This document shows positions 1 to 64,000 of a stretch of DNA of 64,000 bases, in pieces. The translations under genes were made by a program, and so were the position numbers. Position 1 is the first letter of the stretch. Each line of letters begins with the position of its first letter. Source of the DNA: Methylocystis sp. IM3 (GTDB lineage Bacteria; Pseudomonadota; Alphaproteobacteria; Rhizobiales; Beijerinckiaceae). The notes below the pieces were generated by a model. That model did not search any database, was not told where the DNA came from, and saw only the letters and a list, made by a program, of their open reading frames with translations. The stretch spans positions 1,810,001-1,874,000 of the forward strand of contig NZ_JBBPBZ010000002.1 in assembly GCF_038070105.1 (NCBI RefSeq). Reading direction: 5' to 3'.

Positions 1-109
1 GGGGATGGTTTCCCTTTCACGAGATGGCGCGTGGCCCGGGTGGATGCAATCGCGGGCGCCGATCCCCATCTCCTCCCTGCAACCGTGGCAGATGGACTGT
101 TCCGCGCTC

Positions 110-1108
<999 letters not shown>

Positions 1109-1229
1109 TGGGCCTCTCGGGATTTCACGTCGAATCTTCGGGCGGCCATCTCTCCCCCTCGCAGGGCCACCCTCCCCGCAAAAGGGAGGAATTTGGCCGC
1201 CGTGACGGCTTTTGCCGGGAAGGGGAAGC

Positions 1230-2150
1230 ATGATCCGCCCGGTCGAAACCCGCGCCTATGATCCCGCGCGCCGCGCGCCGGTCGAGGGCTCGGTCGCCGC
1301 CGATCTCGCGGCGAGCCTGCCGCGCATCGTCAACCGGGCGCATGAGATTGCGGCCAGCGTCGCTTATGGCGTGCATGGCCGCAAGCGCGCCGGTTTGGGC
1401 GAGACCTTCTGGCAATATCGGCCTTTTACCAGTGGCGAGGCCGCGCATCGCATCGACTGGCGGCGTTCTGCGCGGGGCGACCAGCTCTATGTTCGCGAGC
1501 GTGAGTGGGAGGCCGCGCACGACTATTTCCTCTGGATGGATTGCTCGCCCTCCATGGCTTTCGCCTCGTCGCTGGCGCAGGACGACAAGCTCGCCCGCGG
1601 CGTCACGCTCGGCCTCGCGCTTTCCGACGTGCTGGTGCGCGGCGGCGAGCGCGTCGCCGCTTTGGGGCTCACGGCGCCAATTTCGGCCCGCGACGTCATC
1701 GACCGGCTGGCCCGCGCGCTCTACGAGCACGCCGAAACGACGGCGCGTGACGATATTCCGCCCGACGCGCCGCTGCGTCCGAGGGCGCGCGTCGTCCTGA
1801 TCTCCGATTTTCTCTGCGATCTCGAGGCGCTTTCCGCGCGGCTCCACCGCTTCGCCGATGCGGGCGCCACGGGCGCGCTGCTCATGGTGATCGACCCTTG
1901 TGAGGAAAGCTTTCCCTTCACGGGCGAGACCATGTTTCTCGACACGGACGGCGGTCCCGCCTTTCGCGCGGGCGACGCCGGCAGCCTGCGCAAGGCCTAC
2001 GCCCGCCGGTTCGAGGCGCATCGCGAGGCGGTGCGGGCGGCGGCGCGTGAAGTCGGCTTCCTGTTTCTCCAGCATCACACCGACCGGCCGGCGGCCGAAG
2101 CCGCGCTGACCCTCGCCATGGGCCTGCATGGCGTCGAGGAGGAGAATTGA
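1230..2150 (+). CDS. DUF58 domain protein
   Basis: DUF58 proteins carry a vWA-like fold and are near-constant partners of MoxR ATPases; they probably present the client protein or metal site. The protein contains the family signature around YRPFTSGEAAHRIDWRRSA, followed by a vWA-like core (FLWMDCSPSMAF) with a MIDAS-type DxSxS-like motif. The ATG at 1230 follows a purine-rich stretch (gggaagggga); a TTG at 1212 is the alternative. The stop overlaps the next start by one base, which implies translational coupling. Function beyond the MoxR partnership is not known. Confidence 0.88.
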   Translation: MIRPVETRAYDPARRAPVEGSVAADLAASLPRIVNRAHEIAASVAYGVHGRKRAGLGETFWQYRPFTSGEAAHRIDWRRSARGDQLYVREREWEAAHDYFLWMDCSPSMAFASSLAQDDKLARGVTLGLALSDVLVRGGERVAALGLTAPISARDVIDRLARALYEHAETTARDDIPPDAPLRPRARVVLISDFLCDLEALSARLHRFADAGATGALLMVIDPCEESFPFTGETMFLDTDGGPAFRAGDAGSLRKAYARRFEAHREAVRAAAREVGFLFLQHHTDRPAAEAALTLAMGLHGVEEEN

Positions 2151-4924
2151 TGGGTTTCTCCTTCGCCGCGCCGCTCGCGCTGATCGGCCTCGCGAGCCTG
2201 CCGCTGATTTACTGGCTGCTGCGCGTGACGCCGCCGCGCCCGCGCGAGATCGTGTTTCCGCCGACCAAAATCCTGCGCGAGCTGCGGCCCGACGAGGAGA
2301 CGCCCGCGCGCACGCCATGGTGGCTGCTGCTCCTGCGTCTGGCACTGGCTGCGGCGTTCGTCCTCGCCATGGCCGGCCCGGTCTGGAGCCCGGCGGGAAC
2401 CGCCGTCGCCTCCCGAGAGGCGACCCTCGTCGCGCTCGATGACGGCTGGGCCTCGGCGCCCTCGTGGGAGCGGCGCGTCGCAGCCGCGGCGGCGATCGTC
2501 GAGGGCGCGGCGCGGGCAGGGGCGCCCATCGCCATCATGGCGGTTTCCGAGACCGCGGCGCCCGCGCAGGGCGACGGCGCCCGCGCGCTGGAGAAGCTGC
2601 GCTCTTTGCGCCCGAAACCCTATCTTCCCGACCGGCGCGCGACGGCGGACGCCGTCGCGAGCTTCGCAAAAGCCAATCCCAGGGGACGAGTCGTCTGGCT
2701 GGCCGACGCCCTGGCGCAGGGCGAGACGGCGGCTTTCGCGACGGTTCTGAAGGACGCCGCAAAGCTTGGCGCGCGCGTCGAGGTCCTGGTCGACGACCAT
2801 GCGCCGCTCGCGCTGGCCGCGCCCGCCAATGACGCCGCGACGCTCTCCGTCGAGGTGCTGCGCGCCGATTCCGCCCGCCCCGGCGCGGCGACCGTCGCCG
2901 CTTATGACTCGAAGGGCCAGATCATCGGAGAGGCCCGCGCCAGTTTCGGCGCGTCGATGCGGGCGCGGGCGCAGTTCGATCTGCCGGTGGAGCTGCGCAA
3001 CGATGTGAGCGTCTTGCGCGTCACGGGCGAGAACTCCGCCGGCGCGGTCGCGCTGCTGGACGCGCGCGCGAAGGTGCGGCGCGTGGCGCTCGTCGGCGGC
3101 GCGGGGCTCGATCAGGCGCAGCCCTTGCTTTCACCGGTCTATTATCTCGACAAGGCGCTCGCGCCTTTTGCGCAATTGCGCGAGACGCGGCCCGGCGCGG
3201 TCGATCCGATCCTGACGCTTCTCGCCGAGCGGCCCAATGCGGTGGCGCTGGCCGATGTGAGCCTCGCGCCGGGCGATGCCTATGACGCGCTCGCCCGCTT
3301 CGTGGAGGAGGGCGGGACGCTTCTGCGCTTCGCCGGTCCGCGCCTCGCCAACGCCGCCGACGATCTGCTCCCCGTGCATCTGCGGCGCAACGGCCGCGTG
3401 CTCGGCGGCGCCATGTCCTGGGAGACGCCCAAGGCGCTTGCGGAGTTCGAGGCGGCGAGCCCCTTCTACGGCCTGTCCGCCTCCAAGGACGTGAGCGTGC
3501 AGCGGCAGGTGCTGGCCGAGCCGGAGCCGGGCCTCGTGCAAAAGACATGGGCGCGCCTCTCGGACGGCACGCCGCTCGTGACCGCCGAGCGGCGCGGCAA
3601 GGGGCTGGTCGTCCTCTTCCACGTCAACGCCGATACGAGTTGGTCCAACCTGCCGATTTCGGGCCTCTTCGTGGACATGCTGAAACGCATTCTCGCCATG
3701 GCGGGCGAATCCGCGCCGCTGCCCGAGGCGGCGGAGACGGCCGCCGCCGGGGACGCGCGCGTTTTCGCACCGCTCGAGGCGCTCGACGGCTTCGGGGCGC
3801 TCGGCGCGCCCGGCCCCGAAGCGCAGCCGATCCCCGCGCATTTCGAGGGCCGCGCGAGCGCCCAGCATCCGCCGGGCCTCTATGGCGCGGGCGACGCCTT
3901 CGTCGCCCTGCAAACATTGCAGCCTGCGGACGAACTGAGCCGCTTCGACTTCGAGGCGGCAGGGCTCGCTCCGGCGGGATTGGCCGCCGGTGCGCCCGTC
4001 GATTTTCGCGGGCCGCTTCTCGCGGCGGCCGTGCTCGCCTTCGTGGCCGACGCCCTCATCGTGCTGGCGCTTTCGGGAAAGCTCCGCCTGCGGCCGCTCG
4101 CGGCGACGGCGGGCGCGCTTCTCATCTTTTCCGCCGTGGCGAATCCCCCCGATGCGCGCGCGGCGGCGGCCCTGACGCAGCGCGACAGGGAGGCGGCGCT
4201 GACGACGAAGCTCGCCTATGTCGTGTCCGGCGATCCCAAGGTGGACGAAGTCTCGCGGCTCGGGCTGGAGGCGCTGTCCAGGGCGCTCTCGCTGCGCACC
4301 TCCTTCTCGCCCGGCGATCCGGTGGGGATCGATCCCGCCAAGGACGAACTCGCCTTCTATCCCATGCTCTACTGGCCCGTCCTCGCCAACGCGCCGCAGC
4401 CCGCGGCCAAGACGGCGGCGCGCGTCGCCGCCTACATGAAGGAGGGCGGCACCATCGTCTTCGACACGCGCGACGCGCTGAGCCAGCGGCCGGGCGGCGC
4501 GCCCACGCCGGAAATGCAGTGGCTGCGCGACTTCTCGAAGGGGCTCGACATTCCCGAGCTGGAAGTCGTGCCGCGCGACCACGTCATCACCAAGACCTTC
4601 TATCTGCTCGACGGATTCGTGGGCCGGTACACGAGCGGCGAAACATGGGTCGAGGCGCTTCCGCCCGAGTCGAAGGACGACGCCGCGCGGCCGGTCCGCG
4701 CGACCGACAGCGTTTCGGCCATCGTCATAACCTCGAACGATCTCGCCGCCGCCTGGGCGATGGATAAGCGCGGCCAGCCGCTGTTTCCGCTGACGCCCGG
4801 CGGCGCCCGCCAGCGGGAGCTGGCGCTGCGCGGCGGCGTCAACCTCGTCATGTACACGCTGACGGGGAATTATAAATCCGATCAGGTGCATGTGCGTGAT
4901 TTGCTGGAGAGGCTCGGGCAGTGA
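2150..4924 (+). CDS. BatA-like N-terminal / DUF4159 membrane protein
   Basis: Large (about 924 aa) inner-membrane protein. The N-terminus has two membrane segments separated by an RPREIVFPPTKIL-type stretch typical of aerotolerance BatA N-terminal domains (TIGR02226). Another membrane segment lies near residue 630 (LLAAAVLAFVADALIVLAL), followed by a C-terminal domain of DUF4159 type. It is the third gene of the MoxR operon, overlapping the DUF58 stop by one base, and probably forms the membrane scaffold on which the MoxR/DUF58 pair acts. A TTG at 2147 would add one residue. The role is inferred from the conserved arrangement. Confidence 0.85.
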   Translation: MGFSFAAPLALIGLASLPLIYWLLRVTPPRPREIVFPPTKILRELRPDEETPARTPWWLLLLRLALAAAFVLAMAGPVWSPAGTAVASREATLVALDDGWASAPSWERRVAAAAAIVEGAARAGAPIAIMAVSETAAPAQGDGARALEKLRSLRPKPYLPDRRATADAVASFAKANPRGRVVWLADALAQGETAAFATVLKDAAKLGARVEVLVDDHAPLALAAPANDAATLSVEVLRADSARPGAATVAAYDSKGQIIGEARASFGASMRARAQFDLPVELRNDVSVLRVTGENSAGAVALLDARAKVRRVALVGGAGLDQAQPLLSPVYYLDKALAPFAQLRETRPGAVDPILTLLAERPNAVALADVSLAPGDAYDALARFVEEGGTLLRFAGPRLANAADDLLPVHLRRNGRVLGGAMSWETPKALAEFEAASPFYGLSASKDVSVQRQVLAEPEPGLVQKTWARLSDGTPLVTAERRGKGLVVLFHVNADTSWSNLPISGLFVDMLKRILAMAGESAPLPEAAETAAAGDARVFAPLEALDGFGALGAPGPEAQPIPAHFEGRASAQHPPGLYGAGDAFVALQTLQPADELSRFDFEAAGLAPAGLAAGAPVDFRGPLLAAAVLAFVADALIVLALSGKLRLRPLAATAGALLIFSAVANPPDARAAAALTQRDREAALTTKLAYVVSGDPKVDEVSRLGLEALSRALSLRTSFSPGDPVGIDPAKDELAFYPMLYWPVLANAPQPAAKTAARVAAYMKEGGTIVFDTRDALSQRPGGAPTPEMQWLRDFSKGLDIPELEVVPRDHVITKTFYLLDGFVGRYTSGETWVEALPPESKDDAARPVRATDSVSAIVITSNDLAAAWAMDKRGQPLFPLTPGGARQRELALRGGVNLVMYTLTGNYKSDQVHVRDLLERLGQ

Positions 4925-4956
4925 CGATCGCGGGTCTCAGGCCATACGTCTCTGCG

Positions 4957-5050
4957 CGTCATGGCCGGGCTTGTCCCGGCCATCCACGGGACACGGCAGG
5001 TGAAGTCCTGCGCGGTGGCGTGGATGCCCGAGACGAGCGCGGGCATGACG
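4957..5050. repeat. Dispersed palindromic intergenic repeat, copy 1
   Basis: Starts with cgtcatggccgggc, contains the short inverted repeat ggccgggcttgtcccggcc, and ends with a partial mirror (cgtggatgcccgagac then gcgggcatgacg). The whole unit can fold on itself because the ends cgtcatg and catgacg are complementary. Two related copies lie at 26,941 and 27,544. Such REP/BIME-like units are common between genes in Hyphomicrobiales. It sits between two genes of one operon. Confidence 0.8.
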
Positions 5051-5072
5051 TATTGCGGCGTGCGGAGCTGAG

Positions 5073-7148
5073 ATGACCGACCTCAACATCACCTTCGCGC
5101 CGCTGCTGCCCTGGCCGCTGCTCGCGGCATTGGCGCTTCTCGCCGCCGTGGCGCTCGTCCTCGGCGCGACGCTCGGCCAGCGGGCGACGCTCCTGCGCGC
5201 CTTTGCGCTCGCCCTGGCGCTCGCGGCGCTGACCGACCCGACGCTCGTGCGCGAGAAGCGCGACCCTCAGAAAACCGTCGTCGCCGTCGTTCTGGACAAA
5301 AGCGAGAGCCAGAACTTCGGCGCCCGCGCCGCGCAGACCGAGGACGCGCGCAAGGGTCTCGACGCGGCGCTCGCCAGATTCGGCGATGTCGAGACGCGCG
5401 TCGTAACGGTGACGAATGACGCGAGCGGCAATGATGGCACCAAGCTGTTCGGCGCGCTCGAGCAGGCGTTGAAGGACGTGCCGCCCGAGCGCGTCGGGGC
5501 CGCCCTGCTGGTCACCGACGGCGTCGTCCACGACATTCCGGCGAAGGCGGAGGCGCTCGGCTTCCGCGCGCCGATTCATGCGCTCGTCACGGGGCGCGAA
5601 GGCGAGCGCGACCGCCGCATCGAGCTCGTCGAGGCGCCGCGCTTCGGCATCGTCGGCAAGGAGCAGACGGTGCGCGCCCGCGTCGTCGATACGGGCGGCG
5701 ACGGCGCGCGGGCGCCGATCACCGTGCGTCGCGACGGCGAACAGCTCCCGACCTACAGTCCCGTGCCGGGCGACGTGGTCAACATCCCCGTCAAGATCAC
5801 CCATGGCGGCGCCAATATCGTCGAGCTGGAAGTCCCGCCCGCGCCGGGCGAGATCACGCTCGCCGACAACAAGGCGGTCTTGTCCATCGAGGGCGTGCGC
5901 GATCGGCTGAAAGTGCTGCTCGTCTCCGGCGAGCCGCATCCGGGCGAACGCAGCTGGCGCAACCTGCTGCGCGCCGACGCCAATGTGGAGCTGGTGCATT
6001 TCACCATCCTGCGCCCGCCGGAAAAGCTCGACGTGACGCCGGCCTCGGAACTGTCGCTGATCGCCTTTCCGACCGCGGATCTCTTCGGCCGCAAGATCAA
6101 CGAATTCGACCTAATCATCTTCGACCGCTATTCCAATCAGACGCTCCTGCCGTCGATCTACTTCGACAATATTGCGCGCTTCGTGGAGAATGGCGGCGCC
6201 TTTCTCGCGGCCGTGGGGCCGGATTACGCGACCGCTCAGGGGCTCTATTATTCGCCGCTCGAGAATCTTCTGCCGGCGCGGCCGGACGGCTCTCTCTTCG
6301 AGCAGCCCTTCAAGGCGCGCGTGAGCAAGGACGGCGAGAAACACCCCGTCACGCGCGGACTGCCGGGCGCCAAATCCGATCCGCCGCAATGGGGCGAATG
6401 GTTCCGGCAGGTCGACGCGGGCGTACTGAAGGGCAATGCGATCCTCTCGGGCGCGCGCGACAAGCCGCTGCTGGTGCTCTCGCATGAGGGCAAGGGCAGG
6501 GTGGCGCTGCTGCTCAGCGATCAGATCTGGCTCTGGGCGCGCGGCTTCGACGGCGGCGGCCCCAGCGCCGACCTCACGCGGCGGCTCGCGCATTGGCTGA
6601 TGAAGGAGCCCGACCTCGAGGAAGAGGCGCTGCGCGCGCAGGCTCGGGGGCGCGATGTGACGATCGAGCGCCAGACCCTCAAGGATGAAGCGGCCCCGGT
6701 GACGGCGACCGCGCCTTCGGGCGCGACCCAGCAGGTGGCGCTGCGCCAGAGCGAGCCGGGCCTGTGGCGGGCCCAGCTCGATGCGCAGGAAATGGGTCTG
6801 TGGCGATTCCAGAGCGACGGGCTGACCGCGCTCGTGAATGTCGGCCCCGCCAATCCGCGCGAGTTCCGCGAAGTGGCGTCCACGATGGAGAAGCTGCGCC
6901 CGCTCGCCGAAGCCACCGGCGGCACGGTGCGGCGGCTCAGCAAGAATTCGGACGCCGTGACGCTGCCGCGCGTCGTCGAGATGAGCGACGCCAGCCGCTA
7001 TGGCGGCGCCGACTGGATCGGCGTCCGCCAGACCGGCGCCTCCACCCTCGTCGGCGTCGAGGCGGCGCCGCTGGGCCTCGGGCTTTGGGCGATGCTCGCC
7101 CTGCTGAGCGTGGTGGTCACCGCCTGGGCCTGGGAGGGCAGGCGGTAG
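5073..7148 (+). CDS. Large membrane protein of the MoxR operon, glutamine-amidotransferase-like/vWA-like
   Basis: Membrane protein of about 691 aa. Two N-terminal hydrophobic helices (residues about 10-60) precede a vWA-like stretch (VVAVVLDKSESQ) with the start of a MIDAS motif. A large periplasmic middle follows, then a segment (residues about 340-400) resembling the class I amidotransferase-like domain seen in this family. A C-terminal membrane helix ends in a charged tail. It is the fourth gene of the MoxR/DUF58/BatA-like group, separated from the third by a palindromic repeat. The ATG at 5073 follows a weak purine tract. It probably acts in the same envelope complex; no enzymatic role can be assigned. 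Confidence 0.8.
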   Translation: MTDLNITFAPLLPWPLLAALALLAAVALVLGATLGQRATLLRAFALALALAALTDPTLVREKRDPQKTVVAVVLDKSESQNFGARAAQTEDARKGLDAALARFGDVETRVVTVTNDASGNDGTKLFGALEQALKDVPPERVGAALLVTDGVVHDIPAKAEALGFRAPIHALVTGREGERDRRIELVEAPRFGIVGKEQTVRARVVDTGGDGARAPITVRRDGEQLPTYSPVPGDVVNIPVKITHGGANIVELEVPPAPGEITLADNKAVLSIEGVRDRLKVLLVSGEPHPGERSWRNLLRADANVELVHFTILRPPEKLDVTPASELSLIAFPTADLFGRKINEFDLIIFDRYSNQTLLPSIYFDNIARFVENGGAFLAAVGPDYATAQGLYYSPLENLLPARPDGSLFEQPFKARVSKDGEKHPVTRGLPGAKSDPPQWGEWFRQVDAGVLKGNAILSGARDKPLLVLSHEGKGRVALLLSDQIWLWARGFDGGGPSADLTRRLAHWLMKEPDLEEEALRAQARGRDVTIERQTLKDEAAPVTATAPSGATQQVALRQSEPGLWRAQLDAQEMGLWRFQSDGLTALVNVGPANPREFREVASTMEKLRPLAEATGGTVRRLSKNSDAVTLPRVVEMSDASRYGGADWIGVRQTGASTLVGVEAAPLGLGLWAMLALLSVVVTAWAWEGRR

Positions 7149-7222
7149 TCTCTCTCGGGTCTCCTCACGCTTCCGCCGCCCTATATGAACCGGGGGCGCG
7201 GGGGAAACCGTGGAGCATCGCC

Positions 7223-7405
7223 ATGCAAGGAGTGGAAGTCGCCGACTACGCCCGCCAATTGTTCCAGGCGCATGGGCCAAAGGCCGCCGCCGAAGCCGCC
7301 CAGAAGGCGCGCGCCCTCGAAGAGCAGGGCAAGGCCGACGAGGCCACGACCTGGCGGCGCATCGAGGCGGCCATCAAGGAGATGCTGGGGCCGCATCAGA
7401 GTTGA
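7223..7405 (+). CDS. Small conserved hypothetical protein (60 aa)
   Basis: Encodes a 60-residue, mostly helical, alanine- and charge-rich protein (begins MQGVEVADYARQLF, ends KEMLGPHQS) with no signal peptide. The predicted helix around residues 20-52 (AAAEAAQKARALEEQGKADE) suggests a small cytosolic helical hairpin. The preceding sequence gives only a weak ribosome site. It sits between the MoxR operon and anmK. The coding character and clean start argue that it is real. I do not recognise a family. Confidence 0.6.
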   Translation: MQGVEVADYARQLFQAHGPKAAAEAAQKARALEEQGKADEATTWRRIEAAIKEMLGPHQS

Positions 7406-7489
7406 GCCCGGCTCTCGATGTGACAAAGCCGGAGGCGCTCCACGGAGGAGCCTGCTAATCTCGCGGCGTTCGATCCGGGAGATTCGGCC

Positions 7490-8617
7490 TTGCCCACATA
7501 CCGCGCCATCGGCCTCATGTCCGGCACCTCGATGGACGGCGTCGACGTGGCGCTCGTCGAGACGGATGGGGAGACTTCGGTCTCCCTGGGGCCGACGGGG
7601 CACTTTCCCTATAACGACGCCGACCGCGCGCTGCTGCGCAATGCGCTGGCCGAGGCCGCCACGCTGGAGGATCGCGACGCCCGGCCGGGCGTGCTGGCCT
7701 TCGCCGAGCGCATGGTGACGGACAGGCACGCCGAGGCCGTCGAGGCGTTCCTGCGCGACAACGCCATAGAGGCCGGGTCGATCGACGTCGTCGGCTTTCA
7801 TGGCCAGACGGTGCTGCACAAGCCGCGCCAGAGGCTCACCGTCCAGATCGGCGACGGGCAGGGGCTCGCGAACCGGCTCGGCGTCGACGTGGCCTATGAC
7901 TTCCGCGCCGCGGACATCGCCGCGGGTGGGGAGGGCGCGCCCATCGTGCCGGTGTTCCACCGCGCGCTCGTGATGGCCGGCGGCATGAAAGGCGAGGTGG
8001 CGCTTCTCAATATCGGCGGCGTCGCCAATGTCACTTACATCGCCGACGGCGAGGCCCCGATCGCCTGCGACACCGGCCCCGGCAACGCGCTGATCGACGA
8101 TCTCATGCTCCAGCGCACCGGCGCGCCCATCGACCGCGACGGCCACATGGCGGCGCGCGGGCGGGTCAACGAGGCGGCGCTCTTGCGCCTGCTTGCCCAT
8201 CCCTTCTTCGATCAGCCGCCGCCGAAGTCGCTCGACCGCAACGCCTTCTCGCTCGATCCCGTGAGCCGGCTCCCCACGGAGGACGCGGCCGCGACCCTCA
8301 CCGCCTTCACGGCGGCCTCGGTTTTGAGGCTCTTTCCGCATCTGCCGACGCAGCCGCAATTGCTCATCGTCTGCGGCGGGGGCGCGCGCAATCCGATTCT
8401 CGTGCGCGAACTGGTGATGCGCCTGCCGTGCAAGGTCACGACCGCCGACGCCGTCGGCTGGTCGGCCGACTCGATGGAGGCGCAAGCCTTCGCCTATCTC
8501 GCGGCGCGCGTGCTGGAGGGATTGCCGATCACCTTCCCGACCACGACGGGAGCGCCCGAGCCCATGGCTGGCGGCCGCCTGGCGCGGGCCGCGGGCGACG
8601 CGGGCGCGTCAGGATAG
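7490..8617 (+). CDS. anmK: Anhydro-N-acetylmuramic acid kinase
   Basis: AnmK phosphorylates and opens 1,6-anhydro-N-acetylmuramic acid to MurNAc-6-P during recycling of cell-wall turnover products in the cytosol. The N-terminal ATP-binding signature [17 protein letters not shown] is intact, and the other ASKHA motifs are visible ([30 protein letters not shown] near residue 295). Length (375 aa) matches the family. The start is a TTG at 7490 preceded by gggag; the next ATG falls inside the GLMSGTS motif and would destroy it. Confidence 0.95.
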
Positions 8618-8672
8618 AACTCCGTTAGTCATTTACGGCTAAGGCTCAGGTTCGTTTTCTCGGTCTGAGAGC

Positions 8673-9266
8673 ATGGCCATGACCGCCACCACGGATTCGC
8701 CGCACAATGGTTTCTCCCGGCGCCGTCTCGTCTTGGGGGCGATGGGGGCGGTGGGGCTCGGCGCGGCCGTCGCCGCCGTCGAACATGTCTGGAAAAAGAA
8801 GGACATAGGGGCGCGGCTTTTCAATCCCTTCACGCTCGCCCATTTCGAACTGCCGCCGGTGCCGGGGCTGCTCGACGCCGCGGGCAAGCCGGTTCCCGGT
8901 CTCTCCAGCGCCGATCTCGCCGGCAAACGCTGCCTCTTGAACGTCTGGGCCTCCTGGTGCCCGGTCTGCCGTGAGGAGCACAAGCATCTTGTGGCGCTGG
9001 CGCAGCGCAACCTGGCGCCGATCTATGGCGCGGACGTGAAAGACCCGCCGGCGCGCGTGCGCTATTTTCTCGCGCAGCATGGCAACCCTTTCGTCGCCAT
9101 CGGGGCGGATGCGGAGAGCTACCTCATGCGCGCGCTCGGCTTGCGCGGCGTGCCCGGAACCTTCGTGATCGGGCCGGGTCATGTCATCGAATGGCAGACC
9201 AACGAGGGGCTGACGGAGGCGATGATCGAGAAGGAAATTGCGCCGCGTCTCGCCAGCAAGGCCTGA
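8673..9266 (+). CDS. TlpA/DsbE-family thiol-disulfide oxidoreductase (CcmG-like)
   Basis: Membrane-anchored periplasmic thioredoxin of about 197 aa. An N-terminal SRRRLVLG motif followed by a hydrophobic helix could be a twin-arginine signal or anchor. The thioredoxin fold contains the active site WCPVC in the context LLNVWASWCPVCREE, and the cis-Pro loop reads RGVPGTFVIG, both typical of DsbE/CcmG, which reduces apocytochrome c thiols. No other cytochrome c maturation genes are nearby, so the assignment to CcmG rather than another TlpA member is by sequence resemblance. A second in-frame ATG follows at 8679. Confidence 0.88.
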   Translation: MAMTATTDSPHNGFSRRRLVLGAMGAVGLGAAVAAVEHVWKKKDIGARLFNPFTLAHFELPPVPGLLDAAGKPVPGLSSADLAGKRCLLNVWASWCPVCREEHKHLVALAQRNLAPIYGADVKDPPARVRYFLAQHGNPFVAIGADAESYLMRALGLRGVPGTFVIGPGHVIEWQTNEGLTEAMIEKEIAPRLASKA

Positions 9267-9287
9267 GAACGGGCGGGAGCCAATAAA

Positions 9288-9317
9288 AAGCCTCCCACAG
9301 CGGACCGTGGGAGGCTT
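9288..9317. terminator. Bidirectional intrinsic terminator
   Basis: Perfect 11-bp stem (aagcctcccac paired with gtgggaggctt) with an 8-nt loop, lying between two convergent genes. A run of A precedes it (9285-9289), giving a U-tract on the minus strand for rplI transcripts; on the plus strand only three T follow. Confidence 0.85.
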
Positions 9318-9340
9318 TGGGAAAGCTTCTGTTTCGAGGC

Positions 9341-9904
9341 TTACAGCTCGACGTCGCCAGCCTCGGCGAGCGCCGCGCCGACCTCGAGGCCGAGATCGTC
9401 CATGGACATCTCCTCACGGGCCAGAACCGACTCGCCGCGCGCCTGACGCTCGGCCTCTTCCTCGGAGCGGGCGACGTTGACGACGATCTTCACGTCCACC
9501 TCGGCGTGGAGATGCACCGGCACATTGTGCAGGCCCAGCGTCTTGATCGGATGGGTGAGAACCAACTGGTTGCGGTTCAGCGAGAAACCGCCGGCCGTCG
9601 CGGCCTCGGCGATGTCGCGCGTCGCGACCGAGCCATAGAGCTGGCCGCTCTCGCCCGCCTGGCGGATGATGACGAAAGTCTGCCCGTCGAGCTTCTCGGC
9701 GACGACCTCGGCCTCTTTCTTCGCCTCGAGATTGCGGGCCTCGATCTGGGCGCGCTGGCTCTCGAAATGCTTCTTGTTCGATTCGGTGGCGCGCAGCGCC
9801 TTGCCGCGGGCGAGGAGGAAATTGCGGGCGTAGCCGTCGCGCACCTTGACCGTTTCGCCCATCTGACCGAGCTTGGCCACGCGTTCGAGCAGAATGACTT
9901 CCAT
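9341..9904 (-). CDS. rplI: 50S ribosomal protein L9
   Basis: L9 binds domain V of 23S rRNA near the L1 stalk. The N-terminal domain ([21 protein letters not shown] then [13 protein letters not shown]) and the long connecting helix (residues about 45-75) are clear. The C-terminal RNA-binding domain contains [13 protein letters not shown]. Total length is 187 residues, with an acidic tail usual in alphaproteobacteria. The ATG at 9904 is preceded by a good ggag site; the frame stays open upstream but carries no L9 sequence. It is cotranscribed with the DUF2232 gene upstream, and a hairpin terminator follows. Confidence 0.97.
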
Positions 9905-9953
9905 TTTCGTTTCTCCGAGAGTTGGCGCCTTTGTCAGGAAAATCCGGCCAAAG

Positions 9954-10949
9954 TCAATCCGATTCCGCCGTTTTTTGCGGCTGATTGGGCGCCGCGGCCG
10001 ACTTGCGGTCGCGATAGTTGAAGATTGTGTCGGCGCCGCCGAGCACAGCGAGAGGCACGATCGGCCAACCGAGAAGGCCGAGCATGAAATAGATGATCGA
10101 CAGCACCAGCGCGCTCGACTTCGAGCCGCGCAACAGCACATGCACGACAGCGAGACCCTGGAGCATCAGCAACATGCCCATGGTCGCGACCAGCACCAGG
10201 CCGATGGCGGCGGAAGGCCCGCTGAACAGGGACAGGACGACGCCCGAGGCGAATACGCCCGTCACCGCGCGGGGCAGGCGGAAGTCCATCGCAATGTCCG
10301 GCCAGGGACGCGTGAGCAGGCTCGAGGCCCTCGCGATGGAGCCGCCGAGCCAAAGATTGGCGATGTGAATCAGCAGGCCGTAGCCCGCCAGAAATGCCGG
10401 GACGGAGCGGGCGACGACGCCCGAAAGCTCGGTCGGATTGGCGCTTTCCGGCAACTCCTTCTCACGCAGCATGGCGTCGAGCAGCAGGAAGGCGCGGGCG
10501 CGGATCGGGTTCAGGGCCTCGTCGAGCGAGCCGAAGCTCAGCGTCGCCACGATGAGCCAAAGGATGACGGCTCCCGCCAGAAGCGCGCCGGCGGCGAGGC
10601 AGCTCCAGCTTGAGACGTTGCGGACGACAAGATCGCGGCCCCCGCGCGGCGCCCCGGAGGCGGCGTAGGCGCCGACCCAGGCCGGCCCGGCGACGAGCAG
10701 GGCGTAGCCCATGCCGATGACTGGATGCAGCGCGAGCGAGAGAACGACCGTCGCGACCAGGGCGGAGGTCGCCCCGTGAACCACGCCGAAGCCCAGCGCC
10801 ACGATGACGAGCGGCAGCGGCGCGAGGTGGGCGAACAGAAGTCCGCCGAGACCCCCGCGCGCGACGACGGCGCCGATGGCCGCCGCGGCGATGCCGCCAA
10901 GGACGGAAATGCCGATGTTCTGCGGCGTGAACACGCTCTTGTCGGGCAC
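9954..10949 (-). CDS. DUF2232 integral membrane protein
   Basis: Predicted polytopic inner-membrane protein of 331 aa with about eight hydrophobic segments, matching the DUF2232/YybS-like family that lies immediately upstream of rplI in alphaproteobacteria. Starts with GTG (protein begins [19 protein letters not shown]) and ends 49 bp before the rplI start, so the two form an operon. Function is unknown. In many relatives rpsF and rpsR precede this gene; here they do not. Confidence 0.85.
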
Positions 10950-11205
10950 GGGGTCGACTTCCGATTCAGATGAGCGGCCCCTCCGCGCAGCTGCGCGGTC
11001 AAGCCAAAAAGCGCCGAAACGGCCTTGCGGCCGGCGGCGCGAGACGCGCTTCTACTCCGAAACGGGCTTCTCGGGCAAGTGATGCGGTCTCCTGCGCCGG
11101 CAAGAGGAAGGCCCGCGCGCCGCAGCCGCAGCTTTGGCAGGCTTGCATTCTTCCCAAATTCCGGGATTTATGACCCTCGGCTTTGTGTAACGTCTCTCGA
11201 GTTCC

Positions 11206-12420
11206 ATGGCGATTTCCAAAAACAACCGGAGCCGTTTTTGGCTCATGGCCGCCTTGATTCTGCCGGCTGTGCTCCTGTCAGCCTGCTCGATGCTGGATCG
11301 GCAGGCCGCCGTGCCGCCCGAATATCGAAGCGCCGCAACTGTTCTCGGCATCCCGGAGGCACGCTTCTTCAGCGACGAAACCGCCCTGATCGAGCAGGTG
11401 CAGAAGCAGGCGCTGATCCGCGAAGCGAAACATCTGGGCGTAAAGAGAGGCGGGGTTCTTCCGGCCGCGCATGTGCTGGCGTTGTCCGGCGGCGGCGACA
11501 ATGGCGCATTTGGCGCGGGGTTGCTTGTGGGGTGGACGGCGCATGGCGATCGCCCCGCGTTCAAGCTCGTGACAGGGGTCAGCACCGGCGCGCTCATTTC
11601 CGTCTATGCGTTTCTCGGACCTGAATATGACCCTCTCCTCACGGAGGTTTATACGGAACTGAACCCCTCGGAGGTTTACGAGGAGAGATTTCTGCCGGTC
11701 GCCGCCATTGCGCAGGACGCGCTCTCGGATACGGGGCCGCTCTACCAGACGATCTCACATTATTTCACGGAAGAGATCATGAGGAAGATCGCCCTTGAAT
11801 ATGAGAAAGGGCGGCTCCTCGCGATACAGACGACGGATCTCGACGCCGGCCGGCCGGTTTTCTGGAACATCGGCGCCATCGCCGCCAGCGGAAACCCGCA
11901 GGCTCTCGACCTCATCCGGCATGTTCTTCTCGCGTCGGCGGCCATCCCCGCCGCTTTCCCGCCGGTGCTTTTCGATGTCGAGGTCAATGGCAAACCCTAT
12001 CAGGAACTCCACGTCGACGGGGGCGCCGTCAGCCAGTCCTTTATCGGCCCTGCGGCGCTGAACCCGGAAAAAGCCAGGGAGGAAGCAGGTTTCAGGAGGA
12101 AAGTCGAAACCTACGTCATCCGAAACGGAAAGTTGAAGGCCGAATGGAGCGACGTCGATCGACAAACTCTTTCCGTCGCTCAGAAAGCCGTCGCCGTCCT
12201 GACGAATTACAGCGGCGTCGGCGATCTCTACAAAATATACATGATCGTTAAACGCGGCGGCGGTTCGTTCAACCTCGCTTACATCGGCGAAGATTTCCAC
12301 GCGCCGCATCCCGTCGATTTCGACAGGGGATATATGGGGGCGCTTTACTCATATGCTTTCGACAAGGCCAGGGGCGGCTACCCCTGGGACCATGCTCCTC
12401 CGGGTTTTCAGGCAAAATAA
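11206..12420 (+). CDS. Patatin-like phospholipase lipoprotein
   Basis: Lipid hydrolase of the patatin fold, 404 aa. The signal peptide ends in a lipobox (LLSAC, Cys about residue 27), so it should be anchored in a membrane and exported. The oxyanion loop GGGDNGAFGAG, the nucleophile elbow GVSTG and the catalytic DGG (HVDGGAVSQ) are all present, so a Ser-Asp dyad is complete. Substrate is unknown. The gene stands alone between the rplI operon, transcribed away, and copC. Confidence 0.88.
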   Translation: MAISKNNRSRFWLMAALILPAVLLSACSMLDRQAAVPPEYRSAATVLGIPEARFFSDETALIEQVQKQALIREAKHLGVKRGGVLPAAHVLALSGGGDNGAFGAGLLVGWTAHGDRPAFKLVTGVSTGALISVYAFLGPEYDPLLTEVYTELNPSEVYEERFLPVAAIAQDALSDTGPLYQTISHYFTEEIMRKIALEYEKGRLLAIQTTDLDAGRPVFWNIGAIAASGNPQALDLIRHVLLASAAIPAAFPPVLFDVEVNGKPYQELHVDGGAVSQSFIGPAALNPEKAREEAGFRRKVETYVIRNGKLKAEWSDVDRQTLSVAQKAVAVLTNYSGVGDLYKIYMIVKRGGGSFNLAYIGEDFHAPHPVDFDRGYMGALYSYAFDKARGGYPWDHAPPGFQAK

Positions 12421-12598
12421 GCGCCTAATTTGCCGAGCGTAAGCTGTGTTCCTGCCGGCAGTCCGCCGCAGGTCGCCAGACGTTGCGGGCGCGCCCTCGA
12501 AAAATAAGCGCATGGCGCGAACAGCGCCCGTTTGCACGGCGTTTCAGAAGCAAATCGCGCCCCGCCTTTCGCACCGGAGCCGCAAGGAGATAGCGAAA

Positions 12599-12961
12599 AT
12601 GAAACCCGTTCTGACGGGCGCGCTCGCGCTCGCCCTGACGATTGTCGCCGTCCAGGCCTCGGCCCATGCCGTCCTCGTCGATTCCTATCCTGCCAACAAA
12701 CAGCAGGTGCTCAAGCCCCTGCATTCGATCCGGCTGGTGTTCTCGGGCAAGGCGGATGCGCTCTATTCGACGGTGAAACTCAAGGACAGCAAGGGGGCGG
12801 TGATCGCGGAGAAAACCCAGAAAGCGCCGTCCAGGGAGCTCACCTTGCCGACGCCGTCGCTGATGCCCGGCCAGTATCACATCGTTTATCGGGTGCTCTC
12901 GAACGACGGAGACATTGTCGAGGGCAAGCTGGATTTTTCCATCTACGGGCTGGAGGCGTAA
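12599..12961 (+). CDS. copC: CopC-domain copper-binding/resistance protein
   Basis: Periplasmic CopC/YobA-type protein of 120 aa. A signal peptide ends at ...VQASA, leaving His as the first mature residue in HAVLVDSYPA, the usual CopC copper-ligand arrangement. The rest matches the beta-sandwich (IRLVFSGKAD, LMPGQYHIVYRVLSNDGDIVEG). The ATG at 12,599 has a strong aaggaga site; an upstream in-frame start at 12,446 lacks coding character. No copD follows, so copper uptake or buffering rather than a full CopCD importer is likely. Family is secure; the exact role is inference. Confidence 0.88.
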   Translation: MKPVLTGALALALTIVAVQASAHAVLVDSYPANKQQVLKPLHSIRLVFSGKADALYSTVKLKDSKGAVIAEKTQKAPSRELTLPTPSLMPGQYHIVYRVLSNDGDIVEGKLDFSIYGLEA

Positions 12962-12964
12962 GCA

Positions 12965-15522
12965 TCACAGTTCGCGCAGTTCCGGCCCCGGCCGGCGCGA
13001 GAGCACGCGCCATGTGCCGGCGAGGCCGAGGCCGATCGTGATCGCGAGCGTCCCGGCGCTGGTGGCGAACACGGCGGCGAGGGGGAAGGCGAAGTCGATC
13101 TTCATGAGCCATGTCACCATGGCGTATGCGGCGCCGGTCCCGGCGGCGAGCGCAATGAGCGAGGCCACGAGGCCCACGAGGCCGAACTCCAGCCCATAGG
13201 CCACGGCGAGCCACCCCCGCGTCGCGCCCAGCGTTTTCAGCACGACGGCGTCGTGCAGTCTCGCCCGCTGGCCGCTCGCGACGGCGCTCGCGAGCGCGAG
13301 GACGGCCGTGACGATGGCGAGCCCCGCCGCGGCGCGGGCGGCGAGCGCCAATTGCCCGGCGATCTTGTCGACCGCCGCGAGGGCCTCCTTCACGCGCACG
13401 GAGACGATCATGGGAAAACGCTTGGCCGCCTCCCGGGCGAGCCGCGCATCCATGGCGTCGCGCGCGGCGACGGTCGGCGCGCCATAGGCGATGGTGAAGA
13501 GCTCCATGTAGGGAGCGGCGGCGAACGTATTGGGAGAGAAGACCATCACGAAATTGATGCCGTAGCTGCGCCAGTCCACCTTGCGCAGGCTCGCGACTTT
13601 CGCGACGGTCTCGCGGCCGAGCACATTCACCTTGATCTCGTCGCCAAGCGCCAGACCGAGCCCCTGCGCGATGCGCTGCTCGAGCGAAACGAGCGGCGGG
13701 CCGCTGTAATCCGCCGGCCACCACTCCCCCGCGACGAGCTCGGAATTGGCAGGCACGGCGGCTGAGAAGGTGACGCCCCGATCGCCTTCGAGCGCCCATT
13801 TGGCCTCGTCGGCCACGGCGATCTGGCCGACCGGTTCGCCCTTCACCTCGACGATGCGTCCCCGCATCATCGGCACATGCTGAATCCTGGCGCCGGGGAC
13901 TTGTTGGGAAAGGAAATCGCCGAAGGCCTGCACCTGCGCTTTCGGGGCGTCGATGAAGAAGAAATTCGGAATTTCGCCCGCGTCGGCGCGTTCGAGCTCA
14001 TTGTGGATCGACCCCTCGACCAGCGCTAGCGCGATCAGCAGCGTCTGGGTGAGCCCGATCGAAACGACGAGCGCGGGCGTCAGGCTCTTTGGTCGCCAGA
14101 TATTGGCGAGCGCCAGCCGCAGCCGCGCGTCGCGCGGGCGCGGCAGGGCGCGGGCGACGCGCATCGTCAGCCAGGCTGCGCCGCGCAGCAGCGCGAAGGC
14201 CGCGACCGAGGCGGCGACATAATAGAAGCCGAGCTTCAGGTCCGAGGAGGAGAGGATCACCAGCGCGGCAAGGGCAATGGCCGCAAGAGCGGCGCCGAGC
14301 CGGTAGCGCAGGAGCCGCCCGCCGCGCGGATCGTCCCGCAGCAAGGCGGCCACGGGGATTTCATGCGCGCGCCCGAGCGGCGTGAGCGCGAAGATGGTCG
14401 TGACGAGCAGGCCGTAGAGCGCGCCGTAAAGGGCGCCGCGCGCATCCAGCGCCGCCGAGACGGGAAGGTCCGCCGCCTGACGCAGGACTTCCGCCGCCGC
14501 CCAGGGAATGAGGGCGCCGACGCCGAGCCCGACCAGGACGGCGAAGGCCGCCGCCGCCATCACTTGCGCCAGCGCAATGGCGAAGACGCGCGAGCCGGTC
14601 GCGCCCAGCGCCTTCAGAATGGCGAATTGAATGCGCTTGCGTTCGACGAAGCCCTGCACGGCGTTGGCGACGCCGGCGCCGCCGGCGACAAGGGCGGTGA
14701 GCGCCACGAGGGTCAGCAATTGGGTGAAACGCTCGAGATTGCGCGAGAACTGCGGAGAGACGGCGTCGCGCCGGCGCGCCTCCCAGCCGGCCTGCGGGAA
14801 GGCCGCCTCGGCCGATTCGACGAAGGCTTTCACCGCCTCGTCGCTCGCGTTCCCCTCGAGCCTTACCCTGGTCACATGGCGCACGACCGAGCCGGGCGTC
14901 ACGAGCCCCGTCTCGGCGAGAGCGGCGCGGCTCATCATCACGCGAGGGCCGAAGCCGACGCCGCCCGCGAGCTTGTCTGGTTCGCTGTCGAGTTTCGCGC
15001 GCGGCGTAACCCGGGCGCCGCCGATCATGAGCGCGTCGCCGATCCGGATGTCGAGTCGCGCCAGCAGCATGGGATCGACGGCGATTCCGAAGACGCCGTC
15101 CTTCTCGGCGAGCGCCTCGGCGAGCGGCTGGTCGGGATCGAGCGCCACGGCGCCGAAGGCGGGGTAGGTCGCAGGGTCCACCGCCTTGATTTCGACCATC
15201 GCGGCTTCGCCGTCCGCGCGCCGCGCCATCGCCCGCATGAGCGAAATCTCGGAGAGTCGCCCGCGCGACTCGAAGAAGGCGCGCTGCTCCGGTGAAAGCT
15301 CACGGGCGACGAGGCTGAAGGAGGCGTCGCCGCCCAGAATCGTGCGACCCTCGCGCGCGAGGCCCTGTTCGAGCGACCGCGATAGGCCCGAGACGCCCGA
15401 GATCGCGGCGACGCCGATGGCGATGCAGGCGATGAAAATTGCAAAGCCGCGCGGATCCCCGAGGAGGTCGCGCAGGGCGAAGCGCAGACCGAAGGGCAAG
15501 GCGCGAAAACGGATGGCGCGCA

Positions 15523-15523
<1 letters not shown>
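12965..15523 (-). CDS. ABC transporter permease, YbbP-like (FtsX/MacB fold)
   Basis: Inner-membrane permease of 852 aa with two FtsX-like permease domains (membrane blocks near residues 250-420 and 720-850) around a large periplasmic region, matching the YbbP family. It pairs with the ATPase upstream through an ATGA overlap at 15,521-15,525. In E. coli ybbA-ybbP is likewise divergent from tesA, so the three-gene layout is conserved. The ABC partner belongs to the LolD/MacB type, suggesting mechanotransmission or lipid/protein extraction rather than small-solute import. The substrate is unknown. Confidence 0.88.
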
Positions 15524-16200
<677 letters not shown>

Positions 16201-16213
16201 GGAGAGACATTCC

Positions 16214-16921
16214 TTGAATGGCGCGCCCTTTCAGACGCTTGTGACTTTCGAGCCTTATCGCCTGTTCGGGCGCTGGCTTCAAATCGCCGCTTTCGCCCTC
16301 GCGCTGGCTTGCGGCGGCGCGGGAGCGGAAGCCGCGACGCTAAAGCGCGTGCTCGCGTTTGGCGACAGTCTGACGGCTGGATACGGCTTGCCCGCGGGCG
16401 ATTCGCTTCCGGCCCAGCTGGAGAAGAGGCTCAAGGCCGACGGCCTCGACGTCAAGGTGATCAATGCCGGCGTCTCCGGCGACACGACGGCCATGGGTCT
16501 CGAGCGTCTCGATTATGCGCTCTCGGGCGAGCCGGTGCATGTCGCCGTTCTTGCGCTCGGCGCAAACGATATGCTTCAGGGCCTGCCGCCAAAGGACACG
16601 CGGGCCAATCTCGAGAAGATGATCGAGATTTTCCGTGCGAAAGGGGTGACTGTCATATTGGCGGGCATGGCCTCAAGCAACAATTGGGGGCAAGCTTACC
16701 GGCAGGAATTCGATTCGATCTATCCAGACCTCGCCACAAAATACGGGGTGACGATGGTTCCCTTCTTCATGGAAGGCGTCTGGGGCGACCCCGGTCTCCT
16801 GCTCGGAGACGGCCTGCATCCCAATCCGGCAGGCGTGCGCAAGATCGTCGCAAAAGTAGCCCCTTATGTGGAGAAATCTCTCGCGCCCTCGGGCGCGGAG
16901 AGAGAAACGCGCGCAAGATAG
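16214..16921 (+). CDS. tesA: Arylesterase/acyl-CoA thioesterase I-like (SGNH hydrolase)
   Basis: Periplasmic SGNH hydrolase of about 235 aa. An N-terminal hydrophobic segment (LQIAAFALALACGGAGAEA) acts as signal peptide. Block I reads AFGDSLTAGYG with the nucleophile Ser, block III LGANDML, and block V DGLHPN with catalytic Asp and His. TTG at 16,214 is chosen because ggagag lies 7 nt upstream; GTG at 16,241 is the alternative and would still leave a full signal peptide. The promoter must lie within the divergent ybbA-like gene. The divergent pairing with ybbA/ybbP is also seen in E. coli. Confidence 0.88.
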   Translation: MNGAPFQTLVTFEPYRLFGRWLQIAAFALALACGGAGAEAATLKRVLAFGDSLTAGYGLPAGDSLPAQLEKRLKADGLDVKVINAGVSGDTTAMGLERLDYALSGEPVHVAVLALGANDMLQGLPPKDTRANLEKMIEIFRAKGVTVILAGMASSNNWGQAYRQEFDSIYPDLATKYGVTMVPFFMEGVWGDPGLLLGDGLHPNPAGVRKIVAKVAPYVEKSLAPSGAERETRAR

Positions 16922-16951
16922 CGCGCCGGCCTGGTGACCGAGGAGGAACAC

Positions 16952-17521
16952 ATGCCCCGACTGTTTACGGCCCTTGAAGTTCCTCCCCATGTCGCCGAAA
17001 ACCTCGCGCGGCTGCGCGGCGGCGTTTCCGGCGCGCGCTGGATCGACGTCGAGAACTACCACATCACGCTGCGCTTCATCGGCGATGTGGACGACGCCTT
17101 CGCCCGCGACGCGGCGCATGCCTTGTCGTTCATCCGCCGGCCGGAACTGGACGTCGCGATCGACCAGCTCGACTCCTTTGGAGGCGGCAAGCCGCGCGCC
17201 ATCGTCGCCCGCGTGCGGCCGGCCCCGGCGCTCCTCGAATTGCAGGCGGAGCAGGAGCGCCTGATGCGACGGCTCGGCGCGCCGAGCGAGGCCCGCAAAT
17301 ATGCGCCGCATGTGACGCTCGCCCGGCTGCGAGGATCGAATTCCGCCTCCGTCGCCGCCTATCTCGGCGCGCGCGGCTACTTCCCGCCACTCAAATTCAC
17401 GGCGGAGCGTTTCGTGCTCTATTCGTCGCGCGACTCGGTCGGCGGCGGTCCTTATGTCGTCGAGGCCGAATATCCGCTGCTCCCCGCGCCTGCGGCGCTC
17501 AACGGCGTGGTGGGGCTGTAG
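16952..17521 (+). CDS. thpR: RNA 2',3'-cyclic phosphodiesterase
   Basis: 2H phosphoesterase of the ThpR/LigT family, which hydrolyses 2',3'-cyclic phosphate RNA ends. Both catalytic signatures are present: HITLRF with His37 and HVTLARL with His120. Length (189 aa) is normal. The ATG at 16,952 follows a strong gaggagga site; the frame opens 18 bp earlier at a GTG. It lies just downstream of tesA in the same direction. Confidence 0.92.
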   Translation: MPRLFTALEVPPHVAENLARLRGGVSGARWIDVENYHITLRFIGDVDDAFARDAAHALSFIRRPELDVAIDQLDSFGGGKPRAIVARVRPAPALLELQAEQERLMRRLGAPSEARKYAPHVTLARLRGSNSASVAAYLGARGYFPPLKFTAERFVLYSSRDSVGGGPYVVEAEYPLLPAPAALNGVVGL

Positions 17522-17597
17522 CTTTGCGCAAGATGGATACTGCGCTGACGCTGAAGGCGGTCGACAATCGGTCGTCTTTTTGAGGCGAGCCGAAGAC

Positions 17598-17846
17598 GTG
17601 AGCGAACAACCCGAAGGTCTGCTTCTGCAGCTTATGTTAGAAATGCGCGGGGATGTCGCCGTTCTTCGCGGAGAGACGGCGTCCCTGCGCGCTGAAATGG
17701 TGAGCCTGCGCGCCGAAATGGCGACGAAGAGCGACCTCGCGGAGGCGAAGGCGGATCTGACCTCGGAACTTCACTCGCTGCGCGCTGGCGTAGCGTCCGA
17801 CCTTGCGACGCTGGACGCCAAAATCGACCGCACGCGCAAGGACTAG
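17598..17846 (+). CDS. Small coiled-coil hypothetical protein (82 aa)
   Basis: Starts at GTG 17,598 (MSEQPEGLLLQLMLEMRGDV). Nearly the whole chain is predicted coiled coil, with repeated short units such as LRGETASLRAEMVSLRAEMA followed by DLAEAKADLTSEL. No signal peptide or membrane segment. Leu/Ala heptads resemble small structural or scaffolding proteins of unknown role often found in alphaproteobacteria. The frame is open upstream into the intergenic region, but that part looks non-coding. Confidence 0.55.
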   Translation: MSEQPEGLLLQLMLEMRGDVAVLRGETASLRAEMVSLRAEMATKSDLAEAKADLTSELHSLRAGVASDLATLDAKIDRTRKD

Positions 17847-17870
17847 GGATCGTCGCAAGCCTTTACGCCT

Positions 17871-18689
17871 TTACGCCTTCTCGCTGCGCGCTTTTGCGGC
17901 TTTCTGCTTGTCCCTGGCGATCGCCTTGGCGCGGCCCTCTTCGGCAACGGCGGCGAGGCCCGGATCTTTCGCCACCGCCTCGGCGATCAGCCGGTTCGAG
18001 GCGGTCTCGATCTCCGACTGCATCGTCTCGAAAAAAGCACGGGGCGGCAGGCCCGGCGGGATCAACGGCAGGAATTCGATGGTCGCCGTGCCGGGGCGGA
18101 TCAGAAAGGAGCGGCGCGGCCAGAAGAGGCCGGCGTTCAGGGCGACGGGAAGCACCGGCGCACCGGTCGCGGCGTAGAGATGGGCGATGCCGAATTTGTA
18201 GGCCGGCGGGGCGCCTGCCGGGCGTCTCGTGCCTTCGGGGAAAATGAAAAGCTGGCGCCCCTGCGCGAAAATATGCTTCGCCTTCTCGACGAGTTGCGGC
18301 AGCAGCTTGCCGCCCTTGGCGCGGTTGATGCCGACCTGCTCGGCGGCCAAGAGATACCAGCCGAAGAAGGGGATCATCACCAGCTCGCGCTTCAGAATAT
18401 AGCTGAAGTCGGGAAAACGGATCGGCAGGACGAAAGTGTCCCAGATCGACTGATGCTTGCTGGCGACGATCATGGCGCCGCCGTTTGGCGGGATGTTTTC
18501 GAGCCCGCGCCATTCGATTTTCAGACCGCAGATCTTTTCCACGAGCCAGAGCGAGGTGCGGCCCCATGTCCGGCCGAGCTCCATGGAGACTTGCCGGCGC
18601 ATCACGAGGCCCGGTAGCCAGATCACCATCAGCAGGATCGTGTTGGCCCAGAACAGGACTTGAAAAACAAGCGAGCGCAGGAAGAGCAT
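17871..18689 (-). CDS. 1-acyl-sn-glycerol-3-phosphate acyltransferase (PlsC family)
   Basis: Membrane-associated acyltransferase of glycerolipid synthesis. An N-terminal hydrophobic helix is followed by a variant of the HX4D motif (KHQSIWD) and the substrate-binding block FPEGTR; both are needed for catalysis and both are intact. The ATG at 18,689 (MLFLRSLVFQVLF) is preferred; the frame extends to a TTG at 18,764 with no better ribosome site. It ends the leftward ftsE-ftsX-DUF218-acyltransferase group conserved in Hyphomicrobiales. Confidence 0.88.
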   Translation of the reverse strand: MLFLRSLVFQVLFWANTILLMVIWLPGLVMRRQVSMELGRTWGRTSLWLVEKICGLKIEWRGLENIPPNGGAMIVASKHQSIWDTFVLPIRFPDFSYILKRELVMIPFFGWYLLAAEQVGINRAKGGKLLPQLVEKAKHIFAQGRQLFIFPEGTRRPAGAPPAYKFGIAHLYAATGAPVLPVALNAGLFWPRRSFLIRPGTATIEFLPLIPPGLPPRAFFETMQSEIETASNRLIAEAVAKDPGLAAVAEEGRAKAIARDKQKAAKARSEKA

Positions 18690-18839
18690 TGCCAATACCG
18701 TTCGCGTTAGAGCCTCGATCTGATGCGTCAGGCTCTCTTGTCTCGTCGCGCTCTCTGCCGCCAAACCGATTCCCGCTTCGGCGGAAGGCGCTCCAGTCGC
18801 GCGCCTTTTACGCCAGCGGAGCCAGATTTCACAAGAAGC

Positions 18840-19601
18840 TCAATCGGCGGACGCCTCACTACTGCGCAGCGGGCCGAGGTCGAGTTCGCCGGCGCTGTCC
18901 GGGCGCGTCAACGCCACGCGCGTCAGGGCGCCGAGAAACTTCACATATTCGCTGGCGACGAGGCGCATGACGGCAGGATCGCTCGCCCAGTCGGCGACGT
19001 TCGCATGCTCGCTCACGACCGGGAAGGGATAAAGCCTCACCTCGGGAAGCGCCGCGGAAAGCTCAACGAGCGCGCGCGGCATATGATAATTCGACGTAAC
19101 GACGATGAGCGAGCGCGTGATATTGTGCACCTGCGCCCATTGTTTCGTTTCCCGGGCGTTGCCGAAGGTGTCGAGCGCCTCGTAGCCGAGATCGACGCAG
19201 CAATTGAAGAGGTCGCGCGACACCGGCAGACGTCGGGCGAGAACAGAACTGCGCGTCGCGCGGTTGACGCCGGTGATGAGCAGGCGCCGCGCCTGTCCGC
19301 GCGCCAGAAGCTCGGCCGCCTCCAGAACGCGGTCGGAGCCGCCGGTCAGCGCCACGACGCCCTCGGCCTTCACCGACAGCGTGGGCTCGACCCGCGCCAG
19401 CGACAGCGCGAACCAGACATAGCCGAGCGCGAAGGCGACCGCGCCCAGCCCGACCACGCTCGCCGCCGTCAGGAGGAGTGCGCGCGCCACGCGGGCCCGC
19501 GTCGCGCGCCACCAGCGCGCCATCGCCCTCACCGTGCCGTTCCTCTCGCTTTTCAGCCGACCGCGCGTCGAGGCGCGATTCCTGGAGAGATATATGGTCA
19601 T
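18840..19601 (-). CDS. DUF218/YdcF-like membrane protein
   Basis: Protein of about 253 aa with one N-terminal membrane helix (residues about 40-68) and a cytosolic or periplasmic DUF218 domain (VVALTGGSDRVLEAAELL, then VVTSNYHMPRAL), the fold of SanA/ElyC/YdcF proteins linked to envelope integrity. The usual ATG is at 19,601, 25 bp after ftsX; an ATG at 19,523 is a possible shorter start. It lies between ftsX and the acyltransferase, as in other Hyphomicrobiales. The precise role is unknown. Confidence 0.8.
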   Translation of the reverse strand: MTIYLSRNRASTRGRLKSERNGTVRAMARWWRATRARVARALLLTAASVVGLGAVAFALGYVWFALSLARVEPTLSVKAEGVVALTGGSDRVLEAAELLARGQARRLLITGVNRATRSSVLARRLPVSRDLFNCCVDLGYEALDTFGNARETKQWAQVHNITRSLIVVTSNYHMPRALVELSAALPEVRLYPFPVVSEHANVADWASDPAVMRLVASEYVKFLGALTRVALTRPDSAGELDLGPLRSSEASAD

Positions 19602-19626
19602 AAGCCGCGGCTCGGGGCGAGTGGCC

Positions 19627-20604
19627 TCATCCCAGTCCCCGCAGGTGGCGGAAGACGATGCGCCGGGAAAGCCAGCCCGTCAGAAGCGCGGCGGCGGCGG
19701 CGAGAAGCAGGATGACGACGAAGCCCTCGGCCCCGATCGTGAGGTCGCCGAACATGGCCTGCATCTGCTCGCCCCCCGCAGTCGTGCGCCACTGCCGCAG
19801 CAGCGCCTGTGCGGCGAGGAGAAAGACGATCGCCGCGCCGCCGCCGATGAGCGCCCCGCGCAAGCCGAGCGCCAGAAAGCGGCGCTGGAATTCCTGCGCG
19901 ATGAAGGCGTCGGCGGCGCCGACGATGTGGAGCACTTCGACGATCTCGCGATTGGTCGCCACGGCGGCCCGCGTCGCGGAGGCGACGGCGAGTCCCATGG
20001 CGCCGATGATGAGCATGAAAATCATCGCCGCCACGGCGACCACGGCGCGGGTCATGTCGCCCAGCCTCGCGGTGAAGATGCGGTGGTCGTCGAAGGTGGC
20101 GCTCGGCACGGCGCCCGCCAGCGCCTCGCGCAATTCCGAAAGGTCGGGGCGGTTACGGGGATCGAGCTTGACGACGATCATGCGCGGCATCGGGAGTTGC
20201 GACAGATCGAGCCCCTGGCCGAGCCAGGGCGCGAGAAGGCCCTCCGACTCGGCCTTGGAATAGATCTGCGCCTCCCGGACGCCGGGCGTGTCGCGCAGGA
20301 TGTCGGCTGCGACGCGCAGGTCCGACTCCATGTCGCGGCCGGGCGCGGGCCGCACCTGAACGCTCGCCTCGCTCGCCGCCTCGCTGCGCCATTCGCTGCT
20401 GGAGTCGGCCACGAGAAGCGCCGCCGCCGCCGCAAGGGCGGCGAGAAAGGTCATGATCGCGATCACCATCACGAGCGAGCGCCCGGCGATGGAATCGGTC
20501 GGCACGAGCGGCGAGGCCAGGGCGGGGTCGTCCTCCCCGGCATCCACGGGCGCGCGCGGCGCTCCCATGCGCGCCACCCAGCGGCTGGCCATCTCCCAGT
20601 CCAT
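19627..20604 (-). CDS. ftsX: Cell division protein FtsX
   Basis: Four-TM ABC-type protein that, with FtsE, couples the divisome to periplasmic peptidoglycan hydrolases. An N-terminal cytoplasmic tail is followed by TM1 (residues about 42-65), an extracellular domain, and three C-terminal TM segments (about 185-210, 240-265 and 295-315). The sequence NREIVEVLHIVGAADAFIAQEF matches the conserved cytoplasmic loop of FtsX. It begins 4 bp after the ftsE stop, so the two are coupled. Confidence 0.92.
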   Translation of the reverse strand: MDWEMASRWVARMGAPRAPVDAGEDDPALASPLVPTDSIAGRSLVMVIAIMTFLAALAAAAALLVADSSSEWRSEAASEASVQVRPAPGRDMESDLRVAADILRDTPGVREAQIYSKAESEGLLAPWLGQGLDLSQLPMPRMIVVKLDPRNRPDLSELREALAGAVPSATFDDHRIFTARLGDMTRAVVAVAAMIFMLIIGAMGLAVASATRAAVATNREIVEVLHIVGAADAFIAQEFQRRFLALGLRGALIGGGAAIVFLLAAQALLRQWRTTAGGEQMQAMFGDLTIGAEGFVVILLLAAAAALLTGWLSRRIVFRHLRGLG

Positions 20605-20608
20605 GCGC

Positions 20609-21271
20609 TTACTCGAAAATATGCAGACGGCCTTCGGCGAGCACGAGGCGACGCGCCTCCTCGTACTGGTCCATCAGGCTCAGGTCGTGCGTGGCGATGA
20701 TGACGGCGGTTCCGGATTTGTGCAGCTCGACGAAGAGCCGCAGGATACGGCGCGCCAGCGTCGGATCGACGTTGCCGGTCGGCTCGTCCGCCAGGAGAAG
20801 CTTCGGCTGCGAGATGAGGGCGCGCGCAATTGCGGCGCGCTGCTTCTCGCCGCCGGAGAGGACGCTCGGCAGGCAATGCTTGCGGTCGCCGAGGCCCACC
20901 CATTTGAGCAGTTCGAGAACCTCGGCCCGGTAGCTCGATTCCTCGCGGCCGAGCACGCGCAGCGGCAGCGCGACATTTTCATAGAGCGTCAGATGATCGA
21001 GCAGGCGAAAATCCTGGAACACCACGCCGATCTGGCGGCGCATCTCGGTGACGTCGTCCTTGTCGAGCGTGGCGGTGTCGCGGTCGAAAATACTGATGAG
21101 GCCCCGCGTCGGCTTGAGCGCCATGATGATGAGGCGCATGAGAGTCGTCTTGCCGGCGCCCGAAGGCCCGGTGAGGAACTGGAAGGACTGCTGGGCGATG
21201 TCGAAACTGATGTCGCGGAGCGTCTCCGGCCCCACTCCGTAGCGCAGTCCGACATTTTCGAAGCTCAACAC
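20609..21271 (-). CDS. ftsE: Cell division ATP-binding protein FtsE
   Basis: ABC ATPase of the divisome. Walker A GPSGAGKTT, signature LSGGEKQRAAIARAL, Walker B LLLADEPTGNVD and H-loop THD are intact. GTG at 21,271 (protein begins MLSFENVGLRYG) gives 220 aa, the family size; the frame runs on to 21,376 but the extra residues have no family counterpart. First gene of the leftward ftsE-ftsX-DUF218-acyltransferase group. Confidence 0.94.
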   Translation of the reverse strand: MLSFENVGLRYGVGPETLRDISFDIAQQSFQFLTGPSGAGKTTLMRLIIMALKPTRGLISIFDRDTATLDKDDVTEMRRQIGVVFQDFRLLDHLTLYENVALPLRVLGREESSYRAEVLELLKWVGLGDRKHCLPSVLSGGEKQRAAIARALISQPKLLLADEPTGNVDPTLARRILRLFVELHKSGTAVIIATHDLSLMDQYEEARRLVLAEGRLHIFE

Positions 21272-21432
21272 GCTCGTTCTTTCCCAAAGGCCGGCCGCGC
21301 AAACAGACGCGCGAGGGGCCTCGAAGAGAGAATCGCGCGCCGCGAGGATAATCAGTTCACGCGCCCTTAACCACAATCGCCGTTAATAAAAGAAACGTTT
21401 TGTTCACTGCGCCGCAAAATCTGGAGCGTCGG

Positions 21433-22014
21433 ATGAGGGCTGAAGCCGAGCGGGTAGAGAAACGGCCATCGCAGAGAGAGATCAGGGCCGAGGCGGCGAG
21501 CGCCGCCAGCCGTGCGCAATTTCGTGACGAGTTGTGGGGCGACGCGGCGCGTCCGGCGATCCGCGCCCTTCCGCCGGCCAAGCGCGACCGCTGGCCGATC
21601 ATCGCCACGATTATCGCAATCGTCCTTGGCTCCTCGGCGCTCATCGCGATGCGCGAGCGAATCGTGCGCATCTTCCCGCCGATGGCGACCGGCTATCGCC
21701 TGATCGGCGCGCCCGTGAATCTCGCGGGGCTCGAACTGCGCGACGTTAGAGCGCGAATCGTGACCGACGACGGCCGCAGAGTGCTGGTGACGGAGGGTGA
21801 GATCGTCAACCTGCGCCGGGAGCCCAACCGGCCGCCGCCGCTCTCGCTCTCGGTGCGCGGCGCCAATGGCCTCGCCCGTTATGTCTGGACCACGCCGGCG
21901 CCCAAGGCCCGGCTCGAGGGGGCCGAGACAATCGCCTTCAGCGCCCGGCTGGCGTCGCCGCCGGAGGACGGGACGGAAGTCTTTGTCCGCTTCGCCCAGG
22001 CTGAGGACCGCTAA
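21433..22014 (+). CDS. DUF3426-like membrane protein lacking the zinc ribbon
   Basis: Protein of 193 aa with a charged N-terminus, one membrane helix (WPIIATIIAIVLGSSALIA) and a C-terminal domain resembling DUF3426 (GYRLIGAPVNLAGLELRDV, then LSVRGANGLARYVWTTP). In Hyphomicrobiales the gene divergent from ftsE normally begins with an MJ0042-type Cys4 zinc ribbon; no cysteine pairs occur here. ATG at 21,433 has a ggag site 6 nt upstream; no frame upstream in the divergent gap encodes a CxxC motif. Function unknown. Confidence 0.72.
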   Translation: MRAEAERVEKRPSQREIRAEAASAASRAQFRDELWGDAARPAIRALPPAKRDRWPIIATIIAIVLGSSALIAMRERIVRIFPPMATGYRLIGAPVNLAGLELRDVRARIVTDDGRRVLVTEGEIVNLRREPNRPPPLSLSVRGANGLARYVWTTPAPKARLEGAETIAFSARLASPPEDGTEVFVRFAQAEDR

Positions 22015-22022
22015 ACCATCGC

Positions 22023-22044
22023 CTTGACTGTAGCTACAGTCAAG
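22023..22044. promoter_or_regulatory. Perfect 22-bp palindrome upstream of histidine kinase
   Basis: Half-site cttgactgtag is followed directly by its exact reverse complement, with no spacer. It begins 9 bp after the stop of the DUF3426-like gene and ends about 140 bp before the kinase start. There is no U-tract after it, so an operator for a dimeric regulator is more likely than a terminator. The binding protein is unknown. Confidence 0.6.
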
Positions 22045-22182
22045 CCTATGTAGATTCGTGGAAAATTTCGGCGAGCGCCATGCTGCTCGGTCCTGGCGGC
22101 GGGAGGAGGCACGAATAGCGCGCGGCGTCTGCACGCTTGCGCGCTCTCGGCGATGGCGCAGCTCCCCGGTGCGGAGACTGCG

Positions 22183-24507
22183 ATGTTTTCGGACGAGAAT
22201 TTGCGACGCGTCCTTTTCGACGCCAGTTCGGACTGCGTTCTGATACTGGACGAAGAAGGCCGCGCGCTGATGGTCAATGAGACCTGCCGGCGCCTCATGG
22301 AGTCGGTCGGAGCGCCCGATCTTGTCGGCGACCTTTGGGTCGAGCGGTGGCCAGCCGAGGCGCGCAAGAATGTCTCTGAAGCTTTGAGTTCCGCGAGAGC
22401 GGGCGAGACCGTGCGCTTTCGCGAGTCTTGCCATGGGACCAGCTCGCAAAAATGGTGGGATGTCTGCGTCGCGCCGATCCGGACAGAATCGGGCGGGGCG
22501 ATGCGGCTTCTGTGCGTCTGCCGGGATATCACCGACACCCGCCGGGCGCAGCAGGAGGCGCTGGAGAGCGAGGCGCGGCTGCAACTGGGATGCGCGACCG
22601 CCGGCCTTGCCTTGGCGAGCATGGATTTCAAGCAGGGCTTGGCTTTTTTATCGGTCGAGTCTGCGCGGCTGCTCGGCCTCGGGAACGAGGCGACGACCCT
22701 ATCCCTGAATGAGCTTCCCTCGCTGGTGCATCCGGATGACCGGGACCGGGTCATGGAGGCAATCGCCATGTCGCTTCGCCCGGACGGGCCGGGCTGGTTC
22801 GAGTTGGATCTTCGGATCGTCCGGCCGTCGGGGGAGGTCCGTTGGCACCGCGCCCGCCAGCAGGTGATTTTCGAGGGAGAGGGGGCGGAGCGTCGCGCCA
22901 GCCACGCCATTCTCGCTTCGTTCGACATCACCAAACAGAAGGCGGCCGAAGAGACGCTGCAGAGAAACAAGGAATTTCTCCGCGCCATGCTCGATTCGCT
23001 GCCGCATCACGTGGCGGTGATCGGAGAGGATGGAAGGATCATCGCCGTCAACAAGCCGTGGGATCGATTCGCGAGAGCGAATGGCGGCGCGCCCGACAGC
23101 GTCGGGCTCGGCGTCGATTATCTCGCCTCGGCGCGGATCGCGGCGATGGAGGGAGATGTTTTCGCAAGCCGGGCTTTCGAGGGCATCAGCTCGGTGCTGA
23201 CCGGCAGCCGCGACAAATTCATTCTGGAATATCCGTGCCACGCGCCCGACCGCGAACAATGGTTCATGCTGCACGCCATGCGGCTGTCCTGGCCTCCCGC
23301 TGCGGTCATTCTCAGTCATACGGACATTACCGAGCGCATACGAAACGAGCAGAGGCTGCGAGAGGCGGAAGAACGGCTGCGCGAGAGCGACCGCAACAAG
23401 GATGAGTTCATCGCCACGCTGGCGCATGAATTGAGAAACCCGCTCGCGCCCCTGCGCTCGGGTCTCCAATTCATGCGCCGCGTGAGACCCGGCGAACCTG
23501 GGTTCGCGCGCATGCAGGACATCATGGAGCGTCAGGTTGCGCATCTGGTGCGCCTCGTTGACGACCTCCTCGACATCTCCCGCATCAGCAGAGGCAAGGT
23601 GGAGCTCAGAAAGGAGCGGATCGACGCCGTCGCCATCGTGAGACAGGCGATCGCGGATGTCCGCGCGCTGATGGAGGCCAAGAATCTCGCGATCCACATG
23701 CGCGGCTTCGACGCGCCCATGCCGATGGTGGGCGATCCCGTGCGCGTGTCGCAGATCATCGTCAATCTGCTCGACAACGCCATCAAATATTCCGACGGCG
23801 GCGGAACCATCCGTCTCGCGGCGCAGCGCAACGGCATGGAAATCTGCATTGCGATCAGCGACACCGGGGCGGGCATTTCGCCGGACATGCTGCCGATGAT
23901 CTTCGATCTCTTCACGCAGGGCGAGGGAACGCCGAAGCAGGGGCGCGCGGGGCTCGGCATCGGCCTCGCGCTCGTGCGCAAGCTCGTGGAAATGCATGGC
24001 GGCTCGGTGGAGGCGCAGAGCGACGGCCTGGGCCACGGCGCGCGCTTTCTCGTGCGGTTTCCGCTGGCCGAGGGCGTCTCGCAGGCGGCGGGCGTGGACG
24101 CCGCGGACTTGCAGCCGATCGGCGTCGGCGGCCGGCGGGCGCTCATCATCGACGACAACCGGGACGCGGCGGACAGTCTCGCGATCGCGCTCTCTCATTG
24201 CGGATTCGAGGTGGACGTGGCCTACAGTGGCATGGAGGGCCTTGCGCGGGCTGCGGCCTTCACGCCCGATCTGGTGCTGCTCGACCTCGGCATGCCCGTC
24301 ATGGACGGCTACCAGACCGCGCGCGCCCTGCGGGCGCAGCCGGGCGGCGCCGAGATCGAGCTCGTCGCTCTCACGGGCTGGGGCGAGGAGGAGGCGCGCC
24401 GCCGCGTGAAGGAGGCAGGCTTCGATGGTCATCTGATCAAGCCGGCGCGCATCGAGGACATTGCGGCGTTATTCCCGAGCGGCCAGCCCGTGACCGCTTC
24501 CGAGTAG
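22183..24507 (+). CDS. Hybrid sensor histidine kinase, PAS-HisKA-HATPase-REC
   Basis: Soluble hybrid kinase of 774 aa. Three PAS-like sensor modules occupy roughly residues 8-120, 130-265 and 275-385, with C-terminal PAC-type stretches such as WHRARQQVIFEGEG. The HisKA phosphoacceptor is His415 (LAHELRNPL). The ATPase domain shows the N-box NLLDNAIKYS and the G-box GLGIGLAL. A receiver domain ends the protein, with phosphoacceptor Asp701 in LLDLGMP. No membrane segments, so the signal is cytosolic. ATG at 22,183 has ggag 6 nt upstream; ATG at 22,153 is the alternative. No partner regulator is adjacent, and a perfect palindrome lies upstream. Confidence 0.92.
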   Translation: MFSDENLRRVLFDASSDCVLILDEEGRALMVNETCRRLMESVGAPDLVGDLWVERWPAEARKNVSEALSSARAGETVRFRESCHGTSSQKWWDVCVAPIRTESGGAMRLLCVCRDITDTRRAQQEALESEARLQLGCATAGLALASMDFKQGLAFLSVESARLLGLGNEATTLSLNELPSLVHPDDRDRVMEAIAMSLRPDGPGWFELDLRIVRPSGEVRWHRARQQVIFEGEGAERRASHAILASFDITKQKAAEETLQRNKEFLRAMLDSLPHHVAVIGEDGRIIAVNKPWDRFARANGGAPDSVGLGVDYLASARIAAMEGDVFASRAFEGISSVLTGSRDKFILEYPCHAPDREQWFMLHAMRLSWPPAAVILSHTDITERIRNEQRLREAEERLRESDRNKDEFIATLAHELRNPLAPLRSGLQFMRRVRPGEPGFARMQDIMERQVAHLVRLVDDLLDISRISRGKVELRKERIDAVAIVRQAIADVRALMEAKNLAIHMRGFDAPMPMVGDPVRVSQIIVNLLDNAIKYSDGGGTIRLAAQRNGMEICIAISDTGAGISPDMLPMIFDLFTQGEGTPKQGRAGLGIGLALVRKLVEMHGGSVEAQSDGLGHGARFLVRFPLAEGVSQAAGVDAADLQPIGVGGRRALIIDDNRDAADSLAIALSHCGFEVDVAYSGMEGLARAAAFTPDLVLLDLGMPVMDGYQTARALRAQPGGAEIELVALTGWGEEEARRRVKEAGFDGHLIKPARIEDIAALFPSGQPVTASE

Positions 24508-24550
24508 GAGGCGCATTCCCAACCCCGGCAAAATGGCCTAATCAGGCGCC

Positions 24551-25855
24551 ATGCCGTCCGAACCCCTTGCGCCGACCCTCTTCGTCAACGCCCGCCTCGT
24601 CGATCCCGCCATGGGGAGCGAGACGCCGGGCGGGCTTCTCGTCTCGGACGGGCGCATCGCCGACCTGGGACCGGGGCTGACCCGCGACGGCGCTCCAGAG
24701 GGCGCGCGCGTCATCGATTGCGGCGGCGAGGTCGTGGCGCCCGGCCTGATCGACATGCAGGCTTTTGTCGGCGAGCCCGGCGCGGAGCATCGCGAGACCA
24801 TCGCCAGCGCAACGCTCTCGGCGGCCATCGGCGGCGTGACGACGCTTGTTTCGACCAGCTCGACCTTGCCAGCCGTGGATGATCCGGCCGTCGTCGATTT
24901 CGTGCTGCGCCGCGCGCGCGACACCGGCAAGGTGCGGGTGCTGCCCATGGCGGCGCTCACCAAGGGCCGCGAGGGCAAGGAGATCGCCGAGATCGGCCTC
25001 CTCCAGCAGGCCGGCGCCGTCGCCTTCTTCGACGGCGCGCGCTCGATCCGCAACGCGCTGGTGATGCGGCGGGCGATGAGCTACGCCCGCGATTTCAACG
25101 CGCTTGTCGTGCACTTCACTCAGGACCCGGACCTCGCCGGGGGCGTGATGAACGAGGGCGAATTCGCCCTGCGTCTCGGGCTGGCGGGCGTGCCGCGAGA
25201 GGCCGAGGCAATCATGCTCGACCGCGATTTGCGGCTCGTCGCGCTCACCGGGGCACGCTATCACGCGGCGATTCTCACCTCGACGCTTTCGCTCGATTCG
25301 CTGCGCGCCGCCAAGGCGGCGGGGCTGCCCGTCACCTGCGGCGTGACGATCAACCATCTGACGCTCAACGAAAACGATATTGGCGATTATCGCAGCTTCC
25401 TGAAACTGCGGCCGCCGCTGCGCCACGAAGAGGAGCGCAAGGCGCTCGTCGCGGCGCTCGCCGAGGGCCTGATCGACGTCGTCGTTTCGGACCATGATCC
25501 GCAGGACGTGGAGACCAAACGCCTGCCGTTCGCGGAAGCCGAATTCGGGGCGATCGGCGTCGAGACCATGCTTGCCGCCGGCCTGCGTCTCGTCCATTCG
25601 GGCGATGTGACCCTGCCGAGGCTCCTCGCCGCCATGTCGTCGCGGCCGGCCGACATTCTCGGACTGCCGCAGGGGCGCCTGCGCAAGGGCGCGCCCGCCG
25701 ATCTGATCCGATTCGACCCCGACGAGCCCTTCGTCGTCGATCCCGAGCTGCTCCATTCGCGCTGCCGCAACACGCCCTTCGACGGCGCGCTGTTGCAGGG
25801 CGTCGTCAAGACGACCATGGTCGCCGGGCGCATCGTGCACGAGAGCGCGCCATGA
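24551..25855 (+). CDS. pyrC: Dihydroorotase-like protein (PyrC, class I), metal motif lost
   Basis: Class I dihydroorotase fold of 434 aa. The usual metal-binding DxHxH of strand 1 is replaced: after IDM come Gln70 and Phe72 where His is expected (MQAFVGEPG). Downstream family blocks are intact ([36 protein letters not shown]). Rhizobial homologues, as I recall them, share this loss, so this may be a non-catalytic PyrC' that supports PyrB assembly, or use an altered metal centre. No pyrB is adjacent here. The stop overlaps the coaD start by four bases. Confidence 0.85.
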
Positions 25856-26352
25856 GCCGGATCGCGATTTACTCCGGCACCTTCGATCCGCTGACCTATG
25901 GCCATCTCGACGTGTTGAGGCAGGGCGTCGCGCTGTTCGACAAGGTCGTCGTCGCGATCGGCGTGCATCCCGGCAAGGCGCCATGGCTCACGTTCGAGGA
26001 GCGCGCCGAGACGATCGCCGCCATATGCGCGGAGGAGGGTTTCGCCGACCGGGTGGAGGCGAGGAGCTTCGACGGCCTCGTCGTGGAGGCGGCGCGCGCC
26101 GCCGGCGCCGGCGCCATTTTGCGCGGATTGCGCGACGGCTCCGATTTCGACTATGAAATGCAGATGGCGGGGATGAACGGGACGCTCGCGCCCGATATTC
26201 GCACAATTTTCCTGCCTGCGTCGCCGGGGCTGCGCCACATCAGCGGCACCCTCGTGCGTCAGATCGCGGCGCTTGGCGGCGACGTGTCGGCCTTCGCGCC
26301 GGCCGCTTCCGTCGAGGCCCTCGAACGCGCCATCAAAAGGCGCGGCACTTAA
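25852..26352 (+). CDS. coaD: Phosphopantetheine adenylyltransferase
   Basis: Fourth step of coenzyme A synthesis: 4'-phosphopantetheine plus ATP to dephospho-CoA. The nucleotidyltransferase signature [14 protein letters not shown] includes the (T/H)xGH element; the substrate-binding stretch [17 protein letters not shown] and the C-terminal [11 protein letters not shown] (ISSTxVR-type) are present. Length of 166 aa is typical. It overlaps the upstream dihydroorotase-like gene by ATGA, so the two are translationally coupled. Confidence 0.96.
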
Positions 26353-26370
26353 AGCCTTAAGGGAGGCTCG

Positions 26371-26925
26371 ATGAAACTCACCCGCCGTGTTCTGCTTTCC
26401 GCCGTGGCCATTTCCGCTGCGCTCGGGACCGCCTCGATCGCCCGCGCCGAGGACAAGCTCCTCTATATCGACACCAAGGACGGGCGCATCACCATCAAGC
26501 TGCGCCCCGATCTCGCGCCCAAGCATGTCGAGCGCATCGAGCGGCTCGCCAAGGAGCATTTCTACGACAACATTGCCTTCCATCGCGTGATCGAAGGCTT
26601 CATGGCGCAGGGCGGCGATCCCGACGGCACTGGCATGGGCAGCTCGCGCTATCCCGATCTCAAGGCGGAATTCAGCAGCGAGCCGTTCAAGCGCGGCACG
26701 GTCGCCATGGCCCGCCAGCCGGGCGACAAGGACTCGGCCAATTCGCAGTTCTTCATCTGCTTCGCCGAGACGCCGCAGCTCAACGGCAAATACACGATCT
26801 GGGGCGAGGTCGTCTCCGGCATGGACGTCGTCGACAAGATCAAGAAGGGCGACAAGGCCAATAACGGCGCGGTCGAAAATCCCGACCGCATGCTCAAGGT
26901 TCGCGTCGCCGGCGACGAGAGCTGA
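26371..26925 (+). CDS. Exported peptidyl-prolyl cis-trans isomerase (cyclophilin)
   Basis: Cyclophilin-type PPIase with an N-terminal signal peptide (residues 1-25, cleavage near IARAED), hence periplasmic. Active-site motifs include [15 protein letters not shown], and [19 protein letters not shown]. Length 184 aa. Strong gggaggctcg site before the ATG. A cytosolic paralogue lies immediately downstream, separated by a palindromic repeat; the two share the [11 protein letters not shown] stretch and look like a tandem duplication. Confidence 0.92.
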   Translation: MKLTRRVLLSAVAISAALGTASIARAEDKLLYIDTKDGRITIKLRPDLAPKHVERIERLAKEHFYDNIAFHRVIEGFMAQGGDPDGTGMGSSRYPDLKAEFSSEPFKRGTVAMARQPGDKDSANSQFFICFAETPQLNGKYTIWGEVVSGMDVVDKIKKGDKANNGAVENPDRMLKVRVAGDES

Positions 26926-26940
26926 GCGCCGATCCTCCAG

Positions 26941-27007
26941 CGTCACGGCCGGGCTCGACCCGGCCGACTTCCAGCGTCATGGCCGGGCTTGGCCCGGCCA
27001 TCCACGC
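26941..27007. repeat. Dispersed palindromic intergenic repeat, copy 2 (double left half)
   Basis: Two tandem left halves: cgtcacggccgggctcgacc at 26,941 and cgtcatggccgggcttggcc at 26,975, each followed by cggcc to close a short hairpin, the second with the tail atccacgctga. The right half seen in copies 1 and 3 is missing, so this is a partial or rearranged element between the two cyclophilin genes. Confidence 0.7.
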
Positions 27008-27076
27008 TGAGCCGCTTTCACGAGGCCGGACAAGTCCGGTCGAGACGCGGCGAGGCGACCCAAAAAGGAATCAAAA

Positions 27077-27532
27077 ATGACCGAAGCCGCCGACACCATG
27101 ACGCTCGAGACCACGAAAGGTCCGGTCGTCATCAAGTTCCGCCCCGACCTCGCGCCCAAGCATGTGGAGCGCATCAAGAAGCTCGTATCCGAGGGCTTCT
27201 ATGACGGCATCGTCTTTCACCGCGTGATCGAGGGCTTCATGGCGCAGACGGGCTGCCCGCGCGGCACCGGCACCGGCGGGTCGCAATATCCGAACCTCGA
27301 GCAGGAATTCAACGAAGCGCCGCATGTGCGCGGAACCTGCTCCATGGCGCGCGCCTCGCATCCCGACACGGCGAATTCGCAATTCTTCATCTGCTTCGAC
27401 GACGCCCGCTTCCTCGACCGTCAATATACGGTCTGGGGCGAGGTGATCTCGGGCATGGAGAACGTCGACAAGATCAAGCGCGGCGAGCCTGTCCGGGACC
27501 CGGACAAGATCGTCAAGGCGACGCTGGGCTGA
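27077..27532 (+). CDS. Cytosolic peptidyl-prolyl cis-trans isomerase (cyclophilin)
   Basis: Cyclophilin of 151 aa without a signal peptide. Core motifs [15 protein letters not shown] and [20 protein letters not shown] contain the catalytic Arg and the substrate-binding Gln/Phe. It is the cytosolic partner of the exported cyclophilin just upstream, typical of the PpiB type. A purine stretch (aaaaaggaa) precedes the ATG. Confidence 0.92.
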
Positions 27533-27543
27533 TCCGCCGGCAC

Positions 27544-27630
27544 CGTCATGGCCGGGCGCGTCCCGGCCATCCACGCCCCGGCGAGGGGCGAACACCCGCG
27601 TGGATGCCCGCGACGAGCGCGGGCATGACG
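27544..27630. repeat. Dispersed palindromic intergenic repeat, copy 3
   Basis: Complete unit like copy 1: starts cgtcatggccgggcgcgtcc and ends gacgagcgcgggcatgacg, so the outer ends are inverted repeats. Central spacer differs. It lies 26 bp before queA and creates a spurious N-terminal extension of the queA frame. Confidence 0.78.
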
Positions 27631-27656
27631 CGCTGAACAAGCGCCCTGACACGTCC

Positions 27657-28736
27657 ATGCGCGTCGATCTCTTCGATTTCGATCTCCCCCAGGACCGGAT
27701 TGCGCTGCGGCCCGCCGAGCCGCGCGACAGCGCGCGCCTGCTCGTCGTCCCGCCGAGGGGCGGTTTCGACGACCGCATCGTGCGTGACCTGCCGTCCTTT
27801 CTGAAGGCGGGGGATATTCTCGTCGTCAACGACACGCGCGTCATTCACGCGCGCCTTTCCGGCAAGAGGCTGCGCGGCGACTTGAGCGCGGGCGTCGAGG
27901 CCACGCTGATCGAGCGGCTCGACGCGGCGCGCTGGCGCGCGCTGATGCGGCCGGCGAAGAAGTTGCAGATCGGCGATCTCGTCCGCTTTGGCCGCGAAGG
28001 CGAGGGCGCCTGTCTCCTTGGCGCGCTCGACGCCCGTGTGGAGGCGAAGGGCGAGGAAGGCGAGATTACTCTCCGCTTCGACCTTTGCGACGCGGCGCTC
28101 GACGACGCGATCGAGGCGGCGGGGGAGATGCCGCTGCCGCCCTATATCGCCGGCAAGCGCGCCGCCGACGCCCGCGACGAATCCGATTATCAGACCGTCT
28201 TCGCACGGGAGGCGGGCGCCGTGGCCGCGCCGACGGCGGGGTTGCATTTCACGCCCGCGTTGCTCGCGGCGCTCGACGCGCAGGGCGTGCGTCTCGCGCG
28301 CGTGACGCTCCATGTCGGCGCCGGCACCTTCCTGCCGGTGAAGGCGGAGGATACGGAAGCGCACAAGATGCATGAGGAATTCGCGCGAATCGACGCGGCG
28401 ACGGCTCAGGCGCTCAACGTGGCGCGCGCCAGGGGCGGCCGCATCGTCGCTATCGGCACGACGGCGCTGCGCACGCTCGAAAGCGCCGCGACGCCCGACG
28501 GCCTGATCGCGCCTTACGCGGCGCGTACAGGCATTTTTATCACGCCGGGTTACAAGTTCCGTGCGACGGACATGCTCCTGACCAATTTCCACCTGCCGCG
28601 TTCGACGCTTTTCATGCTCGTCTCGGCCTTCTGCGGCCTCGACCGCATGAAGGCCGCCTATGCCCACGCCATCGCCGAGGGCTACCGCTTCTACTCCTAT
28701 GGCGACGCGAGCCTGCTCTACCGCGCCGATCCATGA
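27657..28736 (+). CDS. queA: S-adenosylmethionine:tRNA ribosyltransferase-isomerase
   Basis: Transfers and rearranges the ribosyl of S-adenosylmethionine onto preQ1-tRNA to give epoxyqueuosine. The family N-terminus [21 protein letters not shown], the block [16 protein letters not shown], and the later AGLHFTP and [17 protein letters not shown] stretches are all clear. The 359-aa product is normal length. ATG at 27,657 is chosen because earlier in-frame codons come from a palindromic repeat. Operon with a small gene and tgt through ATGA overlaps. Confidence 0.96.
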
Positions 28737-29065
28737 CGGCTCGCGGCGTTCGCCTGATCGCGCAATGGCGCGACGATCCGACAGAGGCGCTGATGACCGT
28801 CGATCTGCGCATGGACGGGCTCCGCTTCGCCGCGCCGTGGGACGTGTTCGGAGCCATCGACCTCGACGGCGCCCGCCCGCGTCCCTTCATCCTGCGACGC
28901 GACGGACGCATCGACTTCGGTGAGAGCGGCGACAGGTGGCGCACGGATTTACGTGATGCGGAACTGAAGGTCGGGACGCTTTTCTCGGTCTGGTTCAACG
29001 AGACGGATTTCGGAGCCTACAAAATCGTGAAGATCGCCGAACCCGGCGCGAAGGAGCGCACATGA
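28733..29065 (+). CDS. Hypothetical protein between queA and tgt (110 aa)
   Basis: Protein of 110 aa, four-base overlaps with both queA and tgt, so it is translated in the middle of the queuosine operon. It begins [15 protein letters not shown] and is likely a compact alpha/beta protein with the segment [21 protein letters not shown] near the C-terminus. No signal peptide. I do not recognise the family; its place suggests a role in queuosine modification or simple co-transcription. Confidence 0.72.
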
Positions 29066-30198
29066 GCGCGGAATTTTCCTTTATCGTTGAGGCGACGGAC
29101 GGCGCCGCCCGCAGGGGCGAGATCCTTACGCCGCGCGGAACCATCCGCACGCCCGCCTTCATGCCGGTCGGCACGGCGGCGACGGTGAAAGCCATGTTCC
29201 CGCAGGACGTGCGCGCCACGGGCGCCGACATTCTGCTCGGCAATGTCTATCACCTCATGCTGCGCCCCGGTGCCGAGCGCGTCGCACGCCTCGGCGGCCT
29301 GCATCGCTTCATGAACTGGCCTTATCCGATCCTCACCGACTCGGGCGGCTTTCAGGTCATGTCGCTCGCCAAGCTGCGCAAGCTCGATGAGGAGGGCGTC
29401 ACTTTCCAGTCGCATATCGACGGCTCGCGGCATCATCTTTCGCCCGAGCGTTCGATGGAGATCCAGCACCTCCTGGGTTCCGACATTCAGATGCAATTCG
29501 ACGAATGCGTGCGTCTGCCCTGTTCCGACGCCGAGGCCGAGCGCGCGATGCGCCTCTCGCTGCGCTGGGCCGAACGCTCGCGCAAGGCCTTTCGCGACGA
29601 GCCTGGCAGGGCGGTCTTCGGCATCGTGCAGGGCGGCGCCTGCAAGCCCCTGCGAATCGAAAGCGCGAAAGCGCTCGCCGACATGGATTTCCATGGCCTT
29701 GCGGTCGGTGGCCTCGCGGTCGGCGAGCCGCAGGAAGTGATGCTCGACATGCTGGAGACGACGCTGCCGCATCTGCCGCATGCGAAGCCCCGCTATCTCA
29801 TGGGCGTCGGCACGCCGGACGACATCGTGCAGGCGGTGGCGCGCGGGATCGACATGTTCGACTGCGTGATGCCGACCCGCGCCGGCCGCCACGGCCTCGC
29901 CTATACGCGGTTCGGAAAAATCAACATCAAGAATTCACGCCATGCGGAAGATCTGTCTCCGCTCGATCCCCAATCGGATTGCCCGGCGGCGCGCGACTAC
30001 TCCCGCGCCTATCTGCATCATCTCGTAAAAGCGGGGGAAATCCTCGGAATGATGCTGCTCACGCAGGCCAATGTGGCTTATTATCAGAGCCTGATGGCGG
30101 GGTTGAGGACGGCGATCGCGGAAGGGCGACTCTCCGACTTCATCGCCGAGACCCGTGCCGGATGGGACGCGGGGGAGGCGGCCAATTGCCCTCGATAG
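29062..30198 (+). CDS. tgt: tRNA-guanine transglycosylase
   Basis: Exchanges guanine-34 for preQ1 in tRNAs with GUN anticodons. The substrate site ([12 protein letters not shown] with Asp93), the GGLAVGE loop and the nucleophile Asp267 in [10 protein letters not shown] are intact. The usual zinc ligands CxCxxC are altered to S305-D-C307-P-A-A310, leaving one of three cysteines, just before YSRAYLHHL. Length 378 aa is normal. ATGA overlap with the small upstream gene. Confidence 0.95.
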
Positions 30199-30246
30199 GG
30201 TTTTTACGACGCGCGTAAATGGATGAGCGATTGACCGGAGCCGAAG

Positions 30247-30768
30247 ATGGGCCGTCGCCATAGCCGTTACGATAAAGAGCTGACGCGGCTTTTTCTGGCC
30301 GGGGGCTTTCCCGGCCGAAGCGCCCGTCTCGACGGCGCCGCCGCGCCGGCCTTGCGTCCGGAGCCGATCCAGCGGCCACCGCCAGACCCACCGCCGCCGT
30401 CTCATGCCGCGCTTGCGCGGCGCGATCCCGTGCGCCGGGCCTCCCCTGCGCCGAAGTTTTCCGCTCCAATGGAGTCGCGCATCATGACGCCGCACCCGGG
30501 TCAGGTTCTGGCCCAGCATCTCGCCGATCTCGGCCTGACTGCTTCCGACCTTGCCCGAGACATTGACGTGCCCGTCAATCGGGTGACGGCGATCATCAAC
30601 GGGCAGCGCGGCGTGACCGCGGATACGGCGCTACGCCTCGGTCACTGGTTCGGCGTCGATCCCGAGGATTGGCTCGGCCTGCAACTCGAATATGAGCTGG
30701 CCGTGGCGCGTCACGAAGTGGGCGTCAAAGTGAAGAGGCTGCCCCGCCTTGCCGACCGCGTTTCGTAA
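30247..30768 (+). CDS. XRE/HigA-type DNA-binding protein
   Basis: The C-terminal 95 residues match HigA-family antitoxins (MTPHPGQVLAQHLADLGLTA, then NRVTAIINGQRGVTADTALR and WLGLQLEYELA), with the helix-turn-helix in the centre. The N-terminal 79 residues are Pro/Arg-rich and have no counterpart in HigA; ATG at 30,247 has an excellent ggag at 6 nt, whereas ATG at 30,484 would give a normal-sized HigA and also has ggag at 9 nt. No higB toxin is adjacent. The 3' end overlaps the methyltransferase by 20 bp, so it may instead be that gene's regulator. Confidence 0.75.
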   Translation: MGRRHSRYDKELTRLFLAGGFPGRSARLDGAAAPALRPEPIQRPPPDPPPPSHAALARRDPVRRASPAPKFSAPMESRIMTPHPGQVLAQHLADLGLTASDLARDIDVPVNRVTAIINGQRGVTADTALRLGHWFGVDPEDWLGLQLEYELAVARHEVGVKVKRLPRLADRVS

Positions 30769-31960
30769 GCCGGCGCCACGGGTCGAGGGCTTCTTCGCGG
30801 CGATACGCGCCTTCGACGCCTTCGGCGCGCCGACGCAAGTCGTGGAGGAGGGCGGTCTTACCTATTACGTAAACGAATATTGGACCTCCGCGCAGCGTTC
30901 CGCTCATTCGCTGCACGAGATCAGCTATCGCGCCTGTTTCAAGCCGCAGCTTCCCGCCTTCTTCATTGAGCGGTTGACGACGCCGGGCGAGACTGTTTGC
31001 GATCCCTTCATGGGACGCGGCACGACGCCGCTTCAGGCCGCTCTGATGGGACGCCGCGCTGTCGGCTCCGACGCCAATCCGCTCTCGGTGATGTTGACGC
31101 GTCCCCGGCTGGGGCCGCCGGCGCTCGACGCCGTCGCAGAAAGGCTGGCCGAGGCGCCGCTGTCGTCAGGCGACATCCTTCGGGAGGATCTTCTCGCCTT
31201 CTACCACCCTGAGACGCTGCGCCAGATCTGCGCGCTGCGCGATTGGCTCGCCGCCCGCCTCTCTGGCGCGACGCCCGACCGCGTCGACGACTGGATCAGG
31301 ATGGTGGCGCTCAACCGGCTGACGGGTCACTCGCCGGGGTTTTTCTCTGTTTACACCATGCCGCCCAACCAGGCGGTGAGCGTGAAGGCGCAGCTCAAGA
31401 TCAACGCCCGCCGCGCGCAGACGCCGCCGATGCGGGACATCGCTCGGCTGATCCTCAAGAAATCGCGCGCCCTTCTCGCCGACGGTCCGCCGCCGCCGTC
31501 GCCGCCCGCAAATCTGGCCGTAGCTGACGCCGCGCGGCTTTCGCATCTTGCCGACAACAGCGCCGATCTGGTCGTCACCTCGCCGCCCTTTCTCGACGTT
31601 GTCGATTATCGCGGCGACAATTGGCTGCGCAACTGGTTCGCAGGCGTGGAGACCGAGACGATCGCGATTTCTCAATTGCGCGGCCTCGCCGCCTGGACGC
31701 GCATGACGCGAGGCGTCTTTGAGGAACTCGCCCGCATCCTGCGGCCCGGCGGCCATGTGGCTTACGAGGTCGGGGAGGTGCGCGGCGGCGGCGTGCTGCT
31801 GGAGCGGCTCGTCTGGGACGCCATGGCGGGCCTGCCCTTCGAGCGCCTGGGCGTCATGGTCAATCAGCAGAAATTCACCAAGACCAGCAATTGCTGGGGC
31901 GTCGCCAACAACGCCAAGGGCGTCAACAGCAACCGCATCGTTCTTGCACGCCGTGCTTGA
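30749..31960 (+). CDS. Site-specific DNA methyltransferase (amino-MTase)
   Basis: Protein of 403 aa with SAM-binding motif I DPFMGRGTT (residues 85-93) before catalytic motif IV TSPPF (277-281), the beta-class order of N4-cytosine or N6-adenine methyltransferases. The segment between them, including SPGFFSVYTMPPNQAVS, could be the recognition domain. TTG at 30,749 overlaps the upstream XRE gene. No adjacent restriction enzyme is certain, though a PD-(D/E)XK-like protein lies 172 bp downstream. Methylation type is not decidable from sequence alone. Confidence 0.82.
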   Translation: MPTAFRKPAPRVEGFFAAIRAFDAFGAPTQVVEEGGLTYYVNEYWTSAQRSAHSLHEISYRACFKPQLPAFFIERLTTPGETVCDPFMGRGTTPLQAALMGRRAVGSDANPLSVMLTRPRLGPPALDAVAERLAEAPLSSGDILREDLLAFYHPETLRQICALRDWLAARLSGATPDRVDDWIRMVALNRLTGHSPGFFSVYTMPPNQAVSVKAQLKINARRAQTPPMRDIARLILKKSRALLADGPPPPSPPANLAVADAARLSHLADNSADLVVTSPPFLDVVDYRGDNWLRNWFAGVETETIAISQLRGLAAWTRMTRGVFEELARILRPGGHVAYEVGEVRGGGVLLERLVWDAMAGLPFERLGVMVNQQKFTKTSNCWGVANNAKGVNSNRIVLARRA

Positions 31961-32132
31961 CCTTGGCTATTGTCCTGGTCTAGTCAAATCTGACAATCAG
32001 GTATTTGAGATTCTGACCGCGGATGCGTCGGAGGCCGACTGGAGACCGGTCCCGCGACGCTCACAACGAGCCGCCAGGGCGTGCGCCACAACGCTGTTTT
32101 GGCGGGATCACGGCCATCTTCCGAGGCGGGAC

Positions 32133-32639
32133 ATGCAGGACAATGACTTCAGCACTGGGTTGCAGCAGCTTTTCGCGATCAATCTGGTCGCGTCCACCGA
32201 CTTCCGGGCGTGGTTTCTGGCCCGCACCAAATTTGGCCGACTTTGGCCTCTCGCGCGTCTCCTTCACCAAGAGCAGCAGGAATGGCGGGGGCAGGTCCCC
32301 TGGTGGGAGAACTGGCGCGGAAACGGCCGCCATGCAACCGAAATGCTTTTCATTTTTGAAGTCGAGCCCACGCAGTTGCGCTTTGCGTTGCATACGGCGA
32401 TTGCCGCCGATGTTGGCAATCTCGCAGCCTCCAAGAACGCCCTCCGCCAGACATCCGCTCAATCCATGAGAGATCAGGAATCTCTCGCGGGCTATACTGA
32501 TTTCGAAACAGTGCTGCTTGCGCCGCGGAAGCTGATCGACCAGGACGCGCACACGCTCAGTTACGACCGGCGCATTCCGTTCGAAGATATCCGCGGCTTC
32601 ATCCCCAACTTCGGGGCTGGGAGGCGGCCAGCAGCCTGA
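32133..32639 (+). CDS. Hypothetical protein, possible PD-(D/E)XK nuclease fold
   Basis: Protein of 168 aa starting at ATG 32,133 with an upstream gaggcggg. The middle reads ATEMLFIFEVEP, resembling a PD-(D/E)XK strand pair with Glu70 and Glu76/Glu78, and the C-terminus FETVLLAPRKLI then RRIPFEDIRGFI is like the closing part of several PD-(D/E)XK family proteins. The classical Lys is not obvious. Together with the XRE and methyltransferase genes upstream this could be the restriction part of a small R-M system; that is inference. Frame is open upstream without coding character. Confidence 0.5.
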   Translation: MQDNDFSTGLQQLFAINLVASTDFRAWFLARTKFGRLWPLARLLHQEQQEWRGQVPWWENWRGNGRHATEMLFIFEVEPTQLRFALHTAIAADVGNLAASKNALRQTSAQSMRDQESLAGYTDFETVLLAPRKLIDQDAHTLSYDRRIPFEDIRGFIPNFGAGRRPAA

Positions 32640-32785
32640 TCGCTTATCGTGCGCAAACGGCTGGTCACGGACCTCTCTCGCTCCCGGTCGTCACGATCCG
32701 GGACAACGGGGCGGGGCGCATACTCCGGCCATAATCTCCGGCTCTCTTTCATGTCGAAAGGGTTTCATGTGCGTAGGGTTGGCTG

Positions 32786-33076
32786 ATGAAACTAAAGCAC
32801 GTTGTTTTCGCTCACCTCCTGGCGGCATTCTTGTTCAGCGTTTCGACGCCCGCCGCCGCCGATCGTTATGCCGCCTCATGCTCCGACATTCTCAATGTAA
32901 GCAGTTCCGAGGCTGATTTTCTTTACTATGACGCCCGGACGGAGCTTGGCTCAGAAACAGCCCTCCGGCTATGGAACGGCTATCACAGGCTGAAATATGC
33001 CTGCGCCAGAAATCCCGGCGCGAAAATGGTGGTGAATCTCAGCCCGAGAGTGAGGGCTTTTTTGGAGTCGCGCTGA
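32786..33076 (+). CDS. Small exported hypothetical protein (96 aa)
   Basis: Signal peptide (residues 1-25, ...STPAAA|DRYAASC) followed by a 71-residue mature domain with two cysteines (Cys32 in AASCSDIL and a second in KYACARNP), so a disulfide is likely. HdeA-like in size and Cys spacing, but no confident match. It lies between the nuclease-like gene and recG, which is transcribed towards it. Confidence 0.65.
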   Translation: MKLKHVVFAHLLAAFLFSVSTPAAADRYAASCSDILNVSSSEADFLYYDARTELGSETALRLWNGYHRLKYACARNPGAKMVVNLSPRVRAFLESR

Positions 33077-33140
33077 CTCCGAGAAGCTTTCTTCGCGACC
33101 GCGCTCGAATATCGCTAGCAGGCGTCAGCGGCCTGATCGC

Positions 33141-35243
33141 TCATCCGGCGCGAAGCAACCGGATCGCCTCGTCTCTCTCGAACAGATAGAGTAGGACGCG
33201 CAGTGCTTGCCCGCGCTCGCTCGACAGGTCTGGGTCCCGGCGCAGGATGAGCTCCGCGTCGTCGCGTGCGATGGCGAGAAGGCGGGCATGGGCGGCAAGA
33301 TCGGCGAGGCGGAAGCCGGGAAGGCCAGCCTGGCGCGTGCCGAGCAATTCGCCCTCACCACGTAGGCGCAGGTCTTCTTCCGCTATACGGAATCCGTCTT
33401 CCGTCTGGCGTAAGATCATCAGCCGCGCCTTGGCGGCTTCGCTGAGCGGCCCCTTGTAGAGGAGAAGACAGCTCGATTCTCCCGCGCCGCGTCCGACCCG
33501 ACCGCGCAGTTGGTGAAGCTGCGCGAGGCCGAAACGCTCTGCGTGCTCGATGACCATGATTGTCGCCTCGGGCACGTCCACGCCCACTTCCACCACAGTG
33601 GTGGCGACGAGGACTTTCGTCTCGCCGCGCTGGAACGCCTCCATGGCGGCGTCCTTCTCGAGCCCCTTCATGCGCCCATGCAGCAGGCCCACGGCCTCGC
33701 CGAAATAGTGCCGAAGATCGTCGGCGCGCGCCTCGGCGGCTGCGAGGTCGAGATCCTCGTTCTCCTCGACGAGCGGACAGACCCAATACGCGCGGGCGCC
33801 CGCCGCCACTGCGCGCCGCAGACCCGCCACGACCTCGCCGATGCGTGAGGCAGGGAGCGCGCGGGTCGAAATGGGCGTGCGGCCAGGCGGCTTTTCATCC
33901 AGCGCGGAAACGTCCATGTCGCCGAAGGCGGTCAGCGCCAGCGTGCGGGGGATGGGCGTCGCCGTCATGACGAGCACGTCCACCGCCTCGCCCTTGGCGC
34001 CGAGCGCCAATCTCTGCTGTACGCCGAAGCGGTGCTGCTCGTCGACCACGGCAAGCCCGAGATCATGGAAGGCGAGATCGCCCTGAACCAGCGCATGGGT
34101 GCCGACGACGATGTCGACCGCGCCTGCCGCAATGGCCGCGTGGGCCGCCGCGCGTTCGCTGGGCTTGAGCCGCCCGGTGAGCAGCGCGGCGCGCACGCCC
34201 GAGGGCTCGAGGAGCGGCACGAGACGCTCATAATGCTGCCGCGCGAGAATTTCGGTCGGCGCCATCAGGGCCGCCTGCCGCCCGCATTCGACGACGCTGG
34301 CCATGGCCAGCGCGGCGACCACCGTCTTGCCTGAGCCCACGTCGCCCTGCACGAGACGCAGCATGCGCATGTCGGACCCGAGGTCGGCGCGGATGTCCTC
34401 AAGCGCGCGCCGCTGCGCGCCCGTGAGCCGGAACGGCAGAGCCACCTCGATCGCGGACGAGATGCGGCCGTCGCCCTTGTTCTCGCGACCCGGCAGGCGG
34501 CGCATTTTCGCGCGCGTCAATCTCAACGCCAGTTGACTCGCAAGCAGTTCGTCGAGCGCGAGCCGCTGACGCGCGGGATGCTGCGGCGACAGCGCCTTGA
34601 GGCTTTCCGGCCGATGCGCAGCGCGCAGGGCTTCGGCGAAAGCCGGGAGGTTGCTCGCGGCGCGCACGGAGGGCTCCAGCCATTCGGGCAGATCGGGAAG
34701 GCGCGCCAGCGCCTCTTCCGTTGCGCGTAAAACAAAACGCGGTTGAAGCCCTTCCGTCAGCCCATAGACAGGTTCGCATGGCGGAAGCCGCGCGATCCCC
34801 GCTTCGTCGAGCACGCGGTCCGGATGCACCATTTGACGGCGGCCGTCATAGAGCTCGATGCGGCCAGAAATCCAGCGGGTTGCGCCAAGCGGCAGGCTGC
34901 GCTCGATCCAGTCGGCGTTGGCGAGGAAGAAGACGAGCTCGACGTCGCCCGTCTCGTCCTCGACCATGACGCGATAGGGTTGCTTGCCATAGCGCCCCTG
35001 CGGTCGACGATGGTCGACGACGCGCGCCTTGATGACGACCTGCATATCAAGGGGCGCCGCGGCGATGGTCGGGCGCTGGCTACGGTCTATGATATTGACG
35101 GGCAGGTGAAAAAGCAGATCGACGACGCGCGCCTGCGCTCCCGGCCTGGCGAGCAGACGGTCGAAAAGCGGGGCAGTCTTCGGGCCGACGCCGGGGAGGG
35201 CGGTTGCCCGGCCAAAAAGCGGGGTGAGTATGTCGGGACGCAT
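33141..35243 (-). CDS. recG: ATP-dependent DNA helicase RecG
   Basis: Branch-migrating helicase that regresses stalled forks and resolves recombination intermediates. An N-terminal wedge/OB domain (residues about 60-170) precedes the helicase core: motif I QGDVGSGKTVVA, motif Ia MAPTEILARQH, DExx box VVDEQHRFGVQQR, motif III TATPIPRTLAL, motif V TTVVEVGVDVPEA, and motif VI HQLRGRVGRG. A 700-aa product from ATG 35,243 (MRPDILTPLFGRATAL) is normal. The frame extends 27 bp further upstream. Confidence 0.96.
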   Translation of the reverse strand: MRPDILTPLFGRATALPGVGPKTAPLFDRLLARPGAQARVVDLLFHLPVNIIDRSQRPTIAAAPLDMQVVIKARVVDHRRPQGRYGKQPYRVMVEDETGDVELVFFLANADWIERSLPLGATRWISGRIELYDGRRQMVHPDRVLDEAGIARLPPCEPVYGLTEGLQPRFVLRATEEALARLPDLPEWLEPSVRAASNLPAFAEALRAAHRPESLKALSPQHPARQRLALDELLASQLALRLTRAKMRRLPGRENKGDGRISSAIEVALPFRLTGAQRRALEDIRADLGSDMRMLRLVQGDVGSGKTVVAALAMASVVECGRQAALMAPTEILARQHYERLVPLLEPSGVRAALLTGRLKPSERAAAHAAIAAGAVDIVVGTHALVQGDLAFHDLGLAVVDEQHRFGVQQRLALGAKGEAVDVLVMTATPIPRTLALTAFGDMDVSALDEKPPGRTPISTRALPASRIGEVVAGLRRAVAAGARAYWVCPLVEENEDLDLAAAEARADDLRHYFGEAVGLLHGRMKGLEKDAAMEAFQRGETKVLVATTVVEVGVDVPEATIMVIEHAERFGLAQLHQLRGRVGRGAGESSCLLLYKGPLSEAAKARLMILRQTEDGFRIAEEDLRLRGEGELLGTRQAGLPGFRLADLAAHARLLAIARDDAELILRRDPDLSSERGQALRVLLYLFERDEAIRLLRAG

Positions 35244-35510
35244 CGGATTCTCTGTGGAGCGTCCTAGCACGGTTTGGCGAGTATTGCTTCGTCTGCGAAA
35301 CCGGCCGCGCCGGGCTCAGGAGGGTGTCTCGCCGCTCGAAAGCGACGCCGAAGATCCGGCGCCGGGCCGCTCGCGTGGCTGATCCGCGCAAAGGTCACAT
35401 TTTGCCCAGGTGAACCACTTCCTGAGATTTTCGCTGGTTAGTCCCACGCGCCTGCGACTGCAATAGTTCTACGTATTTATACGCATGTTCATATTGTTGA
35501 TAATATTGTT

Positions 35511-35524
35511 ACGATAATTATCGT
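35511..35524. promoter_or_regulatory. 14-bp perfect palindrome with repeated acgataa words
   Basis: The word acgataattatcgt is its own reverse complement. Direct copies of the half-word acgataa recur at 35,539 and 35,562, spaced about 23-28 bp, suggesting a multi-site operator for a regulator of the di-haem protein gene downstream. No regulator gene is adjacent. Confidence 0.45.
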
Positions 35525-35682
35525 TCACAAAATAAGCGACGATAACCACGCTCTTTTAACAACGATAAAATCACAAACGTATGCTTTACAATAACAGATA
35601 GCTAAGATTACTGCCGCATGAGTAATGTTTTGCGCTTTCCACCGAATCGGTGAATCTGATCGAGCTTTCAGCAAATAGTGAC

Positions 35683-35700
35683 TAGTGGAGATCTCCACTA
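35683..35700. promoter_or_regulatory. 18-bp perfect palindrome upstream of di-haem gene
   Basis: The word tagtggagatctccacta is perfectly self-complementary, 80 bp before the start codon. Position and symmetry fit an operator for a dimeric repressor or activator. No poly-T follows. Confidence 0.5.
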
Positions 35701-35780
35701 AGTATTGCTGTAACGAGCTCTCGACGTGGCCTTTTTTAACGCCGGGATCAGATTAATCAGAATTGGTGGGGGGAGAGCTT

Positions 35781-37349
35781 ATGCAGGCGACAAGAAATGG
35801 GCGAACGCTGCCGGCACGGAACTGGACTCGGCTCCTGCTGTGCTGCGTATTCTACGCGCCCAGCCCCTTGATGGCGCAAAATCCTGGTGACGATCCGGCA
35901 AATCATGCATGGCAGGCGCGTGCGATCGCGCATGCGCAGAAAATGCGCATGTTTCGCGACATGGTGACGGGACAACAGCCCACACCCAAAACGATCCCGG
36001 TCAACAGGCTGGATTTCGATCCCTCGGGCATGATTGCGACGTTTCAGCCAAAGGGTCCGACGCAAACTTCAGAAAACGCCTTTTTTCGTAATCTCGGAAC
36101 GAACGGACGTACATGCCTAACCTGTCACGCGCCAGAAAATGGCTGGACAATCAGCGCGACGAGTGTGCAAACTCGTTTTGCCGTCAGCTTTGGCAACGAC
36201 CCGATTTTTCGTTTGGTCGACGGCGCAACCTGTCCGACCGCCGACGTTTCGTCGATCGACGCGAAGCTCAATGCCTACAGTCTCTTGTTGAGCAAGGGCC
36301 TGATACGAATCGGGTTGCCAATTCCCAACAATGCTGAATTTTCCCTATCCGTAGCGAGCGATGATTTTGGTTGCAACACGGATCCTCGCACGGGCGTCGC
36401 GACGGGGATTGTCTCGATTTATCGGCGCCCGCTGCCATCGACGAACCTGGGCTTTCTGGGGGTTGATTTTACTAGCGCCGATAAACGGCTGAACCCAACG
36501 ATCATGTGGGACGGGCGAGAGCCGAGCCTTGCGAGCCAGGCGAATGACGCAACGCTTGGACACGCCCAGGCAAACGGTTCGCCAAACAATGATCAGTTGA
36601 ACCAGATCGTGAGCTTTGAGACCGGTATTTTCACAGCACAGGCATATGACAGCAAAGCGAAGAATTTAACCGGGGCAAATGGCGTCGCAGGCGGCCCCGC
36701 GCCGTTGCAACAACAGCTATCCGAGTTTTATCCAGGGGTGAACGATCCAATCGGTCTGAATCCAAAAGGCACGCCATTCACCTCACTCATATTCAAAACC
36801 TACGCATCCTGGGAAGGTATGCTCGGCGGCGCCGGACTCACGTCCGATCAGGCCGCGGTCGCCCGTGGCGAGGCGCTGTTCAACAACACGAAATTCGCTA
36901 TTACCAAAGTTGGCGGGCTGAACGATGAACTCGGCATTGCGTCGATCTCCGGCTTTTGCGGAACGTGCCACGACTCGCCCAATGTCGGAAATCATTCTGT
37001 CAAAATGCCGTTGAATATCGGTGTGGCCAACGCGCCGGTGGATTTGCCGCCGGGTGTGATCGACGCCACGGGTCTACCAGTATTCAACCTGGCCTGTAAT
37101 AGCGGGCCATTGGCTGGGAAAACATTCAGAACGACGGATCCAGGCCGCGCGCTGATTTCTGGGAAGTGCGCCGACATCGGCAAGTTCAAGGGGCCGATTC
37201 TTCGTGGCCTTGCGGCACGCGCGCCGTATTTTCACAATGGTTCGGCTTCTACTCTGCTCGACGTCGTGAACTTCTACGACGTTCGCTTCAATATCGGTTT
37301 CTCTGAGCAGCAAAAGCGCGATCTGGTCGCCTTCCTGAAGGCTTTGTAA
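35781..37349 (+). CDS. Periplasmic di-haem protein, MauG/cytochrome c peroxidase family
   Basis: Exported protein of 522 aa (signal peptide to about residue 33, ...SPLMAQ). Two c-type haem sites occur: CLTCH (112-116) and CGTCH (393-397), with the C-terminal RGLAARAPYFHNGSASTLLDVVNFYD block typical of the CcpA/MauG superfamily. It is longer than bacterial CcpA (about 340 aa), with an insertion between the haems. Roles in the family range from peroxide reduction to protein oxidation. ATG 35,781 has an excellent gggggagag site; TTG 35,763 is less likely. Codon use is less GC-rich than neighbours. Confidence 0.88.
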   Translation: MQATRNGRTLPARNWTRLLLCCVFYAPSPLMAQNPGDDPANHAWQARAIAHAQKMRMFRDMVTGQQPTPKTIPVNRLDFDPSGMIATFQPKGPTQTSENAFFRNLGTNGRTCLTCHAPENGWTISATSVQTRFAVSFGNDPIFRLVDGATCPTADVSSIDAKLNAYSLLLSKGLIRIGLPIPNNAEFSLSVASDDFGCNTDPRTGVATGIVSIYRRPLPSTNLGFLGVDFTSADKRLNPTIMWDGREPSLASQANDATLGHAQANGSPNNDQLNQIVSFETGIFTAQAYDSKAKNLTGANGVAGGPAPLQQQLSEFYPGVNDPIGLNPKGTPFTSLIFKTYASWEGMLGGAGLTSDQAAVARGEALFNNTKFAITKVGGLNDELGIASISGFCGTCHDSPNVGNHSVKMPLNIGVANAPVDLPPGVIDATGLPVFNLACNSGPLAGKTFRTTDPGRALISGKCADIGKFKGPILRGLAARAPYFHNGSASTLLDVVNFYDVRFNIGFSEQQKRDLVAFLKAL

Positions 37350-37534
37350 CTCGTCAGCCAATATCCCCGCCGCGGCGCTGCGGCGGGGTCTCCCATCGAA
37401 AGCAACGACGCCATGCACGGGCGCGTCTGCCGGCCTGTGGACGCGGCCCTGGCTGGCGGTCGCCATATTGCGGCTTCCCGAACGCTGTTATAACCTCCGT
37501 TTGCACATGGAAGATTGAAACGGCTGTTCCAACA

Positions 37535-37792
37535 ATGAGCGACACTGATCCGATTGAAGCCTATGGCGTGTTGAAGGTCATACGCATCGGCAATTCGCTG
37601 GGCGTCGTTCTGCCGCGGGAGATCGTCGCCGATCTTGCTGTCGAGAAGGGCGACAGGGTTTTTCTCACCCGCTCGCCCGAGGGCTATCGCCTGACGAAAA
37701 GCGACCCTGAGTTCGAGCGCCGCGTGGTGTTGGCGAAACGCATCATGAGCAAAAGACATAACGCGCTGCGCGAGTTGTCGAAGCTCGGATGA
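37535..37792 (+). CDS. AbrB/MazE-family antitoxin
   Basis: Swapped-hairpin AbrB domain of 85 aa: VLKVIRIGNSLGVVLPREIVADL is the typical DNA-binding strand-turn segment, followed by KGDRVFLTRSPEGYRLT. The helical C-terminus (EFERRVVLAKRIMSKR) should neutralise the toxin. This antitoxin class commonly pairs with a Doc toxin directly downstream; here Doc follows after a 42-aa lipoprotein gene. It probably binds its own promoter. Confidence 0.85.
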   Translation: MSDTDPIEAYGVLKVIRIGNSLGVVLPREIVADLAVEKGDRVFLTRSPEGYRLTKSDPEFERRVVLAKRIMSKRHNALRELSKLG

Positions 37793-37846
37793 TGATTCTC
37801 GGCGGCGCGACGCGCGGGTGCGCCGCACGCAAATAGGAGGTATGAA

Positions 37847-37975
37847 ATGGCAAGGCTCGCCTGTCTCCTTCTCGCCCTCGCCTTAGCCGCTTGCGCCAGT
37901 AGTTCGGACGCGGGGCCAAGCGCCGGAACCATCCAGCTTCGCGGCGCCGCCGCCGGGTTTACGCCCAGGCAGTGA
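37847..37975 (+). CDS. Tiny lipoprotein (42 aa) between antitoxin and toxin
   Basis: Encodes a 42-aa product with a strong aggagg ribosome site 6 nt upstream. The N-terminus is a lipoprotein signal peptide (MARLACLLLALALAAC) with a LAAC lipobox at Cys16, leaving a mature peptide of only 27 residues rich in Ser/Gly. It could be an entericidin-like peptide or the truncated start of a longer lipoprotein. It sits between the AbrB antitoxin and the Doc toxin. Confidence 0.55.
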   Translation: MARLACLLLALALAACASSSDAGPSAGTIQLRGAAAGFTPRQ

Positions 37976-38015
37976 CGGCGACGGGAAGCTCTATGGCCGC
38001 TTGCCCGGTTCAGCC

Positions 38016-38426
38016 ATGAAGACCGACGCAGCGGGAGGCTGGCGCTTCCTCGATCGTGCAATTGCGCTCGCCATTCACGAGGAAGCGCTGGCCGCGCACG
38101 GCGGCGCCGTGGGATTGATCAGCGAGGACGCCCTGACGGCCGCGCTGCGGCGACCGCTGGATGTTGCGCGCGCTAATCCCGGCTGTGACGCGGCGCGCCT
38201 TGCGGCCGCCTGCGCCGGCGGCTTTATCCGCAGCCATCCCTTCGTGCAGGGCAAGAAACGTGTGGCGCTCGTCGCGCTCGAGCTGTTTCTGGCTGACAAT
38301 GGTTACGCTCTTGCGGCCAGCGACGAAGAATGCTTCCTCGTCCTCGCGCAGTTCGCTCATCGGGAGATCGACGAGGAGGCGCTCGCGGCATGGGTGCGGG
38401 CTCACATTTTACCGTCTCGACGGTAG
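38016..38426 (+). CDS. Doc/Fic-family death-on-curing protein
   Basis: Protein of 136 aa with the Doc fold. The Fic core is HPFVQGKKR (His74 to Arg82), where canonical Doc has HPFxDGNKR; the acidic residue is Gln78 and the Asn is Lys80. His74, Gly79, Lys81 and Arg82 are retained. Doc toxins phosphorylate EF-Tu; the substitutions may weaken or change activity. The ribosome site before ATG 38,016 is weak, so coupling to the upstream genes is possible. The antitoxin is the AbrB protein at 37,535. Confidence 0.82.
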   Translation: MKTDAAGGWRFLDRAIALAIHEEALAAHGGAVGLISEDALTAALRRPLDVARANPGCDAARLAAACAGGFIRSHPFVQGKKRVALVALELFLADNGYALAASDEECFLVLAQFAHREIDEEALAAWVRAHILPSRR

Positions 38427-38494
38427 CAGCAAAGCCGCGGGACCGGTCGTCGCCATCGCAGGCGAGCTGGCGCGTCCTTCGTCCCGGTCCCGAT

Positions 38495-39136
38495 TCAGTT
38501 GACCGGCGCGTCGTAACTTTCGGCGTTCTCGGCGCCCTTGAATGTATAATGCCACCATTCGCGCGGGTAATTTTCAAACCCATGGCGCCGCATGAGCGCG
38601 ACGAGCACGTCACGATGCGCGCGGGCGTCGCCGGTCGTCCTCGATTTCGTCCACGAGCGCGGATCGAAAAAATCGAATGGCGTGCCGAAATTCCACCCGG
38701 CGACGCCCAGATCGACCGCAAGGCCGGTAGAGTGGGTGGATTGCGCCGCAATATAGCCCTGCGGGAAGAGCTGGCTCTTGTCGAGGCGCGGATAATAGTT
38801 GGGCTTGGTGGTTTGATCGGCGCGTCGCGACCAGTCCACAAAGGCCGAGACGGCGCGCCTGGGGCGGTAGCAATCATAAACCACGAGCGAGAAGCCCTTG
38901 GTCTTCGCCTCGGCCTGCGCAGCGGCGAGCGCCTTGGCCGCTTCCGTCCTCAACCAGCATTGCGGCGCGTCATAGCCGGGAACGGGGTGGCCGGTGAAAT
39001 TGTTGCGGCCCGCATAGCGCATGTCTTGACTGATATCGGGTGCGACGTCGGCAAGGCGCGAGAAACCCGGCGGCGGCTCGGCGTGCGCGGCGGCGGCGAA
39101 GAGAAGCGAGCCGGCGAGGAAGGCTTTTCTGTTCAT
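38495..39136 (-). CDS. D-alanyl-D-alanine dipeptidase (VanX/DdpX family)
   Basis: Zinc metallopeptidase of 213 aa with a signal peptide (MNRKAFLAGSLLFAAAAHA), hence periplasmic. Metal site STHSTGLAVDLG (SxHxxGxAxD) and EWWHY supply His, Asp and His ligands plus the catalytic Glu. The substrate is most likely D-Ala-D-Ala from cell-wall turnover rather than a resistance function, since no vanHA genes are near. The frame extends upstream to 39,340 but the signal peptide sets the start at 39,136. Confidence 0.9.
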   Translation of the reverse strand: MNRKAFLAGSLLFAAAAHAEPPPGFSRLADVAPDISQDMRYAGRNNFTGHPVPGYDAPQCWLRTEAAKALAAAQAEAKTKGFSLVVYDCYRPRRAVSAFVDWSRRADQTTKPNYYPRLDKSQLFPQGYIAAQSTHSTGLAVDLGVAGWNFGTPFDFFDPRSWTKSRTTGDARAHRDVLVALMRRHGFENYPREWWHYTFKGAENAESYDAPVN

Positions 39137-39218
39137 TTCGAAAATCCATGTGCGCGGGCGCAAATCGGGAGACAAGGAGCGAGAAGTATATCTGATGCCG
39201 CATTTTGCGGAGGTTCCA

Positions 39219-39506
39219 ATGTCAGGGAATTTAACTAAGGGTCTTTTCATCGGGGCGCTGGGCCTGGGCGCTGCTTTCGCCAGTCCCGCAGGCGCGGCGG
39301 ACCGCTGCATGGTCACCGATCCAACGGGCACGCCGCTCAATATCCGCGATCAGCAGAAGAATATCATCGGCACAATTCCGAACGGCCGAATCGTCGTTGT
39401 CCGCCGGGTAGGAGAGGACAACGAGGGAAAACCGTGGGCGCTCGTCATGACGCCGGCCGGCAGGACGCTCGGCTGGGTCTATCGTGAGTTCATCAGCTGC
39501 TACTGA
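39219..39506 (+). CDS. Exported SH3-like domain protein (95 aa)
   Basis: Signal peptide (to about residue 28, ...SPAGA|ADRC) followed by one bacterial SH3-like domain with characteristic TGTPLNIRDQQKNIIGTIPNG and GRTLGWVYREFIS. The two cysteines at the ends of the mature domain (Cys31 and Cys94) may form a disulfide. ggagg lies 5 nt before ATG 39,219. Likely binds peptidoglycan or a protein ligand in the periplasm. Confidence 0.8.
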   Translation: MSGNLTKGLFIGALGLGAAFASPAGAADRCMVTDPTGTPLNIRDQQKNIIGTIPNGRIVVVRRVGEDNEGKPWALVMTPAGRTLGWVYREFISCY

Positions 39507-39525
39507 GCGAATGCGGGGCGCTCAT

Positions 39526-39555
39526 CGCCCCTCCCTCGGCCAGCCGGGAGGGGCG
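39526..39555. terminator. Likely bidirectional terminator
   Basis: Perfect 10-bp GC stem cgcccctccc / gggaggggcg with a 10-nt loop, between the convergent SH3-like gene and pyrE. No clear U-tract on either side, so strength is uncertain. Confidence 0.6.
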
Positions 39556-39583
39556 CGTTCGCTTGGTCGAGACGGCGGCTCCT

Positions 39584-40267
39584 TTACCCCTTGGGCTTGT
39601 CCGCCCCGCCATGCGCCGCCGACCAGGCGATCGGGTCGGCGATGAAGGACTCGACCTCATTCAGCGCATCCTCGGGGAAATAGCGATGCGCGCGCGCGAC
39701 CGCGAGCACGTCGCGCCAGGTGGCGAGGTAGTGCATGTTGATGCCAAGCTTGCCGAGGTCTTCGCGTGCGCCGGCGAAAATGTCGTAGAAGAAGAAAACG
39801 AAGACGTTGTCGCAGCGTTGGCCCGAGTCGCGCAGCGCCTGCACGAAATCTTTCTTGGAGCCGCCGTCGGTGGCGAGGTCTTCGACAAGCAGGGCGCGGC
39901 CGTTCTCGTGCAGATCACCTTCGATGCGCGCATTGCGGCCGAAGCCCTTGGGCTTCTTGCGCACATATTGCATCGGCAGCATCAGGCTGTCCGAGATCCA
40001 GGCCGCGAAGGGGATGCCGGCCGTCTCGCCGCCGGCCACTACATCGAGCGACTCATAGCCGATGTCGCGCTCGATGGCGCGGGTCGCGAAGTCCACAAGC
40101 CGCCGGCGCAGGCGCGGGTAGCTGATGATCTTGCGCATGTCGATATAGACCGGCGACGCCCAGCCCGCCGTCGTGATGAAGGGCTTCTGCGTATTGACGA
40201 GCACTGCCTGCACTTCGATCAGCGCCTTGGCGGTCTCTTGCGCGGCGAATTGACGGTCGTTGGACAT
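39584..40267 (-). CDS. pyrE: Orotate phosphoribosyltransferase
   Basis: Forms orotidine 5'-phosphate from orotate and PRPP in pyrimidine synthesis. The PRPP-binding motif ALLVEDLATDGGSK is intact, as are the ASPVYIDMRKIISYP and YVRKKPKGFG stretches. Length 227 aa suits the alphaproteobacterial form. It stands alone; the dihydroorotase-like pyrC is 14 kb away on the other strand. Confidence 0.95.
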   Translation of the reverse strand: MSNDRQFAAQETAKALIEVQAVLVNTQKPFITTAGWASPVYIDMRKIISYPRLRRRLVDFATRAIERDIGYESLDVVAGGETAGIPFAAWISDSLMLPMQYVRKKPKGFGRNARIEGDLHENGRALLVEDLATDGGSKKDFVQALRDSGQRCDNVFVFFFYDIFAGAREDLGKLGINMHYLATWRDVLAVARAHRYFPEDALNEVESFIADPIAWSAAHGGADKPKG

Positions 40268-40311
40268 GAAAGAGGCAAGGCTCCCTGTTGGTTGCGTCGA
40301 GCAGCCATAAC

Positions 40312-41016
40312 CTATTTTTCGTCCGGGCGCGCGGCCGTCTGGCCGAAGAGAATCTCCCGCTCCAGCGCCGTGAAATCCATGCGGCGTCGCTCGTAGGGCG
40401 CGCCGGCGGCATAGGCGCGGGCGACAGCGGGCCGCGCCCTGATCGATTCGAACCAGCGCTTGAGGCGCGGGAAGTCGTCGAGGTCCTGTCCCTGGTCCTC
40501 ATGCGGGACGATCCAGGGGTAGCAGGCGATGTCGGCGATGGAATAGTCGCCCGCGACATAGGGCGATTGCGCCAGCGCCCGATCGAGCACGCCATAGAGG
40601 CGGGCGGTCTCGTTGCGGTAGCGTTCGATGGCGTAGGGGATGCGGGCCGGAGCGTATTTGGCGAAATGGTGATTCTGCCCGGCCATGGGCCCGAGGCCGC
40701 CGACCTGCCAGAACAGCCATTGCAGCGCGCGCATGCGCCCGCGCAGGTCCTGCGGAAGCAGCCGGCCGGTTTTCTCGGCGAGATAGAGCAGTATGGCCCC
40801 GGATTCGAAGATTGCGACTTCGGCCCCGCCGTCGGCGGGCGCGTGGTCGACGATCGCGGGCATGCGGTTGTTCGGCGAAATCGCGAGAAACTCAGGCTTG
40901 AACTGATCGCCCTTGCCGATGTCGACGGGTCTGATCCGGTAGGCGAGGCCCGTCTCTTCCAGAAGGATCGTGATTTTATGGCCGTTGGGCGTGGGCCAGT
41001 AATACAGGTCGATCAT
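40312..41016 (-). CDS. Glutathione S-transferase, YfcG/YghU (nu-class)-like
   Basis: Cytosolic GST of 234 aa. The thioredoxin-like N-terminus IDLYYWPTPNGHKITILLEE, the cis-Pro region NNRMPAIVDH and the nu-class signature MAGQNHHFAKYAP are present. Nu-class enzymes typically reduce disulfides using two glutathiones rather than conjugating. Lies upstream of pyrE, same strand, with a 44-bp gap, so they may be co-transcribed. Confidence 0.87.
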   Translation of the reverse strand: MIDLYYWPTPNGHKITILLEETGLAYRIRPVDIGKGDQFKPEFLAISPNNRMPAIVDHAPADGGAEVAIFESGAILLYLAEKTGRLLPQDLRGRMRALQWLFWQVGGLGPMAGQNHHFAKYAPARIPYAIERYRNETARLYGVLDRALAQSPYVAGDYSIADIACYPWIVPHEDQGQDLDDFPRLKRWFESIRARPAVARAYAAGAPYERRRMDFTALEREILFGQTAARPDEK

Positions 41017-41349
41017 TCAGCGCTCCTTCCGGCCGTCCGCACGTTCTTTCCCACTGTGGCTCGAACTTGTCGATAGGCGCCCAGGCATAAGCGTGGCTAT
41101 TGTGGCTCCGACGCCTCGGCCAGACGTCGGTAGCCGTAGCGCAAACCCTTGGCTCCCAAGCGCAATCTTGCGGACAGTCCGAGGGCCGTGCGGGAGTGGA
41201 TGATGTGGCCGCGGGGCGCCGTCTGCATTCCAATTCCGCCTCCTGTTTTCATATGAGGCGGTCGCAGGGCGTATCGAATCGCGCTCCGCATTCTCATTCG
41301 CGCGCATTCGCGCTAGGCTTCGGGCATTGCAGAAAGAGGGAGCCGCATC
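41017..41349. other. Intergenic region, no gene seen
   Basis: Gap of 333 bp between two divergent genes. Open frames that cross it belong to shadows of neighbouring genes. It presumably carries promoters for the GST gene and the DUF2165 gene. I could not identify a convincing operator or RNA. Confidence 0.5.
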
Positions 41350-41841
41350 GTGGTCGTGCGAATTGCAAAGATGGCGGTCGCCGCGGCGATGGGCGTGTTG
41401 ATGCTCATCGTCGCGCTCGACAACGTTCTCGATTACGGGACGAATTTCGACGTCGTGCAGCATATTCTTTCGATGGACATGGTCCCGCCAAGTCCATTCA
41501 AATGGCGCGCCATCGCCAGCCCGGCGCTGCACCATCTTTTCTATGTCTTCATCATCGTCGTCGAGTTTGCGTCGGGCGCGCTCGCGCTCTACGGCGCGTG
41601 GCTGCTGTGGGGGGCGCGGGCAGGGGGCGCCGGCATCTTCAATACGACGAAAAAGACCGCAATCGCCGGCGTCGCGCTGGGCTTCCTGCTTTATTCCTTC
41701 GGCTTCATGACCGTTGGCGGCGAATGGTTCCAGATGTGGCGCGCAGGCGTGTACAACTTGCAGGAGCCGGCCTTCCGCTTCATCGGCATGCTCGGGCTCT
41801 CGCTGGTTTTCATCTCGCTCGCCGATATGGACCTGATCTAG
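41350..41841 (+). CDS. DUF2165 small integral membrane protein
   Basis: Protein of 163 aa with four predicted membrane helices, matching DUF2165 (segments near residues 8-25, 62-85, 98-120 and 138-158). Starts with GTG at 41,350. Contains a conserved-looking MTVGGEWFQMW loop. Function is unknown. It lies just before a patatin gene in the same direction. Confidence 0.75.
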   Translation: MVVRIAKMAVAAAMGVLMLIVALDNVLDYGTNFDVVQHILSMDMVPPSPFKWRAIASPALHHLFYVFIIVVEFASGALALYGAWLLWGARAGGAGIFNTTKKTAIAGVALGFLLYSFGFMTVGGEWFQMWRAGVYNLQEPAFRFIGMLGLSLVFISLADMDLI

Positions 41842-41877
41842 CCGCGCGCTACCTTCTCGCCGAGCGGAGGCGGGATC

Positions 41878-42762
41878 ATGAGCGCAGGGAAGACAGCCTT
41901 TGTCCTCGCCGGCGGCGGCAGTCTCGGTTGTGTGCAGGTCGGGATGCTGCGCGCTTTGCTTGCGGCGGGCGTGGCGCCGGATTTTGTCGTCGGCTCCTCC
42001 GTGGGCGCCTTGAACGCCAGCTATTTCGCGGCCTATCCGCACGCCGAAGGCGTCGAGGCTCTGGCGACCATCTGGTTCGGCCTGCGCCGCAGGGATGTGT
42101 TTCCGTTCAGCATGACCACGGCTCTGGCCGTGCTCAAGGGACGCGACTATCTCGTCGATCCAGCGCCGCTCAGACGCCTCGTCGAGAAAACGCTCCCGTT
42201 TCGGCGGCTCGAGGAGGCGCCTCTGCCGGTTCATCTCGTCGCGACGGACATGCAGGGCATCGCCGTGCCGCTGTCGCAGGGAGACGCCGTAGAAGCGATC
42301 ATGGCGAGCGCCGCCGTGCCCGGCGTCTTTCCGCCTGTCGAGATCGACGACGTTTCATTGATGGATGGCGCGGTCGCCGCCAATACGCCGCTCAGCCTCG
42401 CGGCTGCCCTCGGCGCACGGCGGGTATTCATTTTGCCGACCGGCTACGCCTGCGATCTCGAGGGCCCCCCGTCGGGCGCCGTGGCGCGGGCGCTGCACGC
42501 CATCACTTTGCTCATCGCGTGGCAATTGATGCGCGACATCGAACGATTGCCCGAAGAAATCGAAGTGCGCATGGCGCCGGCGCTCTGCCCGCTCAACGTA
42601 TCGCCTTATGATTTCTCGCAGGCCGAAAGCCTGATCTCGCGGGCGACCCTGTCGACGCGCAGATGGATCGAGCAGGGCGGCTTGACGAGACCCGCGTCGC
42701 CCCGTCAGCTTGCGCCACACCACCATCAGCACGCTGGACATCCGGCGACACATTCGATGTGA
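41878..42762 (+). CDS. Patatin-like phospholipase (RssA-type)
   Basis: Cytosolic patatin of 294 aa. Oxyanion loop AGGGSLGCVQVGML, nucleophile elbow GSSVGAL and catalytic DGA (LMDGAVAANTP) complete the Ser-Asp dyad. No signal peptide or lipobox, unlike the patatin at 11,206. ggaggcggg precedes the ATG. His-rich C-terminal tail (HHHQHAGH) is unusual and may bind metal or be disordered. Likely substrate is a phospholipid or acyl thioester. Confidence 0.85.
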   Translation: MSAGKTAFVLAGGGSLGCVQVGMLRALLAAGVAPDFVVGSSVGALNASYFAAYPHAEGVEALATIWFGLRRRDVFPFSMTTALAVLKGRDYLVDPAPLRRLVEKTLPFRRLEEAPLPVHLVATDMQGIAVPLSQGDAVEAIMASAAVPGVFPPVEIDDVSLMDGAVAANTPLSLAAALGARRVFILPTGYACDLEGPPSGAVARALHAITLLIAWQLMRDIERLPEEIEVRMAPALCPLNVSPYDFSQAESLISRATLSTRRWIEQGGLTRPASPRQLAPHHHQHAGHPATHSM

Positions 42763-42777
42763 ACCAAAGAGCTCCGA

Positions 42778-43512
42778 ATGGACGATCAATACGAGGACAT
42801 TGGCGCGGCCTATCAAGGGGCGAGGCAAGCGCCGACATCGCTCTTTCTGGAAGCGCCATCCGTCATCAAAGCGATTGGCCGGTTGGACGGCAAGCGCGCG
42901 ATCGACTTCGCCTGCGGAGAGGGTTTTTATTCGAGAATTCTGAAAAGGCTTGGCGCTCCGGTTGTGGTGGGAGTGGATCTCTCGCCGCAGATGATCGAGC
43001 TCGCGCGCAGGGAGGAGGATCACGCGCCTTTGGGCGTAAGTTACTTCGTGGGCGATGCCTCGGTGAAAAGGAAGTTTGGAACCTTCGACATTGCGACCGC
43101 AGTATTTCTATTCAATTATGCGGAAGATATCGAGACGCTCGAAAGCATGGTTTCAAATGTATCCGACAATCTGTCGGATAATGGTCGGCTTCTCGCAGTC
43201 GTGCCCAGTCCAGATTTCGTAAACGGCCGTAAGGACACATTGCCTTATGGCTACTTCATCGAAGAATTGCAGCGTAACGAGACGGGCGCGCGCTTCAGGA
43301 TGCATTTCTACGGGGAGTCTGAATTTTCGATCGACTGCATGCAATGGGATCGGGAAATCTATGAAATGGTCCTCGCACGCAACGGCTTTTCTCAGATCGA
43401 ATGGATACGCTTCGAGGTGACGCCTGAAGGTATTCTCGAATTCGGCGAGGAGTTTTGGCGCGCGACCTTGTCGAACCCCAAAAGCGTCATTCTTTCCGCG
43501 GTGAAGGGATGA
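42778..43512 (+). CDS. Class I SAM-dependent methyltransferase
   Basis: Methyltransferase of 244 aa with SAM-binding motif I AIDFACGEGFYSRIL, the acidic motif II VVGVDLSPQM and post-motif block FDIATAVFLFNYAED. No signal peptide. It starts 16 bp after the patatin stop, so the two may be co-transcribed. Resembles small-molecule methyltransferases of the UbiE/Tam type; substrate unknown. Confidence 0.82.
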   Translation: MDDQYEDIGAAYQGARQAPTSLFLEAPSVIKAIGRLDGKRAIDFACGEGFYSRILKRLGAPVVVGVDLSPQMIELARREEDHAPLGVSYFVGDASVKRKFGTFDIATAVFLFNYAEDIETLESMVSNVSDNLSDNGRLLAVVPSPDFVNGRKDTLPYGYFIEELQRNETGARFRMHFYGESEFSIDCMQWDREIYEMVLARNGFSQIEWIRFEVTPEGILEFGEEFWRATLSNPKSVILSAVKG

Positions 43513-43522
43513 CCGGCCGCTT

Positions 43523-43747
43523 TCAGGAAGCCGACCCTTTCATGGATGAAATTTTCTCGGCGAGTTCGTCGAATTTCTCGATCTGAGCCAAAATCTCGTC
43601 GTGCAGCTGCTTCAGAATTTCCGCAGAGTCGATCAGGTCTTGGACAGCCTCGTTGGACATCGTTGTTTTTTCGACTTCTTCCGACAAACCGAGCGCCTCC
43701 GTTGCTTGTCGATGGATCAGAGAGGCAATCAATAATCCAAACCGCAT
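43523..43747 (-). CDS. Small helical hypothetical protein
   Basis: Protein of about 74 aa; the C-terminal half (EAVQDLIDSAEILKQLHDEI onward) is a likely coiled coil. Start is uncertain: ATG 43,747, TTG 43,753, or a shorter ATG near 43,660. It converges with the methyltransferase gene, and stops 10 bp from its end. Codon use looks protein-like; no family recognised. Confidence 0.5.
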   Translation of the reverse strand: MRFGLLIASLIHRQATEALGLSEEVEKTTMSNEAVQDLIDSAEILKQLHDEILAQIEKFDELAEKISSMKGSAS

Positions 43748-43786
43748 GGACAAATTAAGGCATCGCTTCTCATTGCCAGGCTACCG

Positions 43787-44806
43787 CTACGGCGTCAGCA
43801 GCACCTTTCCAATGTTCTTGCGGTCCTGAAGATGATGATGCGCGAGCGGCGCCTCGTCGAAGCTGAACGTCCGGTCGATGCGCGGCTTGATCGCGCCTTT
43901 TGCCCAAAGGGCGCGCAAGTCCTCCGCCCAGAGACGCATACGATCCGTCTCGCCCCACATGCGCCCGAGATTGACGCCGAAGGCGCCCTTGTTCGCGTTG
44001 ATGAGCGTCATCGGCATGAACTGGAACAGGGGTGTGCCGAAGAGAGATTTCACCACGTTGAAGAGGTCGCGCTCCTTGGCGTTTGCGAAGGAGGAGACGC
44101 CAAACATGCCAAGGCGGCCGGTGGCGGAGAGCATTCGAAAACTGCGCTTGAATGAGGAGCCTGCGATCGGATCGAGCACAAGCTCGACGCCACGTCCCCC
44201 GGTCAAGTCGCGAACACTTTCTTCGAGATCGCCTTGCACATCGAGAAGGTGATCGGCGCCTAGCTTCTCGAGTTCGGCGTGTTTCCACGCGGAGGCGACG
44301 CCGATCACGCGCGCGCCGATATGTTTCGCGATCTGAGTCGCCGCGATGCCGACGCCGCCGCCCGCCGAATGCACCAGCATCGTCTCGCCCGCCTTCAGCC
44401 CGCCCATGACGACGACCAATTGCCACGCGGTGAGATAATTCACGGGCAGCGCGGCGCCCTGCTGCGCCGACATGCCGGCCGGGCGCAGGAAGACCTGACT
44501 TTCCGGCGCGCAGACGAGGTCCGAATATCCGCCAAAGCGCGTGGCCGCGAAGACATCGCGTCCAAGCCAATGCGGATCGGCGCCGGGGCCGACGGCGTCG
44601 ACCGACCCGGCCACTTCATAGCCCACGACGGCCGGAAGGCCGGGCAGATCCGGATAGATGCCGAGTCGCGCAAGAATATCGGCGAAATTGACGCCGCTCG
44701 CCTCGACGCGGATGCGCAGCTCGCCCGCTTGCGTCGCGGGATCGGGTGCTTCCTTCACCTGGAGGACTTCGGGCCGCCCCGCCTTCGTGATCCAGATTTG
44801 TCGCAT
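43787..44806 (-). CDS. NADPH:quinone reductase-like (MDR/zinc-less alcohol dehydrogenase)
   Basis: Medium-chain oxidoreductase of 339 aa. GroES-like N-terminus (EASGVNFADILARLG) and a Rossmann domain with the NADPH motif SAGGGVGIAATQIAKHIGA; no zinc-ligand Cys/His set, so of the quinone-reductase type. ATG 44,806 has an excellent aggagg; the frame extends upstream into the intergenic region. Ends at GKVLLTP, the usual family C-terminus. Confidence 0.9.
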   Translation of the reverse strand: MRQIWITKAGRPEVLQVKEAPDPATQAGELRIRVEASGVNFADILARLGIYPDLPGLPAVVGYEVAGSVDAVGPGADPHWLGRDVFAATRFGGYSDLVCAPESQVFLRPAGMSAQQGAALPVNYLTAWQLVVVMGGLKAGETMLVHSAGGGVGIAATQIAKHIGARVIGVASAWKHAELEKLGADHLLDVQGDLEESVRDLTGGRGVELVLDPIAGSSFKRSFRMLSATGRLGMFGVSSFANAKERDLFNVVKSLFGTPLFQFMPMTLINANKGAFGVNLGRMWGETDRMRLWAEDLRALWAKGAIKPRIDRTFSFDEAPLAHHHLQDRKNIGKVLLTP

Positions 44807-44826
44807 CTTGCGCCTCCTGATGGACG

Positions 44827-45648
44827 TTACTGCGCTGCGGCGAGCTTGCCGGCGAAATAGGCGAGCGTTCTGGCGTAGACCCGCGCCTGGTTCCATTCCA
44901 GAAAGACGGGATAATTGGGTTCGCCTTCTGCAAAGCCAGCGCCCGCTTGCCAACCCTTGCTCTTGAGAAAGTTCGCCGTGGACGCCAATGCGTCGCTGGT
45001 CGAATGAACGAGATCGCGGCGGCCGTCGCCGTCGAAGTCAACGGCGTAGTTGAGATAGGACGAGGGCATGAATTGCGTCTGGCCGATTTCACCAGCCCAG
45101 TCGCCGCGCATTTGCGTCGCAGTCATGTCTCCGCGTTCGACAATTCGCAGCGCGTCCGTCAGCTCTTGCGTGAAATGCGCGCCGCGCCGGCAGTCGTAGG
45201 CGAGCGTCGCAAGGGCCTGCATCGTCTTGAAACGGCCGTTGTCGGCGCCAAAGCCAGTCTCGAGGCCCCAGATGGAAACGAGCACGGGCGGCGGGACGCC
45301 GTAACGGGCCTCGATCTGGCGCAACAGGGCGGCGTGACGGCGCATGAGTTCGCGCCCCTGACCGAGGCGCCTCGGCGTGATCAGCCGGGCTGCGAAAGCC
45401 TCGAAGCTCAAGCGAAAGACCTTCTGGCTCCGGTCGCGGGAGATAACGACGCGGTCGTAGACGACATCGCCGAGCGACGCATCTATCGTTCCTTCAGAAA
45501 GCCCTGCGACCGCCGCGGCGCGCCTGAACTCCTGCACCCACGCAGGAAATCCTTCCGCTGTACGCCCACAGCCCGCAGCGCACGCCGGCGCGGACCATGC
45601 CAACAGCGCCAGCGCCACAAGGCGAATGATCGAATGATTTGTTATCAT
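44827..45648 (-). CDS. Lytic murein transglycosylase (MltB-like)
   Basis: Periplasmic enzyme of 273 aa with a signal peptide (residues 1-27) and an SLT-type fold. Catalytic Glu lies in VSIWGLETGFG, and the MltB signatures GEIGQTQFMPSSY and ALASTANFLKSKGW are present. Cleaves the MurNAc-GlcNAc bond to release 1,6-anhydro muropeptides, feeding the recycling route in which anmK acts. ATG 45,648 has ggagag upstream; frame runs further. Confidence 0.92.
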   Translation of the reverse strand: MITNHSIIRLVALALLAWSAPACAAGCGRTAEGFPAWVQEFRRAAAVAGLSEGTIDASLGDVVYDRVVISRDRSQKVFRLSFEAFAARLITPRRLGQGRELMRRHAALLRQIEARYGVPPPVLVSIWGLETGFGADNGRFKTMQALATLAYDCRRGAHFTQELTDALRIVERGDMTATQMRGDWAGEIGQTQFMPSSYLNYAVDFDGDGRRDLVHSTSDALASTANFLKSKGWQAGAGFAEGEPNYPVFLEWNQARVYARTLAYFAGKLAAAQ

Positions 45649-45791
45649 CGTCTCTCCCAGCGAGCCGAACGAAGAGCGCGCGCCCTTGAAGCGGCATGTG
45701 CTCAAGGGTCAGCTTTGTATCCGAAAGTACAACTAGGCGCGACCGCCAAAACATGTTTCGCTGAACTCTCATGCCAAGAGGGAGAGGCATC

Positions 45792-46094
45792 ATGAACAGA
45801 CGTGTAACTTTATCTGTCGTGACGCTCGCGGCGAGCGCCATGGCGCATCCGGTAAGCGCAGCGCCACCGGCGTTTCTCGGGCCACCAGTCCTTGCGCCGC
45901 CCGGAGTCGGATTCCACGGCGTGGCCGTTCAGCCTGGCCCGCCGACTGGAGACCCTGGCGTGCATGGGTTTCACGGCGTATCCGTTCTGCCGGGGCCGGC
46001 CAAGGGCGATCCGGGATTGAAGGGATTCCACGGCGTCGCCGTTATACCCGGGCCGCAAAATCCGATTTCTTCGGCGCCGTGGTGGGTTTTCTAG
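45792..46094 (+). CDS. Small exported protein with GFHG repeats (100 aa)
   Basis: Signal peptide (to about residue 24, ...AHPVSA|AP) and a mature part built of three imperfect repeats of about 18 residues: GFHGVAVQPGPPTGDPGV, GFHGVSVLPGPAKGDPGL and GFHGVAVIPGPQ, ending WWVF. Pro/Gly-rich and unstructured or collagen-like in character. ggagag precedes ATG 45,792. A strong terminator follows. Function unknown. Confidence 0.65.
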   Translation: MNRRVTLSVVTLAASAMAHPVSAAPPAFLGPPVLAPPGVGFHGVAVQPGPPTGDPGVHGFHGVSVLPGPAKGDPGLKGFHGVAVIPGPQNPISSAPWWVF

Positions 46095-46100
46095 TAAAGA

Positions 46101-46138
46101 GGGCTCGCGGGCTTAGCCGAGCGAGCCCGCCTTTTTTT
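46101..46138 (+). terminator. Intrinsic terminator
   Basis: Stem gggctcgc / gcgagccc followed within three bases by seven T residues, directly after the GFHG-repeat gene. Confidence 0.85.
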
Positions 46139-46159
46139 CGCACTCGAGCGGATTGATCG

Positions 46160-47344
46160 ATGCCGGATTTCGGTCTCGAAGAATTGCTGCGCCCGGTCGG
46201 CGCGCGCGCATTTGCGCTGGAGCATTTCGAAAAGAAACCGCTTTTTCTGCAGAGGTCATCCGCCAGTTATCACGCGTCGCTCTTTCGTCTGGAGGACATG
46301 GACAGGCTCCATCTCCTGTCGCGTCCACAGTACACGCAAGTTTTTGCCATCGACAGCCGAAGGAAGATCGCGACCGACGAATATGCAGACGCGCGCGGCG
46401 AGGTCGATGCGTTGCGTCTGTTCGAGCTTTTTGAAGAGGGCGCAACGATCGTTCACAGAAACGTCGACGCCTATTGCGCCTCCGTTGCGACGCTCTGCCG
46501 TTCAATGGAGAAATATTTCAACTCGCCGTTTTCCGCCAATGCGTACTGGGCTCCGGCGGGGGGGCGGGCTTTTCCTGTTCACTACGACGCCAATAATGTC
46601 TTCGCGCTGCAAATCTCCGGCTCGAAGCAATGGCGCGTCTATCCTTCGCAGACGTTGCCGCTGCGAGATGAGCATTGCTATGATGCTTTAGCCGACGAAA
46701 ATCCGCTGGCGCAATATGCGCTCAACGCCGGCGACATGCTTTACGTTCCCCGAGGCTTCCCGCACCTTGTCTGCGCGGCGGATCAGCCCTCCTTACATAT
46801 CTCCCTTTACAGTTTCCCCTACACTTGGGTCGATGTTCTCCAACGCTCGGTAGCGGATGCCCTGAGAAAGGATGCAGCTTTCCGTGCGAGTCTCCCCATG
46901 GGTTTTCTCGGCGCCGATCGTGCGGACCTGGAAGAAGCGTTCTCGCGTCTGATCAACAGGCTTGCGGAAACGGCGCGCCTCGAGCTCGGCCTGCGCTCGA
47001 TCTGGAATGAGCTGCTCTCGAGCCGATCTCCGTGGATCGAAAATCCGAGAGAAAGCGTCGGACAGGCTCATGCGCTTTCCCAAAACAGCTGGATCGAGGT
47101 CCGAAAGGACCTGCTCTATTCGATCGAGACGGGCCCGGACGCTATAAGGCTGATGGGGCAGGGCGTTGCGGTCTCCTTCGATCCTTCCGTTCTTTCCGGC
47201 CTGATTTTTGCGCTGCAAACCGCAAGGTTTCAGATTCAGGAATTGCCCGGCCCCCCGGAGGCGGCGGGTAAACTGGATCTCGTCAGGACGCTCGTCCTCA
47301 ATGGTTTTTGCGCCGTCTCGCGACAAGACGGCGGCCCGGCGTAA
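46160..47344 (+). CDS. JmjC/cupin_4 2-oxoglutarate oxygenase (RoxA-like)
   Basis: Fe(II)/2-oxoglutarate-dependent oxygenase of 394 aa. The cupin/JmjC core FPVHYDANNVFALQISGSKQWRVYP supplies His141 and Asp143, and the distal ligand His202 lies in VPRGFPHLV. Family members such as E. coli YcfD hydroxylate ribosomal protein side chains. A C-terminal helical/winged domain follows the cupin. Substrate here is unknown; the gene lies between the GFHG-repeat protein and an exported protein of unknown family. No signal peptide. Confidence 0.85.
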   Translation: MPDFGLEELLRPVGARAFALEHFEKKPLFLQRSSASYHASLFRLEDMDRLHLLSRPQYTQVFAIDSRRKIATDEYADARGEVDALRLFELFEEGATIVHRNVDAYCASVATLCRSMEKYFNSPFSANAYWAPAGGRAFPVHYDANNVFALQISGSKQWRVYPSQTLPLRDEHCYDALADENPLAQYALNAGDMLYVPRGFPHLVCAADQPSLHISLYSFPYTWVDVLQRSVADALRKDAAFRASLPMGFLGADRADLEEAFSRLINRLAETARLELGLRSIWNELLSSRSPWIENPRESVGQAHALSQNSWIEVRKDLLYSIETGPDAIRLMGQGVAVSFDPSVLSGLIFALQTARFQIQELPGPPEAAGKLDLVRTLVLNGFCAVSRQDGGPA

Positions 47345-47513
47345 AAGTTCCTTCAATGGAAGCGTCGTCCCTCGGGGCGGGGTCGCTGGCCCCATCGAGG
47401 CGGGATGGTGTGGCGCTTGAACGAAGCCAATCCAGGCTTTCAGGTTTCCTGGGGTCTTCTTCTGCCGCTCTCCGGAAAACGCAAAAGACCATCACATCGA
47501 GGAGCTTCGAGCT

Positions 47514-48233
47514 ATGAATAGCAAAAAATTGAGTGGCCTCGGCTTCCTTGCCGGGCTTTTCTCGTGCCTTGCTGGCGGCGCCTGGGGCAATGAGATCAAG
47601 GCCCCGAGCGACGCCAAGGTCCTCGCGCCATTCGACATTGTCGAAACGAAAGTCTCGACAAAGAATGGCTATGCTGTCTTCGAGACGAGGGTGCGCGGCG
47701 ACGCCGGCAAGGCGCGACCCGACGCGACGGGCAAATTCCAGGGCTCGGGCGTTTACGCCTATGTCTGGCCGACGTCGCTCAATAGCGCCGACGTGGGTTT
47801 CGACAAGGACCAGGGCATTGTCGCGCTTGCCGTCACCTTCCATCCGGATTTCGACGACGCGGCCAAGGGCGGCAAAAATCGCGATCATTGGCATCCGCAC
47901 TGGGTCGTGCTGGCCGACGATAAATCTTGCGGCGGCGGACTGAAAGTGCGCGATATTCCAAAAGACGCGCATCCGAAGACGCCGGAGGGCTGGCCCGGCG
48001 CGCCGATCCTGATCGACAGCCCGGATTATCAGACAGAGGTATCCGGCGACACGGTCGAGGTGAAAGTCCCGCTGGACAAGATCGGGGCGCTGCCGTCCGC
48101 ATCCTTCGACGGCGTCACCGCCGGCCTGCGGGTCAACGCCGATCTCGCATCGCCGCTGCTCTGCGTCGCGAATGTGTTCAAGGTGACCTCGGGTAATTTG
48201 AGCCTGCCGGGCAAGGTCGGGCCGGCGAAATAA
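47514..48233 (+). CDS. Exported hypothetical protein with His-rich DHWHPHW motif
   Basis: Protein of 239 aa with a signal peptide (to about residue 25) and a beta-rich mature domain. The unusual segment DHWHPHWVVLADDKSCGGGL may be a metal site; a second cysteine occurs near the C-terminus (LLCVANVFK). ATG 47,514 with gagg upstream. I do not recognise the family. It lies 169 bp after the JmjC gene. Confidence 0.65.
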   Translation: MNSKKLSGLGFLAGLFSCLAGGAWGNEIKAPSDAKVLAPFDIVETKVSTKNGYAVFETRVRGDAGKARPDATGKFQGSGVYAYVWPTSLNSADVGFDKDQGIVALAVTFHPDFDDAAKGGKNRDHWHPHWVVLADDKSCGGGLKVRDIPKDAHPKTPEGWPGAPILIDSPDYQTEVSGDTVEVKVPLDKIGALPSASFDGVTAGLRVNADLASPLLCVANVFKVTSGNLSLPGKVGPAK

Positions 48234-48408
48234 GGGAAGGGCCGGGGGCGGGAGGGGCGGCCTGTCCCTCCTCGCGCCAGGTCCGCGGTCCTCAACCCTT
48301 CCTTAACTCTGAGGGGATTAACCATGTAATCGATCCCCTGAACGCGCAGCGCGGCTCGCAAAGCCAATCCTGCAAAGAGGGGCGGGCATTTAGCTGAAGT
48401 TGACCGAC

Positions 48409-48708
48409 ATGCCGGGCCTGCGCAATCTGAACGCCGCTTACGACATGGCCATGCGCCTTGGGCGCGGGACCGCTCGAGATTATGTCGAAAGGCGCCGCGA
48501 GGTCGCGCCCGAACGTCAGGAAGAGTTTCTCGGCTGTTTCATCGTCGCCCTGGAGGACACGCTCGCCGGCATGATCGCGTCCGAGCACGGCGCCTTCCCG
48601 GATATCCTCGAGGCCGCCATAGAGGCGTTCGTCGCGGAAGCAGACCGGTTGCCCGCGCCCGCCGCCGACCCGGAGCGGCTTTTCGACTATGAGAATCTCG
48701 TCGCCTGA
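48409..48708 (+). CDS. Hypothetical protein (99 aa)
   Basis: Helical soluble protein beginning MPGLRNLNAAYDMAMRLGRG, with no signal peptide. The frame also starts at TTG 48,400. Codon use fits the genome. No family recognised. Confidence 0.5.
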   Translation: MPGLRNLNAAYDMAMRLGRGTARDYVERRREVAPERQEEFLGCFIVALEDTLAGMIASEHGAFPDILEAAIEAFVAEADRLPAPAADPERLFDYENLVA

Positions 48709-48836
48709 GTAAAAAGCGGCGGGCGCAGAATCCATTCAGTCGCGCCACAGCCCGGCAACAATCCCGACACACGCGCGCCAAAGCCAACGCCTAATTTCGA
48801 GAGGGAGGGGCGTCTTTCGAAAAGGAGCGCGTTGAA

Positions 48837-49271
48837 ATGCGTCACAAGATCGCTCTGTTAGGCGCTTTGGCAATCGCCACGGTCCTTCCATCGGAAACCC
48901 TTGCCTGGGGGCGCGGTGGTTGGGGCGGAGGCTTTGGCCATGGCGGCGGTTTTGCCGGTCACGGCGGGTGGGGCGGCGGTTTCGGTCACGGCGGCGGCTG
49001 GGGCGGTCGCGGCGGCTGGGGCGGCGGCTTCGCGGGATGGCGAGGCCACGGCTGGGGCGGCGGCTTCGGACGCCCGCGCTACTGGGGCGGCCCTCGTTAC
49101 GTCGGCTACGGCTGGGGTTACCGGCGCAACTTTTACAGACCTGTCGGCTACTACTGGGGAGGCTACAATGGCTGCTACCGCCTGCGCCCTGTCTGGACAG
49201 GCTGGGGCTGGGCGCAAAGATGGGTAAACGTCTGCGCCTACCCTGGCTGGGGCTACGGCTACGGCTGGTAA
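48837..49271 (+). CDS. Exported glycine/tryptophan-rich protein (144 aa)
   Basis: Signal peptide (to about residue 23, ...SETLA|WG) then about 65 residues of GGWGGGFGHGG-like repeats, followed by a Tyr/Arg-rich region with two cysteines (NGCYRL and NVCAYPGW). Resembles glycine-rich surface or spore-coat-like proteins of soil alphaproteobacteria. aaaggagcg precedes the ATG. Function unknown. Confidence 0.7.
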   Translation: MRHKIALLGALAIATVLPSETLAWGRGGWGGGFGHGGGFAGHGGWGGGFGHGGGWGGRGGWGGGFAGWRGHGWGGGFGRPRYWGGPRYVGYGWGYRRNFYRPVGYYWGGYNGCYRLRPVWTGWGWAQRWVNVCAYPGWGYGYGW

Positions 49272-49746
49272 TCGCCTGAAGATGAAGCGTCTCGCGCGAG
49301 CGAGCCCTTGGCGGCAAGGATCCTTTTGCCGCCAAGATGCTCGCCCATCTTTTGGACGAAGCTTGCGTTCTCAAGGAAAGCGGGAGAAATTGCGTGGGCT
49401 GTCCACTTCGCCAATCAGCAGCGGCGTGAGCACGTCCTTCGCAAAATGCGTGGAGGCTATCGGCGTTAAACTGGCCGTAATCCCAGCTTGTGATACCTGA
49501 TTTTTTATCTCCGTTAAAATACACCCTGCAACCACTTATTGTGCAGAAGTAATCCATTACGCTTATTGCAGAGAGGTCCATAGCCCGAGCGGGCGCAGTT
49601 TGGCGAGTAGTTCTCGCGAGCCCGCGCACCAGTCTTGCATAGCCTCGCGGCGTTCCGGATCGAGGCGGATCGCGTTCGCGAAAGGCAGGCGGGGAAATTC
49701 TACAGACGTGAGTCGCTGCGCAGGATCACAAGGCGAGTGGTAGTGA
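49272..49746. other. Intergenic region of 475 bp
   Basis: Contains a strong hairpin at 49,307 and an AT-rich stretch near 49,500-49,560. Short ORFs across it lack coding character. No gene seen. Confidence 0.5.
49307..49336. other. Perfect hairpin after glycine-rich gene
   Basis: Stem cttggcggcaa / ttgccgccaag (11 bp, no mismatches) with an 8-nt loop (ggatcctt), 35 bp after the stop codon. No U-tract follows, so it may stabilise the mRNA 3' end rather than act as a Rho-independent terminator. Confidence 0.55.
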
Positions 49747-50181
49747 TCACCGCCGGCTTCGGCGTAAAAAAGGCGCTGCCGGCGCTGTGCAGGAACCGTC
49801 TGGAGTCATCACGATGTCTGCTTGCGGAGCATACTGGTTCATTGCGCCAGTGGCGGCGTCCACCCCGAGTCCAATGACTCCGCCGACGACCACATTTCCC
49901 GCCGTCATCCCGTCCATGTTCGATGCAAGGACGCCGGTTCCATCGCTGTAGCATTCCTTGCTGCATCGGATGGAGACAGCGCTTGAGCCCTTGGCGAGGG
50001 TGACGACGCCGGGCGTCGTCACCGTCTGCGTGCCGATGGATGGGGAAATAAGCGTGCATACGGCGCCGGGTGCGCCGGGTGTGTTGATGGCCACTGTTTG
50101 AGTTGTTCCGCGCGTCATGGTCGCGCAGCCCGCCATTGCCGTTGAAGTGACGAGGCCAAAGCAGAGCGCAAGCTTATTCAT
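49747..50181 (-). CDS. Lipoprotein, hypothetical (144 aa)
   Basis: Lipobox TAMAGC places the lipidated Cys at residue 19. The mature domain (VAINTPGAPGAVCTLISPSI then VVTLAKGSSAVSIRCSKECY) resembles PEGA-like or carboxypeptidase-regulatory beta domains, followed by a hydrophobic glycine-zipper-like segment NVVVGGVIGLGVDAATG. aaggaatt precedes ATG 50,181. Probably outer-membrane associated. Confidence 0.75.
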   Translation of the reverse strand: MNKLALCFGLVTSTAMAGCATMTRGTTQTVAINTPGAPGAVCTLISPSIGTQTVTTPGVVTLAKGSSAVSIRCSKECYSDGTGVLASNMDGMTAGNVVVGGVIGLGVDAATGAMNQYAPQADIVMTPDGSCTAPAAPFLRRSRR

Positions 50182-50355
50182 GTCTAATTCCTTTTTACGT
50201 AAGTCAATTTGACTCGACAAATCCACCGAAACGAGCTGCTCGCACGAACGCGCTGGGCCGCTGGGAAAGGTCAAATTGCCGACTGGTCGACGAGCGTCGC
50301 GCGGCGGCCAATAGCGGCGTCCAACGTCGCATAAATGGGTTCGGCCGTGAGTAAG

Positions 50356-50640
50356 TCAGTCTGCATCCGGAGACTCCGTTTTGGTTGTGAATGATTGCAA
50401 AAAGGCGAAGCCCTCCGCGTTGAGACCGTGCGGAAATCGCGTCGTCATCAGATAGGCGGCGCGGACGCGCGCTTGCTCTATTGTTTCGGGCGGAAATGAG
50501 AGAAGCGCCATCATGGCGAGGCGCTCGGCCTCGAAAGCGTCGTACTCTTTTGTCGTGCCGGGATTCTCCTTACATGCGTAGCGGAAGGCCCGAACCGCGA
50601 GCATGTGATCCGCGATAGCCTCAATAAGTGTGTTGCTCAT
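50356..50640 (-). CDS. Hypothetical protein (94 aa)
   Basis: Soluble helical protein beginning MSNTLIEAIADHMLAVRAFR. Its start overlaps the 3' end of the upstream gene by 20 bp, so both are likely in one operon. No recognised family. Confidence 0.6.
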   Translation of the reverse strand: MSNTLIEAIADHMLAVRAFRYACKENPGTTKEYDAFEAERLAMMALLSFPPETIEQARVRAAYLMTTRFPHGLNAEGFAFLQSFTTKTESPDAD

Positions 50641-51286
50641 GTGGCAGTTTTCGCTTTTGAAAATCCTGCGCGACTCCCGGAAAATGCAGTTCGATCGGAC
50701 CCCTCGCCGAGATCATGATCGGCCCTTCCCCAATGGGTCGCCCGTGTAGCAGGACGATCCCGACGCGGTCGGAGACAACCATCATGGCTGTCGGCGCGGC
50801 GCTCGCCTCGGAGATCGTTTCGCCAGCCGACGGATCGAGAACGTGTGATATTTTCGTCGGCAATTTCAGACGCGGCTCTGCGCCGGAAATCGACAGAGGC
50901 ACAGCCAGTTCGGCTGTAATTTGGGCTTCCTCCTGTGCGGGGAAGGCAGGGAATGTGATGACATGAAGCCCTTGACGTGGTTTCGCGAGGCTCGCATGCG
51001 CGTTGTCCTGGCCGGGCGCTGGCGCGCAATCCAGGATGCATTTTCCCACCCGGACAGTGAGGCGCCGGATAATTGCGTTGGGAGGCGACAGAATTGGAAC
51101 CGCGGCCTTGATGGGCATAGGTTCGACGCTGCGGAAAAAACGCGTAACAGTCACCGTTACAGCGGCTTGATGCGTCGAACACAGTTCGATGCACGTGGCT
51201 GTCGCCAGATCCACAACGGACCCATCCGGGCACAGTCCGATGGCTCCATCGCGCAGTTCGCGGAGCGGATATTCGAATGGTCTCAT
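50621..51286 (-). CDS. Hypothetical protein (221 aa)
   Basis: Starts at ATG 51,286 (MRPFEYPLRELRDGAIGLCP). Likely beta-rich, no signal peptide. Overlaps the downstream 94-aa gene by 20 bp. Possibly a conserved two-gene unit of accessory DNA; the family is not recognised. Confidence 0.6.
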   Translation of the reverse strand: MRPFEYPLRELRDGAIGLCPDGSVVDLATATCIELCSTHQAAVTVTVTRFFRSVEPMPIKAAVPILSPPNAIIRRLTVRVGKCILDCAPAPGQDNAHASLAKPRQGLHVITFPAFPAQEEAQITAELAVPLSISGAEPRLKLPTKISHVLDPSAGETISEASAAPTAMMVVSDRVGIVLLHGRPIGEGPIMISARGPIELHFPGVAQDFQKRKLPHEQHTY

Positions 51287-51675
51287 CGTCGTTCTCGGGT
51301 TGCTTGGAATAAAAAGGGGATGTGAGTGACCCGCCTGGGGTCGCATAAGCGCGGAGGCGGAGATGCGCCGCGTAGATTGCTGCGCCGCCTGGCGAAGCTG
51401 GCTGGCTGTTCCGGCCTTTACAGGCGCCGTCGGCCGAAGCAGACGGCAATCGCTTTATGGGAGGGTTTCCGCTGAGGTCGTCGCGTTCTCATGCCACGCG
51501 TGGCGCAATGATGATGCCGGGCCGCCATCGGCGGACCCGCTCGGTGGCTAATTGCATGCAAATATATGAATCAAAATCTAAAAATGCCTTCAGCGCCGCA
51601 AGCCGCGCCGTGACGAGGGCGCTCAAAAACACGAGATATCTTGTGCTAACATAAACAATCTTATACGCATTCGAG
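51287..51675. other. Promoter/intergenic region of the CARF-sigma54 regulator
   Basis: Gap of 389 bp between divergent genes. The part nearest the regulator (51,550-51,670) is AT-rich and includes ttgcatgcaa and a near-palindrome at 51,630. No coding sequence convincing; a 62-residue ORF at 51,363 looks spurious. Confidence 0.5.
51630..51645. promoter_or_regulatory. 16-bp near-palindrome before CARF-sigma54 gene
   Basis: cacgagatatcttgtg has one mismatched pair, 30 bp upstream of the start codon. Position suits autoregulation by the downstream Fis-type HTH protein or binding by another regulator. Confidence 0.4.
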
Positions 51676-53223
51676 ATGCGTATCCTGGTCTCATGGCTCG
51701 GCGCCGCCGATCTGAAGTCGCCCGAGGCCGAGGACAAGACCGACATTGGTCCGGTCGCCTCGACGCTTGCGGCGCGCGAATTCGACCGTGTGCTGCTGAT
51801 CGCCGATCAGGACCAAAAGCGCGTCCGGAAATATGAGGGCTGGCTGCGGGCGCGGCTCGGCGCCAAGAAGCGCGTTGACCTCTCGATCGCGCGCGTCGAG
51901 CTCTCAAGCCCGACGAATTTCGAAGAGATCTACTCGGCGGTCACGCACAACGTCGATCAAGAGCTGCGGGCTCTCCCGGAGCGGCCGCAGCTTTGCTTCA
52001 ATCTGAGCTCCGGCACGCCGGCCATGGCGGCGACGTGGGTCATTCTCGGCAAAACCAAGTATCGAGCCGAGCTATTGCAGGCCTCGCGTCAGAAGGGCGT
52101 CGAGACGGCCTCGGTTCCGTTCGATATTTCGCTCTCTCCCGAATTTGTGACGGACGCGCTGCGTCTTCCGGATCGCCGGCTTGAACAGGCGAGCGCGGGC
52201 GCCGTGGAGGCGGGGGTCAGATTCGGCGACATCATCTACCGCGGGCTGGCGATGCAGCGGCTGATCGCGCGGGCGATGAAGGCCGCGCCGCGCTCTGTGC
52301 CGATCCTCATCGAGGGCGAGTCGGGCACGGGCAAGGAGCTGCTCGCCCGCGCCATTCATCGAGCGAGCGCGCGGCGGCGCAAGGCGTTTCAGGTGGTGAA
52401 CTGCGGCGCCATTCCGGGCGAGCTCCTGGAGTCGGAGCTCTTCGGCCATGTGAAGGGCGCCTTCACGGGCGCGATCCGGGATCGCGTCGGCCATTTCGAA
52501 TCGGCGCATGGCGGCACGCTGTTTCTGGACGAGATCGGCGAGTTGCCGCTCTCCGCGCAAGTGAAGCTGCTGCGCGCGATACAGGAGGGCGAAATCCGCC
52601 GCGTGGGCGACGACAGGACGCTCCAGGTCGATGTGCGCATCATCGCCGCCACCAATCGCGAGCTTGCGGCCGAGGTCGCTGGCGGGCGATTTCGCGAAGA
52701 TTTGTTCTACCGGCTCGCCGTCCTTGTCCTGCGCATGCCGCCGCTGCGGGAGAGGGAAGGGGACCTCGAGCCCCTTATCGACGGCCTGCTCGCGCGGATT
52801 AACCAGCAGAGCGCGCAGGAGCCCGGTTTCACGCCGAGAAGCATCTCGGCGGAGGCGAAGAAACAGCTGATGCGCCAGACCTGGCCCGGTAACGTCCGCG
52901 AGCTGGAGAACACGCTACGCCGCGCGGTCGTGTGGTGCGACGGTGAGACCATCGACGCCGCCGATGTCGCCGATGCGCTGCTCCCGCGCGCGACGCCCCG
53001 CGGCGACGCCGTGCTGAACCGCGCGCTGGAGCCCGGCGTCGATCTGCCGGAGCTGCTGGCCGATGTCGCGCGGCACTATCTCACCCGCGCCATGGCGGCC
53101 GCGCAGGGCAACAAGACCCGCGCCGCAGCCATGCTCAGCCTGCCGAGTTATCAGACCCTCGCGAATTGGCTGGAGAAGTATGGCGTCGGCGGCATGGGCG
53201 CGGGTCCGGATGCGCGGCCGTGA
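51676..53223 (+). CDS. Sigma54-dependent regulator with N-terminal CARF-like (RtcR-type) domain
   Basis: Three-domain regulator of 515 aa. Residues 1-175 resemble the CARF domain of RtcR (MRILVSWLGAADL, SSPTNFEEIYS, and the ligand-loop-like CFNLSSGTPAMAATW at 107-121). The AAA+ domain has Walker A GESGTGKE (214-221), the sigma54-contacting GAFTGA (261-266), Walker B GGTLFLDEIGELP and the R-finger region. A Fis-type HTH ends it (AAAQGNKTRAAAML). CARF domains bind cyclic oligoadenylates or RNA end-derived ligands, so this should switch on sigma54 transcription on such a signal. rtcBA is not adjacent; a truncated hsdM is. ATG start with no other candidate. Confidence 0.88.
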   Translation: MRILVSWLGAADLKSPEAEDKTDIGPVASTLAAREFDRVLLIADQDQKRVRKYEGWLRARLGAKKRVDLSIARVELSSPTNFEEIYSAVTHNVDQELRALPERPQLCFNLSSGTPAMAATWVILGKTKYRAELLQASRQKGVETASVPFDISLSPEFVTDALRLPDRRLEQASAGAVEAGVRFGDIIYRGLAMQRLIARAMKAAPRSVPILIEGESGTGKELLARAIHRASARRRKAFQVVNCGAIPGELLESELFGHVKGAFTGAIRDRVGHFESAHGGTLFLDEIGELPLSAQVKLLRAIQEGEIRRVGDDRTLQVDVRIIAATNRELAAEVAGGRFREDLFYRLAVLVLRMPPLREREGDLEPLIDGLLARINQQSAQEPGFTPRSISAEAKKQLMRQTWPGNVRELENTLRRAVVWCDGETIDAADVADALLPRATPRGDAVLNRALEPGVDLPELLADVARHYLTRAMAAAQGNKTRAAAMLSLPSYQTLANWLEKYGVGGMGAGPDARP

Positions 53224-53266
53224 ACCCGCTTGCCGGTCGTCAGCGATGGCTTTACCCATAGTGCGC

Positions 53267-53284
53267 CGAAGCCCCCGGGCTTCG
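53267..53284. other. Hairpin between regulator and hsdM remnant
   Basis: cgaagccc and gggcttcg form an 8-bp inverted repeat with two central bases. Either a weak terminator of the regulator gene or an operator before hsdM. No sigma54 -24/-12 element of canonical spacing is seen in the 97-bp gap. Confidence 0.4.
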
Positions 53285-53320
53285 ATTTGGCTTCTTTGAT
53301 CAGGGAATTGCGCCAACCCC

Positions 53321-53554
53321 ATGCTCACCGGCGAAATCCGCAATCAGGTCGACAAGATATGGGACGCCTTCTGGTCCGGCGGCGTCTCCAATCCGCTCTC
53401 TGTCATCGAGCAGATCACCTACCTCCTGTTCATCCAGCAGCTGGAAGAAATACGGCTTGTGGTAGAAACCTCGACCATCCATGTCTGGAGCCCGCACTTC
53501 GCGGCGAGTTCACCCAGTAGGTTGCCAAGGCATGGATATGGGACGCGCCAGTGA
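53321..53554 (+). pseudogene. Truncated type I restriction-modification methylase HsdM N-terminus
   Basis: The first 43 codons read MLTGEIRNQVDKIWDAFWSG, followed by VSNPLSVIEQITYLLFIQQLEE, which is the conserved start of HsdM proteins. After base 53,449 the similarity ends in unrelated sequence and the frame stops at 53,554. No SAM motif or NPPF domain remains, so it cannot be active. It is the first gene downstream of the CARF-sigma54 regulator. Confidence 0.8.
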
Positions 53555-53725
53555 GCGCTATTCGGACGGTCGTATTCATTCTTGCGTGAGCGGGATAAGG
53601 GATTCCCAAAAGATTTACGGGCTAAGCGCGCCGCCAGCAGCTCGGTGTTTGAGCGCTCCGCGGCCCGAACGGTTGCGGCACCGAAGCCGCCTTGCGCCTT
53701 CCACACGTCAAATCGGAACTAGGGG

Positions 53726-53983
53726 CTAATGGCGGCGCTTCCGGAGCTCAGAAGGACAATTGTTCGGCGGGCAAAAGCCGGGATTGCACAGGCCTTGGCT
53801 CTCCCACGCCGCTCCATTACACCAATATTTTGTGCAAGTTCCCCAATGGTTACATTCGGTTTTGCAAGTTGCTCCTCGCGGGCTACAGGCAAGCGCTTCT
53901 CCTCCCAGCAACATCAAACTATAGCCAATTAATGCGACCAAGGCTGAATGCCGAGCGAACGCTGTCAAGCGTAGGTTTCGCAT
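53726..53983 (-). CDS. Exported cysteine-rich small protein (85 aa)
   Basis: Signal peptide (residues 1-32, ...GGEALA|CS) and a 53-residue mature peptide with eight cysteines at 33, 40, 44, 50, 55, 66, 71 and 76, rich in Asn, Trp and Gly (KTECNHWGTCTKYWCNG). This spacing suggests four disulfides, as in defensin-like or small toxin/antimicrobial folds. A ggggaatt stretch precedes ATG 53,983. No family recognised; lies in decayed accessory DNA. Confidence 0.55.
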   Translation of the reverse strand: MRNLRLTAFARHSALVALIGYSLMLLGGEALACSPRGATCKTECNHWGTCTKYWCNGAAWESQGLCNPGFCPPNNCPSELRKRRH

Positions 53984-54237
53984 CACCAATTCCCCTCATG
54001 TATCCGGCAAGCACGATAATTTCGCTTTGAAGCGCCGCATACGGGCGTAATGCGGTGCCTAGCAAAATTCGCAAAACCCACTAACGGTTCCGCCTGTTAT
54101 CCGTGTGCGTTTCTTGAAATGGTCGGTGTGCAAAACTTTAGAGTTTTGCAAGCACACGTCGAGCCCTTGAAAATCAGGGTCTTGGCGTATGCAAAAGTTT
54201 ATTGCGAAAGTTTCGGCTTTCCGGCACGCTGCCAGCG
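53984..54237. other. Intergenic region, nothing recognised
   Basis: AT-richer stretch between the Cys-rich gene and the resolvase remnant. Contains a short imperfect repeat around gtgcaaaactttagagttttgcaagcac, which folds as a hairpin (54,128-54,155: caaaact and agttttg arms). No ORF with coding character. Confidence 0.45.
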
Positions 54238-54385
54238 TGATTTTCGGCTACGCCCGCGTTTCGACCGACGGCCAGAGCGTTGGCGCTCAGATTGCGGCTT
54301 TGTCTCACGCCGCATCAGCGCGGTGAGGCCTTGCGTGACTTTGCCAAGGGCAAGGCGACGCAGGCCGCCCTTGCGCGGCGGCGCG
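54238..54385 (+). pseudogene. Serine recombinase (resolvase) remnant 1
   Basis: From GTG 54,238 the frame reads VIFGYARVSTDGQSVGAQIA, the catalytic N-terminus of resolvases with the nucleophile Ser in YARVSTDGQ, and stops after about 29 codons. In another frame just downstream FAKGKATQAALARR matches the C-terminal HTH part. The middle of the gene is deleted, so it is a decayed pseudogene. Confidence 0.75.
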
Positions 54386-54439
54386 GAGCATGTTTCGAGG
54401 CTCGTGCCATGAGCAATACAGCGAAGATGTGGGGCGACC

Positions 54440-54928
54440 ATGTCAACTGAAATGGGAGAATATCTCGTCGGAGCTTACTTAAAACTGGTGCTAAAATGCA
54501 GCGTCGTTGATTACAACGCGCGCCCACCGGGTGGCGGCCTTCAAGGTCTGGGGGAGCTCGATGTCATCGGGTTCGATCTCCTTAACCGGAACGCATACCT
54601 CTGCGAGGTGACGACTCACTTGGATGGGTTGCTCATAGGCAAAGGCACCGACGCCACCATAAAGAAACTTTCGGATAAGCATCGTCGTCAGCAAGAGTAT
54701 GCCGCGAGGTTTTTGAATGGTTTCACACCGCGCTTTATGTTCTGGTCTCCGATTGTGAGAACTGGTCTTGTGGAGCAGCTCAAAACTCTCACTGGCTTCG
54801 AACTCTTCATCAACCATGGCTATAGCAACGCGATCAAGCAGTTACGCGAATTGGCGAGAACCTCCACAGCAGACGCTAACAATCCAGCATTTCGGGTTCT
54901 GCAAATTCTGGAGCACACGCGGCGCTGA
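54440..54928 (+). CDS. Hypothetical protein with PD-(D/E)XK-like nuclease motif (162 aa)
   Basis: Soluble protein of 162 aa. An N-terminal helix with Glu7 precedes GELDVIGFDLLNRNAYLCEV, where Asp41 and Glu56-Val-Thr58 line up as the D and (D/E)-x-(K) positions of PD-(D/E)XK nucleases; the usual Lys is Thr. Homologues of this sort often occur in defence islands. ATG at 54,440 with gggg upstream; second ATG 12 bp on. Lower GC than core genes. Nuclease activity is inference. Confidence 0.5.
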   Translation: MSTEMGEYLVGAYLKLVLKCSVVDYNARPPGGGLQGLGELDVIGFDLLNRNAYLCEVTTHLDGLLIGKGTDATIKKLSDKHRRQQEYAARFLNGFTPRFMFWSPIVRTGLVEQLKTLTGFELFINHGYSNAIKQLRELARTSTADANNPAFRVLQILEHTRR

Positions 54929-55018
54929 TGCTCAGACGCTAGCCCGGCCGGAGGGGGCGACGCTTTGGGCGTCATAACGAACTCGGGGGCGTTCAAGGTG
55001 CGTAAGGCGTTTGAGAGC

Positions 55019-55040
55019 GGTGCCCCCCTGGCCGGAGTCG
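55019..55040. other. Degenerate copy of tRNA-Leu 3' end (candidate att site)
   Basis: ggtgcccc, then two additional C, then the stretch tggccggagtcg, matches the 3' end of the tRNA-Leu gene at 62,151 (ggtgcccctggccggagtcg) apart from the inserted bases. Direct repeats of a tRNA 3' end define island ends for P4-type integrases. This would be the distal att of a 7.1-kb island ending at the tRNA. Confidence 0.55.
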
Positions 55041-55175
55041 CCACCTGTTGATTTTGCTTTCGTTTCTGGTGCGCCTACATAAAAATTACAAATTTCGGTA
55101 TGGCGAGCATTCGTCCGATATCGCCAGCACGGTTGTGCCTCCGCTTGTGGCAGGCGCCGATTGAATCGAGTGAGA

Positions 55176-55376
55176 CTAATCCACCTCAGCCTCTATCCTT
55201 TGAGTCTTTCGCGTGGGCTCGGGACGCTGGAGATCGAAATTGTCCTGGCTCAGCTCTCGGCTTGGAATTTTTTTTTCTGCAATAAGAGCCGCGAATGTTT
55301 GATGAACTTCCGCTACTTCCTTTTGGCTGAGCACACGAACAGCCGGTTTTTCATACGGAGATTTGAATTTTTGCAT
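55176..55376 (-). CDS. Possible small charged protein (66 aa)
   Basis: Begins MQKFKSPYEKPAVRVLSQKE with gagga 8 nt upstream. Charged, helical, protein-like composition, no family. The opposite strand also has an ORF (55,161), which looks less protein-like. A start at 55,433 would add 19 residues. Confidence 0.35.
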   Translation of the reverse strand: MQKFKSPYEKPAVRVLSQKEVAEVHQTFAALIAEKKIPSRELSQDNFDLQRPEPTRKTQRIEAEVD

Positions 55377-55526
55377 TCTAAAATCCTCACTCGCTACTTC
55401 CCGCCGGCTGATAAAACAATGTTTAATATCCATTGTTTAGCTAGCTGTGGAAACTACGTAACCGCTGAAGAGTCTGCAGTGTGGCGAATGGCTGGCTTTA
55501 ACTGAGGCGCAGCGCGCGGCACCTCG

Positions 55527-55690
55527 CTAGTTTCCGATCAAGCCAAACAGCATTGCGGAAATCAACCTCAGCTCGTTGTAAGTGCTGTTCGCAGATGCAA
55601 TGAGCAGGCCCAAGATCAGTGCGACCATGGTGCCAATCAGCCCGTTTACAAGCTTAATAACGTCCCGGCCGCAGCGGCCTGGGTGACCAG
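55527..55690 (-). pseudogene. Fragment of a DUF4239/bestrophin-like membrane protein
   Basis: No start codon is present, and translation gives VNGLIGTMVALILGLLIASA then NSTYNELRLISAMLFGLIGN followed by a stop. It resembles the first membrane segment of DUF4239 proteins (which typically read GTMAALVLGLLxASAK). Only this piece remains, next to the 3' end of the two-TM gene, so it is a truncated relic. Confidence 0.4.
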
Positions 55691-55699
55691 AAGTTGGAT

Positions 55700-56248
55700 T
55701 TACACCGGCCCACTATTGTGAGGTTTTAGGGCACTTTCTGCGTCCCGTATGTAAATTGCAATTCGATCTCGTTCGCCTTCTGAATCATGGATGATCTGTG
55801 CCGCGATAATCGCCTTATCCGACGATGGATCACGCGCACGCCAACGATTCACAATTCTCATTGAGAGTATCCTTAAGTCATGAACCGCGCGCACATGGAC
55901 ATTTCTAAGCAGTCCTCTTGGATTAATACTATCAACAGAGACGCAGCCACTTGCGATTGCGCTTAATACCATTGTTGGTATTTCTTGGTGAAAATAAGCC
56001 AATAACGCAGCAAGCGCGGACGAAATTATTGCTGGTATTTTTAGAAACCAAAACGCTAAAGCATCTCTTTTAGCATCTTTTTCGTTTCCTGCAGCCCACT
56101 CCTCAAGTTCACTAAGGAGGTCTGCTAGATTATCTGGCATGTCACTCGGTCGGGCTTGCGGTTGCTTTCCGAACGGCCACCACCAATGTGGACCTGCCTG
56201 ACGTGGAGGTGGAGCTGCACGTGGAGGTGGGGCTGCGACAATGCTCAT
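55700..56248 (-). CDS. Two-TM protein, SLATT-like candidate effector (182 aa)
   Basis: A Pro-rich N-terminus (APPPRAAPPPRQAG) is followed by a helical segment (LADLLSELEEWAA), two membrane helices (about residues 68-85 FWFLKIPAIISSALAALLAY and 91-107 TMVLSAIASGCVSV), then a charged cytosolic helical region with VHDLRILSMRIVNRW. This layout resembles SLATT effector domains of CBASS-type systems, which form membrane pores. ATG 56,248 has ggag 8 nt upstream; the frame runs to 56,521. No synthase partner is identified nearby. Confidence 0.5.
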   Translation of the reverse strand: MSIVAAPPPRAAPPPRQAGPHWWWPFGKQPQARPSDMPDNLADLLSELEEWAAGNEKDAKRDALAFWFLKIPAIISSALAALLAYFHQEIPTMVLSAIASGCVSVDSINPRGLLRNVHVRAVHDLRILSMRIVNRWRARDPSSDKAIIAAQIIHDSEGERDRIAIYIRDAESALKPHNSGPV

Positions 56249-56513
56249 CCATGCGACTCCAGATGGTGCTAATATACTCACCATTATCCACGATTTTTGC
56301 ACCCGGCAAGGCGGATTGCTTGTGCACAAGTCAAAGCTTTTGAGACGGGCGCAAGGAGAAAGGGCCGCCCAGAGCGGTCTCTGTGTTTTAGAGAATTGAG
56401 CGTTATGGGATTGGCACGTGTGAATCATTGGGTGCCGGATTCGCGCAGCTCGTGCGCGAAAAAAGCGTTGTGAGCGAGCGCCGCGCTCGCTCGCAGCAAG
56501 GAGGCGAGGGCGC

Positions 56514-57452
56514 GTGAGCACTGTTCAGAAAAATCAGCATTATGTCTGGCGCTACCACCTTGAGGCGTGGGCTACAGGGGGGAAGCTCTTTTGCTATCGC
56601 TGCCGGGCTAAGAATTTGTTTGAAACGATAGCAAAATCAGTTGCGAGCGAAAAATATTTCTATGAAACGTTTGAGTTGTCCCCGGTAGATGTTGATTATC
56701 TCAAAGGGCTGATTGGCAAAGCTTCTCATAAGGGACTTCAGGATATCAACCGGCGCTTTGTGCAGCTATTTCAGTTAAGTTTCCTTATGCGTGAACGTAT
56801 CAAAAATTCAGCCATCTCCGAGCAAGAGAACGAAAAACTATGTGAGCAGCTCAGAGTTATCGAGAAGACCGTAGGGGAATCATATCACGCAAATATCGAA
56901 AGGAATGCTCAGCATATACTAGATTCGCTTAGGAGAGGCGACGACAGCTTTTACTCAGATTCTTCTCAATGCTCAGTTTTTATGTATTTTTTGACAAACC
57001 AATATTTCCGCACGCCTAGAATGCGCGCCCTGTTCGAGAGCATTCCGAACCCACTTCCTGGCCTCGATTTGGTCAGGACGGGTGTCGTCGAGTGCCACAT
57101 TTATGCGGCAAATGTCGGAGCAGGTCTTTTCCTAGAAAGGAATAATTATGGAATCATCTTTTTGGTGAATAACGGGCGCGTCCCATTCATAACGGGGGAT
57201 CAGCCTGTGATCAATATGAAAACTCACAAGGATACGGATGTTGAGTTATTTTATCCTTTGTCTCCGAAGCGAGCAATGTTGTTGACGAAGGATGCAAGCA
57301 AGTTGTCACCTAAAGAACGTAATGTCAGTGTTCTTGAGGTTGAAAACTACAATTACGCCATCTATTCCGCGTGTTATGATCAGGTATATTCGAATGATCG
57401 CTCCTACTTGGGAGAAATCACCTCGCTAAAAAAGGGCATATTCACGGCGTGA
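56514..57452 (+). CDS. DUF4238 domain protein (312 aa)
   Basis: The N-terminus KNQHYVWRYHLEAWA matches the DUF4238 signature (PKNQHYVPxFYL), a family of unknown function often found near defence genes. Soluble, with CYRCRAKN near residue 27 and FITGDQPVINMK in the C-terminal half. GTG 56,514 has an aggagg site. It is divergent from the two-TM gene with a shared upstream region, and AT-rich compared with core genes. Confidence 0.75.
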   Translation: MSTVQKNQHYVWRYHLEAWATGGKLFCYRCRAKNLFETIAKSVASEKYFYETFELSPVDVDYLKGLIGKASHKGLQDINRRFVQLFQLSFLMRERIKNSAISEQENEKLCEQLRVIEKTVGESYHANIERNAQHILDSLRRGDDSFYSDSSQCSVFMYFLTNQYFRTPRMRALFESIPNPLPGLDLVRTGVVECHIYAANVGAGLFLERNNYGIIFLVNNGRVPFITGDQPVINMKTHKDTDVELFYPLSPKRAMLLTKDASKLSPKERNVSVLEVENYNYAIYSACYDQVYSNDRSYLGEITSLKKGIFTA

Positions 57453-57545
57453 TGCGGCTGTTGCGCTATGATTACCATGTTCGCTCTCTCAGCGAGCCGA
57501 TCGCGTGGGGCCGTGGTGCATAAATCAACATTTCCGCAACGCGGG

Positions 57546-57562
57546 TTGCTCGAAAAATCGCA
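57546..57562. repeat. 17-bp direct repeat, left copy
   Basis: ttgctcgaaaaatcgca, identical to the copy at 58,486. The right copy is part of the resolvase C-terminal remnant, so this copy is a duplicated snippet left of the trypsin-like gene. Confidence 0.8.
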
Positions 57563-57597
57563 CCCGTTTGAGAAATGCGCGAGGAGCATTGAGCAGC

Positions 57598-58473
57598 ATG
57601 AACAGCATGAACAGCATGGACGAACAAAGACCTGAAAGCCTACCACGCCGGCAAACGGACCCCGCTTGGCTGCAAGACCATTTTCTGGAGACAGGGCACG
57701 ACGAAACTACAAGAAGCGCAACCTTTACCTTTATCAAACGACGCAACAGGCATTATGCCGTCACCTGCCGACATGTAATGGAAGCGATTTCAGACCCAAA
57801 GATGGTGCCGGGGGCAAGGTTCCCAACCATCGCCATTCACATAGATAGGGCTGTGCTGAACTTGTCCTATTTTACTGCGAAGGGACTGTCGCTGGGCGTG
57901 GGTGCGCCACACGCAGAGACCAAGCGCGAAGAAATTGACGTTGCTATAGCGCCGATAGACGGCAGTTATTGGGGGCTGCTGACCAGCAAGAAAAACAAGA
58001 TGGCGATCGACCTCGATAACTGGCGTGAACCGAAGTGGGATGCCGTCAAATATTGCCTCGCTGCGGGGTACCCTGACGAGAAAAAAACAAAGGTAACCAC
58101 TGGCGGAGCAGAAAAGGTCAGTAGCCAACTCTTTGTCGTTGTCGCCGAGGTAAGCTCACGGCTTGCACGGTCGGAGCGGCAAATTACGCTGTCGAGCCTT
58201 CTCGACAAGGCGCACGGCTATTATTTCAGCGGAATGAGCGGCGGCCCCGTATATGCTGTGGAGGGACATGCAGAGCGCCAAGTTGAAGATGAAGAACTCT
58301 TTCCTGTGGGAATTATTTTCGAAGGTCATCCTAGCAGCGGGAGGGCAGACATGGAGGGCAGCAAAGACGGTGCTAGCGTATTCCTGACCGAGCGAGACCT
58401 GTTCTTTCGGGCGCTTACGTTGACGCCAGAGTTGTTCGACGAGTGGCTGCAAAAGGCAGGAGTCCCTGCATAG
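57598..58473 (+). CDS. Trypsin-like serine protease, cytosolic (291 aa)
   Basis: Chymotrypsin-fold protease without signal peptide or membrane helix. The triad is His59 (VTCRHVME), Asp114 (EIDVAIAPID) and Ser214 in GMSGGPVY, all in normal order. Intracellular trypsin-like proteases in accessory DNA are often effectors or sensors of antiphage systems. A tandem agcatgaac repeat provides three possible ATG starts (57,598, 57,607, 57,616). It is enclosed by 17-bp direct repeats. The region is AT-rich. Confidence 0.78.
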   Translation: MNSMNSMDEQRPESLPRRQTDPAWLQDHFLETGHDETTRSATFTFIKRRNRHYAVTCRHVMEAISDPKMVPGARFPTIAIHIDRAVLNLSYFTAKGLSLGVGAPHAETKREEIDVAIAPIDGSYWGLLTSKKNKMAIDLDNWREPKWDAVKYCLAAGYPDEKKTKVTTGGAEKVSSQLFVVVAEVSSRLARSERQITLSSLLDKAHGYYFSGMSGGPVYAVEGHAERQVEDEELFPVGIIFEGHPSSGRADMEGSKDGASVFLTERDLFFRALTLTPELFDEWLQKAGVPA

Positions 58474-58482
58474 TGACAGCTC

Positions 58483-58718
58483 GCTTTGCTCGAAAAATCG
58501 CAACCTTCGCCGAGTTCGAGCGCGAGCTAATGCGCGCCGGCATTGGCGAGGGGCGCAGCCGCGCCAAGGCGCGGGGCGTTCACATGGGGCGACCTCCTGC
58601 CCTCACCCGCCACCAGCGCGAGGAGGCGTTTGCGGCGCTCGCCGAAGGCAGCGCGACGCAAGCCGACCTCGCGCGGCGGTTTAATGTCAGCAGGAGCACG
58701 ATTTCGAGGTTTCCTTGA
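58483..58718 (+). pseudogene. Resolvase remnant 2, C-terminal part
   Basis: Translation gives FARKIATFAEFERELMRAG, then GEGRSRAKARGVHMGRPPAL and the HTH QADLARRFNVSRSTISRF, which is the second half of a serine resolvase. The catalytic N-terminus is missing at this site. It carries the right copy of the 17-bp repeat. Confidence 0.78.
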
Positions 58719-58882
58719 ACCGCGCCGAGGTCGCCGAGCGCCGCGCCCTCGCTGCCGAGCGCCTCGCGGCGGAAGCGGCCGGCGACGACGCCTTCGCCGA
58801 GGAATTGATCCGGACTAATTTGGCGGTGTCCAAACAGCTCGACGCACTGCGCGCCGAGCTCGCGGCGATGAAAGGGAGGTAA
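58715..58882 (+). CDS. Small helical protein after the resolvase remnant (55 aa)
   Basis: TTG start overlaps the resolvase stop (TTGA), preceded by gagg. Product begins MNRAEVAERRALAAERLAAE and is Ala/Glu-rich helical, ending AELAAMKGR. Small ORFs directly after resolvase genes are common on mobile elements; the role is unknown. Confidence 0.45.
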   Translation: MNRAEVAERRALAAERLAAEAAGDDAFAEELIRTNLAVSKQLDALRAELAAMKGR

Positions 58883-58911
58883 GCCGATGGCTGGCAGTCA
58901 CCATGCGCGAA

Positions 58912-60000
58912 TTACTTGACGACGCGCAGGCCCTTCGGATGGTTCGGTTTTGTCCCTGGCAAGTCAGCTATGTCGTATAGGTCAAGGAGCTCGGCCTCAG
59001 TGATGGTCAATATCTTGGCCAGATCGGCGATTGTGTAGCCAAGGCTCTCAACATGGATGCGGAGAAGACTCGCCACGATGGCCGGCTGCTCGGCAAGAAA
59101 GTCTAACTCCGGCGGTTCGGAAATGCGGATGCCAGCCATCGAAAATTGCTGCCAAAGATAATTCTTCTGCGACGTCGTCAGCTTGCCCGCTCGGTCGGCG
59201 GCAAACACCAGGCTCGCCATTGAAACCTTCCAAATGCGTTTCAGCGCGGCAAGCTTCGGCAGGTCCACGCGACCGGGCCCGAAATGCGGTGCAACGTCCT
59301 TGGTTGGCACCAAAAAGCAACTTGCGAACTCATTCGCCTCCTGCTCCATCGCCGGCGTCGGGAACTGGTGCATGACGATATGCGCCAATTCGTGGCTCAA
59401 GGTGAAGCGCATCCGATCAGCCGGTTGGTCGTTGTTGAGCACGATCAGCGGCGGCAGGCCAGGAACGCGGAAAGTTACTCCTGAGATCGACGACCCCCCC
59501 ATGCGCGAATGCACAATGACGACGCCAGCCTCCTCCAGAATCTGGGTCAGATTTTGAATGGGCCCGGCCGGCAGCATCCAGTGGGCACGCAACAGCGCGG
59601 CGATCTTGGCCGGGCTGCCGTACTGCTCGATGTCAAGCTTAGGGATTGTGCGGATCGGATTTAGGTCGGTTGAGTGCAGCAAGCGGCGAAGGTGCATGAC
59701 GCGTACGTTTAGCTCCGCGATCACAGCATCCATCTCGCCAGCGGTCACATCGGCCTTCTTGCGCCACATAGGGTGAACGGAAACCGGTGCGCCGTAGATA
59801 CGATCGGTCAATGCGAAGAATTCGACGGGCACCGCGAATTCGCTGGCGGCCTTCGCGAGAAGGTCAGCCGGCGGCTCCTTGGCGTCGTTCTCAATGCGGG
59901 ACAGATCAGTGGGGGAGACGCCTAGCTTCTTGGCCGCCTCGTTCTGGCGAACACCTCTTCTCTGCCTCGCGAGTCGCAGCATCGCTCCAGTGAATGACAT
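58912..60000 (-). CDS. XRE-HTH / ImmA-IrrE metallopeptidase
   Basis: Protein of 362 aa with an N-terminal XRE HTH (LRLARQRRGVRQNEAAKKLG, then DLSRIENDAKEP) and an ImmA/IrrE zinc-protease domain with HELAH at 203-207 and a downstream EANEFAS supplying the third ligand. Such proteins cleave repressors or antitoxins and often derepress mobile elements. The stop of the upstream gene lies 3 bp before its start, so they form a two-gene operon. Confidence 0.88.
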   Translation of the reverse strand: MSFTGAMLRLARQRRGVRQNEAAKKLGVSPTDLSRIENDAKEPPADLLAKAASEFAVPVEFFALTDRIYGAPVSVHPMWRKKADVTAGEMDAVIAELNVRVMHLRRLLHSTDLNPIRTIPKLDIEQYGSPAKIAALLRAHWMLPAGPIQNLTQILEEAGVVIVHSRMGGSSISGVTFRVPGLPPLIVLNNDQPADRMRFTLSHELAHIVMHQFPTPAMEQEANEFASCFLVPTKDVAPHFGPGRVDLPKLAALKRIWKVSMASLVFAADRAGKLTTSQKNYLWQQFSMAGIRISEPPELDFLAEQPAIVASLLRIHVESLGYTIADLAKILTITEAELLDLYDIADLPGTKPNHPKGLRVVK

Positions 60001-60003
60001 TTA

Positions 60004-60597
60004 CTACTCTTCGCCCTCGTTCTCTGCGGTCTTCGGCTTTGGCTTGATCGTGATTAGCCCCTGCGCTGGAGCGGCCGGGCCGATCGGCAGGTCGAGCGGC
60101 AGCGCTGCGATGTCGGGTTCGTTGCCAATCGTATAGGCCCATAGGCGGCGCTTTCCGTCACGGGCACTCACTTCGACGCGATCCAATTTGGTCTGGAATC
60201 GGTTCGGGTACCAAAGTAACTCGACTTTCCAGATCGGCGAAACGCCGAGCAGGTTGACCTCAGCGTCGATGAAGTCATGGTTGGCTTGGGTGTCGATGTT
60301 GCTACCGAGCCCTTTTCTTGTGCCGCGCTTAAAGCGGAAAAGCAGCTTGTCCTCGACCAGATAGCGGACGCTCTTGTCGTGGGGGATGCGGCGTATGCCC
60401 GGGAGCTCGTCGAGAACTATGCCAGCCTCCTGCACGATGAAGTCGTGCATCATACTGGACGCGGTGCGCTGGAAGGTCAGCGTCGGCCAAGCGGTGTTTG
60501 ATACCAACCGATCCCACGCCTTCAAGTGCGCGGACATTAACGGCTGCTCATAGCGTTCGAGAAGATGGTACACGTCGTCGGCGGTGGGGTAAGTCAA
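60004..60597 (-). CDS. Hypothetical partner of ImmA/IrrE protein (197 aa)
   Basis: Soluble protein beginning MTYPTADDVYHLLERYEQPL, with mid-region VRYLVEDKLLFRFKRGTRKG and a Pro/Lys-rich tail. It is directly upstream of the XRE-ImmA gene with 3 bp between them. By position it may be a toxin or substrate regulated by the peptidase. Family not recognised. Confidence 0.65.
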   Translation of the reverse strand: MTYPTADDVYHLLERYEQPLMSAHLKAWDRLVSNTAWPTLTFQRTASSMMHDFIVQEAGIVLDELPGIRRIPHDKSVRYLVEDKLLFRFKRGTRKGLGSNIDTQANHDFIDAEVNLLGVSPIWKVELLWYPNRFQTKLDRVEVSARDGKRRLWAYTIGNEPDIAALPLDLPIGPAAPAQGLITIKPKPKTAENEGEE

Positions 60598-60776
60598 GAT
60601 GGCGACTCGCGCTGATTTCGATAATCAGGCCATACACCTTTCTGTTTCGTAAATCGAGCGAAAAAATTTCATAATCGTTGCGATGCCCTGAGTTCCCAGC
60701 CTTTTCAGTATTGTGCCGCCCCGGGGGATCGCTTGCGCGTCGGATGATCGAGGCCGAGGCCGACAACTTAACCCGC

Positions 60777-61955
60777 TTAGGCCGCAATCATTGCCCCGAT
60801 CTCGCGCCCCCACCAATCCATGAGCCGGCGTCGCTCGTCGAAATAATCCGCCCGATGATAGGCACGGCGCACGTCGGACGCGTCGACATGGGCGAGCTGG
60901 CGCTCGATCGCGTCATAGGCCCAGAGCCCCGATTGATTGGCGAGCGTCGAAAACGACGAGCGAAAGCCATGGGCGCTCATTTCGTCCTTGCCGAAGCCCA
61001 TGGCGCGCAGCGCGGCGTTAAAGGCGTTTTCAGAGAGCGCCCGGCCGGCGCGCGGGCCGGGGAGGATAAAGGGAGAGGCCGGCCGCACAGTCCCGTTTTC
61101 TTGGGCCAATCTGTGCAAAATTTGCACAGAAGCCGCCGACAGCGGCGCGCGATGCGGCTGGCGCATTTTCATGCGGCCGGGCGGAAGCGTCCATTCAGCG
61201 CGGTCGAGATCGAATTCCTCCCATTCGGCGAGGCGCAGCTCGCCCGGCCGGGCGGCGGTTAAGGCCAGCAACATGAGCCCGTCGCGCAGGATCGAGGGCT
61301 TGTCGCCGCCATAGCCGGCAATGGCCCGCATCAGCCGTGCGAAGCTGTCGCGCTCGACGAGGGCGGCGCGGCCTTTGGGCTTGGGCGCGATCAGGGCGCC
61401 CTTTAGAAGCGCCGTCGGATCATGCTCGACAAGGCCATGCGCCGCCGCGTAGCGGAAGATGCGCGAAATGGTCGATTTGAGCCGAGCCGCCGTCTCGTGC
61501 TTGCCATAGGCCTCCCACGGCTTGAGCAAAGCGAGAATGGTCGGGGCCTTGATCTCGGCGAGGGGAAGCGGATCGAGCGCGGCCATATTGGAGCAGAGCC
61601 ATTGCGCCTTTTCTTTTGTCGAGGCCGAGGCGTGCGAGCGCTCGACTTGATCGAGCCAGCGCGCCTTCACCTCGCCGAAGGTCTCAGCCGGCGTGGGCGC
61701 TGTCGCCTCGGCCTCGACGGCTTGAAGGATGTTGAGCCGGACGCGATCGGCGGCGATCCGAGCGTCGCGCAAGCTTAATTTTGGATAATGGCCGAGCGTC
61801 TTGCCGATCTCGCGGCCTTTGGCCGAGACATAGAGCCGCCAGGTTTTGAGGCCCTTGGGAGACACCCACAACTGCAGGCCGCGGCCGTCTAAGAGCTTGA
61901 TCGGGCGAGCGGGATCGGGCTTGGCGTTTTTGATCTCCGGATCGGTCAAAGCCAT
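60777..61955 (-). CDS. P4-type tyrosine integrase
   Basis: Site-specific recombinase of 392 aa. An N-terminal DUF4102-like arm-binding domain (LTDPEIKNAKPDP, LQLWVSPKGLKTWRLYV) precedes the SAM-like core and catalytic domain: Arg in LTAARPGELRLAEW, the HxxR segment AHGFRSSFSTLA, and the nucleophile Tyr region DVRRAYHRADYF. Lies 195 bp from tRNA-Leu with its 5' end towards the tRNA, the standard geometry for tRNA-integrating islands. Confidence 0.92.
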   Translation of the reverse strand: MALTDPEIKNAKPDPARPIKLLDGRGLQLWVSPKGLKTWRLYVSAKGREIGKTLGHYPKLSLRDARIAADRVRLNILQAVEAEATAPTPAETFGEVKARWLDQVERSHASASTKEKAQWLCSNMAALDPLPLAEIKAPTILALLKPWEAYGKHETAARLKSTISRIFRYAAAHGLVEHDPTALLKGALIAPKPKGRAALVERDSFARLMRAIAGYGGDKPSILRDGLMLLALTAARPGELRLAEWEEFDLDRAEWTLPPGRMKMRQPHRAPLSAASVQILHRLAQENGTVRPASPFILPGPRAGRALSENAFNAALRAMGFGKDEMSAHGFRSSFSTLANQSGLWAYDAIERQLAHVDASDVRRAYHRADYFDERRRLMDWWGREIGAMIAA

Positions 61956-61962
61956 TTCTGTA

Positions 61963-62006
61963 ATTTCCTGTAAAGCGCGCGCGTTACAGACGACTTTACA
62001 GGAAAT
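61963..62006. promoter_or_regulatory. 13-bp perfect inverted repeat upstream of integrase
   Basis: atttcctgtaaag and ctttacaggaaat are exact complements, separated by 18 bp, 8 bp before the integrase start codon. A partial half-word (tttctgtaat) and gttacag lie inside. Fits an operator controlling integrase or arm-type binding sites. Confidence 0.55.
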
Positions 62007-62020
62007 CCGCGTGGTTAGCC

Positions 62021-62121
62021 ACGGGGAGCGGCGGGGCGCGGCGGGTCTGAGGGGGGCGGAAAACCGGCGAAATGCCTAGAGAAAACGAGGATTTAGCGGG
62101 GAGCTACGGGGAGCGGCGGGG
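62021..62121. repeat. 16-bp direct repeats between integrase and tRNA
   Basis: acggggagcggcgggg occurs at 62,021-62,036 and again at 62,106-62,121, within G-rich DNA. Could be additional integrase or accessory binding sites, or simple GC-rich duplication. Confidence 0.5.
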
Positions 62122-62150
62122 AGGGGCGGGAAGGAGAACAAAAGGGGAAT

Positions 62151-62235
62151 TGGTGCCCCTGGCCGGAGTCGAACCAGCACTCCTTGCGGAACTCGATTTT
62201 GAGTCGAGCGCGTCTACCAATTCCGCCACAGGGGC
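62151..62235 (-). tRNA. tRNA-Leu (CAA)
   Basis: On the minus strand the gene starts GCCCCTG at 62,235 and pairs with CAGGGGC before the discriminator A and an encoded CCA. D-arm GCGGAATTGGTAGACGC and the anticodon stem CTCGA/TCGAG around loop CTCAAAA give anticodon CAA. A long variable arm and T-loop GGTTCGACTCC are typical of leucine tRNAs. The 3' end faces the integrase and doubles as an att site. Confidence 0.95.
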
Positions 62236-62382
62236 CCGAGCGTCGGCTTCATCGAAACCGTCCGTCAGCGGGGCGGATATTAGCGAGGCGGCAGGGCGCG
62301 TCAAGCCGCGTGGCCGCCTTCTTTAGGTTAAACTTTTCGTGCTATGGCCTGCCATCCCGCCAGACGGCCTCGACGAGGGAAG

Positions 62383-62961
62383 ATGAAAAAGCTTTACGAC
62401 TGGACCATGTCGCTTGCGGCCAGCAAGCACGCGCCCTTCGCGCTCGGGGCCATCGCTTTCGCGGAAAGCTCGTTCTTCCCCGTGCCGCCGGACGTGATCC
62501 TGGTGCCGATGACCCTCGCCGAGCCCAGGAAGGCCTGGTATTACGCGGCGCTGTGCACCATCGCGTCCGTCGCGGGCGGGGCGCTTGGCTATGCCTTTGG
62601 GTCGCTCTTCTACGATACGATCGGGCAGTGGCTGATCAATTTCTACGGCTATGGCTCGAAGATGGAGGCGCTGCGCGCCTTCTATGCCCAATGGGGCGCG
62701 ATCTTCATTTTGGTGAAGGGCTTCACGCCGATCCCCTACAAGCTCGTGACCATCGTGTCCGGCCTGCTGGGCTATAATTTCCCGCTGTTCATCGCGCTCT
62801 CCTTCATCACGCGGGGCGCGCGCTTCTTCGTGCTGGCGGCCGCGATCAACCGCTTCGGCGAGCCGATCCGCGACAAGCTCGAAAGCCATTTCGGCCTCTT
62901 CGTAGGGTCTCTGGCCGTGGTCGTGGTCGCGGGCTTCGCCCTTGCGGCCAAGATGTTCTGA
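62383..62961 (+). CDS. YqaA/DedA-like (SNARE-associated) membrane protein
   Basis: Inner-membrane protein of 192 aa with four to five hydrophobic segments. Re-entrant signature ESSFFPVPPDVILVPM and VKGFTPIPYKLVTIVSGLLG match the VTT/DedA fold of lipid transporters and flippases; the YqaA subgroup is small and uncharacterised. gaggga precedes ATG 62,383. It starts 147 bp beyond the tRNA-Leu and is followed by dsbB at 2 bp. Confidence 0.85.
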   Translation: MKKLYDWTMSLAASKHAPFALGAIAFAESSFFPVPPDVILVPMTLAEPRKAWYYAALCTIASVAGGALGYAFGSLFYDTIGQWLINFYGYGSKMEALRAFYAQWGAIFILVKGFTPIPYKLVTIVSGLLGYNFPLFIALSFITRGARFFVLAAAINRFGEPIRDKLESHFGLFVGSLAVVVVAGFALAAKMF

Positions 62962-62963
62962 TC

Positions 62964-63461
62964 GTGAAGGCTCTCCTTGCGGACATGAGCCCGCGCCTTA
63001 TCGCGACGTTCATCTTCGCCCTGTCCGCCGCGACGATCGGCGGCGCCTGGGCCTATGAGGCGCTCGGCTATCTGCCCTGCGAGCTCTGCTACAAGGAGCG
63101 CATTCCCTATTACGTCGCCTTCGCGCTGGCGCCGCTCGCCGCCTTCGCCGCGCAGACGGGCAGGGCGGGCCTCGCCCGCGGGGCATTTCTGCTGATGGCG
63201 GCGCTATTTGTCGCGGACGCCGGCCTCTCGATCTATCATTCGGGCGTCGAATGGAAGATCTTTGCCGGTCCTTCGGATTGCTCCGGCGCGCTGAGCGCGG
63301 CCGGCTCGATGGACGACTTCATGAAGCAGCTCAAGACCGTGAAGGTCGTGCGTTGCGACGAACCCACGCTTTTCGTGCTGGGCCTCACGCTTGCGAACTG
63401 GAACGTGCTGATCACGGGGGCGCTCGGGGCGCTCGCCGCCATGGGCGCCCGATCCCGCTAG
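62964..63461 (+). CDS. dsbB: Disulfide bond formation protein DsbB family
   Basis: Four-TM protein of 165 aa that reoxidises DsbA using quinone. First cysteine pair CELC after TM1 (residues about 39-42) and second pair Cys near residues 105 and 128 (DCSGAL, VRCDEP) are both present. GTG start two bases after the YqaA-like stop indicates an operon. Confidence 0.87.
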   Translation: MKALLADMSPRLIATFIFALSAATIGGAWAYEALGYLPCELCYKERIPYYVAFALAPLAAFAAQTGRAGLARGAFLLMAALFVADAGLSIYHSGVEWKIFAGPSDCSGALSAAGSMDDFMKQLKTVKVVRCDEPTLFVLGLTLANWNVLITGALGALAAMGARSR

Positions 63462-64000
63462 CCGATGATCCGCGCGCTGCGCTCCCAACCGCCATCGCCC
63501 GTGGCCGCACGGATGATGGCCTTTGCGATCTTCTCGCCCCCGGCCGACGAGGGCTCGATAGGATTGGCGTAATCTGCGGGCGCGTTCACGACAAGGCGCA
63601 GATCGATGATGGTGAGGCCATGCTCGACGCCGATTCGGATAATGGCGTCGTTGAAAGGCGCGAGCGCCGTTCTGGCGATATTCTGGAATATCTGGTCAGG
63701 GAAATTCCCCCAATAGATCGTGCAGATTGCCGAGTGCCTGTCGATGTGCAGACAGCCCTCGAGCATGGCGCGATAGGCCGCCTCGAACGCGCGCGCGGCG
63801 TCGCCGATCATCGCGACGGCCTGCGCACTCTTGGTCACCGGCGCGTCGAGCAGCGGAGCAAGCTCGAGCACGTCATTGCCGCCCACGCTGACGACAAGCT
63901 TGTCCACATCGGCCGGGAGTTTCGCGAGTTGCGGGGCGACCTCGTCGATCCGGGCGCCATCGACAGCCCCGAGCGTGGCCCGCCAGCCAATCGGAATATG
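63458..64000 (-). CDS. SGNH/GDSL-like hydrolase, 5' end beyond window
   Basis: Partial gene; the frame is open to the window edge (HIPIGWRATLGAVDGARIDE upstream). Block III GGNDVLEL and block V-like sequence (ADYANPIEPSSAGGEKIAKAI) fit GDSL lipase/esterases, although the usual Asp-x-x-His is replaced by Ser-Ser near the C-terminus, so the catalytic His is in doubt. The 3' end overlaps dsbB by four bases in convergent orientation. Confidence 0.6.
   Translation of the reverse strand, partial: HIPIGWRATLGAVDGARIDEVAPQLAKLPADVDKLVVSVGGNDVLELAPLLDAPVTKSAQAVAMIGDAARAFEAAYRAMLEGCLHIDRHSAICTIYWGNFPDQIFQNIARTALAPFNDAIIRIGVEHGLTIIDLRLVVNAPADYANPIEPSSAGGEKIAKAIIRAATGDGGWERSARIIG

Follow-up and report, generated by a model that had tools for sequence, protein, structure and literature searches.

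What a CARF-containing sigma54 activator is doing in front of a fragment of a restriction gene is the question raised by a 64,000-nucleotide stretch of the Methylocystis sp. IM3 genome (hereafter, the window). The answer that we favour, and consider highly likely, is that the regulator is a leftover of a sigma54-controlled type I restriction locus, of a family most probably working by the mechanism proposed below. The original prediction described an RtcR-like regulator with intact Walker A and GAFTGA motifs, and indeed its frame of 515 codons is open and the motifs are in place:

51676..53223, plus strand: the regulator, a CARF-AAA+-HTH sigma54 activator of 515 aa, RtcR_PspF2 type (PADLOC profile PDLC01995, E 8.9e-192, residues 1-504)
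51676..52140, plus strand: CARF domain, residues 1-155 (fold matches span approximately 1-151)
52315..52338, plus strand: Walker A motif GESGTGKE, residues 214-221
52456..52473, plus strand: sigma54-contact loop GAFTGA, residues 261-266
53056..53181, plus strand: Fis-type HTH_8 domain, residues 461-502 (22.9 bits against a cut-off of 22)

The RtcR_PspF2 profile covers the regulator end to end (profile positions 1-480 of 481), while the PADLOC profiles RtcR_PspF1 (E 7.8e-75) and RtcR (E 3.3e-64) match it more weakly. The protein misses the NCBIfam RtcR equivalog cut-off (357.3 versus 650 bits), and its Pfam RtcR domain score is also under the cut-off (13.8 versus 23.1). Walker A, GAFTGA, Walker B and HTH, the hallmarks of a sigma54 enhancer-binding protein, are all present, and the window's genome has one sigma54 gene. 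Among the nearest proteins, two belong to Methylocystis sp. ATCC 49242, in keeping with a methanotroph of the Methylocystis group. Compared with its relatives, the regulator has dN/dS values of 0.07-0.17, which average over a period including the time before target loss and suggest purifying selection. A second copy, comprising the 3' half of the gene, is found on another contig of the same genome. We regard the window copy as an intact and probably orphaned member of the known RtcR_PspF2 family.

The original prediction was also staked on a CARF-like N-terminus, and structure prediction did return such a fold: the modelled N-terminal part (approximately residues 1-151) matches CARF folds, the closest of which include cA4- and cA6-binding CARF proteins. 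The assignment rests on the structure model, because a search of PDB chains by sequence with the CARF profile gave nothing at E 0.001. Phage records searched with the CARF at 1e-5 gave no match either. A classification of CARF domains was reportedly provided by Makarova et al. in 2020. Given these closest folds, it is tempting to suppose that the regulator senses a cyclic oligoadenylate made by a type III CRISPR system; however, a search of the window's genome gave no Cas10 palm2 match, and we consider such a ligand source improbable.

Downstream of the regulator, the neighbour was predicted to be the beginning of hsdM, cut after 43 codons, rather than the rtcBA pair:

53321..53449, plus strand: hsdM remnant, the first 43 codons (PF12161, E 5.8e-7)

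The Pfam match bears this out. The frame of the remnant runs on to a stop ending at 53554, giving 77 codons in all, and among the loci compared its best match is the HsdM of locus L064 (82% over 34 residues). The remnant is the only link to a restriction-modification (R-M) operon at this locus, which holds no intact set of hsdR, hsdM and hsdS. Genome-wide searches for two families found neither an EcoEI_R_C HsdR nor any HsdM_N beyond the 43-codon fragment, which fits the idea that the regulator survived the loss of its target. No RtcB gene lies next door; the only RtcB matches are located some 0.5 Mb from the regulator on the same contig, in two pieces. These pieces (G000:C2 1360199-1361493, G000 being the window's genome) are in different frames, indicating a broken gene or a sequence error.

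The locus lies in an exchangeable island:

50802..62150: exchangeable island holding the regulator and the hsdM remnant, not common to the stretch from G785, a genome of the same species
62151-62235: tRNA-Leu(CAA), right border of the island, where the match to G785 starts anew

The window matches the G785 stretch up to 50801 and then again from 62151, the first base of the tRNA gene. In G785, the slot opposite (L163 7159-17899, on G785:C59) is occupied by a complete type I Zorya system (ZorABCD) and a type I hsdR. Because G785 holds these genes between the same borders, the regulator locus is one allele of an exchangeable defence site beside tRNA-Leu(CAA). A tyrosine integrase gene (60777-61955) adjoins this tRNA gene in the window. 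A full-length regulator is missing from G785, where the matches are either partial or paralogous. We also observed that a recombinase gene is split in the window (from about 54127, and 58508-58709) by approximately 3.9 kb of extra sequence holding several ORFs, including one for a DUF4238 protein (56514-57452); a Methylocystis plasmid has both pieces of this recombinase gene inside a span of about 650 bp.

To survey relatives, a CARF-only alignment was scanned against a set with a single genome for each species. Of 576 pattern matches, 275 were confirmed as relatives, and the best 80 of these 275 were analysed as loci. The whole family profile matched AAA+ proteins in 61 of 61 genomes, so only full-length matches were counted. 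Neighbouring ORFs were grouped by BLAST, with Pfam and PADLOC run on one representative each of ten clusters. Relatives are spread over many phyla; at E 1e-10, only 2 of the 397 genomes sampled for the order have the CARF, as do 22 of 398 in the phylum sample.

Among the best 80 of 275, the HsdM cluster is present in 44 loci, HsdR of the EcoEI type likewise in 44, and HsdS in 32; HsdM or HsdR occurs in 53 of the 80 stretches and all three subunits together in 29. Thus, the co-occurrence of homologues with hsdM, on which the original prediction depended, is borne out, and the survey that it proposed does recover regulators with all three subunits. The commonest order is regulator-hsdR-hsdM-hsdS on one strand, and in 39 of 72 loci the gene next downstream of the regulator is hsdR. 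Geomonas and Myxococcus loci (L075, L054) are examples with hsdRMS following the regulator.

R-M is not the only cargo. An AAA_15 (OLD-like) ATPase lies near the regulator in 29, and a 314-aa family in 23, of the same best 80 of 275 loci. Members of the latter (L041 10067-11011 and 22 other loci) often follow the AAA_15 ATPase gene downstream of regulators; the representative has no match in Pfam or PADLOC, and the two genes are possibly a defence unit without a name. Close regulators may precede different cargo: those of L072 (R-M) and L083 (AAA_15) share 82.5% identity, and those of L053 (R-M) and L048 (other genes) are 88% identical. Rhodoferax and Polaromonas plasmid loci (L147 and L149) have relatives of the regulator in front of VWA, PP2C, kinase and AAA genes (TerY-P-like) and not R-M.

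Where would such a regulator act? Sigma54 promoters follow the consensus TGGCACG-N4-TTGCW. Our site weights were set from this consensus, with a maximum score of 15.9, and sites scoring at least 13.2 were counted from -21 to +60 of the regulator's stop codon, after eight of the 80 rows had been dropped (five at contig ends, three with broken regulator frames). A site was found at the stop in 56 of the 72 usable loci (from the best 80 of 275) and missed at this threshold in 16. The same search succeeded in 0.78% of 3600 shuffles and, for the other genes of these loci, at 3 of 337 stops; the shuffle rates overstate significance, the threshold having been chosen after viewing the same loci and related loci being non-independent. 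As many as 29 of the 56 sites start exactly at +1 and 44 at +1 to +4, the remainder lying between -18 and +39. By cargo, the site is present in 41 of 47 loci with same-strand R-M among the next three genes, in 6 of 8 with AAA_15 and in 9 of 16 others; it is absent from L039, the only locus with R-M on the opposite strand.

A further 20 matches outside G000 and G010 (a second genome of the window's genus) gave 18 loci, of which 12 remained after removal of four duplicates and two broken frames. The stop-codon site is present in nine of them at 13.2, one of the nine being without its 5' end, and missing in three, all from one distant genus. Seven plasmid records matched, and four of the five plasmid loci examined have the site. 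L135, one of the further loci, and the Azotobacter plasmid locus L146 carry an identical 16-base site, so that they are possibly not independent. By our reading, an in-frame ATG lies about 50 nt past the stop in L040 and L043, so that a short leader would remain. The possibility that the regulator itself is transcribed from a sigma54 promoter was considered and rejected, since scores of at least 13 occur in 6.3% of the 80 loci versus 3.9% at random, that is, with no enrichment.

As a side observation, the regulators of L046 and L041 are 96% and 85% identical to those of L043 and L040, respectively, which precede R-M; both keep the stop-codon site and have no hsdR among the next three ORFs. Because the site is kept there without hsdR, switches that outlive their operon may be common.

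The original prediction proposed a search for sigma54 promoters between the two genes in intact loci. Such sites are indeed found in relatives, at the regulator's stop, but not in the window, where the best score between the regulator and the hsdM remnant is 11.2, not above chance. Among the loci compared, the nearest relatives are two copies in G010 (copy A, L120; copy B, L119; G010:C6 1042081-1057407) and L039 from Hyphomicrobium. Between the G010 copies lie, on one strand, hsdR (its C-terminal part recognised by Pfam, the remainder an open frame), hsdM, hsdS, a GmrSD_N gene and an ASCH gene; the two regulators face each other and bracket these genes. In L039, the R-M genes are tail-to-tail with the regulator, so that the R-M operon of the nearest relatives either meets the regulator tail-to-tail or lies about 3 kb from it. 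Stop-codon scores are low in all of them (10.2 in L039, 10.9 in L120, 11.9 in L119). Because the window and its three nearest relatives are without a good stop-codon site, the commonest architecture does not apply to this clade.

Instead, L039, L119 and L120 each have a divergent sigma54 site scoring 14.2, better than their downstream sites; in L120, an IS4/5-type transposase gene lies between this site and the regulator. The window has the following features on the divergent side:

51504..51519, minus strand: candidate divergent sigma54 promoter CGGCATCATCATTGCG, score 12.5 of 15.9, 156 nt upstream of the regulator
50621..51346, minus strand: divergent ORF of 241 aa without a Pfam match, 36% identical to the ORF divergent from G010 copy B
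50356..50640, minus strand: open reading frame of 94 aa overlapping the end of the 241-aa ORF, with no relative in the regulator loci compared
49747..50181, minus strand: lipoprotein-like ORF of 144 aa, 81% identical to ORFs near both G010 copies

Shuffling the relatives' upstream stretches of 300 nt gives a score as high as that of CGGCATCATCATTGCG in 7.3% of cases; taken alone, the site appears weak and within chance. Across the family, a divergent site of at least 13.0 is found in 26 of 79 loci (of the best 80 of 275) versus 3.2% of shuffles, and such sites cluster near 110, 131 and 147-178 nt upstream of the regulator. Because the clade's R-M genes are tail-to-tail with the regulator or about 3 kb off, and the better site is the divergent one, the surviving target of the window's regulator may be the divergent genes.

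A stronger version of this idea holds that the divergent operon (the 241-aa ORF, the 94-aa ORF and the lipoprotein) is the real surviving target and the hsdM fragment is recombination debris. It would parallel RtcR facing rtcBA in enterobacteria; the 241-aa ORF is shared with G010 copy B and the lipoprotein with both copies, the three nearest relatives have their strong divergent sites (the window's own being weaker), and the hsdM remnant is preceded by no sigma54 site above chance. However, with hsdM near the family in 44 of the best 80 of 275 loci, this neighbour is not a random one; the fragment finds its best match in the HsdM of L064, and in G010 hsdR, hsdM and hsdS sit between the two regulators. 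Moreover, 7 of the 39 genomes belonging to the genus carry the lipoprotein, whereas a full-length regulator is found, among the tested genomes of the genus (G784 lying outside this test), only in G000 and G010, so the two can be independent. No homologue of the 241-aa ORF is seen at G010 copy A. Finally, sites of at least 13.0 number 8, 5 and 5 in the stretches (14 to 20 kb long) of L039, L119 and L120, respectively, and L039 has a 14.2 site (9694) on the other strand as well. On balance, we give the stronger version somewhat less than an even chance and keep to the reading of the locus as the leftover of a restriction locus.

Other genes also face the regulators. A divergent ORF family of about 570 aa (for instance, L057 8170-9855, minus strand), without Pfam or PADLOC match, lies directly upstream of the regulator in seven of seven loci, five of which (L046, L049, L050, L057 and L063) carry a sigma54-like site ahead of this ORF. 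A divergent ARPP-1 (PF20208) gene adjoins the regulator in L118 (8791-9807, minus strand), where the family was tested; this cluster comprises four loci, including L096, and a sigma54-like site is present in L096 and L118.

Directly before the start codon, the window has two palindromes:

51631..51644: distal operator-like palindrome ACGAGATATCTTGT, one mismatch to ACAAG-N4-CTTGT, centre 38 nt before the start
51651..51664: proximal operator-like palindrome ATAAACAATCTTAT, three mismatches, centre 18 nt before the start

In relatives, such palindromes are centred approximately 39 and 19 nt before the start codon, and the window's ACGAGATATCTTGT and ATAAACAATCTTAT, 20 bp apart, occupy the usual places. 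Using a pattern derived from the very loci in which it was counted, we found that 42 of 82 upstream stretches (from 79 of the best 80 of 275 loci, the window and the two G010 copies) contain two palindromes, versus 0.8% of 1640 shuffles; pairs 18-22 bp apart precede 38 of 79 regulators versus 9 of 552 other genes. Of 48 pairs lying 12-30 bp apart, 41 are spaced by 20 or 21 bp. The motif is not universal in the family, because neither the five beta/gamma plasmid loci nor the further loci have a palindrome with up to two mismatches at the two positions expected; a three-mismatch form near -37 to -39 is seen in several further loci. Recurring matches inside the regulator's 3' end, near -342, were rejected as operators, as they fall on one AAA+ coding position and were taken as coding conservation.

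The paired palindromes might also be nothing but the -35 and -10 boxes of the regulator's own sigma70 promoter, with no operator or enhancer role. By our reading, the stacked consensus can be parsed as TTG-N17-TAttnT on the two right half-sites; however, conservation extends to the left half-sites (ACAAG / AtAAG), which would be superfluous in a promoter, and the spacing is nearly fixed. We judge the promoter-only explanation to be rather unlikely and continue to read the palindromes as candidate binding sites of the regulator.

Might the whole locus be inert, with the regulator in early decay after target loss and without any remaining role? The searched R-M families are gone from the genome, no good downstream promoter is present and the divergent site is weak, the same-species strain matches the regulator only in part or through paralogues, and the window's genome holds a 3'-half copy elsewhere. 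Against such decay speak the open 515-codon frame with its motifs, the low dN/dS (averaging, again, over the time before the loss) and both palindromes at their usual places. We find inertness unlikely, if less so than the promoter-only explanation of the palindromes, and prefer to see the window's regulator as a leftover that may still function.

Overall, we suggest the following scenario. The family regulator would sit inactive on two palindromes over its own promoter until its CARF domain is occupied by a ligand, presumably derived from infection or damage, and the AAA+ ring can form. This ring would then remodel the sigma54 polymerase waiting at the promoter by the regulator's stop codon, thereby switching on hsdRMS or another defence operon, and in part of the family it would fire a divergent sigma54 promoter too. 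In the window's genome, the restriction genes were apparently lost inside the tRNA-Leu-linked island, with 43 hsdM codons left behind and the divergent genes as possible remaining targets of the regulator. The ligand-switched sigma54 design of the original prediction is supported by co-occurrence and stop-codon sites in relatives, with the qualification that no such site above chance is seen in the window.

One may go further and see the regulator as a portable induction cassette of about 1.6 kb, with enhancer palindromes at its 5' end and a sigma54 promoter fused to its 3' stop codon. The palindromes over its own promoter would give self-limitation, and a defence module landing behind the regulator (hsdRMS, hsdM with a NACHT-like ATPase, the AAA_15 pair or TerY-P-like genes) would become ligand-inducible at once, with a second, divergent promoter serving an accessory gene. 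We put this forward only tentatively, rating it lower because palindromes with up to two mismatches are not at the expected places in the further loci.

Restriction systems are commonly regarded as always on. If the stop-codon promoters work, a set of defence operons, type I R-M among them, would be switched on by a CARF-sensed signal across many phyla, and each such locus points to its own promoter and palindromes as candidates. The window copy itself adds little beyond showing how a switch can outlive its target.

Finally, we would like to place the regulator among known systems. PspF, likewise a sigma54 AAA+ activator with an HTH, is described in the relevant passage of PMC4012209 as having AAA and HTH domains only. 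RtcR, the activator of rtcBA, shares the CARF-AAA+-HTH order and sigma54 dependence, and its target is divergent, as in part of the family; the window's regulator differs in falling below the Pfam and NCBIfam RtcR cut-offs and in having no adjacent RtcB. RtcR without its CARF is constitutively active in vitro, according to the part of PMC9650030 drawn on here. In complex CoCoNuT loci, as presented in sections of PMC11090510, type I R-M almost always comes directly after CARF genes, so that an RtcR-like CARF gene stands first and type I R-M straight after it in both cases; no CoCoNuT genes were noticed in the window. The argument in those sections relies on operon order and an assumed upstream activating sequence, not on promoter sites. 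The closest counterpart is the family outlined in passages of PMC4012209 (Makarova et al. 2014), namely RtcR-like CARF/NtrC proteins unlinked to Rtc, often found with R-M and considered likely sigma54 activators of downstream genes; RtcR_PspF2 (PDLC01995) is probably this family, judging from those passages. The same domain order over the full length, the link to restriction and the predicted sigma54 activation are shared, while the R-M operon of the window copy appears to have been lost. A CARF-sensed sigma54 switch for R-M is thus an already published hypothesis, as the cited parts of PMC4012209 and PMC11090510 indicate. The passages of PMC4012209 give the family without a stop-codon promoter, paired palindromes or a divergent promoter, and a literature search with little coverage of subscription journals found no paper describing the stop-codon promoter or the palindromes in its title or abstract. 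Our survey makes the 2014 hypothesis concrete by locating conserved promoters and palindromes, the conserved putative sigma54 promoter at the stop codon being the cis-architecture that it would add.
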